Below are positions 1 to 34,882 of a DNA stretch of 34,882 nucleotides, piece by piece. Below the pieces are notes generated by a model, which saw only the letters and a list, made by a program, of their open reading frames with translations, did not search any database and had not been told where the DNA came from. The stretch comes from a virus. Both the position numbers and the translations under genes were made by a program. The stretch's first letter is position 1. Every line of letters starts with the position of its first letter. The DNA lies in IMG/VR virus record IMGVR_UViG_3300041411_000096, positions 1 to 34,882 of that record, one strand, 5' to 3'.

Positions 1-702
1 GAGGATGTATCGGATGCCGACCTCGGTGTCGGTCACCACCGGCGAGCCGATCATTCCGGTACCAGCGCTGATCACGTAGACCTGGTTGTCCAGGGCAGCT
101 TCGCGCTTGATGATCTTCATGGCGCCGTTCTCGACCATCCAGTCAAAGGCAAAGGTCTCGGCGAGCTCATTCATGCAGGCGGTCGGGCTGCCTTGCAGGA
201 CGGTGCCGCGAGAGCGCCGCTTGAGTTCGGAGAAGTCGCCATAGAACTGGATCTCTGCGCCGAACGGCTCCGCGCACGCTTCAATGATCTGCACAGGGTC
301 GGTTTCTGGCGAAAGCGTGAGATTGATCAGGTTCTGATCGCGCTCCTTGGCCGATGACTTGCAGAAGAAGCGAATGCCCTTGGTCGCGCCATCGTCTTCC
401 AGGTGGCGCTGCACGTTGACGATCTGACCAACAAACACGGCGCCGAACAGATTGTCGTAGCCAGCCTCAAGCGAAATAAACTCGTATTTCTTGGTGACGC
501 CATCGCCGAGCATCTGCCGCTCGGCGTAGGGCGACACGTTGAAGATGGTGATCTCGGCCACGCTGAGGGCGCCGCCGGCGAAGTGGGTCGCTTGGAAGGT
601 GATGCGCAGCCCGTCACCATCCGTGTTCATTTCGTAAATCCGCGATCCTGTTGCGCGCCCAACCTTTAGGCGATAGCGCCGCAGGAATATTTCATTGCTC
701 AT
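1..702 (-). CDS. baseplate hub-like protein (3' end outside window)
   Basis: An open frame of 234 codons runs off the left edge without a stop. It starts at ATG 700-702 inside the last codons of the upstream gene. The N-terminus reads MSNEIFLRRYRLKVGR, followed by beta-rich sequence (ITFQATHFAGG, VAEITIFNVS) and a segment GAVFVGQIVNVQRHLEDDG typical of phage hub proteins that form a beta-barrel around the tail tube. Position just after the Dit-like and plug-like genes fits a baseplate hub. The family is inferred from composition and order rather than a firm motif. It is the last gene of the leftward structural operon visible here; the remaining baseplate, spike and fibre genes would lie beyond position 1. 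Confidence 0.6.
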   Translation of the reverse strand, partial: MSNEIFLRRYRLKVGRATGSRIYEMNTDGDGLRITFQATHFAGGALSVAEITIFNVSPYAERQMLGDGVTKKYEFISLEAGYDNLFGAVFVGQIVNVQRHLEDDGATKGIRFFCKSSAKERDQNLINLTLSPETDPVQIIEACAEPFGAEIQFYGDFSELKRRSRGTVLQGSPTACMNELAETFAFDWMVENGAMKIIKREAALDNQVYVISAGTGMIGSPVVTDTEVGIRYIL

Positions 703-997
703 CGGACCACACCAGTTGGTTGGTGACTCCCAGGTTGTCCGGGGTCGGTTGATCCCCTTCGAGCTTCAGGGAGCCATAGGCAATTTGTGGTGGCGGGTAC
801 AGGCCGGCGAGCAGGTCCGACCCCGGGAGCAGGAAGCGGCCCGCAGTCAGCGTGACGCCCAGCGGAGTCAGGATATTCACGCGGAAGACCTCAAGCCTTA
901 CCATCCATTGCAGTTCGATGACCAGCGTGTTTTTACCCAGGCGAGCGCTAAACGTCTGCGCCGGAAGGGCCTGAACGGCTACCTTGAATCGGCTCAT
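692..997 (-). CDS. small baseplate plug-like protein
   Basis: A 101-aa protein. Its ATG overlaps the stop of the upstream gene (ATGA), so it is probably translationally coupled. The centre (RLEVFRVNILTPLGVTLTAG, then PGSDLLAGLYPP) resembles the roughly 100-residue baseplate plug proteins found between Dit-like and hub genes in DUF3383-type contractile tails. Such proteins are thought to close the central channel at the tail tip. No membrane segment or signal peptide is visible. The assignment rests on length, order and a remembered sequence flavour, so a generic small baseplate protein remains possible. Confidence 0.5.
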   Translation of the reverse strand: MSRFKVAVQALPAQTFSARLGKNTLVIELQWMVRLEVFRVNILTPLGVTLTAGRFLLPGSDLLAGLYPPPQIAYGSLKLEGDQPTPDNLGVTNQLVWSDEQ

Positions 998-1614
998 TGG
1001 ATCACCTCGACGGCAGCATCACCGGTGGTGACCATCGGCGCGCCCTGGGTAGCCACGCTGTCGTTCTGCATCAGTTGCTCGGCGGAGGTGACGCCCTGGG
1101 CGACCTGCGAGCGGATTGTGCGAACCTGATAAAGCTCGGCGACGAAAACCAGTCCGTCCTCATTCTCAGGAACGGTCCCCTCGTATAGGTCGACCAGCAC
1201 CATGTCGCGCATGATTTCTTTGCCGGTATCCAGATCGAACTTGGAACGGGATTCCAACAGTGCGCTGAGCGATGCCCAGGCGGTAGAGGCTCGGGTTTCG
1301 TCGCCGCCGGATAGCAGGTAGGCCGATACAGCGCTGACTGCGGCACCACCGACACCACCAATCGCCGTGGCGATCGCGCCAGCGCCCATCATGCCGATAT
1401 CGTTTAGATCCAGGCCGAGAGGGCTATTCGAGACAGCCCCGGTCAGCAGGTAACGATTCGGCAGCAGGATGGCGTGATCATTTACTGGGGCGCCGAACTC
1501 AATCGGAAAGCGCGTGAGCTGGATCGATTTATTGGTCTTTCCCTCAAGCTTGGCGTCGAATTCCAGCGGGCCAATTTTCGGCAGATTCTTGGCGAAAATG
1601 CTCATCAGGCTCAT
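994..1614 (-). CDS. Dit-like tail/baseplate protein
   Basis: A 206-aa protein starting within the stop of the tape measure gene. Near residues 33-60 it has FPIEFGAPVNDHAILLPNRY followed by LTGAVSNSPLG. This pattern of a strand, conserved H, and T-G-A-V-S-N is characteristic of the Dit-like N-terminal domain of phage distal tail proteins. A Gly/Ala-rich hydrophobic insert follows (about residues 75-103). The C-terminal part (DMVLVDLYEG, LVFVAELYQVRTI) is again beta-rich. Dit proteins form the ring at the tube end to which the baseplate attaches. The position after the tape measure supports the call. Confidence 0.6.
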   Translation of the reverse strand: MSLMSIFAKNLPKIGPLEFDAKLEGKTNKSIQLTRFPIEFGAPVNDHAILLPNRYLLTGAVSNSPLGLDLNDIGMMGAGAIATAIGGVGGAAVSAVSAYLLSGGDETRASTAWASLSALLESRSKFDLDTGKEIMRDMVLVDLYEGTVPENEDGLVFVAELYQVRTIRSQVAQGVTSAEQLMQNDSVATQGAPMVTTGDAAVEVIQ

Positions 1615-3149
1615 TTTTCGGGACTCCTGAAGTCCTGCATGGTCTGCTCGGTCAAGCCGCTCATTTGTTCGTTGATGATCTGCTTGACCTTCCCGACGTC
1701 GGCGCCGTGGATATGAAACTGGCGATTGTCGGTGTATCCGGCTGCCGCCTGTCCGCGCCGGTCAGCTTCGCCTTCCTTGTCGGCAGGACGTTCGTATTCG
1801 CGGGAGACGATCGATGCTGCGTCATAGGCGCTGGTAGCCGTGCGCAACTTGCCGCCGGCGGCCTTCTCGTTGCCGCGGGTCAGTTCGTGATTGATGAACT
1901 CAAGCTGCTCGGCACCGGTGGACTTGCGAATATCCTTGCCGTACTTCTTTTCGAACTCGGCCTGCCGGTCTGGATGCCACTGCGCCAAGCCATAAGCCTG
2001 GCCGCCGTCACCCTCTGCGTTCGCCTTGAAGCCGCTTTCCTGCTCCAGGTTGGCCGCGATGCCTTCCGCCTGTTCGCGGCTCCAGCCTTTCGCCATGAAG
2101 AAGTCGACCGTCGCGCCTACCGCATCGCCGCCGCCTTTCTTTAGGCGGTTGTTCAGCAGTTCAGTGTCTTCGCCTGCGTTCAAGCTGCTCGAGTAGAGCA
2201 GTGCTGCAGCGCTACCACCGGCAACGGTAAGCATGGATGCCCCGCCAGCAGCGGCTGCGCCGGCAGTAGCGGCTTTCGCTGCACCACCCAGGCCGACGAT
2301 GGCTCGAAGCGAGGCCAGGCCCTTGAGCGCAGCGCTGCCGCCCAGTAACGCCATGGCAATGGCCACCAGTTCGATGTTGTCGGCCAGTTCGCCGAAGAAC
2401 TCCTTTAGTCCTGAGTCGACCAGATCCTTGTTGTCGCGGTAGAAGGCAACGAAGTCCTCGGCCATATCAGCAAAGGCCGGGGCCAGCTCGCCAGCAATGG
2501 TGTTCCCGATATCGGTGAAGACCAGATCGAGTTCGCTGGACGCCTTGGTCAGTCGAGCCGAGTCGTCGATCTGTTGCTGAGTCATGATGCCAAGCTTGCC
2601 GCGCACGTCGAGTTGCTTTTGGGCTTCCTCGCTGCCTTTCATCAGCAGACGGACGGTTGATTCGCTCAGGCCCAGTGCGTTACCGGCCAGGCGCTGGTTG
2701 AGCGGTGACATGGTCTCGAACTGCTTGGCGATGTTGGTCAGGGCCTCGGCCGTGTTCTGTGCGCCGATGATGACGTCAGGGTCAAGGCCGAGCTTGGCCA
2801 CGTCACCAAACCACCCGGTATTGCCGGTGATGGGTGAGGCCATCAGATCCTGAAGCTTGGTCATGTCAGCGAACGCGTCAGCCGCGTTGCCGCCTTGAGC
2901 CTTGATCGCCTGGCCGAGCATCTGCACGTTTTGAGTGCTCAGCCCGGTCAGCTTGTTGAAATTGTCGAGCTCGGTACCGGCATTTTTGAAGTCACCCACC
3001 ACCTTGTCGATGGCGAGTTTCCCGGCCAGCACGCCGCCGAGCTGCAGAACCGATTTGGTAAGGCCGCCGAACGCGTTGTCGGCCTGCTGGAATGATTTTT
3101 CGTCGACCTTGATGCCGAGGGCGATCAAGAAGCTTTCGAGCACTTTCAA
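1611..3149 (-). CDS. tape measure protein with tail-lysozyme domain
   Basis: A 512-aa protein. The N-terminal part (1-255) is helical and Ala/Leu-rich like tape measure proteins. Residues 260-320 are hydrophobic and Gly/Ala-rich, a candidate membrane-active segment. Residues 345-470 match the phage tail lysozyme family, with AVDFFMAKGWSREQAEGIAANLEQ and YGLAQWHPDRQAEF; E369 or E371 in NLEQESGF is the probable catalytic acid. It sets tail length and probably helps cut peptidoglycan during entry. It is short for a tape measure. The start is TTG at 3147-3149, chosen because AAGGAG lies 7 bases upstream; the next in-frame candidate, GTG at 3141, is less well placed. Confidence 0.8.
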   Translation of the reverse strand: MKVLESFLIALGIKVDEKSFQQADNAFGGLTKSVLQLGGVLAGKLAIDKVVGDFKNAGTELDNFNKLTGLSTQNVQMLGQAIKAQGGNAADAFADMTKLQDLMASPITGNTGWFGDVAKLGLDPDVIIGAQNTAEALTNIAKQFETMSPLNQRLAGNALGLSESTVRLLMKGSEEAQKQLDVRGKLGIMTQQQIDDSARLTKASSELDLVFTDIGNTIAGELAPAFADMAEDFVAFYRDNKDLVDSGLKEFFGELADNIELVAIAMALLGGSAALKGLASLRAIVGLGGAAKAATAGAAAAGGASMLTVAGGSAAALLYSSSLNAGEDTELLNNRLKKGGGDAVGATVDFFMAKGWSREQAEGIAANLEQESGFKANAEGDGGQAYGLAQWHPDRQAEFEKKYGKDIRKSTGAEQLEFINHELTRGNEKAAGGKLRTATSAYDAASIVSREYERPADKEGEADRRGQAAAGYTDNRQFHIHGADVGKVKQIINEQMSGLTEQTMQDFRSPEK

Positions 3150-3163
3150 ATTCCAGCTCCTTG

Positions 3164-3193
3164 AAAAGCAAAAAGCCCCGCAAGTGCAGGGCT
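3164..3193 (-). terminator. Rho-independent terminator between tail chaperone and tape measure
   Basis: On the minus strand an AGCCC / GGGCT stem with a loop of about nine bases (TGCACTTGC) is followed by TTTTTGCTTTT. It overlaps the stop codon (3192-3194) of the chaperone -1 frame extension and lies just before the tape measure Shine-Dalgarno. It probably attenuates readthrough rather than ending the late operon, since structural genes continue downstream. Confidence 0.7.
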
Positions 3194-3473
3194 ATTTCGG
3201 GCGAGAGGCCTCGGCCAAGTGACGGGCATAGATCATTTCATCCATGACCAGGTTCGCCCGCTTGACCCAGCCGAGCGAGTAGGTGCCGTCCTGCAGGTCT
3301 TTGTAGGTGCAGAGTGGCGGGCACAGGCCGGGGATTCCGGTACATGGCCGCCATAGCTCCCAGTCGACCGCCGGGTTTAGGCGCTCTCCTGACTCGAATC
3401 CGGCGCCCCGGCTGAAGCGGTAGATTTCTGGAAGAGGGTCAGGAGCCCGGTAAAATCCTCGAAGACATTTCCG
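3192..3473 (-). CDS. tail assembly chaperone -1 frame extension (T domain)
   Basis: In the -1 frame relative to the upstream chaperone there is coding-like sequence with no usable start codon: LPEIYRFSRGAGFESGERL, then NPAVDWELWRPCTGIPGL and LGWVKRANLVMDEMIYARHL, ending at TAG 3192-3194. The frame stays open back through the chaperone 3' part. A C GGA AAT sequence at 3467-3473, close to lambda's G GGA AAG, is a candidate slip site. An ATTTTAC stretch shortly after is a second. This is the G/GT arrangement in which a programmed -1 frameshift between tube and tape measure genes makes a minor, longer chaperone. The exact slip position cannot be fixed by eye, so the start coordinate is nominal. 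Confidence 0.6.
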   Translation of the reverse strand, partial: RKCLRGFYRAPDPLPEIYRFSRGAGFESGERLNPAVDWELWRPCTGIPGLCPPLCTYKDLQDGTYSLGWVKRANLVMDEMIYARHLAEASRPK

Positions 3474-3823
3474 AGCGCCATCACTACCAGAGTGAAATAG
3501 GTCTTCAGTCGGCCCGAGAAGTCTTCCATCGTCAGCGGAGTGGTACTGCCTTCCTTGAACAGCTTGCCCAGCAAGGAGTCGCAGACGAAGTTGAAGTCGT
3601 CTTCAGGCATGCGGGCGAGCATGGTGCCGACGATGCCGCCGGCGACCACGAAGGACGACGCAGCGCCGACCTCGGCCAGGGCTAGGCCGCGAATCATCGG
3701 CTCGACGCCATACTTGCCCAGCCGGAACAGCACCGCGCGCTGCTTCTCGGCACTCGGCAGGGCGAAGCGATACGTCACCCCGTCATGCTCGATCGAGCGG
3801 ATATGCGATTCAGCCTGACTCAT
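3377..3823 (-). CDS. tail assembly chaperone (G-type)
   Basis: A 148-aa protein between the tail tube gene and the tape measure gene, the standard chaperone position. The ATG overlaps the tube stop (ATGA). The body is helical (EKQRAVLFRLGKYGVEPMIR, DDFNFVCDSLLGKLFKEG). The zero-frame tail (STASAGAPDSSQESA) is low-complexity, as expected where the -1 frame carries the conserved sequence. It coats the tape measure during tail assembly and is normally absent from the mature virion. Confidence 0.65.
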   Translation of the reverse strand: MSQAESHIRSIEHDGVTYRFALPSAEKQRAVLFRLGKYGVEPMIRGLALAEVGAASSFVVAGGIVGTMLARMPEDDFNFVCDSLLGKLFKEGSTTPLTMEDFSGRLKTYFTLVVMALGNVFEDFTGLLTLFQKSTASAGAPDSSQESA

Positions 3824-4224
3824 TGCGCGATACCTGCGTTGAATTCGAAGATAAAGGTCGCGTCGTTCATGCCGGGGCCGCCACGGCCCATAGACTTGCC
3901 GCGAGTGGCTACGCCTTCTGCGAACACGGCGCCTTCATATCCGGCGATGGATGCATAGGAGCCGGACACTTCGGCGCCGGAGTTGACCAGTGCTTGCAGG
4001 CCGATAGCTTGCTTGCAGCCTGGCATCAGGTTCAGCGTCAGGCGCTGACCAGGATTCTTGCGGGTGAACTTGACCGCGTTACCGCCCAGCCCGCGACTGA
4101 GTACAGACTTGTCGTCGATCGGCTCGATGGTGAAGGGCGGGTCTGTGCGGCCCCAGTCGTCGATCACACCGACGCCGGTGATGACCACGATGGTGTTTTC
4201 TACGGAAAGATCTGAAAGTGCCAT
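3820..4224 (-). CDS. tail tube protein (DUF3277-like)
   Basis: A 134-aa protein directly downstream of the sheath gene, the expected tube position in contractile tails. The N-terminus (SVENTIVVITGVGVIDDWG), the loop FTIEPIDDKSVLSRGLGGNAV and GQRLTLNLMPGCKQAIGLQ are typical of the beta-barrel tube proteins in DUF3383/DUF3277 phages. Hexamers would stack to form the inner tube. It ends in an ATGA overlap with the chaperone. Gene order and length make this fairly firm. Confidence 0.65.
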   Translation of the reverse strand: MALSDLSVENTIVVITGVGVIDDWGRTDPPFTIEPIDDKSVLSRGLGGNAVKFTRKNPGQRLTLNLMPGCKQAIGLQALVNSGAEVSGSYASIAGYEGAVFAEGVATRGKSMGRGGPGMNDATFIFEFNAGIAQ

Positions 4225-4237
4225 GTTCTAGCGCCCC

Positions 4238-5368
4238 TTATTCAACGTTGGCCGTCAGGTCGACGGTATGGATGGCGCCAGCACGGAAGATGCGCATATT
4301 GATCGGCGCCGCACCGCGTGCATCACGCTCGGCGTCGGAGATCAGCAGGATGTCTTCAGCTTTGGTCAGGATCTCGTAGCCACGACTCAACACTTCCTCA
4401 CCAGTCTGGTCGTCGGTGTAGAGGCGCTCGCCCAGGTAGCCGTTGCCGATGAACTTCTCGCCGACCTGTGCGGCCGCGTCGATCAGTATCTGCTGGCCCG
4501 CAGGGGTTTGGCGCAGCTTGGTCGGGGTCTTGGTCAGGGCGTTATACAACGCAATGGTCATGAAGTTGGTGAAGGCGTCCAGGTTGAACACATCATCGAT
4601 ATACTCGCCGAATGTCGACGTGGTCTTCGAGTTTATGATTCGGCCGTTGTCGCGCTCGCCACCAGTCTCAACGACGGTGTAGAACACTGCGCCCTTCGCC
4701 TTCATGGCTCCGTAAGCGGTCGGGGTAAGGCTCTCTGCGTCGATACCAGGCAGCTTTTTGTATTCGCCGGTGATGGTCGAGTTGGCTGCGTTGAAGTTGA
4801 CACGACTGAACACTGCGGCGATCTCGAAGCCTTCATACAGCTCGGTCGCATGGCTGGCCACGAACAAGCGGCGCGAGCCCTGGGTCACAGCCTTGCTGAC
4901 GATGTCAGTGGTGACCGCAGGGTCGCGCACGGTCGACTGGTTCGAGGTGTAGGCGAAGAACTTGCCAGCGGCATCGCCGGCGGCGGCCAGGGCCAACACG
5001 TCAGCATCGACAGCGCGGATGGATGTCTCGAACTCGAACCAGTAGAACCAGATGCCCTTGTTGATCGCGTCATTCAGCGACTCGACAACGGTGTCCAGCT
5101 CGATGCGCAGGTAGATGCGCAGGCTCTTGGGCTTCGGAACGGCCGAGAACCAAGCTTCAGCCGCCTTGTACGGGTCGGAAGCGATGTCGAAGTCGGCCGC
5201 CACTTGTGCTGCAGAGCCATAGTCGCGGTACGAGCCCTCAACAAATGCCACGTCGCTCGACGAGTCGAAGTCAGCAAACACCATGCCCGCGCCAAAGTTG
5301 GAAGTCCCAAGCCCGGCCGAGTTGATCAGCGTGGTGATGTTGATGATGCTTTCAGCCGGATAAGCCAT
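4238..5368 (-). CDS. tail sheath protein (DUF3383)
   Basis: A 376-aa protein. The N-terminus MAYPAESIINITTLINSAGL and the segment SYRDYGSAAQVAADFDIASDPYKAAEAWF are characteristic of the DUF3383 family, sheath subunits of this myovirus group. The C-terminal part (LSRGYEILTKAEDILL, RAGAIHTVDLTANVE) is compatible with the strand that links neighbouring subunits. A clear AAGGGGAAG precedes the ATG. The order sheath, tube, chaperone, tape measure downstream is canonical. A 404-codon antisense frame over this gene is a codon-bias shadow. Confidence 0.82.
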   Translation of the reverse strand: MAYPAESIINITTLINSAGLGTSNFGAGMVFADFDSSSDVAFVEGSYRDYGSAAQVAADFDIASDPYKAAEAWFSAVPKPKSLRIYLRIELDTVVESLNDAINKGIWFYWFEFETSIRAVDADVLALAAAGDAAGKFFAYTSNQSTVRDPAVTTDIVSKAVTQGSRRLFVASHATELYEGFEIAAVFSRVNFNAANSTITGEYKKLPGIDAESLTPTAYGAMKAKGAVFYTVVETGGERDNGRIINSKTTSTFGEYIDDVFNLDAFTNFMTIALYNALTKTPTKLRQTPAGQQILIDAAAQVGEKFIGNGYLGERLYTDDQTGEEVLSRGYEILTKAEDILLISDAERDARGAAPINMRIFRAGAIHTVDLTANVE

Positions 5369-5909
5369 TTACTTCCCCTTGCGCAATGGCGCCAGATTGT
5401 TCGGTTTGCGCGGAGAACCCCACGCGATAGATCCGCTGGATGCGGTCTTCGGCGATGGATTCGCCATACAGGTACAGGGTGAGTTGCGCGCGCTCTTCCA
5501 TGGCCGCTTGATACAGGCCGGCCAGGTTGTTGATCGGAGACGTGCGGGACCAGCCGAGCTTTGCGGTACGCAATAGGGCCTTGATCGGCTCGCGCTTGTT
5601 CGCCTCGCACATGGCCGAGGCATAACCCATCGCGCCAGCCCGGTAGAAGTTGATGCTGAAGCCGATGGTGAACTGGGTAGCCACCTTGGCGATGATGTCC
5701 ATGTACTGCGGGTCGTCCTCGGCGACGACACTGCGCTGCGAGTTGAGCGCCTGGCCGAACTGCGCAGGACTGTCGAGCCGCACGGCGCAGTAGCTGCCAG
5801 TGGGAGCCCCTACGCCCGGGTCGCCGATGATGATCTTGTTGGCTGCGAGCCCGGTAGCCGCCATCACAATCTTGCACACCGCCTTGGACAGGGCGTTCTG
5901 ATCAAGCAT
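5352..5909 (-). CDS. neck/tail terminator protein (gp12-like)
   Basis: A 185-aa protein immediately upstream of the sheath gene. Features include KIIIGDPGVGAPTGSYCAV and beta-strand-rich stretches such as FTIGFSINFYRAG. The position between the head-completion genes and the sheath matches the neck terminator protein that caps the tail and docks it to the head. Its start overlaps the previous gene's stop region. The family name is inferred from order and size more than from a diagnostic motif. Confidence 0.5.
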   Translation of the reverse strand: MLDQNALSKAVCKIVMAATGLAANKIIIGDPGVGAPTGSYCAVRLDSPAQFGQALNSQRSVVAEDDPQYMDIIAKVATQFTIGFSINFYRAGAMGYASAMCEANKREPIKALLRTAKLGWSRTSPINNLAGLYQAAMEERAQLTLYLYGESIAEDRIQRIYRVGFSAQTEQSGAIAQGEVNGLSG

Positions 5910-6399
5910 GACCGACGTCCTCCGGCAGCGTTACGTTGGCATATTCGTAGACCTCTTCGGCCACCGGCTCCAGTTGCACCACCAGGGCGTTGACGCTGAT
6001 CCGATCAATCTCTGACTGGTCCAGCTTGGCCACCACAGCGCGGCAGAAGTTGTGCCACGGCCTGAAGTCGGTAGCGATGGACTTCCACCAGGTCACTGGC
6101 TTGTCGGTCGTCTCGGCGAACACCAGGATGTCGGCGAGGTTGCCGTCAGTCGAAACCGAGATCCCTTTTCCGTCGTTTCGGTGAATGACCCGGACGTCGT
6201 TGATTCGCTCGGCACCGATCTGCAGGAACTCGATCTCCTTGTCGCTGACCGGCTGCACGTTTGCGTTAAAGGTGTCGGTGTAGCTCAGGGTGATGGCCGG
6301 CTCGAAGTCGATGATCTCGCTGGTGTAGCGATTCAGAACGACACCAGGATGCGTAATGAATGGGCCTGAGACGTGGCCGCGCATATTCAAGCCCATCAC
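5902..6399 (-). CDS. head-tail joining region protein, unknown family
   Basis: A 165-aa protein (MMGLNMRGHVSGPFITHPG), coupled to its upstream neighbour by an ATGATGA overlap. It is rich in beta-strand-like segments and has a Trp-rich patch, PVTWWKSIATDFRPWHNF. I recognise no specific family. Its place in the connector block, between the gpG/gp10-like gene and the neck terminator, suggests a head-closure or neck protein. Confidence 0.5.
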   Translation of the reverse strand: MMGLNMRGHVSGPFITHPGVVLNRYTSEIIDFEPAITLSYTDTFNANVQPVSDKEIEFLQIGAERINDVRVIHRNDGKGISVSTDGNLADILVFAETTDKPVTWWKSIATDFRPWHNFCRAVVAKLDQSEIDRISVNALVVQLEPVAEEVYEYANVTLPEDVGHA

Positions 6400-6893
6400 A
6401 GCCCCTCTTCGAGTTGCTCGCCGCTGTCGTCGACGACATAGCGAATGGATTGGCGCAGGTCACCACTGTCGATCAGTGGGTTGCTTGAGCCCTTGGCTGC
6501 AATCGTCGACTTGGCGTTCGGCGGGATCTTCAGGTCAGTGATCTCCTGCTTGACGTGACCCTCGGCCAGGTTGCCCATTTGCTCGAGTAGTATGGTCATG
6601 GTCATTTCGCCACTGAGAACCTTGGGAATCATCATCTCAGCCAGTCGCTGATACTGCGGTGAGCCTTTATCGATGGCAGGCGCCAAAAATGGTCGCGGGG
6701 GGATCATGCCGTCAGCAGAGCCGAAGTTGTTCACCGCGGCGACCGTTGCAATGGTCAGCCCGTCTTCGTATGCGCCCGCCCCTTTGGGCACGCCGACCAG
6801 CACGCGAGTCGCGCCCTGCAATTGCTCGGCGAGCTTCTTCAGCGCCTCCTCGACCTGCTGCTTGCCGATCAGGCTCACTTCTGGCCGGATCAT
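6396..6893 (-). CDS. neck/head-completion protein (Mu gpG or HK97 gp10-like)
   Basis: A 165-aa protein beginning MIRPEVSLIGKQQVEEALKK. The segment ATRVLVGVPKGAGAYEDGLT and later IPPRPFLAPAIDKG resemble the tail-completion family of Mu gpG and HK97 gp10, where the motif [IV]PxRPF(L/F) is a hallmark. The C-terminus has NPLIDSGDLRQSIRYVV, also usual for this family. Overlapping start and stop codons (ATGA) link it to both neighbours. It should act at the head-tail interface. Confidence 0.65.
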   Translation of the reverse strand: MIRPEVSLIGKQQVEEALKKLAEQLQGATRVLVGVPKGAGAYEDGLTIATVAAVNNFGSADGMIPPRPFLAPAIDKGSPQYQRLAEMMIPKVLSGEMTMTILLEQMGNLAEGHVKQEITDLKIPPNAKSTIAAKGSSNPLIDSGDLRQSIRYVVDDSGEQLEEGL

Positions 6894-7324
6894 ACGCAGA
6901 TGGCTCCCATGCCAGCCCTGTCACGCAGGTGCAGGTATTCAAGGCCGTATGGGGTAAGGGCCAGGGACGCTTCCCACACCGTCAGACTGGCGTTAGCCGC
7001 CGGGATGGCGTAGGACACCGACTCGTCACGAACGCCCTTGCTTGCCACTGCGTATGGTGTCGAGGCGCTACCATCTGAGCCGGTGGCGTCAGATGTGGCC
7101 TTGTTCCAGGTCAGGTAGTGCGCCGCTAGGGCGAACCAGCCGCGCTGGAGGAATGAGTAGGGCTTGTAGTCGCCCCAGCTGCACGCGCCCAGCTCGCCGC
7201 GTGCGATGTACAGCGCCTTGGTGATGGATGCATCAGGCCAGGCGGTGACATTGGAAAATTCGGGGTAGAACGCTCGGAAGTCGGTCAGAACCGCCGGCGT
7301 CACTTCAATTGTCAGTTCAGCCAC
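6890..7324 (-). CDS. head-tail connector protein (DUF4054)
   Basis: A 144-aa protein. TDFRAFYPEFSNVTAWPDASIT followed by a Tyr/Trp-containing helix (LQRGWFALAAHYLTWNKA) fits DUF4054, a small adaptor family found right after the major capsid gene in these phages. The C-terminal VWEASLALTPYGLEYLHL is the usual end region. It probably forms the ring below the portal. The call is supported by both sequence flavour and order. Confidence 0.7.
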   Translation of the reverse strand: MAELTIEVTPAVLTDFRAFYPEFSNVTAWPDASITKALYIARGELGACSWGDYKPYSFLQRGWFALAAHYLTWNKATSDATGSDGSASTPYAVASKGVRDESVSYAIPAANASLTVWEASLALTPYGLEYLHLRDRAGMGAICV

Positions 7325-7340
7325 GGGTCAGACTCCAGAA

Positions 7341-7370
7341 TGAAACAGCCCCTCGGGTTAGGAGGGGCTG
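7341..7370 (-). terminator. hairpin terminator after the 66-aa gene
   Basis: CAGCCCCTC (7346-7354) pairs perfectly with GAGGGGCTG (7362-7370) around a 7-base loop. On the minus strand it is followed by TTTCATTC, a weak U-tract. It lies between the capsid-side genes and the connector genes and probably lowers expression of the latter relative to capsid. Confidence 0.6.
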
Positions 7371-7377
7371 CGGGGTG

Positions 7378-7578
7378 TTACTTGGATTTCGCCTTGGGCT
7401 CGACACGCTCGGGCTCAGGCTCGACGCTTTCTATCTTCAGCCAGTTGGCCTTAGCGAACAGGCCTTCCTTCAGCTCAGCTGCATACTCGTCGTCGAAGTT
7501 CTCGACAACCTCGCCGGACTGAATCGTCAGGCCGATGAGCACCAGCGGGTGAAGGCTGGTATTGGTCAGAGTTGCCAT
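7378..7578 (-). CDS. small hypothetical head-region protein
   Basis: A 66-aa protein, MATLTNTSLHPLVLIGLTIQ to a Lys/Glu/Pro-rich tail (PEPERVEPKAKSK). It follows the major capsid gene by a few bases and is followed by a hairpin terminator. I do not recognise a family. The acidic centre and charged tail suggest a small structural or assembly factor. Confidence 0.55.
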   Translation of the reverse strand: MATLTNTSLHPLVLIGLTIQSGEVVENFDDEYAAELKEGLFAKANWLKIESVEPEPERVEPKAKSK

Positions 7579-7587
7579 GCGAGCCCC

Positions 7588-8565
7588 TTAGATGTTATCC
7601 ACGTACAGGTGCGACGCTGGTACGCGCAACTCAGTACCAGCAGTGCGGACAACGCCCGCCGCTTCAAACTGCAAGCCACCATGCGATGGGATTGGAGCGT
7701 TGAGCGTGTATGGCATCGGAAGGTGGAACTTGGCGAACTGTGGGTTCTTGGTGTAGACCATCATGCGATTGCCGCCGCCAGCACCGGCGGTTGCCGCCTG
7801 CAGGACTGGCTCGATGGTGATCTTGAGAACGCGCTCCAGGTAGCTGATCAGGGTCTCCGCAGTGTTCGGGATGCGGAAGGTGACCAGCAGGCCGTATTCG
7901 GTCAGCGGCAACAGGATGTGCGTTGGACGGAAAATCGAGTTGGTCTGAACCGCGTAAACTTGCAGGATCGCTTTGTTCAGCAGGGTCAGGATCTCGTTTG
8001 CCGCGGTCTCTCCGCCAGCAGCCAGGATCGCTGCGATGGTTTTGTTCGCGCCGCCGAGCAGGGTGCCGGACGAGGTAACCGGAACGCCTGGGTACTTCAG
8101 CAGGCCGCCAGTGGCCAGCGAAGGCCAGCGGGCATCGCCGACGAAAGCCACGCGATCGAGCCACTGCTCGGTCAGGGTGCGGACAGCGATTGGCTTCTCG
8201 GCCAGCAGGTTGATTGCACCGCCGAAACCTTGGGTGCCGGCCATTTGCTGGGCCTTGCCGATTTCGATCTGGGTGTAGGCATAGCCCAGGCCAGCCTGAA
8301 CCACGTCAACGCCACCGACCTTGGCTGCGATCTCGGCCAGCGGAAAGTCGTGAGCGGTATCGCCGATTGGAGCCGGCTCACCCTTGTAGTCGAGAACCTT
8401 GAAGGCGATCGACTCGATGTAGTCCGGGGCCGAGGTGTCCACCGTCAGGATCGACGGGTATTTGATATCTGGGTACTGCTGACGCAGGACTTCTTGCTCG
8501 ATGTAGGTCAGTTGACCCATCAGGAAGCCCAGTTGCGCCTGGGGGGAAGCGTCGAAAGTCTTCAT
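7588..8565 (-). CDS. major capsid protein (DUF2184)
   Basis: A 325-aa protein. Features include QLGFLMGQLTYIEQEVLRQQ, the segment ILTVDTSAPDYIESIAFKVLD and VVQAGLGYAYTQIEIGKAQQMAG, typical of the DUF2184 major capsid family with an HK97-type fold. No N-terminal delta domain is obvious, in keeping with a separate scaffold. It lies after the cement protein gene and before the connector genes. It would be the most abundant virion protein and makes the icosahedral shell. Confidence 0.8.
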   Translation of the reverse strand: MKTFDASPQAQLGFLMGQLTYIEQEVLRQQYPDIKYPSILTVDTSAPDYIESIAFKVLDYKGEPAPIGDTAHDFPLAEIAAKVGGVDVVQAGLGYAYTQIEIGKAQQMAGTQGFGGAINLLAEKPIAVRTLTEQWLDRVAFVGDARWPSLATGGLLKYPGVPVTSSGTLLGGANKTIAAILAAGGETAANEILTLLNKAILQVYAVQTNSIFRPTHILLPLTEYGLLVTFRIPNTAETLISYLERVLKITIEPVLQAATAGAGGGNRMMVYTKNPQFAKFHLPMPYTLNAPIPSHGGLQFEAAGVVRTAGTELRVPASHLYVDNI

Positions 8566-8577
8566 TCGATCTGATCC

Positions 8578-9087
8578 TTAAGCGGCGATGGTGGTTGGCG
8601 CGATGGCTTTGATCTGTACCAGCACCATTTCGCCAGCGGCAGCAGCCGTCAGGAACGTGCAGCCAGCCAGAACGTGGTTACCAGCGGTTGCGGCGTTGGT
8701 GATCTCGCCAGTGGCTGGCAAGGCGTAGACCTGAGCGCCTTTGACGGCGCCGGCCAGGGTCTTCACCCAGATCCGGCCGTGCGCGACCAGACTGGCTTCT
8801 TGACCAGCGCGGTAGCCGCCGACGACGTTGCCGTTGTCCGAGGACTGGCCGGTCAGGTAGCTACCACTGACGCCGGAAGCGTTTCGGGCCGAGATGCCGA
8901 GGAAGAAGCCGGCACCAGCAGCAGGCAGCTTGCCCGAGCGATCAGCAGTGTCAGAGACGACTGCGCGACCGAACGGAACGGCGACCGTTACCACTGCGGT
9001 GGTGATGTCGGCCATGGCCAGATCATTGACCTGACCCTCGAAGGCCTTGCCGGCGTACTGGCCGAAGGTATCTTGAACAATGCCCAT
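8578..9087 (-). CDS. capsid cement/decoration protein (Gp24-like)
   Basis: A 169-aa, Gly/Ala/Val-rich, beta-structured protein (MGIVQDTFGQYAGKAFEGQV; FLGISARNASG; GHVWVKT-like strand HGRIWVKTLAG). This style is typical of structural cement proteins encoded next to DUF2184 capsid genes. Cement proteins sit at three-fold or quasi-three-fold sites and stabilise the expanded head. It overlaps the stop of the DUF2213 gene by one base. Confidence 0.65.
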   Translation of the reverse strand: MGIVQDTFGQYAGKAFEGQVNDLAMADITTAVVTVAVPFGRAVVSDTADRSGKLPAAGAGFFLGISARNASGVSGSYLTGQSSDNGNVVGGYRAGQEASLVAHGRIWVKTLAGAVKGAQVYALPATGEITNAATAGNHVLAGCTFLTAAAAGEMVLVQIKAIAPTTIAA

Positions 9088-9638
9088 TACTTTTCACCCC
9101 GCAGGTATTTGGCGTAAGCGTCAGAACCGTCGAGAGTCGTCTTGGTGCTAGCGTTAGCTGCGTCCTTGGCGAACTGCTTCAGGCTGTCGTTGACTTTCGA
9201 CTTGTCGTCGTCCTCGTCGTCGCCTTTCTCGTCTGCGTCATCCGCAGCGGCGTCGAAGGCGGACAGAACGTAGGCCTCGGATTTGGAAGCCCAGTCACGG
9301 GTCGGCTTGAGCTGCGCCATTGCGGCACGCTTGATCTCGATCGGGGACACCAGGCCCTTCGCGTCGAACGACTTCACAACCTTGGAGGCCAGGGCGATAG
9401 TGTCGAGGGTGGACTTCACGCGAGCGCCGATAGCGGTGTCAGAAGTTTCCTTCTTGGCCTCTGCCAGCTTCTCTTCGGCTTCGTCCTTGGTGGCCTCGGC
9501 CTTGTCTGCGCGTTCCGACGCTTCATCAGCGAATTTCTGAAGGGCTGCAACGGCGTCTTCGACTACCAGGGCAACCTCTTCGTCTACGGTGATGGAGCGG
9601 CTTTTCTTGGAGTCTAAAAAGACTTTCCGTTGTGCCAT
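9087..9638 (-). other. possible internal in-frame scaffold start within the DUF2213 gene
   Basis: ATG at 9636-9638 lies exactly between the protease-like and coiled-coil halves and has GAAAGGTG about 5 bases upstream. Initiation here would give a 183-aa scaffold (MAQRKVFLDSKKSRS onward) without the protease domain, as lambda Nu3 is nested in C. This is an inference from spacing and domain boundary only. Confidence 0.35.
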
Positions 9639-10193
9639 TGGTACACCTTTCGGTTTGTGGTCAAAAATGCGGGCGACCTTGCCGCCTCGCGCTGCTGCTA
9701 CAACGGCGACGTGGTTGATCTGGATGTCACGCTGCTCGTATTCGTATGCGGTGCCGGACGCAGGGTCGATGCCAGGGGCTTCGACGTACTCGGCCAGGTA
9801 GCCGGGGGATAGCTCAGCCTTGCCCGACTCGATGTCGTCGATGGCTGTCTGGTCCTTGATGATCAGGTCGACCACCAGGTTGTCGCCGTCCTGCGCAACT
9901 CCGCGCACATGGCCGACCGAGACCTCCTTGAACGTCTTGGAGTCAACCAAGTCGTCCGGGTGGTCGTTGGTCACGTCCTTATCAGGGAAGGTGGCCATCG
10001 ACTCAGGGGCGAACACCTGGGAGGGTGGACGGTAGACATTGACGATGCGCTCGGGCCCGTCGAGGTCCAGCTCGCTCGACAGGTACTGATAAACCCCGGT
10101 GCGCGCTGCAACCCCCTTCACGCAGAGGAAACCCTCGGGCGTGAGTGTTCGCGACGTAGGCTTGAAGGCCTCATCGATGGTCATTTTCTTCAT
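9087..10193 (-). CDS. DUF2213 capsid maturation protease / scaffold
   Basis: A 368-aa two-part protein. Residues 1-185 match DUF2213, a putative prohead protease-like domain, with NVYRPPSQVFAPESMATFPD, TNDHPDDLV and GKAELSPGYLAEY; H and S in TNDHP and ELSPG are candidate catalytic residues. Residues about 186-330 are charged and coiled-coil-like (DEASERADKAEATKDEAEE), as in scaffolds. The tail is Asp/Glu-rich then basic. It should guide and process capsid assembly between MuF and the cement gene. Start ATG 10191-10193 reads MKKMTIDEAF. Confidence 0.7.
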   Translation of the reverse strand: MKKMTIDEAFKPTSRTLTPEGFLCVKGVAARTGVYQYLSSELDLDGPERIVNVYRPPSQVFAPESMATFPDKDVTNDHPDDLVDSKTFKEVSVGHVRGVAQDGDNLVVDLIIKDQTAIDDIESGKAELSPGYLAEYVEAPGIDPASGTAYEYEQRDIQINHVAVVAAARGGKVARIFDHKPKGVPMAQRKVFLDSKKSRSITVDEEVALVVEDAVAALQKFADEASERADKAEATKDEAEEKLAEAKKETSDTAIGARVKSTLDTIALASKVVKSFDAKGLVSPIEIKRAAMAQLKPTRDWASKSEAYVLSAFDAAADDADEKGDDEDDDKSKVNDSLKQFAKDAANASTKTTLDGSDAYAKYLRGEK

Positions 10194-10196
10194 GGG

Positions 10197-11093
10197 TTAC
10201 CCGTTCTTGTCGGGGAAATAGTTCACGCCGGGGATCATGGCCAGCCCGACGCAGCGGCAGAGAACGTGATGCTTGCCTGGGTGCAATCCGGTCTTGCCGC
10301 CCCATGTCGCGCCGTCGGCGATCTTGTAGACGCCCGGGCCGTAACCGATGTCCTGGCGCGCGATACCCCAGCAGCTGATCTTGGCGTTGGGGTACTTGCC
10401 TGCCGGGTTACCGGCGACACGCTGATCAGCTGCATCGACAGCCTTGTAGAACACAAGGCCGGCGGCGGTCTGGCGCTGTCGAGTCAGGTCAGAGTTGATC
10501 TGTGACATCTGATCGCGAGCGATGAGCTTGGCCCGCCGAGCACTGGCACCGGTCTGTTCCTGAATCTGCTTGGCGATGGCGGTAGGCGCGAGCCCGTCCT
10601 TCATGCCGCCCAGCACGATCGTCTCCACCTTCTGGAAGTATTCCGAGGGGATGGACTTGATCAGGTTGACGTTTTCAGCGGTGGAGGCTTCCAGGTAGTC
10701 GTTCATGCCCTTGGGCCTGGTGATCAGCTGGAAGTCGATGCCCACTGCCTTGTTGACTGAGTCGCGGAAGTCCTCAGCATTGTCCGCATCAGCGCGACTG
10801 ATGGTCATTGCGGCCACCCGCTGGACTTGAGCCTCGAACAGCGGCGAGGTGAAGCGCTGGGAGACGCTGCGTATCGCCCTGAGGATCTGATCAGTCCAAC
10901 TGCCGTCGAGCGTCATGCGGCTGTCGGCGATGTAGTCGGGCTTCAGTCGCTTCAGTTCAGGCTCCAAGGCGGCAACCAGTTCGGAAGCCATTGCCCTCAC
11001 CAGTGCGCGCAGTTGGCCGAGGTAGTAGCGCTCGGCCTCCTTGCTGGGCATCACCGGTTTAGGCGCTTTCGGCTTTCTCTGGCGTTTTTCCAT
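10197..11093 (-). CDS. MuF-like minor head morphogenesis protein
   Basis: About 298 aa from ATG 11091-11093 (MEKRQRKPKAPKPV). The C-terminal part (about residues 165-290) is a MuF domain: RAKLIARDQMSQINSDLTRQ, FYKAVDAADQRVAGNPAGKYPN and the ending HPGKHHVLCRCVGLAMIPG, with the usual Cys/His cluster. MuF proteins sit inside the head near the portal and can be injected. A longer start at 11168 has a good Shine-Dalgarno (AAGGATCAGGA) but would add 25 low-complexity residues (ASATTSTTSL) overlapping the portal gene; both starts are possible. Confidence 0.75.
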   Translation of the reverse strand: MEKRQRKPKAPKPVMPSKEAERYYLGQLRALVRAMASELVAALEPELKRLKPDYIADSRMTLDGSWTDQILRAIRSVSQRFTSPLFEAQVQRVAAMTISRADADNAEDFRDSVNKAVGIDFQLITRPKGMNDYLEASTAENVNLIKSIPSEYFQKVETIVLGGMKDGLAPTAIAKQIQEQTGASARRAKLIARDQMSQINSDLTRQRQTAAGLVFYKAVDAADQRVAGNPAGKYPNAKISCWGIARQDIGYGPGVYKIADGATWGGKTGLHPGKHHVLCRCVGLAMIPGVNYFPDKNG

Positions 11094-12465
11094 CAGCGCC
11101 TGGTTTGTCGCTGCCAGTTTCGCCAAGGGAGAAACCAGGGATGTCGTCGAGGTCGTCGCCGAGGCCATTGTCCTGATCCTTCTCTAGCTGCTCTTGAGCC
11201 TTGATCTGCTCGTCGGTGATGGCGTATGTGCCTTTCGACTGTGCGCGGCGCATGGCATGGCTTGGGCGGATCACACGGGACTCAATGTTCATCGAGTCAG
11301 CCTGAGCGTCAGCAAGGTCTTCCTGAGCCTGCTCATTGCCCGAAGGCAGCGACAGAGGATTCCACTCGAACTCAATGCCTTCCGGGTAGTCGCCCAGCGC
11401 CGAGCGGATCAGCACCTGGTCGAGCGACTCGAGGTCCAGACGCATATGGCCGTCCTGCTTGCCCTTGATCGTCCCTTCGTAGGACTTGCGGTCGCCCTCA
11501 CCAGTCGCCCCAAGCCCCGAAGCCGATTGGCCCCACAACTCGGTTACCGGCATCTCTGCAGCACCTGCTGTCCACACCATGAACTGCTCCATGATCTGAC
11601 TGAGGCCCGAGAACGCGATGCTCTTGCGCTCGTAGGTCTCGCTCTGCTTGTCCAGCAAGGCAAGATTCACAATGGACTTCATCATCCCGAACAGACGATA
11701 GCGCTCGGTGACCTGATCTCTCTGCGGGCTGGCCAGCGCGGACTTGAGGCCCTCCACGGTGACTGTATCCACGTTCGCTTCAAGCACCAGGGAGGCAATA
11801 CCGCCCTTGGTGGCCACCACATCGCGCAGGTCGGACATGCAGCGACGCAGGCGACTGTCACCCCAGCCTTGCTCAAACATACGCAGGCGGCGCGGCAGGC
11901 GAGCTCCAGTGCGGCGGATGATGTGACTGTAGTGAATATCCTGCGTGCCGTTCACCATCATGTAATTCTCGGGAAGCATCCAGTTCGGCGCGAGAGGATT
12001 GTCGTAGTTGAAATCCTTCGGCTGAATGTCCCAGCGATCAAGGACGACCAGATTCTTCAGGCCGCCCTTTTTGATCTTGTCCAGGTCGAGCGGCTTGCTC
12101 AGGTCCTGACCAGTCACCATCAGCAATGCCGCGCCACCGTACAGGTCAGCCCAGCAGCATGTGTCCAGGTAGGCTTGCTGCACACCCAGGCGCCGCTCTT
12201 CGGATTCGATCTGCTTGGACTGCTTACCGTTGAACTTCCGCCATTCACGCAGCGCGTCTTCGTTTGGCTTGTCCACGATCCGGCGGGCGATCCAGTTGGA
12301 CTGATACGCCGCTTCCAGCTCCATCTGGCCGACGAACTCGAACCCGAAGGAGTTGTGCGAGCGCTTGTCGCGATTGGTACCGATGTTGGCTACCAGGTTC
12401 GAAAGACTATCAACCGAGACAACTTTTCCATCTTGGACTTGAATTCGCGGTTTTTGCTCGGTCAT
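11059..12465 (-). CDS. portal protein (DUF1073)
   Basis: A 468-aa protein. YQSNWIARRIVDKPNEDALREW near residues 54-75 is the signature of the DUF1073 portal-like family. It continues with VLDRWDIQPKDFNYDNPLAP and an Asp-rich tail. The dodecameric portal is the DNA entry pore of the head. Some databases label this Pfam family Acb1-like (anti-CBASS); position directly upstream of MuF and DUF2213 argues for portal here. The start follows an AT-rich stretch with AGGAAAGA. No terminase gene precedes it. The 480-codon antisense frame is a shadow. Confidence 0.75.
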   Translation of the reverse strand: MTEQKPRIQVQDGKVVSVDSLSNLVANIGTNRDKRSHNSFGFEFVGQMELEAAYQSNWIARRIVDKPNEDALREWRKFNGKQSKQIESEERRLGVQQAYLDTCCWADLYGGAALLMVTGQDLSKPLDLDKIKKGGLKNLVVLDRWDIQPKDFNYDNPLAPNWMLPENYMMVNGTQDIHYSHIIRRTGARLPRRLRMFEQGWGDSRLRRCMSDLRDVVATKGGIASLVLEANVDTVTVEGLKSALASPQRDQVTERYRLFGMMKSIVNLALLDKQSETYERKSIAFSGLSQIMEQFMVWTAGAAEMPVTELWGQSASGLGATGEGDRKSYEGTIKGKQDGHMRLDLESLDQVLIRSALGDYPEGIEFEWNPLSLPSGNEQAQEDLADAQADSMNIESRVIRPSHAMRRAQSKGTYAITDEQIKAQEQLEKDQDNGLGDDLDDIPGFSLGETGSDKPGADGKTPEKAESA

Positions 12466-12478
12466 GTTCTTTCCTATT

Positions 12479-12517
12479 CCGCGCCACGATTTCGTGATGC
12501 TCAGTTGTGTGGCGCGG
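12479..12517. repeat. imperfectly spaced inverted repeat upstream of the portal gene
   Basis: CCGCGCCAC (12479-12487) and GTGGCGCGG (12509-12517) form a 9-bp stem around 21 bases, which themselves include CACGATTTCGTG. The same stem sequence reappears in the hairpin at 14357-14390. It lies in the 81-base gap between the portal start and the 61-aa gene and has no U-tract. A processing or translational-control hairpin is possible. Confidence 0.5.
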
Positions 12518-12546
12518 GATATTTGGTCAGAGGATGGCTTGCCGCA

Positions 12547-12732
12547 TCACAGCAGAAGTTGTGTCTGCCGCAGCGCATGGCTTTGCGTGATGGCGACAAC
12601 GAACCCTTGAGGCAGCCCGGCAGACTGGGCATCTGAGATCGCCTTGATGATCGCTCTATCCAGGGCCTCCAGCGCCCTGCTCACTTCGGCACTGATCGGC
12701 ATGGGCTGGCGGATTGGCGTGACATTGCTCAT
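12547..12732 (-). CDS. 61-aa hypothetical protein
   Basis: MSNVTPIRQPMPISAEVSRA then an amphipathic helix (LEALDRAIIKAISDAQ). The ATG overlaps the stop of the upstream small gene (ATGA). No family recognised. It lies between the holin-like genes and the portal, exactly where small and large terminase genes would be expected, but is far too short for either. Confidence 0.5.
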   Translation of the reverse strand: MSNVTPIRQPMPISAEVSRALEALDRAIIKAISDAQSAGLPQGFVVAITQSHALRQTQLLL

Positions 12733-12917
12733 GGCGACCCCTCTTGCTCGTGCACTTCAAGCTTGCGGAACCGGATGGCCTTGCGGGCCTGCTCGGAGAC
12801 CTTGTCGACGTCCACGTCCATGTTGATCATCCAGGCGAAGACGTGCACGGCGTTCAGATAGGCCTTAAACCACCATGGGAGGTAGGCACGCAGAACGAGT
12901 CGGACGGTTCGAGCCAT
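12729..12917 (-). CDS. 62-aa hypothetical, possibly membrane-associated
   Basis: Starts MARTVRLVLRAYLPWWFKAY, continues with a hydrophobic stretch (LNAVHVFAWMINM) and a charged C-terminus. The start at 12915-12917 is preferred over an upstream ATG at 12941 because GGTGA lies close by and the extra residues look non-coding. It might be a small membrane protein of the lysis cassette. No family recognised. Confidence 0.45.
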   Translation of the reverse strand: MARTVRLVLRAYLPWWFKAYLNAVHVFAWMINMDVDVDKVSEQARKAIRFRKLEVHEQEGSP

Positions 12918-12986
12918 GGAGGTCACCATGCAAGTCGACATGGAAGGTAATGAGTGGCGCCCGCACGAAGCCAGGCACCCTTTGGT

Positions 12987-13325
12987 CTAATCGGTTTCGC
13001 GGCGCTTTGGCGTCTCGATGTTGTTCAGGCACTGCTCACAGTGCAGGTACCGGCACAGCCAGCCTTTGACGACCGGCCAGTGGTTGGCGACGAACCAATG
13101 TCTCAGGCCTGCCAATGCGAGCGCTCCGTGGAAGGTGATACCAGCTGCACTGGGGCTGATGAACACCGTCTCGCTGCGGGTAGCCATGGCAAAGCCTGAC
13201 ACCGCGATTGCCGCGTAAATTATCTTCCCGACAATGCCGTCTCTCACCTTGTGACTCAGTACGCACCAGAAGGCCCATAGGGCGATGATGGCGATAAAGG
13301 TCGTGCTCAATGTTTGAAGGCTCAT
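12987..13325 (-). CDS. 112-aa membrane protein of the lysis cassette
   Basis: Two probable membrane segments: IAIIALWAFWCVL near the N-terminus and IIYAAIAVSGFAMA around residues 35-50. A short amphipathic part and a Cys/His-containing tail follow (WLCRYLHCEQC). It starts three bases after the holin-like gene. The pair of adjacent small membrane proteins suggests holin plus antiholin or pinholin. No endolysin gene is seen nearby. Confidence 0.5.
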   Translation of the reverse strand: MSLQTLSTTFIAIIALWAFWCVLSHKVRDGIVGKIIYAAIAVSGFAMATRSETVFISPSAAGITFHGALALAGLRHWFVANHWPVVKGWLCRYLHCEQCLNNIETPKRRETD

Positions 13326-13328
13326 GGA

Positions 13329-13649
13329 TTAACCCCCTCCGAACTTCGAGCGAATTAACGCCCAGATGTCGGCGGCTTTGATAGCGCGGTTGATGGCGGT
13401 CAGAAGTGAACCGCCGAATGCCCCAAGGAGGAAGCCGACGCCGGCCACATCACTGGGGTCATTCACACCCAGGCGGTCGCAAACAATGCCAGTCAGGTAC
13501 AGGGCGCAAGCGATACCCGTCAGCAGGAAGATGACCCAGGACCAGAGGTCTTTGAGGTCGTCCTTGCTCCACCAGCTTGCGATGATGGCGCCAATGAGGC
13601 CTGCGAGGATTAAGTCGGCTTTGTCGAGCAGGCGATGAAGGAGTTCCAT
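13329..13649 (-). CDS. holin-like membrane protein
   Basis: A 106-aa protein with three hydrophobic segments: LILAGLIGAIIASWW, WVIFLLTGIACALYLTGIV and VGFLLGAFGGSLLTAI, with short charged turns and a basic C-terminus. This topology and position as first late gene after the pR'/tR'-like site fit a phage holin of the LydA/family III type, which would permeabilise the inner membrane for lysis. The endolysin would be encoded elsewhere. Confidence 0.6.
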   Translation of the reverse strand: MELLHRLLDKADLILAGLIGAIIASWWSKDDLKDLWSWVIFLLTGIACALYLTGIVCDRLGVNDPSDVAGVGFLLGAFGGSLLTAINRAIKAADIWALIRSKFGGG

Positions 13650-13740
13650 GCGCTCGACCTCTCAGTTGCATGTTGTGGAGAATTAAAAGGGCCGGTGTGA
13701 GCGGCCAAACACCGGGGAACGGTGGTGAATTCGGGGCAAT

Positions 13741-13770
13741 AAAAAACCCGACACAGTGGCCGGGCTTTTC
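13741..13770 (-). terminator. tR'-like terminator before the late genes
   Basis: The stem CCCG / CGGG with an inner CAC-A-GTG pairing (13747-13764) is followed on the minus strand by GTTTTTTATT; on the plus strand it is followed by CTTTTCTT, so it may work both ways. It lies about 40-60 bases downstream of the predicted late promoter and directly upstream of the lysis cassette, as lambda tR' does. Confidence 0.75.
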
Positions 13771-13809
13771 TTCGCGCTACCTTAAGACGTTAAAATCCTA
13801 AGATAAGGA

Positions 13810-13839
13810 ACTTTACTCTCATTCTCTCACTTCAGTCAA
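13810..13839 (-). promoter_or_regulatory. predicted late promoter (pR'-like)
   Basis: On the minus strand, TTGACT (13834-13839) and TAAAGT (13810-13815) are separated by 18 bases. The -35 overlaps the last codons of the HNH gene. Transcription would start near 13803, pass the terminator at 13741-13770 and enter the holin-like genes. This is the lambda pR'/6S-leader layout controlled by a Q antiterminator. Confidence 0.55.
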
Positions 13840-14329
13840 GATGGATTCGATCCGCTCGCGCGAAATCACCATGCAGCCTATCAGCGGCGCTCGCGTATGC
13901 CGCCGCAGCCTCTACAAGGGTCGGGTAATATCCAAGAATCGTGCGCTCCCCCCGAACACAAATTTGCGCCTTGAGCTTGCCGCTCTTGGTCCAGGTGACG
14001 CCTTTTATCCCAGTGGTTGAATCCGTTCTGGCGCGGGCGTTATGCTGGTTTTGTGAGGCTGTTGCAAGTCGAAGGTTGCAGATGCGATTGTCTTTTTTGT
14101 CCCTGTTGATGTGATCCACCTGAAGATCAGGGAGGCAGCCATACACGTACAGCCATGCCAGTCTGTGATTAAAATACCCCCGCCCATCACAACGCGTCGA
14201 CAGGTAACCATTATTCTGCGTCCCCGTCGCGGCGCCGGCTGGCTTGTTCCCCCGAGCAACGTTACGAGTGAACACTCCGGTAGCTGCGTCATAGGTGAGC
14301 AATTCTTTCAGTCGGGCTTGTGTGAGCAT
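13832..14329 (-). CDS. HNH homing endonuclease with AP2 domain
   Basis: A 165-aa free-standing endonuclease. The HNH part spans about 40-95: H55-R-L-A-W, then VDHINRDKKDNRICNLRLAT with D72-H73, N81 and N85-L-R. Residues 107-155 form an AP2-type DNA-binding domain (GIKGVTWTKSGKLKAQI, then YYPTLVEAAAAYASAADRL). Such enzymes are mobile and cut intron-less alleles near their insertion site, often late-gene or terminase loci. It sits alone between two terminators, consistent with an inserted selfish gene. AGGGA precedes the ATG. Confidence 0.85.
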   Translation of the reverse strand: MLTQARLKELLTYDAATGVFTRNVARGNKPAGAATGTQNNGYLSTRCDGRGYFNHRLAWLYVYGCLPDLQVDHINRDKKDNRICNLRLATASQNQHNARARTDSTTGIKGVTWTKSGKLKAQICVRGERTILGYYPTLVEAAAAYASAADRLHGDFARADRIHLD

Positions 14330-14350
14330 GTCGAAAATCCCTCATTTGCT

Positions 14351-14390
14351 GAAAAGTCAGTGGCGCGGCAACCAATTTCCGCGCCACTGA
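14351..14390 (-). terminator. strong terminator after the Q-position gene
   Basis: Perfect 12-bp arms, TCAGTGGCGCGG (14357-14368) and its complement (14379-14390), enclose a 10-base loop. On the minus strand the stem is followed by CTTTTC. It begins 6 bases after the stop of the 181-aa gene and would end the leftward early operon before the HNH gene. Confidence 0.75.
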
Positions 14391-14395
14391 GGCCA

Positions 14396-14941
14396 TTACG
14401 CTGCGCAACTTTCGATTAAACCCTCTGCCTCCATGATCTCTTCTGCCGCTGCCAGCGCATCATTGACCTGATCATCAAGGCTCTTGCGGATCGCTGAGCG
14501 CCACCGGTAACGGGTGGATTCTGGCTTGCCATCGTTGTCCCAGTTCGTGATGTCGTACCAGGCCGAAGGTAGAACCGCCGCTGATCGCTTGCCGTCCGTG
14601 CCCGCAACCTGGGGGATGGCCCAGGTCAGAATCGCGCATTCGCGAAATCGCTTCGTTGCTGGCGACTTGACCGAGTTCAGCAGTTCGAGGATGGCGCCAT
14701 GCTTGCGCTCGTCATGCGTGGAATACTTAGCCACCAGTGCCCGCCAATGTGCAGCAGACAGAGACTTATGCAGTCGACCGAACACCCAGCAGTCGGTCAA
14801 GAACGCAGCTTCCTTCCCGACGATCTCCCCCTTCTGCTTGGCGCACTGCACCTTTGGTTCAAAATCACACCCACCTGCAGAGTTGATGGTTTCGGCGGCC
14901 AGGGCCCGGACTACTGCGGAAACGACGTTTCTGTAGCTCAT
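14396..14941 (-). CDS. 181-aa protein at the antiterminator Q position
   Basis: Starts MSYRNVVSAVVRALAAETIN and contains FLTDCWVFGRLHKSLSAAHWRALVAKYS-like helical sequence (given in part: KSLSAAHWRALVAKYS). It is the last gene of the early operon, upstream of the predicted pR'/tR' pair, which is where lambda Q lies. The helical, Trp- and Arg-rich composition and lack of membrane segments suit a DNA- or polymerase-binding regulator, but I recognise no Q family motif. The C-terminus is acidic. Candidate late activator by position only. Confidence 0.5.
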   Translation of the reverse strand: MSYRNVVSAVVRALAAETINSAGGCDFEPKVQCAKQKGEIVGKEAAFLTDCWVFGRLHKSLSAAHWRALVAKYSTHDERKHGAILELLNSVKSPATKRFRECAILTWAIPQVAGTDGKRSAAVLPSAWYDITNWDNDGKPESTRYRWRSAIRKSLDDQVNDALAAAEEIMEAEGLIESCAA

Positions 14942-14953
14942 GAGAATCCCCCC

Positions 14954-16141
14954 TTAAACCGAATAAACAGCGCGACGTTTCGAAGCTTCAGCACCTGGCA
15001 CAGCGTTGGAGATGATGTCCTTCACCTCTTCGGCGCTGATGGTGATGCGGCCCTTCTCGCCGTAAGTCTTTGAGCGCAGCACGGCGCTCAGGCATGCACG
15101 GGACCGCCAGCCACCGTCGTGTGCGTACTTGTCGCCCGGGGCGAGCTGATTCCACGACTCGACCGTAACGCCGGCGGACTCCTTCGACTGCATGCGGTGG
15201 TGGATATGGCCGATGTCGATGTAGCGGTAGGTCGACTCGCCCCAGTCCACGGAGAAGTCGGTCGCCATCACGTCAATCAGCCGATCCGGCTTGCACTTGT
15301 CGCTGTGGTGACACATCACGAAGGTGTTGCCCATGCGGTACGGGATGAACACGCTCGAGTTGTCTAGGACGTGGAGCCGTGGGTTTTCCTGATAGACGTG
15401 GTTCAGGAAGATCCGCATCCACACATCGTTCGAGCGGGAGTGGTTGCCCTGGTTGACGATCACATCCACGAACTGGAACTTGGCCAGGGCCTTGTCGACG
15501 ATCGAGCGCATGATCCGGGCGCAGACCTCGATCATCTTCGGGTAGCGGCTGTCGAAGTCGAAGTCGTGCCCGGACTCACTCTTGGCGGTGAAATCCTGAT
15601 AGTGCGACATGTCCCCCAGATCCTGAATGACGCAGCGCTCGCAGCTTGGCGCCCGGTCGATCAGCTTGTGCATGGCGACGATCAATTCGCGCTCGGCGAT
15701 CTTCAGGTCGAAGTTGTGGCCGACCTCATGGCTATGGGCCAGCATCCCAATATGGGCGTCACCGATTTGAAACCACGGGATGATGTCGGTATCCAAGACC
15801 TCAATAGGCCCTGGAATTTCAGGCAGCGGGTTGACGTCTTCCAGAAAGGCTTTGGCGAAAGCCTCGTTCAATGCGCGCTGCCGTTCGTGGTCGATTGACG
15901 TCTTCACCCACTGCAATACCGGCGCCTTCACGCCTTCCTTGTACAGGCTCGACGTGCCTTTCAGGTGGTATCCGTCCGGCACGATATGGGTCATGTCGTG
16001 TTCTGGGCTCCAGCCCCTGCGAGCCATCCGCGCTTTGCGCTTCTGCAAGCTGCGCAGGTGCAGGCCCAGGTGCTCGGCAGCCTTGGGCATTGTCATGGTC
16101 TTGAGGGCTTCAATGACCTGGTCGTCGGTTACTTTGATCAT
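14954..16141 (-). CDS. calcineurin-like metallophosphoesterase with N-terminal HTH
   Basis: A 395-aa protein. Residues 5-42 look like a helix-turn-helix (VIEALKTMTMPKAAEHLGLH, then LRSLQKRKARMARRG). The phosphoesterase motifs follow in order: D128-A-H130, G176-D177, G232-N233-H234, H278/H279 and G311-H312-I-H314. All metal ligands for a two-metal centre are present. Lambda ninI is also a phosphatase at this map position, but here the family is the larger calcineurin-like type. The DNA-binding domain suggests action on nucleic acid (nuclease or 3'-end processing) rather than on phosphoproteins. It overlaps its upstream neighbour by ATGA. Confidence 0.8.
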   Translation of the reverse strand: MIKVTDDQVIEALKTMTMPKAAEHLGLHLRSLQKRKARMARRGWSPEHDMTHIVPDGYHLKGTSSLYKEGVKAPVLQWVKTSIDHERQRALNEAFAKAFLEDVNPLPEIPGPIEVLDTDIIPWFQIGDAHIGMLAHSHEVGHNFDLKIAERELIVAMHKLIDRAPSCERCVIQDLGDMSHYQDFTAKSESGHDFDFDSRYPKMIEVCARIMRSIVDKALAKFQFVDVIVNQGNHSRSNDVWMRIFLNHVYQENPRLHVLDNSSVFIPYRMGNTFVMCHHSDKCKPDRLIDVMATDFSVDWGESTYRYIDIGHIHHRMQSKESAGVTVESWNQLAPGDKYAHDGGWRSRACLSAVLRSKTYGEKGRITISAEEVKDIISNAVPGAEASKRRAVYSV

Positions 16142-16347
16142 TGTGCGGCTCCAGCCAGTGATTTGGTTTTAAGTGCTGCATGTGCCTGCCAGCCAATCCA
16201 GCAGCCGTGCATGTATGCGTGTTTGCTGTAGTCGTCGCTTTCGCCGCGGAGCGCCTGCATTTCTTCCAGAGACAGGTCGTTTCCGGTGACGTGGAGATTG
16301 CGCAATGCGAACCAGCGCTCAAATTCCTTTCGAACTGGATCGCTCAT
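16138..16347 (-). CDS. 69-aa hypothetical protein
   Basis: MSDPVRKEFERWFALRNLHV followed by LEEMQALRGESDDY and a Trp-rich segment (MHGCWIGWQAHAAL). Small helical proteins of this style, with ExW and GWQA patterns, are common in Pseudomonas and enteric phage early regions, function unknown. Overlapping start and stop codons tie it to both neighbours. Confidence 0.6.
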   Translation of the reverse strand: MSDPVRKEFERWFALRNLHVTGNDLSLEEMQALRGESDDYSKHAYMHGCWIGWQAHAALKTKSLAGAAQ

Positions 16348-16538
16348 GACGCCACCTTCAGGCTGTTCAGATGCTCAACACATGCCGCCTTGGCTTTGGC
16401 CAGATCCGTGCCCGAGTGCAGGATTTTCTGCTTCGGGCAGCGGGCGACGTAGGCAGACCCATCCTGCAAGGCGTACTTGCTGATCAGGTAGCCGTCATCC
16501 GAGGCGAGGCAGTGTTTGGTGGTTTGCTTCCAGCTCAT
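16344..16538 (-). CDS. 64-aa hypothetical protein
   Basis: MSWKQTTKHCLASDDGYLIS then KYALQDGSAYVARCPKQKIL; compact, probably beta-rich. The start at 16536-16538 is chosen because it overlaps the stop of the preceding tiny gene (ATGA); an upstream in-frame extension looks like the other-frame copy of that gene. No family recognised. Confidence 0.55.
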   Translation of the reverse strand: MSWKQTTKHCLASDDGYLISKYALQDGSAYVARCPKQKILHSGTDLAKAKAACVEHLNSLKVAS

Positions 16539-16630
16539 GACCGCCCCCTCGACCAGTTGATGAACTGGCCTTCCAAACAGAACCAGCCAATGCCGAGCAG
16601 GGTCGCGATGGTGCAGGTGGTTTCGATCAT
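16535..16630 (-). CDS. 31-aa single-membrane-segment peptide
   Basis: MIETTCTIATLLGIGWFCLE followed by GQFINWSRGRS. One hydrophobic segment and a basic tail. Both ends overlap neighbours as ATGA, so it fits the chain of coupled genes even though it is tiny. Function unknown; a small membrane-active peptide. Confidence 0.45.
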   Translation of the reverse strand: MIETTCTIATLLGIGWFCLEGQFINWSRGRS

Positions 16631-16761
16631 GGCCGAACTCCCCGCGCAATCCGGTCCCGGCGCAGCAGTCGGCGGCAGGACTCAATGAGGCCCCCAGAAA
16701 GGACCAGCAAGAAGGCAATCCACAAATTAACCAGGATGTCGCTTGAGATGATGGTCATCAT
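16627..16761 (-). CDS. 44-aa single-membrane-segment protein
   Basis: Starts MMTIISSDILVNLWIAFLLV; the hydrophobic segment extends to about residue 25, then a strongly basic tail (ESCRRLLRRDRIARGVRP). Its ATG overlaps the NinG stop and its own stop overlaps the next start. Probably an inner-membrane peptide with cytoplasmic basic tail. Function unknown. Confidence 0.5.
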   Translation of the reverse strand: MMTIISSDILVNLWIAFLLVLSGGLIESCRRLLRRDRIARGVRP

Positions 16762-17339
16762 GCTGCTTGCCTCTTGAGTTCGCGGGTTTTGGCGCGGTAG
16801 TCGGCGGTAATGGCTTTCAGGTCTTCGATGGTGTAGCGCTGGGGCTCATGAGGCCCTTCCAGCCAGTCAACGAGCTCGGCACCGATCCGCTTCACCAGCT
16901 CGATGCGGTAGTTCACGATGTCGCCGGACTTGTGCGTGTTGCATGGCGAGCATTGGCGGTGGCAATTCAGCGGCTCGAAGCGCAGCGCGGGGTTGCTCCC
17001 GACCGTCCGGTAATGCCCGGCGTCGTACTTGCCCTGGTGATGGCGACCACAGCTGATGCATGGCAGCTTGGCGTCACGCTCGCGCACCCAGGCGTTGAAA
17101 GCGGTCTGAGCCTCACGCATGTACTGACCCTTCGGCTTAATGCGCTCCTTGGCGGCTTGCAGCTCCTTGCGGCCTACATCGGCGAGGGCCTTGCGTGCCT
17201 TCTCCTGATTCACGCTCTTGATGGCGAGACCGCAGGCGAAGTTGCATACGGCTTGCCCGAGGCGCTGCGGCACAAATAAGGCCCTGCAATCTGGGTTCTT
17301 GCAGGTTTTTGGGCGAGGTTGCTTCGATGGGAGAGTCAT
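16758..17339 (-). CDS. ninG: NinG recombination protein
   Basis: A 193-aa protein matching lambda NinG (Rap, recombination endonuclease). The N-terminal zinc-binding part has C13, C18, C32 and C36 (KTCKNPDCRALFVPQRLGQA). A basic helical linker follows. The core has LPCISCGRHHQGKYDAGHY then RFEPLNCHRQCSPCNTHKSG and IELVKRIG, the conserved HNH-like nuclease centre. NinG cleaves branched recombination intermediates. It lies downstream of NinB as in lambda, with ATGA overlaps. Confidence 0.88.
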   Translation of the reverse strand: MTLPSKQPRPKTCKNPDCRALFVPQRLGQAVCNFACGLAIKSVNQEKARKALADVGRKELQAAKERIKPKGQYMREAQTAFNAWVRERDAKLPCISCGRHHQGKYDAGHYRTVGSNPALRFEPLNCHRQCSPCNTHKSGDIVNYRIELVKRIGAELVDWLEGPHEPQRYTIEDLKAITADYRAKTRELKRQAA

Positions 17340-17656
17340 GCTGCAACCTCCCGCGACTGCTGCTGCTCTGGGACGAAGTCGCCGCGCAGTGGCATCAGGA
17401 ATCTCTCGTTACAAAAGGTGATGCCCCCGTGATCAACCCACTCATCATTCATGTCTCTTGCCATCAAGCCTCGGCCCTCGCACAACCAGGCAGGTTGATC
17501 GCCGCAGAACTCAGCCTCCGTCCCATCCGGGGCTATCAGGTTGTCGCCAGGCTTATAAAACCCGACAAGCTCAACCGACTTTCCGATATTTGGGGATCCT
17601 GGAAAGTTACTGCCAATGATCAGTGCCGGATCGCCCGGCTTGAATTGATGGTTCAT
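17336..17656 (-). CDS. 106-aa hypothetical protein, SH3-like
   Basis: MNHQFKPGDPALIIGSNFPG with later SVELVGFYKPGDNLIAPDG. The F-K-P-G-D-P-A-L-I-I start and short beta-strands suggest a small SH3-like barrel, a common type of unknown phage nin-region protein. It is tightly coupled to NinB and NinG. Function unknown. Confidence 0.6.
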   Translation of the reverse strand: MNHQFKPGDPALIIGSNFPGSPNIGKSVELVGFYKPGDNLIAPDGTEAEFCGDQPAWLCEGRGLMARDMNDEWVDHGGITFCNERFLMPLRGDFVPEQQQSREVAA

Positions 17657-18093
17657 GCCGCCCTCCTCTCGCCGTAAATGGCGTACATCAGGTCATCCGG
17701 GTGAGGCAGCAGCAGCTGCAGGTGCTCGGCGCAATAGGCGTCCAGCAGCTCCAGATACGACGTCATCTCGGCGATGGTGAACTTGCGGGTCTTGGCCCGG
17801 CCAACGCGGTATTTGGTTCCGTCCGGGAGCTGCACCGGATGCACCTCAGCCGGCCACAGCTTCGACACCAGGATCTCGTGCCACTCTTCCGAACTGGCGA
17901 GCTGGCCGAAGGATTCGCGCAGGTGGATTTGGATCATCCCGTTCCACATCCACAGCAGCTTGTTTTGGGCATCGCTGCGCTTGCTGCGGACTTCGACGAT
18001 GGTCAGCTTGCGAGGCTTGGCCAGGTCCAGAGCGGTCAGGTAGCCGATCAGGCGAGTACGGTCGGATTCGTTGCGGAGCATGAGATCAGTCAT
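17653..18093 (-). CDS. ninB: NinB recombination protein
   Basis: A 146-aa protein of the lambda NinB (Orf) family. Diagnostic stretches include RKLTIVEVRSKRSDAQNKLL and MWNGMIQIHLRES, and GTKYRVGRAKTRKFTIAEM. NinB/Orf binds SSB-coated single-stranded DNA and promotes recombinase loading, replacing RecFOR. Length is as in the family. Overlapping ATGA junctions on both sides. Confidence 0.88.
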   Translation of the reverse strand: MTDLMLRNESDRTRLIGYLTALDLAKPRKLTIVEVRSKRSDAQNKLLWMWNGMIQIHLRESFGQLASSEEWHEILVSKLWPAEVHPVQLPDGTKYRVGRAKTRKFTIAEMTSYLELLDAYCAEHLQLLLPHPDDLMYAIYGERRAA

Positions 18094-18338
18094 AGCGCCA
18101 TCTCCTGCGGTACGACGGAACGCTGCTCTCGCATGAAATTAGCCATGTCGCCCATCTGCTGAACAATTGCTTGCTCCTCAGCCGCAATTGACGACGCTAT
18201 TTTTCTTTTTCTGCTGATGCAGTGCCGGCAGTCGACTCTGGACCAGTCGCCAGACAAGTTGCTGGCCTCGCCAAGCCAAGTGCCACACACGGCCTGCTCT
18301 TCATCTTCCTGTAGGAATGGGGAGTAATGAGTCTTCAT
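18090..18338 (-). CDS. 82-aa hypothetical with possible zinc site
   Basis: Contains C18 (EEQAVCGTWLG) and the pair CRHC in RVDCRHCISRKRKI, then a helical tail. Three to four Cys/His could bind zinc. No family recognised. It is coupled to the TraR/DksA-like gene upstream. Confidence 0.5.
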   Translation of the reverse strand: MKTHYSPFLQEDEEQAVCGTWLGEASNLSGDWSRVDCRHCISRKRKIASSIAAEEQAIVQQMGDMANFMREQRSVVPQEMAL

Positions 18339-18550
18339 GCTCTGCGCACTCCCTGCTTCACCAGCGCCACCCGCTCAGCACAACCCACGCACAGCTTCAC
18401 GCCCGGAATAGCCAGACGACGGCCCTCCGGTATCGCTTCGCCGCACTCGCATTCAGTGGCGCTGATGCCGGTGTAACGGGGGATCTGGGCAAGCGCTTGC
18501 TCGCGGCTTTGTTCGATTACGATGTCGGCGTCGTCGCAGATGTCGCTCAT
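18335..18550 (-). CDS. TraR/DksA-type zinc finger protein
   Basis: A 71-aa protein with the family's C4 zinc finger: C34-x-C36 (ATECECGEAIP) and C54-x2-C57 (GVKLCVGCAER). The N-terminal helix (DDADIVIEQSREQALAQ) matches TraR, the phage/plasmid short form of DksA that binds in the RNA polymerase secondary channel without ppGpp and alters host promoter activity. Likely shifts host transcription during early infection. Confidence 0.8.
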   Translation of the reverse strand: MSDICDDADIVIEQSREQALAQIPRYTGISATECECGEAIPEGRRLAIPGVKLCVGCAERVALVKQGVRRA

Positions 18551-19005
18551 TGCCCGAACTCCTTGAGCAATTGGCGCGCACCCATAACCGCGCCTTTGTC
18601 GCCGGATGTACGGCTAATGTCCTTGAGCCATTCCAACATTCGGGTGTTCTGTGCTTTCAGGTCGACGGCCATGCCAAGCAACTCGTCGCCGTCAGCGTTC
18701 ATGTCGGCCTTGAGCGCTTTGCCAATCGCGCCAATGTCGCAAGCAGCCGCCAGAAGCATCCGCTGATTACGCTCAAGATCTGCGATCAGAGCTAAAACCT
18801 TGGTAGGTGTCATAGCGCCAAGAAACCGAGCCTTTGCTTCCCGTTCTGGGCATGCGCCGTACTTGGCTGGGTGACCGACTGGCAAGAATGCGATGTAGCC
18901 GTGGTCGTCGCGGATTCCGTACTCGGTCAATTTCTCGGTAAGAAAGCGCCAATTCAGATCGCCACATGCCTCTGCAAGGCTTTTAATTTCGCTGTAGTCG
19001 GTCAT
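18547..19005 (-). CDS. Ead/Ea22-like protein
   Basis: A 152-aa protein. MTDYSEIKSLAEACGDLNWR at the start and PTKVLALIADLERNQRMLL in the middle are the typical features of the Ead/Ea22 family of lambdoid early proteins, whose role is unknown. It is coupled to the P-like gene upstream and the TraR-like gene downstream. Confidence 0.6.
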   Translation of the reverse strand: MTDYSEIKSLAEACGDLNWRFLTEKLTEYGIRDDHGYIAFLPVGHPAKYGACPEREAKARFLGAMTPTKVLALIADLERNQRMLLAAACDIGAIGKALKADMNADGDELLGMAVDLKAQNTRMLEWLKDISRTSGDKGAVMGARQLLKEFGQ

Positions 19006-19736
19006 TGGGAAAGCTCCTGATTCTTGTTCTTGCCGAATTTCGCGAGCAACAGTGCGCGGGCTGACTTGCCGTCTGCCGGGATGCCTTGCTGGAGGATTCG
19101 TGCCTGGGTTTGCTGGTCGGCCAATTCGTTGGCCCGCTCCAGTTCGGTTTTCTGGCTGTCGTGACCGATGCCGGTGAGAATCTTCCCGTCGAGAGGTCGG
19201 CCTTCTTGGGCGCGCCGGATGACGATCGCGTAGTTGCGGTCGAAGCGCTCCCGCAGGCCTTTGTCGCCTTGCTTGGCGGAACGCAGGTCGAATACCCCGG
19301 TTTCATTGGCTGCGATGCGAACACCTTCATGGCTGTAGTTGCCCATAAGCGCTTCCATCCATGCATCTGCGGCGACTGGCATGCCGAAGCGCTCAGGCCC
19401 TGGCGAGCACCACTCAATGAACTGGCCGATGCTTGGGGCGAATGGAGAACCGCTGCGACGGCACTCCTCGATCGCGTAGCGCACCTGGTCGAGATCGCGG
19501 ATACCGGCGTCGACGAAACCTTTGGTCCAACTGCGCTGGGCAGCCTTCAACGACTTATCGTCCGGCCACGCCTGCTTCCATGCCGGGTAGATCGCCTGCA
19601 ATTGGCGGAAAATCTTCTCGACGATGTCGCCGGTTTGGTCGTCAACGACGCCAAGTGGTTTTCCTGCCGCTGGAAGCCCTTGCGTGGTGCTCAGGGCGCG
19701 CGAGGCGCCTTTGACCATCTGGTTGATTGGCTTCAT
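19002..19736 (-). CDS. replication protein P-like (helicase loader)
   Basis: A 244-aa protein starting MKPINQMVKGASRALSTTQG. Features include FRQLQAIYPAWKQAWPDDKS, then AQRSWTKGFVDAGIRD and SPFAPSIGQFIEWC, shared with phage P-type replication proteins that bring host DnaB helicase to the origin. Position directly after the O-like gene with an ATGA overlap supports this. The charged C-terminal half is helical. Confidence 0.75.
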   Translation of the reverse strand: MKPINQMVKGASRALSTTQGLPAAGKPLGVVDDQTGDIVEKIFRQLQAIYPAWKQAWPDDKSLKAAQRSWTKGFVDAGIRDLDQVRYAIEECRRSGSPFAPSIGQFIEWCSPGPERFGMPVAADAWMEALMGNYSHEGVRIAANETGVFDLRSAKQGDKGLRERFDRNYAIVIRRAQEGRPLDGKILTGIGHDSQKTELERANELADQQTQARILQQGIPADGKSARALLLAKFGKNKNQELSQ

Positions 19737-20536
19737 AGGTCATCGCTCACGTCGGTGCGCCAGGACGTGTCGAAGAAATCAGGACCATTGGCCTGACGCT
19801 TCACTGGGAACTGGCGGACATTGCTGGCAGATGCGGAGTCACGCTTCACCCACTTCACCAGCAGGCTCACCCAGGACGCCTGAGTCTCAATGCGACCGGA
19901 TGCGGAGTAGTGGCAAACGAACGACGCCGTGGCTTCGTCCGTAAAGGCGCTGACAGGAATAGCCATGCGCAAGGCGTAGGCCTTCAGCAGCTTCTCGTCA
20001 GGCTTCCACTCAAGGGTCATCTCGCATGGGGACTTTGGGTCGACAGATTGCTCTGCTTCGAAAAAATCAGGCTCACTCGCGCTATGAGAGTTGTGTTGAT
20101 CTTCTTCCCTTCCCTTCCCTTCCCTTCCGGGGTCGAGCGGTCGACGACCAGTCGACGACTCCTCGACGAATAGTCGACGACCGCTCTCCGACTGGTCGTC
20201 GAATTCAGTAGTGAACGGCGGATATTTGAAGTTCTTTTTCTCGATCTTCTGGTGCCGCCATCCGAGAACATGAACGTAAAGTTTCCCGGCAACGGTGTAG
20301 CTTTTGGTCAGGTTCGAGCCTTCCAGCTCACCCAGCAGCTCGCTCACTTCATCAGTGGTGATGTCGTCACCTGGGAAGACAAGGGCCTTAATGGTCCGAG
20401 GCGATAGCGGATGATTTCCGCCGTCATCACAGAAGTTCCACAGGCCGATGAAAAGAAGACGGGACAGCGGACGGCAGGACATCACCTGCTCGCTCGACCA
20501 GAACTCAGGTTTGACAGTTCGGATGCGTGCCATCAT
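19733..20536 (-). CDS. replication initiator O-like protein
   Basis: A 267-aa protein. Residues 1-110 form a winged-helix-type domain (ARIRTVKPEFWSSEQVMSC, RLLFIGLWNFCDDGGNHP), typical of phage O-like initiators. Residues 113-170 are a hydrophilic linker whose DNA carries the iterons and (GGGAA)n tract. Residues about 175-232 resemble a DnaT-type DNA-binding domain (LEWKPDEKLLKAYALRMAIP; ASWVSLLVKWVKRD). It should bind the iterons and start replication with the P-like partner. The start may be either Met of MMARIR (20536 or 20533). Confidence 0.78.
   Translation of the reverse strand: MMARIRTVKPEFWSSEQVMSCRPLSRLLFIGLWNFCDDGGNHPLSPRTIKALVFPGDDITTDEVSELLGELEGSNLTKSYTVAGKLYVHVLGWRHQKIEKKNFKYPPFTTEFDDQSESGRRLFVEESSTGRRPLDPGREGKGREEDQHNSHSASEPDFFEAEQSVDPKSPCEMTLEWKPDEKLLKAYALRMAIPVSAFTDEATASFVCHYSASGRIETQASWVSLLVKWVKRDSASASNVRQFPVKRQANGPDFFDTSWRTDVSDDL
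20101..20202. other. probable replication origin: iterons plus (GGGAA)n tract
   Basis: TCGACGA occurs at 20141, 20152, 20163 and 20174, exactly 11 bp apart, and its complement TCGTCGA at 20196-20202. Next to it, 20107-20124 is (CCCTT)n on the plus strand, i.e. four GGG runs with AA spacers on the minus strand, a potential G-quadruplex. The 11-bp and 5-bp periods are not multiples of three, so codon repetition does not explain them. Lambda ori likewise lies in the middle of O. Confidence 0.65.
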
Positions 20537-20658
20537 GGACGTCCTTTGCCGATATGCTCGGCAAGCGCAGTGATGGAACTGATGCGCGACACGTTTTCAG
20601 ATACGCCAAAACGTGTCGCGTATTCGGAGGGGTTGACGTGTTCAGTAATGTTCTGCAT
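20533..20658 (-). CDS. 41-aa hypothetical protein before O
   Basis: Starts MQNITEHVNPSEYATRFGVS and ends AEHIGKGRP, with GGAG upstream and an ATGA overlap with the O-like gene. SEYATRFGVSENVSRISS could be a small helix-turn-helix. Codons in the middle form the 36-bp inverted repeat described separately. Function unknown; its ribosome binding site lies next to the start of the predicted antisense RNA. Confidence 0.5.
   Translation of the reverse strand: MQNITEHVNPSEYATRFGVSENVSRISSITALAEHIGKGRP
20585..20620. repeat. 36-bp inverted repeat, copy 1
   Basis: CGCGACACGTTTT (20585-20597) and its exact complement (20608-20620) are separated by 10 bases. The repeat ends 12 bp before the -35 of the plus-strand promoter at 20633. 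A near-identical repeat occurs at 28814-28854. The size suggests a binding site for a dimeric regulator with half-sites two helical turns apart. Confidence 0.6.
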
Positions 20659-20661
20659 TAT
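20633..20661 (+). promoter_or_regulatory. predicted antisense promoter (pO-like)
   Basis: TTGACG (20633-20638), a 17-base spacer and CATTAT (20656-20661) on the plus strand, opposite to the replication operon. Transcription would start near 20668 and reach the terminator at 20696-20721. Confidence 0.5.
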
Positions 20662-20667
20662 TTGCTC

Positions 20668-20721
20668 CAGAACGTTTTGCAATCGTTGTTGAGGAAACCG
20701 CCCGGCCAGGCGGTTTTTTTT
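20668..20721 (+). ncRNA. predicted OOP-like short antisense RNA
   Basis: About 54 nt between the predicted promoter and a strong Rho-independent terminator. The hairpin AACCGCC / GGCGGTT (20696-20702 / 20709-20715) has a 6-base loop and is followed by eight T (20714-20721). It is complementary to the gap between the 80-aa gene and the 41-aa gene just upstream of O. Lambda OOP RNA is likewise transcribed against the pR operon next to O. The sequence supports promoter and terminator; expression is an inference. Confidence 0.5.
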
Positions 20722-20741
20722 CGTCTGCTTTTTGAGCTTCG

Positions 20742-20984
20742 CTAATTCTGTCCTTCATCAGTCCCTCCTTTTTCAGGCCCTTTTAAGTCCGGCGGGTGGT
20801 GTCGCCGGGGGTTTGGCAGGTTCCGAAGCTTTCCGGCACCTTTTGGCCTGGTCTTTTCGAAAAAGCGTTCTGCTCCAAGCTTTGCGGCGTAATCCTCGGG
20901 CGTCATGCCCGCTTCCTTCGCCAGTCGTTCAAGCTTTTCGTAGAGGCGCCCATCGATCCCGTGGCAGATCGTGGTTTCAGGCAC
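20742..20984 (-). CDS. 80-aa small early protein (cII position)
   Basis: GTG start at 20982-20984 preceded by AAGGAGG. The protein begins MPETTICHGIDGRLYEKLER and continues LAKEAGMTPEDYAAKLGAE, then a basic Pro-rich tail. A helical N-terminal half suggests a small DNA-binding or oligomeric regulator. It lies where lambda has cII, but no CII similarity is evident. The longer ATG frame upstream overlaps the RHH gene and is less likely. Confidence 0.5.
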   Translation of the reverse strand: MPETTICHGIDGRLYEKLERLAKEAGMTPEDYAAKLGAERFFEKTRPKGAGKLRNLPNPRRHHPPDLKGPEKGGTDEGQN

Positions 20985-21003
20985 AAAGCCTCCTTCAGGG
21001 CCT

Positions 21004-21198
21004 TCAGGCCGACATGTGTTTACCGGTAGCATCCAGCTCAACAATGCTTTCCAGCTTTTCTTCAACGCACATGCGAACGAACACGGCGAGTTGAAGCTTG
21101 TGTAACCGCGCTACGGCTTTAAGCGCTTCATAGGTCTCGTCGTCGTAACGGGATTTGATTTCTCGATCCTTTAGGTGTCGGGTGTCGTCGTAGGCCAT
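21004..21198 (-). CDS. ribbon-helix-helix (Arc/CopG-like) regulator
   Basis: A 64-aa protein from ATG 21196-21198: MAYDDTRHLKDREIKSRYDD then ETYEALKAVARLHKLQLAVF. A short beta-strand (REIKSRYD) followed by two helices is the RHH layout. It is the second gene of the leftward early operon after the Cro-like gene. A role in the genetic switch is plausible. An earlier in-frame ATG at 21342 lies within the Cro-like gene and was not used. Confidence 0.6.
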   Translation of the reverse strand: MAYDDTRHLKDREIKSRYDDETYEALKAVARLHKLQLAVFVRMCVEEKLESIVELDATGKHMSA

Positions 21199-21232
21199 TT
21201 GCTGATTTCCTTGCGTGGTTGAAAATTGGAGG

Positions 21233-21475
21233 TTAAGCGGCGTTTCGACGGCGCTTGGGTTGGGAAAGAAGTTCGTGTAGATCAGGGCGCATTCCCTCAA
21301 GAGTGAGGAAACCTTTGCTGCTCTTGTTGAGGCGAGCGGCAAGCTCTACGGATGCCTTTCTATGGCCACCGGCGAGCTGCCAGAGGTAACCAACAGACGT
21401 GCCTGCGGAGTCCGCCAAAGCGGTTCGCTCATCGTCTGTGTGGCTGTTTAGCCAGTCTCGGACTTGGGTGGACAT
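21233..21475 (-). CDS. cro: Cro-like helix-turn-helix repressor
   Basis: An 80-aa protein, MSTQVRDWLNSHTDDERTAL, with an HTH from about residue 17 to 42 (TALADSAGTSVGYLWQLAGG) and a basic tail (LLSQPKRRRNAA). It is divergently transcribed from the CI-like gene across the operators, the classic cro position. AAAGGAGAA precedes the ATG and the leader from the predicted promoter is only about 20 bases. It should bind the same TTTAGC-type operators and favour lytic growth. Confidence 0.75.
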   Translation of the reverse strand: MSTQVRDWLNSHTDDERTALADSAGTSVGYLWQLAGGHRKASVELAARLNKSSKGFLTLEGMRPDLHELLSQPKRRRNAA

Positions 21476-21501
21476 GGGAATTCTCCTTTGGTCATGAGGA
21501 G

Positions 21502-21530
21502 AATTTAGCGCAACGCTAAAGTTAAGGCAA
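21502..21530 (-). promoter_or_regulatory. predicted promoter pR of the cro/O/P operon
   Basis: On the minus strand TTGCCT (21525-21530), a 17-base spacer and TAAATT (21502-21507). The perfect operator TTTAGC-N5-GCTAAA at 21504-21520 lies in the spacer and -10, so repressor binding would block polymerase directly. The same geometry is seen at the rightward promoter (22714-22742). Confidence 0.7.
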
Positions 21531-21577
21531 GCTGGAGTTTAGCTACTTGTATATTTCAAACTTAGCGCCGGGCTGTA
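21504..21577. promoter_or_regulatory. OR-like operator cluster (three sites)
   Basis: Perfect 17-bp site at 21504-21520 (TTTAGC GCAAC GCTAAA); a half-conserved site at 21538-21554 (TTTAGC, degenerate right half); and CTTAGC GCCGG GCTGTA at 21561-21577. They fill the cro-cI intergenic region. A TATATT at 21550-21555 could be the -10 of the cI maintenance promoter, with no clear -35, as expected for an activator-dependent promoter. Confidence 0.6.
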
Positions 21578-21588
21578 ATCCTGACGGC

Positions 21589-22362
21589 ATGGATATCAAA
21601 TCGATTCGCCGTACAAACATGATTGCCCTTCTGAAGGGGCGATCGAAAGCCGACTGCGCAGAGCTGTGGGGGACGTCTGCGTCCTACCTGAGCCAGATGC
21701 TGTCGAAGAATGCTACCCGCAGCATTGGCGACATGATGGCGCGTCGCGTGGAGGCAGCCGAGCTGCTGCCTCATGGATGGCTTGACCAGGTTCATGACTT
21801 AGCCGATAACTCTGCGCTAAATAACGTCGTTCGCCTGCCGATACAAAGGGAGAGCGACTTGCACCTGATTGGGGAGATTTCCCCGTGGGACAGCGACACG
21901 CCATTGGAAAGCGAGGAAGTAGAAGTGCCCCTTTATAAAGAGGTCGAGATTTCTGCGGGCAATGGAGCAACATCGGTCCAACCCATCCCTGGGCGCTGCA
22001 TTCGACTTTCGAGGTCAACCTTGAGGGATGCTGGGGTCGAGCCAGCCAATGCAATGGCTGCCACCGTGGCCGGTAACAGCATGTCGCGATTGATTCTTGA
22101 TGGCTCTACGGTGGGAATTGACAAGGGGACCACCCACATTATCGATGGCGAAATCTACGCGATCGAGCACAGCGGAATGCTGCGGGTGAAGTACCTCTAT
22201 CGTCAGCCGGGCGGTGGATTGCGCCTCAGGTCTGAAAACTCGGATGAGCATCCAGACGAGATCTACTCGGCTGACGAAGTGGCGGATACCATTCGTATCA
22301 TTGGCTTCGTTTTCTGGTGGTCAACCATTCGACCAACCCGTGGCCGGGGCAGAACACTTTAA
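21589..22362 (+). CDS. CI-like repressor with LexA/S24 peptidase domain
   Basis: 257 aa from ATG 21589. Residues 1-65 are the HTH domain (LLKGRSKADCAELWGTSASY, LSQMLSKNATRSIGD). The C-terminal S24 domain has the catalytic Ser164 in VAGNSMSRLI and Lys201 in MLRVKYLYR. ISAGNGATS (A123-G124) is the likely Ala-Gly self-cleavage site. This predicts RecA-dependent, SOS-sensitive lysogeny. Upstream residues in the longer frame (MYISNLAP) lie in the operator region and are rejected. It keeps both early promoters off. Confidence 0.87.
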   Translation: MDIKSIRRTNMIALLKGRSKADCAELWGTSASYLSQMLSKNATRSIGDMMARRVEAAELLPHGWLDQVHDLADNSALNNVVRLPIQRESDLHLIGEISPWDSDTPLESEEVEVPLYKEVEISAGNGATSVQPIPGRCIRLSRSTLRDAGVEPANAMAATVAGNSMSRLILDGSTVGIDKGTTHIIDGEIYAIEHSGMLRVKYLYRQPGGGLRLRSENSDEHPDEIYSADEVADTIRIIGFVFWWSTIRPTRGRGRTL

Positions 22363-22366
22363 CGAT

Positions 22367-22594
22367 CTAGCCTTCCTTCCTTGCAGAGCGCTGGTCGACC
22401 CCAGCGCCTCTGTAGTCAGTCCGATAAGCTCCCAGCTCATCGCGTATCAGCTTCCTGGCTTCATCCGTCCCCACCTCCTCCACAAGCAGCCTGACGGCTA
22501 ACGCAGCCAGCTCCCCTGCGCTGCCTACGCTCGCCTTCACCTGCTCCTCTCCCCATCTCGCTTCCACACCTGCCCTAACTTTCACGCCAGCCAT
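22367..22594 (-). CDS. 75-aa immunity-region protein convergent with cI
   Basis: Starts MAGVKVRAGVEARWGEEQVK with GGGAGG 7 bases upstream and ends 4 bp from the cI stop, convergent. The body is helical (GELAALAVRLLVEEVGTDEA, RKLIRDELGAYRTDYRG). A promoter with an operator in its spacer reads into it (22667-22695), so repressor should silence it in lysogens. No family recognised. Its position near cI recalls rex or superinfection-control genes, but the orientation is opposite and the timing predicted is lytic. Confidence 0.6.
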   Translation of the reverse strand: MAGVKVRAGVEARWGEEQVKASVGSAGELAALAVRLLVEEVGTDEARKLIRDELGAYRTDYRGAGVDQRSARKEG

Positions 22595-22666
22595 CACAGC
22601 CTCCCGTCATTTTCTTCATATAGCCGAGATTTATTTCTCTCTATGGCTAAGACCAGCCATGCCTAT

Positions 22667-22695
22667 GTTTTATCCCTCTGCTAAATTTTTCGCAA
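22667..22695 (-). promoter_or_regulatory. predicted repressor-controlled leftward promoter for the 75-aa gene
   Basis: On the minus strand TTGCGA (22690-22695), a 17-base spacer and TAAAAC (22667-22672). The operator TTTATC CCTCT GCTAAA (22669-22685) lies inside it. A promoter this well placed on an operator is unlikely to be accidental, though the -10 is only moderate. Confidence 0.5.
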
Positions 22696-22740
22696 CTATT
22701 TAGCGCGGAGCTGTTGACGAATGTTTAGCAGCGAGCTAAA
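22669..22740. promoter_or_regulatory. OL-like operator cluster (three sites)
   Basis: Sites at 22669-22685 (TTTATC CCTCT GCTAAA), 22699-22715 (TTTAGC GCGGA GCTGTT) and 22724-22740 (TTTAGC AGCGA GCTAAA, perfect). The shared 17-bp symmetry with the cro-cI cluster about 1.1 kb away would allow repressor looping, as between lambda OL and OR. Confidence 0.65.
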
Positions 22741-22742
22741 TT
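22714..22742 (+). promoter_or_regulatory. predicted rightward early promoter (pL equivalent)
   Basis: TTGACG (22714-22719), a 17-base spacer and TAAATT (22737-22742). The perfect operator 22724-22740 fills the spacer, and a second operator abuts the -35. It should drive the whole right-arm early operon, starting near 22750. Confidence 0.75.
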
Positions 22743-22749
22743 CTGTTCA

Positions 22750-23066
22750 ACGCCAACGAACAAGAAGGCGCCAGGGCCTGAAACGGACCGACCGCTCTTT
22801 AAAACCTCAGGATCCTCGCCATCGACTACCCCGGGTTTCAGCCGGTAAGCGCGAGCAACAAATAGTCGATGCCATGCAGCCTCTGGTAGCTGCCGTGCTT
22901 CCTCATGCAAGCACGCGAAACCACTCACACAAACTGGCAAAGCATCGAACACGAAATGTGCGACGCCGGTGAGAGACGACTCGGTAGTTGTGAGTGGTGG
23001 AGAGAACAGATTTCCTCGATGACCTTGGCAACAGGGTCATCCGGAAAATCGAACGGGAGCAATTCT
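22750..23066 (+). promoter_or_regulatory. structured untranslated leader of the right early operon with boxA-like element
   Basis: This stretch has no convincing gene. It holds CGCTCTTTAAAA at 22793-22804, like rRNA/lambda boxA antitermination elements (TGCTCTTTAACA). A GTGCTT/AAGCAC hairpin lies at 22895-22914, a 10-bp long-range stem joins 22920-22929 and 22989-22998 (ACCACTCACA/TGTGAGTGGT), and a GATGACC/GGTCATC hairpin lies at 23018-23041. Together they suggest an antitermination (nut- or put-like) leader. An 83-codon frame from 22721 starts upstream of the predicted -10 and is rejected. Confidence 0.45.
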
Positions 23067-23252
23067 ATGAACAAGGTCATTCACATCACCCTGCGAGGAG
23101 AGTTGCAGGTATTTGCCGATGACGACCTGGGCGCCTGCATCCGCGAGGCAAACAGGATCAACGCTGAGCGCGGTTACACCAGTGGCGTGCACGTAGTTGA
23201 GTGCGAAGACGGTCATCGAATGACGGCAGCTGACTGCAAGGCTGCCGCCTGA
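23067..23252 (+). CDS. 61-aa hypothetical, first gene of the right operon
   Basis: Starts MNKVIHITLRGELQVFADDD with GGGAG 8 bases upstream, continuing LGACIREANRINAERGYTSG. An alpha/beta-like fold is suggested by alternating strands and a helix; two Cys near the end. As first gene after the early promoter and leader it might be an early regulator or antiterminator, but no motif shows this. An upstream 54-residue extension in the same frame lies in the structured leader and is rejected. Confidence 0.55.
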   Translation: MNKVIHITLRGELQVFADDDLGACIREANRINAERGYTSGVHVVECEDGHRMTAADCKAAA

Positions 23253-23310
23253 CTATTTACTGATGCCGCTTCTATGAGGCGGCATCGGGAAATCAACCGA
23301 GGGAAAGACG

Positions 23311-23640
23311 ATGAGCTACATGCCAAAAAACATTAAGCAGCTGGACGATCTAGAGCAGTTTGAATTGATCGTCGCGGCCTACCCGGAGAAGTTTGAGGCC
23401 CGCGAAGAAGCTGGCGAAGACCTCTGGAATGAAGTGATGGAATTCTTCGAGGAGACGATCAACGATCCGGAAATGATTTTGGACCTGCTGTCTCGAATCG
23501 TTTACCTCTCGATGCCGATGGGCTCGCCTCTCAGCGGGAAAGCATTCCATGTGCTGGGCAAGGCCTCGCTACTGACTGATGGAAGTGTCGGGATGATGTC
23601 GGCGGTAAGTCGGGAGTACACGCCGCCTGCTGCCGCCTGA
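23311..23640 (+). CDS. 109-aa acidic hypothetical protein
   Basis: MSYMPKNIKQLDDLEQFELI with a very acidic N-terminal half (EEAGEDLWNEVMEFFEETIN) and a more hydrophobic C-terminal half. Preceded by GAGGGA and a GATGCCGC/GCGGCATC hairpin. Acidic small phage proteins can mimic DNA, but nothing specific is visible. No family recognised. Confidence 0.55.
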   Translation: MSYMPKNIKQLDDLEQFELIVAAYPEKFEAREEAGEDLWNEVMEFFEETINDPEMILDLLSRIVYLSMPMGSPLSGKAFHVLGKASLLTDGSVGMMSAVSREYTPPAAA

Positions 23641-23746
23641 AGCATCACCTCTGCCCATTCAATGAGTGGGCAGAAGGATGCGGATGATTCTGCACCGCGC
23701 AATGCGGCCCCCTGCATTCGAAAGCCAACGAAATGGAGCAAGTGTG

Positions 23747-23932
23747 ATGGCCAAAAAAACACCGAACACCGCAAAGATTATTGTGTGGACAGAAAGAACG
23801 CGGGCGGAAATGGAAGGCCCGACGAATTCGATTTGTTACTACCTCTTCATGATGGTCCCTGAAGGGCAGCGCATTCGGCTCTTGGCGGATATGAAGGATT
23901 GGCATGACGCCAACACTGACTGCGCCGCCTAA
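23747..23932 (+). CDS. 61-aa hypothetical protein
   Basis: MAKKTPNTAKIIVWTERTRA followed by NSICYYLFMMVPEGQRIRLL. GGAG lies 8 bases before the ATG. The upstream extension in the same frame overlaps non-coding-looking sequence and is rejected. No family recognised. It is the last gene before the structured RNA locus. Confidence 0.5.
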   Translation: MAKKTPNTAKIIVWTERTRAEMEGPTNSICYYLFMMVPEGQRIRLLADMKDWHDANTDCAA

Positions 23933-23971
23933 CCCTCTCCGTGCACGTCAGCCAGACGCAAATGGCCCGAT

Positions 23972-24294
23972 ATCTCCATGGTGATGGAGATGGCATCGGA
24001 GGTGTGACTTGTAGTTTGCCTCGGTGGATCAGGGGCGCCCTGCGTGCGGGGTGCGGTCGACTAGGTAGCGCTGCCAAAGTCGGCGTAAGTCTTTTGGGTT
24101 CGAATCCCTGACAAGTCACACCCCCGATGCCGACTTAACGCTCTTCATGGTGGGGCTTAGAATCTCTAACGCTCACCACCATCCACATTAACGCGGAGGA
24201 TTGGCAGCCATGTAAACCACAGATAACTATCCGACGCCTCATGCGCCCGGTAGTGACGTAGGAAGGTAAAGCCCGGTTCGCCGGGCTTTTTATT
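23972..24294 (+). ncRNA. strongly structured non-coding RNA locus with tRNA-like T arm
   Basis: No protein gene fits this stretch. A hairpin ATCTCCAT/ATGGAGAT (23972-23991) abuts a 21-bp helix, 23992-24012 with 24111-24131, paired at 20 of 21 positions. The enclosed 98 bases hold smaller hairpins and GGGTTCGAATCCC at 24096-24108, identical in form to a tRNA T arm. Then ATGGTGG/CCACCAT pairs near 24147-24183, and a terminator ends the unit. A standard tRNA does not fold: no proper D or anticodon arm. Probably a structured RNA or degenerate tRNA-derived element; function unknown. Confidence 0.6.
24268..24294 (+). terminator. Rho-independent terminator of the structured RNA locus
   Basis: GCCCGG (24271-24276), a TTCG tetraloop and CCGGGC (24281-24286), flanked by AAA and TTTTTATT. 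A textbook intrinsic terminator that separates the RNA locus from the next gene at 24316. Confidence 0.85.
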
Positions 24295-24315
24295 GGGCGA
24301 TTGGAGGTGAGTGTG

Positions 24316-24570
24316 ATGAGCGCATGTTCAGGGATAGTGAAGAGTTCGAAGCCAATAAATGACTTCAAAGACGACTCGAAGTTGTGGGAGTTCGAGCTGG
24401 ATGGAACTGCAGGCGCACATACCTGCCGAGTGTTCAACCATCTACGGCATCCAGTTGTTGGCGACTCAGTTCTGGTCTTTTTGATGGATGGCAGAAACCA
24501 CGCAAAAGAGGTCGTCTATGACGCTGACCTCAGGGTGGTCAAAAAAGCTCTCGAAGGTATGCAGCCATGA
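24316..24570 (+). CDS. 84-aa hypothetical protein
   Basis: MSACSGIVKSSKPINDFKDD, then beta-rich sequence (GDSVLVFLMDGRNHAKEVVY). ATG 24316 is preceded by GGAGGTG; earlier TTG and GTG codons in frame overlap that Shine-Dalgarno. Small beta-barrel-like protein of unknown function. Its stop overlaps the next start. Confidence 0.5.
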   Translation: MSACSGIVKSSKPINDFKDDSKLWEFELDGTAGAHTCRVFNHLRHPVVGDSVLVFLMDGRNHAKEVVYDADLRVVKKALEGMQP

Positions 24571-24692
24571 AACGCACCCCAAGAATTCCCCGCAAGCCCC
24601 GCCCCGACGTCCACGACTGCGCCAAAGGTCGGATGCACGACCCGGTGGCCCGGAAAATCGTTGTCACTATGCCGGGCGGGTATATCGCATGA
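24567..24692 (+). CDS. 41-aa basic peptide
   Basis: MKRTPRIPRKPRPDVHDCAK then GRMHDPVARKIVVTMPGGY. Coupled at both ends by ATGA overlaps, which supports it despite its size. Basic, Pro-rich. Function unknown. Confidence 0.45.
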   Translation: MKRTPRIPRKPRPDVHDCAKGRMHDPVARKIVVTMPGGYIA

Positions 24693-24928
24693 GCAATTGG
24701 ATCAAGTGCAGCGACAGGCTGCCCGATGACGGCGTGTGTGTTATCGGCTCCGGGTGGATGTTCGGAGATAAAGCGAAGGGCCGATGGGTAGAGCCGACGA
24801 TCTACTCGAAGGAGGATCTCGATTTCCATCCCGTAGCAAGCGATGAATATGGGGATCTTTCGGCTGACTTTGACTCGTCGATGGTGCCGACCCACTGGCA
24901 GCCACTCCCCGCCCCGCCCGCAGAATAA
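24689..24928 (+). CDS. DUF551-like protein
   Basis: A 79-aa protein: MSNWIKCSDRLPDDGVCVIG at the start and PTHWQPLPAPP at the end. W-I-x-C-x-x-R-L-P and T-H-W-x-P-L-P are the two defining ends of the DUF551 family, common in phage early regions with unknown role. The ATG overlaps the upstream stop. Confidence 0.75.
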   Translation: MSNWIKCSDRLPDDGVCVIGSGWMFGDKAKGRWVEPTIYSKEDLDFHPVASDEYGDLSADFDSSMVPTHWQPLPAPPAE

Positions 24929-25055
24929 ACCCGGCGCCCCTTGCGGACGCCTGATCAGTCCAACGGATCGCGCCGAATAGCCCGCGGTCAATATGTTTAA
25001 AAAGGATGCAGGGCGGCCCTCGCCCGGATCCACCTCGCCGAATCTGGAGGCGATC

Positions 25056-25472
25056 ATGAACACCACGCATAGTTCTCTGCCTAAACACCCCCGCAAGCCG
25101 CCTCCAGCGAGCCACAGCCCGCACGATGATGCTCGGGCCGAGTGGCTGTACAACGCCGCCGAAGAACTGCTTCGCGGCAACAGCGTGTCGTTCCAGCGCC
25201 GCATGCGTCCCGCGCAAGGCGTGACCGCCGAGCAATTCGCCCTGGCAGTCGATGAGTACGTGAATAACCGCCTGGCCGACAGCGAGGTTCACACCTCGGC
25301 GCTGGGCTGGCTGCTGATCACGGCGACCTCCGGAAGCGCTGACAAGACGGCCGTAGCTGAGCTGCTGGGCAATAGCGCTCACCCACTCGGCAAGCTTGGC
25401 GAGATCGCCGAGACATTGCTTGAGCCTATCGCCGATGACGCCCTGATAGCTCAGGCGGAGGACGATCTGTGA
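25056..25472 (+). CDS. 138-aa hypothetical protein
   Basis: Starts MNTTHSSLPKHPRKPPPASH, with GGAGGCG just upstream. A helical body follows (ARAEWLYNAAEELLRGNSVS; AEQFALAVDEYVNNRLADSE) and an acidic end. No family recognised. The 127-base gap before it (24929-25055) holds a GGGCG/CGCCC hairpin (25011-25025) and no gene. Confidence 0.5.
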   Translation: MNTTHSSLPKHPRKPPPASHSPHDDARAEWLYNAAEELLRGNSVSFQRRMRPAQGVTAEQFALAVDEYVNNRLADSEVHTSALGWLLITATSGSADKTAVAELLGNSAHPLGKLGEIAETLLEPIADDALIAQAEDDL

Positions 25473-25678
25473 GCCCTCACATCCTGCTGGACCAAGACAT
25501 CGACGAGCTCTCGCATGCGTCCTGTCCTCCCCTGTATGAAGTCCTGGTGCTGCGCAACATCACCGGGTTCATGCGGGCCGAGAAGATCACCATCGAAGAG
25601 TTCCACCACTACTGCGCAAGGCTGAATGTCGCTATTGCGCATCGGCCAAGGAGTTGCAATGAGCACCGCACTGGTTAA
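25469..25678 (+). CDS. 69-aa hypothetical protein
   Basis: GTG start at 25469 inside the previous stop (GTGA). MSPHILLDQDIDELSHASCP then EVLVLRNITGFMRAEKITIE. Acidic N-terminus, helical. Overlaps the next gene by 20 bases. No family recognised. Confidence 0.45.
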   Translation: MSPHILLDQDIDELSHASCPPLYEVLVLRNITGFMRAEKITIEEFHHYCARLNVAIAHRPRSCNEHRTG

Positions 25679-25940
25679 GTCATTGATCGACGAACAGATT
25701 GATGAAATCGAGCGCAGCCTTGCGCTGATCGGCTTCGGCCTGCCTTGCGAAGAAACGATCGCCGACCTTCCGGAGCACATGGCTGTACCTGCTGGTCGGG
25801 TGCTGATGGTGTTCAAAGGCCTGACGATGTGGGACGCCATGCAAGCGGCTGAGCGGGCGCACATCGAGAACCCGCAGGCTTGGAGCAAGCGAGCCTGCCT
25901 GTGCGGTGAATGGACAGTAAGTTATGAGGTGAAGGCATGA
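25659..25940 (+). CDS. 93-aa hypothetical protein
   Basis: MSTALVKSLIDEQIDEIERS, with AAGGAG upstream of ATG 25659. Contains MVFKGLTMWDAMQAAERAHI and a C-terminal CLCGEW pair. Helical, mostly acidic. No family recognised. Stop overlaps the next ATG. Confidence 0.5.
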   Translation: MSTALVKSLIDEQIDEIERSLALIGFGLPCEETIADLPEHMAVPAGRVLMVFKGLTMWDAMQAAERAHIENPQAWSKRACLCGEWTVSYEVKA

Positions 25941-26089
25941 GGAACAAGCACCCTGGCGTCTGTTATCGCTGCCACGGCAATGTTTCGGCAGGCGCTGGAC
26001 ACTTCGAGCGATACCTTGGTAGCTGGCGCGTGCAGCACGCCGAATGCGCCATAAAGGCGAAGCAGGAAAAGGAGGCCGAGAAACCGTGA
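25937..26089 (+). CDS. 50-aa zinc-finger-like protein
   Basis: MRNKHPGVCYRCHGNVSAGA, with C9-x2-C12-H13 and later H (VQHAEC) and C, a possible single zinc site, then a Lys/Glu-rich helix. Coupled both sides (ATGA and GTGA). Resembles the small phage proteins with a Y-R-C-G/H knuckle. Function unknown. Confidence 0.5.
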   Translation: MRNKHPGVCYRCHGNVSAGAGHFERYLGSWRVQHAECAIKAKQEKEAEKP

Positions 26090-26202
26090 CCACCTACCAG
26101 CGCGCCAAGCGGGTGTATCTCTGGAGAGGATCCGCAATTGTGTTGACCGGCGCCACCTTCGTGATGCTCGCCAGCTCCTACTGCTCTCAGCTCACCCAAT
26201 AA
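26086..26202 (+). CDS. 38-aa single-membrane-segment peptide
   Basis: GTG start within the previous stop. MTTYQRAKRVYLWRGSAIVL followed by TGATFVMLASSYCS: a basic N-terminus then one hydrophobic segment. Probably an inner-membrane peptide. Function unknown. Confidence 0.45.
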   Translation: MTTYQRAKRVYLWRGSAIVLTGATFVMLASSYCSQLTQ

Positions 26203-26246
26203 CCCACACCTTTAAACGCTGCGTGCATCGCGGCTGAGGATTCGTC

Positions 26247-26603
26247 ATGACTGAACAAAAGCACACTCCCGGCCCCTGGTTCTCGCCAGACGGAAAAACC
26301 ATCAAGCAGGACTACCGACCGATTGGTCTCAGCGCAGCGGCAGGCTGCACGATTGGCGCCGTGATGGGTGGATCGACAAGCGGCCCTCACTTCATAGAGA
26401 TAAACGAAGAGGTGGCAGCCAACACCAAGCTGATCGTCGTCGCGCCCGATCTGCTGGCCGACCTTGTCGAGGCTGCGAAAACCCTGCGCCGATACGAAGA
26501 ACTGCACCGCGCCAAAGGCACTGCCGAAAGCACGGCCAAGGCCGAGGTAAACGCCGAGCTTGCATCGCGGTTCGAGTCGACCATCGCCAAAGCCACCCAG
26601 TAA
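26247..26603 (+). CDS. 118-aa phage early protein (HTPGPW type)
   Basis: MTEQKHTPGPWFSPDGKTIK at the start, and ANTKLIVVAPDLLADLVEAA, form the common phage pattern K-H-T-P-G-P-W ... NAxLIAxAPDLL. Widely found in early regions of temperate phages; no established function. GAGGA is well placed, right after a GCTGCG/CGCGGC hairpin (26218-26234). Confidence 0.65.
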   Translation: MTEQKHTPGPWFSPDGKTIKQDYRPIGLSAAAGCTIGAVMGGSTSGPHFIEINEEVAANTKLIVVAPDLLADLVEAAKTLRRYEELHRAKGTAESTAKAEVNAELASRFESTIAKATQ

Positions 26604-26645
26604 CCACCTTCACAGCGCCCCTCTCCGGTGGCGCGGAGATAACTC

Positions 26646-27371
26646 ATGTCCACGAATATGCGCATCTGGGGCCAGGTCGATAAGACTGACACCCGCTACA
26701 CCAAAGAAGCCAAGGTCGGCGGCCAACAGATCACCAGCCTAAACGGCACGGCGATGATCATGAAGGCCACCGAAGTGTTTGGTCCGGCCGGCATAGGCTT
26801 TGGCTGGACGGTGCTGGAGGAGCGCTTCGACAAGGGCGCGGAGATCTTCGTCGGCGAGGGGGACAAGCGAGCCAGTCTCGGCTTCGAGCTGAACCACACC
26901 GTCAAAATCATGTTCTGGATCAAGCAAGACGGCGAGCGCGGCGAGTTTGAGCAGTACGGCTGCACGCCCTACCTCTACAAGAGCAAGTACGGCACCACAA
27001 CTGATGGCGAGGCGCCGAAGAAGTCCCTCACCGACGCCATCAAGAAATCCCTGTCGATGCTCGGCTTCAGCGCAGACGTGTTCCTCGGGATGTTCGACGA
27101 CCGCGACTACGTCCAGCAGCGGCAGGAAGAGCAAGCCATTGAGCAGGCTGTCGACAAGGACGCGGAAATCGCCAAGCAGCAGCAAGATCGCCTCGATTAC
27201 ATCAAATCAGTGATCGACAACATGCACGGCGCCAAAGCCCCGCACGAGCTCAAGAAAATTCATGACGTCGCCGTCCGCCAGCTCACGCTGCGCAAGGACG
27301 ACAAGGGCGCGGCCCGGATATCGCTGGAATGGAAAAAACTCTCTGAACCCAAACAGGAGACGGTCGTATGA
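26646..27371 (+). CDS. putative single-strand annealing recombinase
   Basis: A 241-aa protein. Core features: GTAMIMKATEVFGPAGIGFG, later APKKSLTDAIKKSLSMLGFS and ADVFLGMFDD. The K-S-L-T-D-A-I-K-K-S-L-S-M-L-G helix followed by the F-D-D turn recalls Rad52/Sak-type annealing proteins of phages. The C-terminal 70 residues are charged and helical. Next to Gp157 and close to other DNA-metabolism genes, as recombinases usually are. It would anneal ssDNA for recombination. No exonuclease partner is obvious. The family call is by motif resemblance. Confidence 0.5.
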   Translation: MSTNMRIWGQVDKTDTRYTKEAKVGGQQITSLNGTAMIMKATEVFGPAGIGFGWTVLEERFDKGAEIFVGEGDKRASLGFELNHTVKIMFWIKQDGERGEFEQYGCTPYLYKSKYGTTTDGEAPKKSLTDAIKKSLSMLGFSADVFLGMFDDRDYVQQRQEEQAIEQAVDKDAEIAKQQQDRLDYIKSVIDNMHGAKAPHELKKIHDVAVRQLTLRKDDKGAARISLEWKKLSEPKQETVV

Positions 27372-27931
27372 CTCAGCTCTACGCGCTCACCGGCAAGCTG
27401 GCCGAACTTCAGGCCATGGCCGACACCGACGATGAGGGCCTGAAAGAGGCGCTTCAGTACGCCATGGACGATATCCAGGGCGCATTTGAAGTGAAGGCCG
27501 ACAACATCGTCATGCTTCGCCGAAATATCGAAAGCGACGTCACGGCGATCGACACCGAGATCGAGCGGCTGACGGAGCTCAAACGCATCAAGAGCAACAG
27601 CGTGGCTCAAATCAGCGACTACCTGCGCAGAAACATGGAGGCGGCGAACCTCAAGTCGATCAAGCGCCCCCTCTTCACCATCACCCTGGCCATGGGGAAA
27701 GAGAAGGTCATCGTCGACAACGAAGATGCAGTGCCCGATGAGCTGACGGCAGTGAAGACCAGCATTGCGCCAGACAAAACCGCAATCGCCGCCAAGCTCA
27801 AGGAAATTCGCGACCACAACGAAGCGGTGCGCAAGCGCATGGAAGCGGGCGAAGACGCAGAACACGAATTGCTCCCCGAGCCGGCATGGGCTCACCTGGA
27901 GCGCGGTGATAGCTCAATCCGGATCAAGTGA
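27368..27931 (+). CDS. Siphovirus Gp157 family protein
   Basis: A 187-aa protein: MTQLYALTGKLAELQAMADT, then coiled-coil (VMLRRNIESDVTAIDTEIER, LTELKRIKSNSVAQISDYLR) and RPLFTITLAMGKEKVIVDN followed by VPDELTA. This order of coiled-coil, NLKSIK and beta-hairpin with V-P-x-E is diagnostic of Gp157, first noted in Streptococcus phages and linked to phage resistance and recombination loci. Coupled by ATGA to the annealing protein. Confidence 0.85.
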   Translation: MTQLYALTGKLAELQAMADTDDEGLKEALQYAMDDIQGAFEVKADNIVMLRRNIESDVTAIDTEIERLTELKRIKSNSVAQISDYLRRNMEAANLKSIKRPLFTITLAMGKEKVIVDNEDAVPDELTAVKTSIAPDKTAIAAKLKEIRDHNEAVRKRMEAGEDAEHELLPEPAWAHLERGDSSIRIK

Positions 27932-27968
27932 GGCCGCCACGAACGCACACATCAGCACTGAACTCAGC

Positions 27969-28586
27969 ATGATCCAGATGCTCGACCCTCAACGCCACGA
28001 ACTGGCACTGCTGCAGGAGGCCTTCTTGAATAAAGGAGGGACTATTGAGGTATTGCAGGGCCCGAGCTTTGTTCCGCCACCGGTGAGGCACGATCCGCCA
28101 CCGACAGTGAAAGCCAAGCCGGCGAAACAAGCGGCAGAGCCCGGCCGAGTCGACAAGCTCACCCAGCGCGACATCGAGCGTGAAGAGCGAGCGGCGCAGG
28201 CGGCCAAGGATAAGCACGAACTGACCGAGCGCATCCGCAAGCTGGCCGAGACGATGAATTACTCGCAAGCCATTCTGCGCACCGGCCTTGCGCGCCGGAC
28301 CTTGTACAAAATCGCCAAAGACGGCGGCTTCACATTCCAGCCGGCCGCGTTCAAGAGTCAGGGCAATCTGCGCCGGGCCACTGTCGACGAGGCCAAAGAC
28401 GCCAAGGATGCCGAGCGCATCAAGGCCTTCAAGGAAATCGGGCTCACCCGCAATCAGGCCATGGAGAAGACCGGGATATCGTTCACGGCCTTCATTCGGA
28501 TCCTGACCAAGTTCGAGATCGACTATCCGAAGTCGGCTCGCGGCGGGCCACGGCCTGTGTTCATTGCGAAAGCCAAAAAGCAGTAG
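27969..28586 (+). CDS. helix-turn-helix DNA-binding protein
   Basis: 205 aa from ATG 27969 (MIQMLDPQRHELALLQEAFL). A Pro-rich linker precedes a charged helix. Two HTH-like units follow: NYSQAILRTGLARRTLYKIA (about residues 96-115) and GLTRNQAMEKTGISFTAFIR (about 160-180). A basic tail ends it. No strong Shine-Dalgarno is visible; earlier in-frame codons overlap Gp157. It may regulate the right operon or bind replication intermediates. Confidence 0.55.
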   Translation: MIQMLDPQRHELALLQEAFLNKGGTIEVLQGPSFVPPPVRHDPPPTVKAKPAKQAAEPGRVDKLTQRDIEREERAAQAAKDKHELTERIRKLAETMNYSQAILRTGLARRTLYKIAKDGGFTFQPAAFKSQGNLRRATVDEAKDAKDAERIKAFKEIGLTRNQAMEKTGISFTAFIRILTKFEIDYPKSARGGPRPVFIAKAKKQ

Positions 28587-28595
28587 GAGTGACCC

Positions 28596-28973
28596 ATGGC
28601 AGCCGCGCAGAAAGAACGATCGGCAAAGACTGCGGCGAGGCGAAAGACTCGCGGCGAGGAAGAAATCAGGCTGCATTGCATGGCCGGAACCCGGCAGGCC
28701 CTGGCTGAGCTAATGGCCTGGAGCGGCATCGAGGAACAGGGCGAGGCCATCACGCTGATGATTCACCATCTGCATGCATTAGGGCCTCAAAAGTGTCTGC
28801 CGCTGCTTACAGCCCCGCGACACGTTATTGAGCTCTCCCAAAACGTGTCGCGGGCTTTTCACCGGAAGAGCCTGCAGATGATTCAGCAGGATCCGGGGGA
28901 TGAGATTATTGACCCTTGTCAAAAAAGTTCAGCTCTGCAAACCGTAACCACTTGGAATGGGCTGACCACATAG
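28596..28973 (+). CDS. putative DNA-binding regulator
   Basis: A 125-aa protein. Basic N-terminus (KERSAKTAARRKTRGEEEIR), a helical centre with MAGTRQALAELMAWSGIEEQ and GEAITLMIHHLHALG, then APRHVIELSQNVSRAF. The centre is like small ribbon-helix or Arc-like phage regulators common in Pseudomonas. AGGAG precedes the ATG. The codons for RHV...NVSR form the second copy of the 36-bp inverted repeat. The last 20 codons overlap a convergent gene. Confidence 0.5.
   Translation: MAAAQKERSAKTAARRKTRGEEEIRLHCMAGTRQALAELMAWSGIEEQGEAITLMIHHLHALGPQKCLPLLTAPRHVIELSQNVSRAFHRKSLQMIQQDPGDEIIDPCQKSSALQTVTTWNGLTT
28814..28854. repeat. inverted repeat, copy 2, with terminator-like tail
   Basis: CCCGCGACACGTT (28814-28826) pairs exactly with AACGTGTCGCGGG (28842-28854) across 15 bases, then CTTTTC. 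The 11-base core equals that of the repeat at 20585-20620. It could be a regulator site and also act as a weak intrinsic terminator inside the gene. Confidence 0.55.
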
Positions 28974-29115
28974 CGCGTTCGAGCTCTTTCGCCTTCTCGC
29001 GGAAGTTCTCGTCCGCCTTGTCATGCCCTGCATAGAAGTCCTTGAGTTTCGCTGATGCTGCGCTCAGTACTGCAAGCAGTGCGTTGCTTTGTTCGATTAC
29101 CTTCAGATCGGCCAC
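28906..29115 (-). CDS. 69-aa protein on the opposite strand within the right operon
   Basis: GTG start at 29113-29115 with AAGGAG upstream: MADLKVIEQSNALLAVLSAA, then SAKLKDFYAGHDKADENFRE and LERAMWSAHSKWLRF. Composition and helix pattern are protein-like and it occupies a stretch with no plus-strand gene. Convergent with the regulator upstream and divergent from the methyltransferase. No family recognised; no clear promoter seen. Confidence 0.5.
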   Translation of the reverse strand: MADLKVIEQSNALLAVLSAASAKLKDFYAGHDKADENFREKAKELERAMWSAHSKWLRFAELNFFDKGQ

Positions 29116-29223
29116 GGCTTCATCTCCTTGATCCGGCTCCATGCCGGGCTATCCGTAATACCCCACCACAAACCAAATTGCCACCACCGGTTGCGGAGGG
29201 CGGCGCCTGACTGGAGCTCACCT

Positions 29224-29991
29224 ATGGCCACGGAACCCTGGCTGTACCTCGGCGATTGTCTCGAGGTTATGAAATCCATGCCGGATAACAGCGTCGACAT
29301 GGTTCTCGCCGATCTTCCCTACGGCACAACCCAGTGCGCCTGGGACGTGATCATCCCCTTCGAGCCGCTCTGGCGTGAGTATCTGCGGATTGCCAAGCCG
29401 GAAGCCGCCATCGTGCTTTGCGCGGCCCAGCCGTTCTCCTCGATGGTCGTGGCCAGCAACCCGAAGCACTACCGGTACGAATGGATCTGGGAGAAAGGTA
29501 ACGCCACCGGTTTCCTGAATGCCAAGAAGCAGCCGCTCCGGGCACACGAAAGCGCTCAAGTCTTCTACCGGCAGCAACCGGTGTACAACCCGCAGATGTC
29601 GACCGGGCATGAGCGCAAGACCAGCAAGCGCAAGACGGTCGATTCGGAATGCTACGGAAAGGCGATCAGCCTCACCGAATACGACTCGACAGACCGGTAC
29701 CCGCGATCGGTTCAGTTCTTCTCCAGCGACAAGCAGACCGGCAGCTTTCACCCAACACAGAAGCCGGTCGCCTGGATGAAGTTCCTGATCAGCACCTACA
29801 CCAACCCGGGCCAGGTGGTAATGGATAACACGATGGGAAGCGGCACCACTGGTGTTGCCTGCCTTCAGCTCAACCGCCGATTCCTCGGCATCGAGCAGGA
29901 CGAAGCGATATTCGGTACCGCGAAAGACCGACTGGATGCCGAGCTGATTCGGGTGAATACGCCTGAGCCGCAAATCGACATGTTCTCCTGA
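29224..29991 (+). CDS. beta-class DNA methyltransferase (N6-adenine or N4-cytosine)
   Basis: 255 aa from ATG 29224, GGAG 8 bases upstream. Motif IV is DLPYG at 30-34, a variant of DPPY. HPTQKP (176-181) and the SAM-binding motif I DNTMGSGTTG (201-210) follow, giving the beta-class order IV then I. Proline is replaced by Leu in motif IV and by Asn in D-P-x-x-G-S-G. No restriction enzyme gene is adjacent, so this is a solitary phage methylase, probably protecting phage DNA from host restriction. Confidence 0.87.
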   Translation: MATEPWLYLGDCLEVMKSMPDNSVDMVLADLPYGTTQCAWDVIIPFEPLWREYLRIAKPEAAIVLCAAQPFSSMVVASNPKHYRYEWIWEKGNATGFLNAKKQPLRAHESAQVFYRQQPVYNPQMSTGHERKTSKRKTVDSECYGKAISLTEYDSTDRYPRSVQFFSSDKQTGSFHPTQKPVAWMKFLISTYTNPGQVVMDNTMGSGTTGVACLQLNRRFLGIEQDEAIFGTAKDRLDAELIRVNTPEPQIDMFS

Positions 29992-30279
29992 GAAATTCCG
30001 CTTCAACGAATCACGCCAGCTGAGGTCAGCTCAAAGCCAGCCTGTACGGCTGATGACGCTGATCAGGCGAATCACAGCGGCGATCAGGTTTATCCACTCA
30101 GTCAGTCGTTTCATGCGGCGAATCTCAGGTGTGTTGATAGCCATAGCTTGACCGCAGAGACCAGTTCGTCTTGCAGCGTTAAGCACACCTTGTGGATAGT
30201 CATCTCCTTGGACGACTCCATCACCACCACCTACCGCGCTGAACGCCCTGGCGGGATTTCGGCTGCACGGAGCAATCGA
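29992..30279. other. 288-base stretch without a clear gene upstream of phaZ
   Basis: No plus-strand gene with a good start is seen. A short minus-strand frame (MKRLTEWINLIAAVIRLISV, stop at 30031) is amphipathic but lacks a Shine-Dalgarno and is left unassigned. No promoter with good -10 and -35 was found, so phaZ is probably read from the upstream operon. Confidence 0.4.
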
Positions 30280-31137
30280 ATGAAGGCGTTTATATTCCGC
30301 ACCATCGACATCGACGGCCAAGCCATCCGCACCGCGGTACGCCCGGGCAAGCCTCACCTGACACCTCTTCTGGTGTGCAACGGTATCGGAGCCAGCCTGG
30401 ATCTGGTTATCCCCTTCGTGGCAGAGCTTGACCCGGATCAGGAGGTGATCGCCTTCGACGTGCCGGGCGTTGGTGAGTCGCCGACTCCGAGATACCCCTA
30501 CCGATTCAGCGGCCTCGCCGATACGGTCGCGAAGATGCTGACCGCGCTGGGTTACGAACAGGTCAATGTAATCGGCATCTCATGGGGCGGATTCCTCGCG
30601 CAGGTGTTCGCTCACGATCACCCGAGCCGCTGCGCAAAGCTGATCCTGGCCGCTACCTCGCACGGAGTTCTGGGCGTGCCGCCATCGCCTCGAGTGCTTG
30701 CGCTGATGGCCAGCCCGAGGCGCTACACCGATCCGGAATACGGCGCATCGATTGCCCCAGACATTTATGGCGGCTCGTTCCGCAACAACCCTGAGTTGTG
30801 CGCCCGGCACTTCGCGAAAATGAAGCCAGCCGGCGGCAAGGGTTACACCTATCAGATTATGGCCGTTTATTGGTGGACCAGCCTGCGCTGGCTGTACCGG
30901 ATCAAGCAGCCGACCCTGGTCCTCGCCGGCAACGATGATCCGCTGATTCCGCTGGTGAATATGCGCGTCATTGCCGGCCTGATTCCGAACTCAGAACTCC
31001 ACGTCATCGACGACGGCCATTTGTTCCTGATCACTCAGGCCAAGGTCGTTGCGCCGATTGTCACGGCGTTTCTGTCTGCACACAAAGAGCCGCGCGGGGC
31101 TGCCGTGAATGAATTAGTTTCAGTGGGGGTTGTATGA
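30280..31137 (+). CDS. phaZ: phage-encoded poly(3-hydroxyalkanoate) depolymerase
   Basis: 285 aa, matching in length and pattern the intracellular mcl-PHA depolymerase PhaZ of Pseudomonas (alpha/beta hydrolase that releases 3-hydroxy fatty acids from PHA granules). Conserved stretches: IRTAVRPGKPHLTPLLV, VIAFDVPGVGESPTPRYPYR, lipase box G99-I-S101-W-G and IDDGHLFLIT. The triad is S101, D220, H247, one residue off the S102/D221/H248 I recall for P. putida PhaZ. Start ATG 30280 has GGAG 7 bases upstream. Its stop overlaps the next phage gene (ATGA), and no phaC or phaD is nearby, so it is part of the phage operon and not the host pha cluster. Confidence 0.9.
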   Translation: MKAFIFRTIDIDGQAIRTAVRPGKPHLTPLLVCNGIGASLDLVIPFVAELDPDQEVIAFDVPGVGESPTPRYPYRFSGLADTVAKMLTALGYEQVNVIGISWGGFLAQVFAHDHPSRCAKLILAATSHGVLGVPPSPRVLALMASPRRYTDPEYGASIAPDIYGGSFRNNPELCARHFAKMKPAGGKGYTYQIMAVYWWTSLRWLYRIKQPTLVLAGNDDPLIPLVNMRVIAGLIPNSELHVIDDGHLFLITQAKVVAPIVTAFLSAHKEPRGAAVNELVSVGVV

Positions 31138-31556
31138 GTGATGTGACCGTATATCTGGCAAGTGATCTGCATCCAAGCGAGCATGTTGTTCTGCAGCCAG
31201 ATTTTGATTCGTTGTCATTTGATTTGGCTGCTTTGCGGGAAGAGCTGGCGACTGCTAAGCGCAACGAACACAACTCTGAAGTTGCTTACAAGGCGGCAAT
31301 CGAAAAGCAGGGTGAGTTGCGGGAAGACCTTGCCGCCATCGTCAATAATCGCAATGAACTGAAGCATCGCCTGACCGCCGCCGAGCAGCGGAATGCCGAC
31401 GTCAATACCGAGGCAGCTGCAAAGATGCTGGCCGCCTGCATGGATTATCCGTGGGAGCACATGCCCGAAAATGGTCGATCTCTGATGCGCAAGCACGCGA
31501 AGGATGTTGTCGACGCGGCACTGGCCAAGCCCACCGAATCGGGAGCAAGCGAATGA
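31134..31556 (+). CDS. 140-aa coiled-coil early protein
   Basis: MSDVTVYLASDLHPSEHVVL, then a coiled coil (FDLAALREELATAKRNEHNS ... ELKHRLTAAEQRNADVNTEA) and a C-terminal segment with YPWEHMPENGRSLMRKHAKD. Resembles Ead/Ea22-type early proteins. Coupled by ATGA to phaZ upstream and by ATGA to the next gene. Function unknown. Confidence 0.6.
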   Translation: MSDVTVYLASDLHPSEHVVLQPDFDSLSFDLAALREELATAKRNEHNSEVAYKAAIEKQGELREDLAAIVNNRNELKHRLTAAEQRNADVNTEAAAKMLAACMDYPWEHMPENGRSLMRKHAKDVVDAALAKPTESGASE

Positions 31557-31717
31557 GCGGATACGGAACTTGCCCATCTTTCCGTGAGTGGGGCGCGCTC
31601 TGGCCTCACTCGGTAATTGTTCGACGGTTCTGGATCTTCGGCCCATTGGTGCAGCATGTCGTTTATCGCTGCGATGAGTGCAGCCCTATTTTTATGAGGA
31701 AAGGTCGTGACCAATAA
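31553..31717 (+). CDS. 54-aa hypothetical protein
   Basis: MSGYGTCPSFREWGALWPHS, hydrophobic/Trp-rich centre (VIVRRFWIFGPLVQHVVYRC) and a C-x2-C near the end (RCDECSP). Overlaps both neighbours. It may be a small membrane or zinc-binding protein. No family recognised. Confidence 0.5.
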   Translation: MSGYGTCPSFREWGALWPHSVIVRRFWIFGPLVQHVVYRCDECSPIFMRKGRDQ

Positions 31718-32201
31718 GATAGAAATCTCGCGGGAGCTGGCGAGTCGTGCAATTCGCTGCATTGAGCACGGCACTGAAACAATGGGGGAGGCAACTTCTA
31801 TCGCTGACGAACTCAGAGTCATGCTCGCCGCCCCAGTCGTCGAGCGCCAAGTTGAGCCGGTGGCGTGGCTTAGTGAAATTGAACTGAACAGCCTGCGGGA
31901 TAAAGGCGCCGGATTTGTATGGGCATCGCCAAAAGAAGAGTCTCCATGCAGAGCACCGCTGTACGATCACGCCGCGATAGAGCAGCTGACGCAAGAAATG
32001 CTTGCTGATGAGCAGGCATTTGAAGGGCTAGTTAAAGACAACGACCTTCTTCGCGCCAAGTTAGACGCGCCGTCCTCGCCGGTAGCGGTGGTGCTGCCCG
32101 AGCGCATGACGTGGGACGGACTTCGGGCAACTGCCTGCAATATTCGTGGCGAAGGCTGGAACGCCTGCCTCGACAAGGTCAAGGAGCTGAACACTCTGTA
32201 G
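31707..32201 (+). CDS. 164-aa Ea22-like early protein
   Basis: GTG start with GAGGAAAGG upstream: MTNKIEISRELASRAIRCIE. ADELRVMLAAPVVERQVEPV followed by AWLSEI and CRAPLYDH is the common phage pattern E-L-R-x-L-L-A-A-P-x-x-E-R-Q-x-E-P-V-A-W ... P-L-Y. C-terminal ATACNIRGEGWNACLDKVKE is also typical. Unknown function; widespread in temperate phages. Confidence 0.65.
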   Translation: MTNKIEISRELASRAIRCIEHGTETMGEATSIADELRVMLAAPVVERQVEPVAWLSEIELNSLRDKGAGFVWASPKEESPCRAPLYDHAAIEQLTQEMLADEQAFEGLVKDNDLLRAKLDAPSSPVAVVLPERMTWDGLRATACNIRGEGWNACLDKVKELNTL

Positions 32202-32314
32202 CCCTGCACAAAGTCAGCCGCACCCCGAAAGGAGTACACCTGTACTCCACCCCTCTGTAACTCCCTCCCCCTTCAAAGTCAGCCGCTATAGCGGCAAAGG
32301 ACAGGTATTGCCCA
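32202..32314. repeat. repeat-rich gap: direct repeat and two palindromes
   Basis: AAAGTCAGCCGC occurs at 32210-32221 and 32274-32285. GGAGTACA-CC-TGTACTCC (32231-32248) is a perfect inverted repeat, and GCCGCTATAGCGGC (32282-32295) is a perfect palindrome just before the next Shine-Dalgarno. No gene is present. Confidence 0.6.
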
Positions 32315-32764
32315 ATGGAAAAGCCAGTCAATGAAAAGTGGTCAATCAATGGCAAGAACGGATCATGGGATTACAACAGCCTCGCCGATCTGATCCGCGA
32401 CAACTACGGCAGTGCCGGTGAGGGTACAAGCTTTGGCCCCGGCCTCGGTAGCGGCATGGCCATAGGCGACACGATTTATCGCGGTACTGAATGCAAAGAC
32501 GACCCGGCGGGGTTCCTGCCTAATGCGAGCCAGATCACCGAAATTATGTGGGATAACGCCGCATCCAGCGATGCAGGCGAGTGGGTCGATGGATACCCCT
32601 CCGTGGACAGGCCGGCATTAATTGATCTTGAGGCAGCCCTTGAGCCGCTCAAAGCCTGGGCGCGCAAGTATTGCCAGCCGGACTTTTTCACGGTCAAGGA
32701 CATCGTTCAGTACACGGTTACGGCTGAGGATGTCAGGACCGTCGACCGGCAGGTGACGCCATGA
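32315..32764 (+). CDS. 149-aa hypothetical protein
   Basis: MEKPVNEKWSINGKNGSWDY, then LADLIRDNYGSAGEGTSFGP, and DLEAALEPLKAWARKYCQPD near the C-terminus. Alpha/beta composition, no recognised motif. Similar-looking proteins with W-A-x-K-x-C-x-P-x-F-F occur in phage early regions. Followed by an ATGA overlap. Confidence 0.55.
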   Translation: MEKPVNEKWSINGKNGSWDYNSLADLIRDNYGSAGEGTSFGPGLGSGMAIGDTIYRGTECKDDPAGFLPNASQITEIMWDNAASSDAGEWVDGYPSVDRPALIDLEAALEPLKAWARKYCQPDFFTVKDIVQYTVTAEDVRTVDRQVTP

Positions 32765-32826
32765 TCGTCCCAGTCTGCGCCCTCGCCTACATGGCCTGGC
32801 TCATCTACTCGGGGCCACGGCGATGA
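32761..32826 (+). CDS. 21-aa hydrophobic peptide
   Basis: MIVPVCALAYMAWLIYSGPR plus one Arg. Its ATG overlaps the previous stop and its stop overlaps the next ATG, a strong sign of coupled translation. It may be a tiny membrane peptide, or simply a bridge that delivers ribosomes to the next gene. Confidence 0.4.
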   Translation: MIVPVCALAYMAWLIYSGPRR

Positions 32827-33125
32827 ACGATAAAGAAATGCTGGAGCTGGCGGCCAAAGCGGCCGGCGTTCACGCGGGATTCATCAACGAATACGGAGGC
32901 GGCAAGACGTTCTGCTGGAATCCACTCAATGACGACGGCGATGCCGCGAGACTGGCAATAGACCTTCAACTCAGCATCCTCTGGTTCACCACGCTTCAGT
33001 TCGTGATGGTGGAGCGTCGAGGCGTCGGCGAGAACATCGGCTGGACCGATGAAGCAGGAAGAGGTGGCGCGCTCCGCAGGGCAATAACCGTCGTTGCAGC
33101 AAAAATCGGCACCACGCTTCCCTAA
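32823..33125 (+). CDS. 100-aa phage ABA-sandwich-like protein
   Basis: MNDKEMLELAAKAAGVHAGF, WNPLNDDGDAARLAIDLQLS and the end GGALRRAITVVAAKIGT match a common small phage protein type (E-L-A-A-K-A-A-G ... W-N-P-L-x-D-D-G-D-A-x-R-L-A). Unknown function. Confidence 0.65.
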   Translation: MNDKEMLELAAKAAGVHAGFINEYGGGKTFCWNPLNDDGDAARLAIDLQLSILWFTTLQFVMVERRGVGENIGWTDEAGRGGALRRAITVVAAKIGTTLP

Positions 33126-33171
33126 CCAAACCCCTACCAGCCTGCCGGTGAACGGCGGGCGAGGAATTCGC

Positions 33172-33555
33172 ATGCCTGATATCAAGTGTCACCACGGCTG
33201 CTCGATGAGCATAGGCACCGACGACTGGGTGAAAACCCTGACCATTGACCAGATGCGTTACGCACGGGACCAGATGGCCGACAAGATCAAGGCGGCCGAG
33301 GCGCAACCCAAGCGCACGGTCTGGAGGGTCAGCAACGGCAGCATCTGCGAAGGAAATTATCGCGAAGAGGATTTCGAAAAGGCCGCTGACCACCTGATCC
33401 GAATATACAAGGCCAAGTTTATGGAGGAAGTCCCGGGCTGGATCGAAAAGCCGTACGGATACCTGACCTTCGAGCGGCAGCTACCCAGTCTCACCCCCGA
33501 GCTGGTGACCCAGCACGAATACGACACTGAGTGGTTCCCCATCAAACCAGAATAA
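33172..33555 (+). CDS. 127-aa hypothetical protein
   Basis: Starts MPDIKCHHGCSMSIGTDDWV with GAGGA upstream, directly behind a GC hairpin. The CHHGC knuckle may bind metal. Middle: LTIDQMRYARDQMADKIKAA, then a beta-strand segment (TVWRVSNGSICEGNYREEDF). The upstream 26-codon extension overlaps the previous gene and the hairpin and is rejected. No family recognised. Confidence 0.55.
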   Translation: MPDIKCHHGCSMSIGTDDWVKTLTIDQMRYARDQMADKIKAAEAQPKRTVWRVSNGSICEGNYREEDFEKAADHLIRIYKAKFMEEVPGWIEKPYGYLTFERQLPSLTPELVTQHEYDTEWFPIKPE

Positions 33556-33590
33556 CCACCCTCTGCCGCCCCGCGCGGCCCGGAGCCCCC

Positions 33591-33797
33591 ATGTCTCACA
33601 TTGAAGAAAGAGAAGGCCGCATCTACGCGGCGCAGATGCTTGCGTCTGTCGTTTACCTGCCGCGCTGCATGTTCGATGAGCGCGGGCCGGTGGAGACGAT
33701 GGTTTGCAATCTGGAAGTAGCAGCGCTGACCCATCCAGCGGATTACGCCAAAGGCATGCTGCAAGTGCTCAGCGAGGTGCGCCATGTCCAGCATTGA
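33591..33797 (+). CDS. 68-aa hypothetical protein
   Basis: MSHIEEREGRIYAAQMLASV followed by YLPRCMFDERGPVETMVCNL. GGAG lies 6 bases before the ATG. Helical. No family recognised. The next gene starts inside it. Confidence 0.5.
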   Translation: MSHIEEREGRIYAAQMLASVVYLPRCMFDERGPVETMVCNLEVAALTHPADYAKGMLQVLSEVRHVQH

Positions 33798-33996
33798 CGT
33801 ACACGAAAGACGCCCCGACGGCGCCGTCGGCAAGCTGCTCGACGTGATCGACCGCCAGCCCGAACACCGCAAGACCGGCAGCTTCGTCGAGTTTGACGGC
33901 GAGATGCACCCGGTCCTGACCGGTATCCGCAACTTCATCATCGTCACGACTGAGCGCTGGGCGCGGGTGTCGGCTGCTACCTGGAGGAAGGCATGA
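33784..33996 (+). CDS. 70-aa hypothetical protein
   Basis: MSSIDVHERRPDGAVGKLLD then beta-rich KTGSFVEFDGEMHPVLTGIR. GAGGTGCGCC lies before its ATG. Possibly a small beta protein. Overlaps both neighbours. No family recognised. Confidence 0.5.
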   Translation: MSSIDVHERRPDGAVGKLLDVIDRQPEHRKTGSFVEFDGEMHPVLTGIRNFIIVTTERWARVSAATWRKA

Positions 33997-34250
33997 AGCA
34001 CAAACTCTACTCCGGTTTACAAGTCGGCAAAGTCACCCTTGTTCGAAGAGTTGAAGGCGAGAAAGGTCGCGGCCCGCGCTGGATCTGTCGCTGCGAGTGT
34101 GGCGAAGAGATTGAGAAAAGCCGAGACACCCTCACCAACCCAAATGTGATTCAGCGCTGCAAAAACTGTTTCGTAAAGTCACAGCGCGCCTATTCGAACT
34201 TGCGAATTGCCACGGGCCTTCCTGTAAACCAATGGAGCGACAAGCCATGA
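33993..34250 (+). CDS. 85-aa zinc-ribbon protein
   Basis: MKHKLYSGLQVGKVTLVRRV, then ICRCECGEEI with C32, C34 and C36, and RCKNCF with C56 and C59: a zinc ribbon. The start G-K-V-T-L-V-x-R and W-I-C-R-C-E-C-G are typical of small phage proteins that often accompany HNH endonucleases. It probably binds DNA. Coupled (ATGA) to both neighbours. Confidence 0.6.
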   Translation: MKHKLYSGLQVGKVTLVRRVEGEKGRGPRWICRCECGEEIEKSRDTLTNPNVIQRCKNCFVKSQRAYSNLRIATGLPVNQWSDKP

Positions 34251-34882
34251 GCGAGCGCGACGAACTGATCGAACTCTGCAAGATCGCCCAGCACCTTGGC
34301 GGCCCGCAGAACCTGAGCGCCGTCGGCATCGGCCGATATCTGCGCCTGTGCAGCCCGGAAGTGGTTTTGGCGCTTATCGAAGCCGGGCAATCCCGCAAGG
34401 ACTGGCAGGCTGAATGCCTGAAGAAAGGTTTCGAGTATGTCCGCGAATCTGACGACCACTACGTTCTGGCTGATGTTCCAGAGATGGCGGAACTGCTTGC
34501 CGACCTGCTCGGCGTTGAAGTCCGATCGAAGGAAAACGACAGCTACGGCGAAACGGTCAGCAGCCTGAGCGAGCAGGTCGAATCAGCCAACAACGCTTTC
34601 CATCGGGCCTATGAGCTTGAGAAAGAGTGTGAGGCGCTGCGTAAGGACAAGGATCGCCTTGACGCTCTGGAGTCGAACTTTTGGGATGTCCGGCACGGTA
34701 GTCATCCAATCGCAGACACGGGCGACAGCAGCAGCTCGTTGGAAATTGTTGGTCACTGGATGGGCAAGCCATTCGAGCGGGTGATTGGCGAGGACTGGAA
34801 CGAGAACCTGCGCGCCGCCATTGATCAAGCTATGAAGGCGCCCGCCTATCCACCGGCTCGCCCTGAATACGAATTTGATGAG
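34247..34882 (+). CDS. Ea22-like coiled-coil protein (3' end outside window)
   Basis: 212 codons open to the right edge from ATG 34247. MSERDELIELCKIAQHLGGP, SPEVVLALIEAGQSRKDWQA, a coiled coil (VESANNAFHRAYELEKECEA) and later RVIGEDWNENLRAAIDQAMK. This mixture fits the long Ead/Ea22-type early proteins. No stop within the window. Confidence 0.6.
   Translation, partial: MSERDELIELCKIAQHLGGPQNLSAVGIGRYLRLCSPEVVLALIEAGQSRKDWQAECLKKGFEYVRESDDHYVLADVPEMAELLADLLGVEVRSKENDSYGETVSSLSEQVESANNAFHRAYELEKECEALRKDKDRLDALESNFWDVRHGSHPIADTGDSSSSLEIVGHWMGKPFERVIGEDWNENLRAAIDQAMKAPAYPPARPEYEFDE

Follow-up and report, generated by a model that had tools for sequence, protein, structure and literature searches.

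A virus-only clade of homologues of the intracellular mcl-PHA depolymerase PhaZ in phage genomes

Introduction

Phage auxiliary genes are known to steer photosynthesis, nucleotide metabolism and sulfur metabolism. In soil and on roots, where starvation is the usual state of the cells, PHA is a main reserve of Pseudomonas. The term depolymerase is also applied to the capsule and EPS depolymerases of phages, which are virion-attached polysaccharide lyases or hydrolases.

Intracellular depolymerisation of mcl-PHA has been ascribed to Pseudomonas alone (PMC12504323), and knockout of phaZ leaves PHA undegraded (PMC3918157). The PhaZ of P. putida KT2440 has a Ser102/Asp221/His248 triad beneath a lid bounded by residues 133-192; the enzyme is inactive once lid or hinge segments are deleted, and the hinge substitution S184F exchanges depolymerase activity for esterase activity (PMC12504323). 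Phage AMGs for PHA synthesis (phaC, phbB and others), some of them transcribed, have been described in PHA-producing mixed cultures, in a text that mentions neither phaZ nor a depolymerase (PMC12013262).

Here we describe a phage-borne phaZ. Its product resembles KT2440 PhaZ in length, triad, oxyanion loop and lidded alpha/beta-hydrolase architecture, but belongs to a separate clade with fixed changes in the pocket and lid, and the gene lies in phage genomes, outside any phaC1-phaZ-phaC2 operon. It shares with the AMGs of the mixed cultures that it is a phage-borne gene acting on host PHA metabolism; however, those are synthesis or precursor genes, whereas viral phaZ is predicted to degrade the store and forms a viral clade of its own. 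With the capsule and EPS depolymerases it has nothing but the word in common, being by homology a cytoplasmic polyester hydrolase and no tail protein. We found no description of a phage PhaZ in the literature, only of phage PHA synthesis genes, although most subscription journals were outside our coverage. No match above 30.9% identity was present among the isolated phages of INPHARED, and none above 21% identity among the 50 matches listed from BFVD.

Results

Identity of the phage-encoded protein

The DNA analysed here, referred to as the window, is the IMG/VR record IMGVR_UViG_3300041411_000096 at its full length of 34,882 nucleotides. Judged by its sequence, the ORF at the centre of this study (Table 1) is a PhaZ. 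The protein scores 410.2 bits against TIGR02240, the NCBI equivalog profile for poly(3-hydroxyalkanoate) depolymerase, above the cut-off of 250.6 bits. The runner-up family reaches only 109 bits, well under its own cut-off, as do all other families listed, and the cut-offs for PcaD and other families are missed by far. The triad is intact, with Ser101 in GISWGG, Asp220 in NDDP and His247 in DDGHL aligning with Ser102, Asp221 and His248 of KT2440 PhaZ. The length, conserved blocks and complete triad on which the initial annotation had based its assignment to PhaZ are thus borne out.

In an AlphaFold2 model (mean pLDDT 85.7) the protein is an alpha/beta-hydrolase whose helical lid spans residues 137-196. 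Among solved folds the closest belong to esterases, to an enol-lactonase and to an acyl-homoserine-lactone esterase; a PHB depolymerase ranks 35, and a sequence search for solved structures returned no close relative. The only PHROG matched is phrog_789 (esterase/lipase, 104 bits), which like PhaZ is an alpha/beta-hydrolase but represents a broad family of 637 positions. Translation is assigned to the ATG at 30280, which follows a GGAG ribosome-binding site by 7 nt; an alternative TTG start at 30148, giving a longer ORF, is unnecessary, as conservation across phages begins with the noncoding 45-bp leader and this ATG.

Table 1. Features of the window around viral phaZ.
Feature	Position	Strand	Basis or relation
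CI-like S24 repressor	21547..22362	+ (as phaZ operon)	PF00717, phrog_4
Recombination genes: exonuclease, Gam/Gp157-like	26646..27931	+	phrog_7838, phrog_253, PF05565
HTH-like gene and phrog_5439, left edge of cargo region	27938..28973	+	common to L002, L003, L006
N6/N4 DNA methyltransferase (cargo), upstream of phaZ	29089..29991	+	phrog_67, PF01555
Short conserved sequence before methyltransferase	29132..29215	+	88% to L003 6749-6833
Noncoding leader with GGAG ribosome-binding site	30236..30279	+	nearly invariant in four early-operon phages
Viral phaZ, intracellular mcl-PHA depolymerase homologue	30280..31137	+	285 aa; TIGR02240, triad/lid alignment, AF2
Oxyanion-region loop NGIGAS, residues 34-39	30379..30396	+	alignment
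Nucleophile elbow Ser101-Trp-Gly-Gly-Phe105-Leu	30580..30597	+	alignment
Lid domain	30673..30855	+	KT2440 lid 133-192; model helices 137-196
140-aa coiled-coil-like phage ORF downstream of phaZ	31134..31556	+	overlaps phaZ by ATGA
Conserved genes right of cargo region	33774..34254	+	85% to L003 14998-15481

The window phage and its early region

The window is a temperate, contractile-tailed phage of Pseudomonas type. Its portal, head protease, major head protein, tail sheath and tape-measure genes all lie on the minus strand, as do the genes for a helicase loader and a DnaT-domain protein, and the plus strand carries the CI-like S24 repressor, exonuclease and Gam/Gp157 genes. The isolated phages nearest to it by DNA are mostly Pseudomonas phages, at low coverage. 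Upstream of phaZ on the same strand stand the exonuclease, Gam/Gp157, phrog_5439 and DNA methyltransferase genes, the last of which probably starts near 29225. The position of phaZ downstream of the repressor and recombination genes on one strand is the layout of the lambda PL-type early operon of lambdoid phages, and from this layout we infer that phaZ occupies a repressor-proximal, PL-like early operon.

The phaZ stop codon overlaps the start of the next ORF as ATGA (31134-31137), and translational coupling with this 140-aa ORF, which has no PHROG or Pfam match, is inferred. Both the phage genes flanking phaZ and the ATGA overlap had been remarked upon in the initial annotation, as had the lack of phaC or a phasin gene nearby; these observations hold, and the window contains no PhaC_N or phasin match. 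Close to the window phaZ, no site resembling a promoter was found. The GC and GC3 contents of phaZ match those of the neighbouring phage genes. The HTH-like early gene that borders the cargo region on the left occurs in further IMG/VR phages as well, and in the related record L003 the counterparts of the right-flank genes sit directly before an integrase (16011-17183).

The leader, of about 45 bp, is identical or nearly so (45/45) between the window and three related records, L002, L003 and L006, when phaZ itself is only about 78% identical and its synonymous sites have accumulated roughly 0.75-0.9 substitutions per site. It was seen before phaZ only. It cannot be the coding tail of an upstream gene, as its frame is closed by a stop no more than about 15 codons further upstream; one additional base in L006 shifts the leader into the phaZ frame, and no upstream ORF reads through it. 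Nor did it qualify as a structured RNA, folding no better than shuffled sequences (z 0.16). It may serve either in translation control or as a short boundary for module exchange. The conserved sequence before the methyltransferase has a counterpart in L003 that precedes different cargo, the target genes of a diversity-generating retroelement, and is a possible boundary for the exchange of cargo modules.

Viral phaZ in five phage settings

Scans of IMG/VR with protein patterns recovered 13 further records with PhaZ relatives (65-80% identical). Because several of these are near-duplicates (L004/L005; L007/L008/L011; L009/L010), the five phage settings into which they fall, the window type and four besides, are a safer count than the number of records. 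The early-operon setting comprises L002, L003 and L006, where phaZ is 75-80% identical and the flanking early genes are common to all. In L007-L011 phaZ is carried in a terminator-promoter cassette: in L007 an intrinsic terminator (6941-6956) and a sigma-70-like promoter (6987-7015) are followed immediately by phaZ, the same sequence is present in L009, and the neighbourhood includes a methyltransferase, a DNA-polymerase exonuclease subunit and a DNA invertase, with a terminase in L009. The gene lies on the opposite strand to baseplate, sheath and tail genes in L004/L005, and on the opposite strand to head, neck and tape-measure genes in L107/L108. Finally, in the 86-kb record L106 phaZ and an HNH-type gene overlap by 4 bases in an operon-like arrangement.

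None of the 13 related records has a PhaC_N match, and no phasin match was found in the 12 tested (the record of L011 was left out). The copies of phaZ checked contain no internal stop codons. Joining of host and phage DNA by misassembly, which the initial annotation had named as grounds for refutation, is excluded on account of the independent records and the absence of phaC and phasin: phaZ and its conserved leader appear again in three other records of the same type, and phaZ in four further phage contexts. Every viral match lacks phaC, so that no chromosomal pha locus is hidden among them, and the idea that an entire pha segment was taken over from the host is likewise rejected for want of a PhaC_N or phasin match. 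A phasin partner downstream was considered and discarded, that place being taken by a pentapeptide-repeat protein in L009 and by the coiled-coil-like ORF in the window. The gene therefore satisfies the AMG criterion of lying among phage genes in bona fide phage genomes.

Only a minority of the phages sharing the early genes carry phaZ. Among the IMG/VR records with the flanking HTH-like gene it was seen only in L006 and in the record of L003 (which appears again as L084), in a scan that covered fetched DNA only; L002 and the window were known instead from the phaZ search. It was absent from the stretch examined of L076-L078, which have isolate-genome-like record names. Since so few records with the same early genes contain it, phaZ is optional cargo in a variable region.

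Several other genes near viral phaZ deserve mention. In L003 the early region carries, immediately before phaZ, a diversity-generating retroelement whose targets are two Lcl_C genes (parts at 7348-7452, 8042-8142 and 8740-8844; reverse transcriptase ORF at 8780-9940), in which 17/17 and 12/12 mismatches between variable repeat and template fall at template adenines. It is unusual for such an element to lie in an early operon and not at tail fibres. L002 and L006 keep the paired target repeats, with no template copy in the stretch searched. The pentapeptide-repeat gene of L009 (10854-11588) overlaps the downstream end of phaZ and is built of 15-bp repeat units whose number varies between close relatives. 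A cysteine dioxygenase homologue near phaZ in L007 (8959-9627; phrog_4786) is a possible second metabolic gene of the cargo region, and a 226-aa ORF that follows phaZ on the same strand in L004 (5507-6187), without a PHROG match and with an N-terminus that reads by eye as signal-anchor-like, is a possible partner in the insert.

Phylogeny and selection

In two maximum-likelihood trees the viral PhaZ proteins form one clade with support of 100/100, on a long stem and apart from all chromosomal rows. They lie closer to Pseudomonadaceae PhaZ than do the PhaZ-like outgroup rows, yet remain a separate, virus-only clade. The affinity to PhaZ proposed at the outset therefore stands, but the protein falls in a virus-only sister clade and not among chromosomal PhaZ. 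Branch lengths are uneven, and support is weak for the point at which the viral clade roots among the Pseudomonadaceae rows. Nevertheless, most viral PhaZ are 71-80% identical across unrelated phages (L107 and L108 are lower), which argues that the clade is not merely a product of long-branch attraction. Pairwise dN/dS values of about 0.07-0.25 among viral phaZ genes indicate purifying selection and thereby satisfy a second AMG criterion, upkeep of the gene by selection in phages. The pattern fits a single acquisition followed by long viral residence and transfer between phages, with a Pseudomonadaceae-type phaZ as the apparent source.

In a sample of 398 Pseudomonadaceae genomes, at one match per genome at the cut-off used, 257 have a PhaZ of their own, and no chromosomal PhaZ exceeds 67% identity to the window protein; in the genome of L013 phaZ is flanked on both sides by phaC genes. 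No integrated viral-type phaZ was detected in overlapping samples of 398 and 399 Pseudomonadaceae genomes (6 candidates scored per genome) or in a pattern scan of species genomes, none of which was exhaustive. The sole plasmid match of at least 60% identity, at 62%, is on a 1.17-Mb Pseudomonas replicon. Elsewhere in the order, genomes (L070-L074) encode PhaZ-like proteins that share 55-57% identity with the window protein (TIGR02240, 392-397 bits), some with C-terminal extensions.

Viral signatures at the active site and lid

All aligned viral PhaZ retain the triad with its lipase box, the NGIG oxyanion loop and the lid. When seven viral proteins were compared with 45 chromosomal PhaZ, 12 columns were fixed in all seven and different in at least 90% of the 45, and 22 columns conserved in chromosomal PhaZ were wholly replaced in the viral clade. 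These replacements are densest in the lid (8/42 conserved columns, against 5/100 and 7/61 in two parts of the core). The signatures include (KT2440 numbering) N40S, which is Ser39 of the window NGIGAS loop; A106F, which is Phe105 of the nucleophile elbow and is Ala or Gly in 45/45 chromosomal PhaZ; and D219N beside Asp221. All three are also present in L106-L108. Other clade-fixed changes are G136P, K137S and replacement of the lid-hinge W192. The window lid is unchanged in length, but its hinge motif YYWQLF is changed to YTYQIM.

Discussion

The evidence presented here is best explained if phaZ is an AMG encoding a virus-specific PhaZ that mobilises host mcl-PHA for replication, for lysogens or for both, a reading to which we assign a probability of roughly 0.6. 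Family, triad, phage location, the virus-only clade, purifying selection and the position in the early region can be read from the sequences; expression, granule binding and activity on mcl-PHA are inferred, as are the benefit to the phage and the physiological role. The gene would have been picked up, apparently once, from a Pseudomonadaceae-type phaZ and later have spread among unrelated phages. In the window it would be expressed from the PL-like early operon upon infection or induction, and the protein would bind mcl-PHA granules and hydrolyse them through the Ser-Asp-His triad under its lid. The (R)-3-hydroxyalkanoic acids so freed would be turned by the host into CoA thioesters and enter beta-oxidation; the resulting acetyl-CoA and reducing power would support phage replication at times when external carbon is scarce.

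That PHA persists in a phaZ knockout means that an extra PhaZ could shift the store. Hosts normally have a PhaZ of their own, however, so any advantage to the phage has to come from the timing or dose of the enzyme or from its escape from host control. The suggestion in the initial annotation that the gene supplies fuel is plausible but has not been shown. We entertain more tentatively, at somewhat less than even odds, the wider proposal that Pseudomonas phages share a dedicated PhaZ whose pocket and lid have been re-tuned to escape host control, allowing unrelated phages to replicate in starved, PHA-filled cells.

The settings in which phaZ is found bear on whether it instead acts as a lysogenic-conversion (moron) gene, with prophage phaZ altering PHA turnover in the lysogen, for example through quicker use during famine, and not serving lytic growth. 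Cargo on the opposite strand to virion genes is the classic moron layout. L004/L005 and L107/L108 have it, and an intrinsic terminator and a sigma-70-like promoter precede phaZ in L007 and its relatives, so these records satisfy the cassette criterion of an own promoter and terminator or opposite orientation. The window fails it, its phaZ having no promoter-like site nearby and lying in an early operon with an ATGA overlap to the next gene, and no integrated copy was encountered in the species-genome scan or the Pseudomonadaceae samples, neither of them exhaustive; we consider the moron reading unlikely. Early-operon and autonomous-cassette layouts together suggest use both in lytic growth and in lysogeny, in different phages.

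Because the pocket and lid changes are fixed in the clade, and because lid and hinge mutations have such strong effects in KT2440 PhaZ, altered substrate or regulation is possible, and a substrate shift is not excluded. A former PhaZ might have become an esterase or lipase acting on another ester (a membrane lipid, an acyl-homoserine lactone or a storage lipid) in takeover, signalling or lysis, and the 22 replaced columns, the concentration of changes in the lid, the Phe beside the nucleophile elbow and a fold common to lactonases and esterases would all be in keeping with this. We nevertheless regard such neofunctionalisation as improbable, given a score far over the PhaZ equivalog cut-off and far under those for PcaD and other families, and the occurrence of the same protein in all five contexts. 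The retained triad, oxyanion loop and lid length make mcl-PHA the most likely substrate; activity on it, inferred from these features in a protein in which some pocket and lid residues differ, is likely but unproven. Phages do acquire host genes, and the optional presence of phaZ in the window phage group would also be expected of a host gene caught by chance, as a transduction scar or misassembly without a selected role. That explanation is scarcely tenable in the face of a virus-only clade with a long stem, purifying selection, a leader that is conserved, repeated occurrence across independent metagenomes and in five contexts, and the lack of flanking host pha genes.

If the preferred reading of phaZ as an AMG for mobilising host PHA is correct, it adds a new target, the carbon store, to those of phage AMGs, although priority is not certain. 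The PhaZ lid is a current engineering target in bioplastic recycling, for which the viral clade offers natural PhaZ variants with altered lids. Phage growth in starved hosts becomes directly testable by knockout of a single gene, and our findings suggest that phages raid the carbon store of their hosts during infection or lysogeny.
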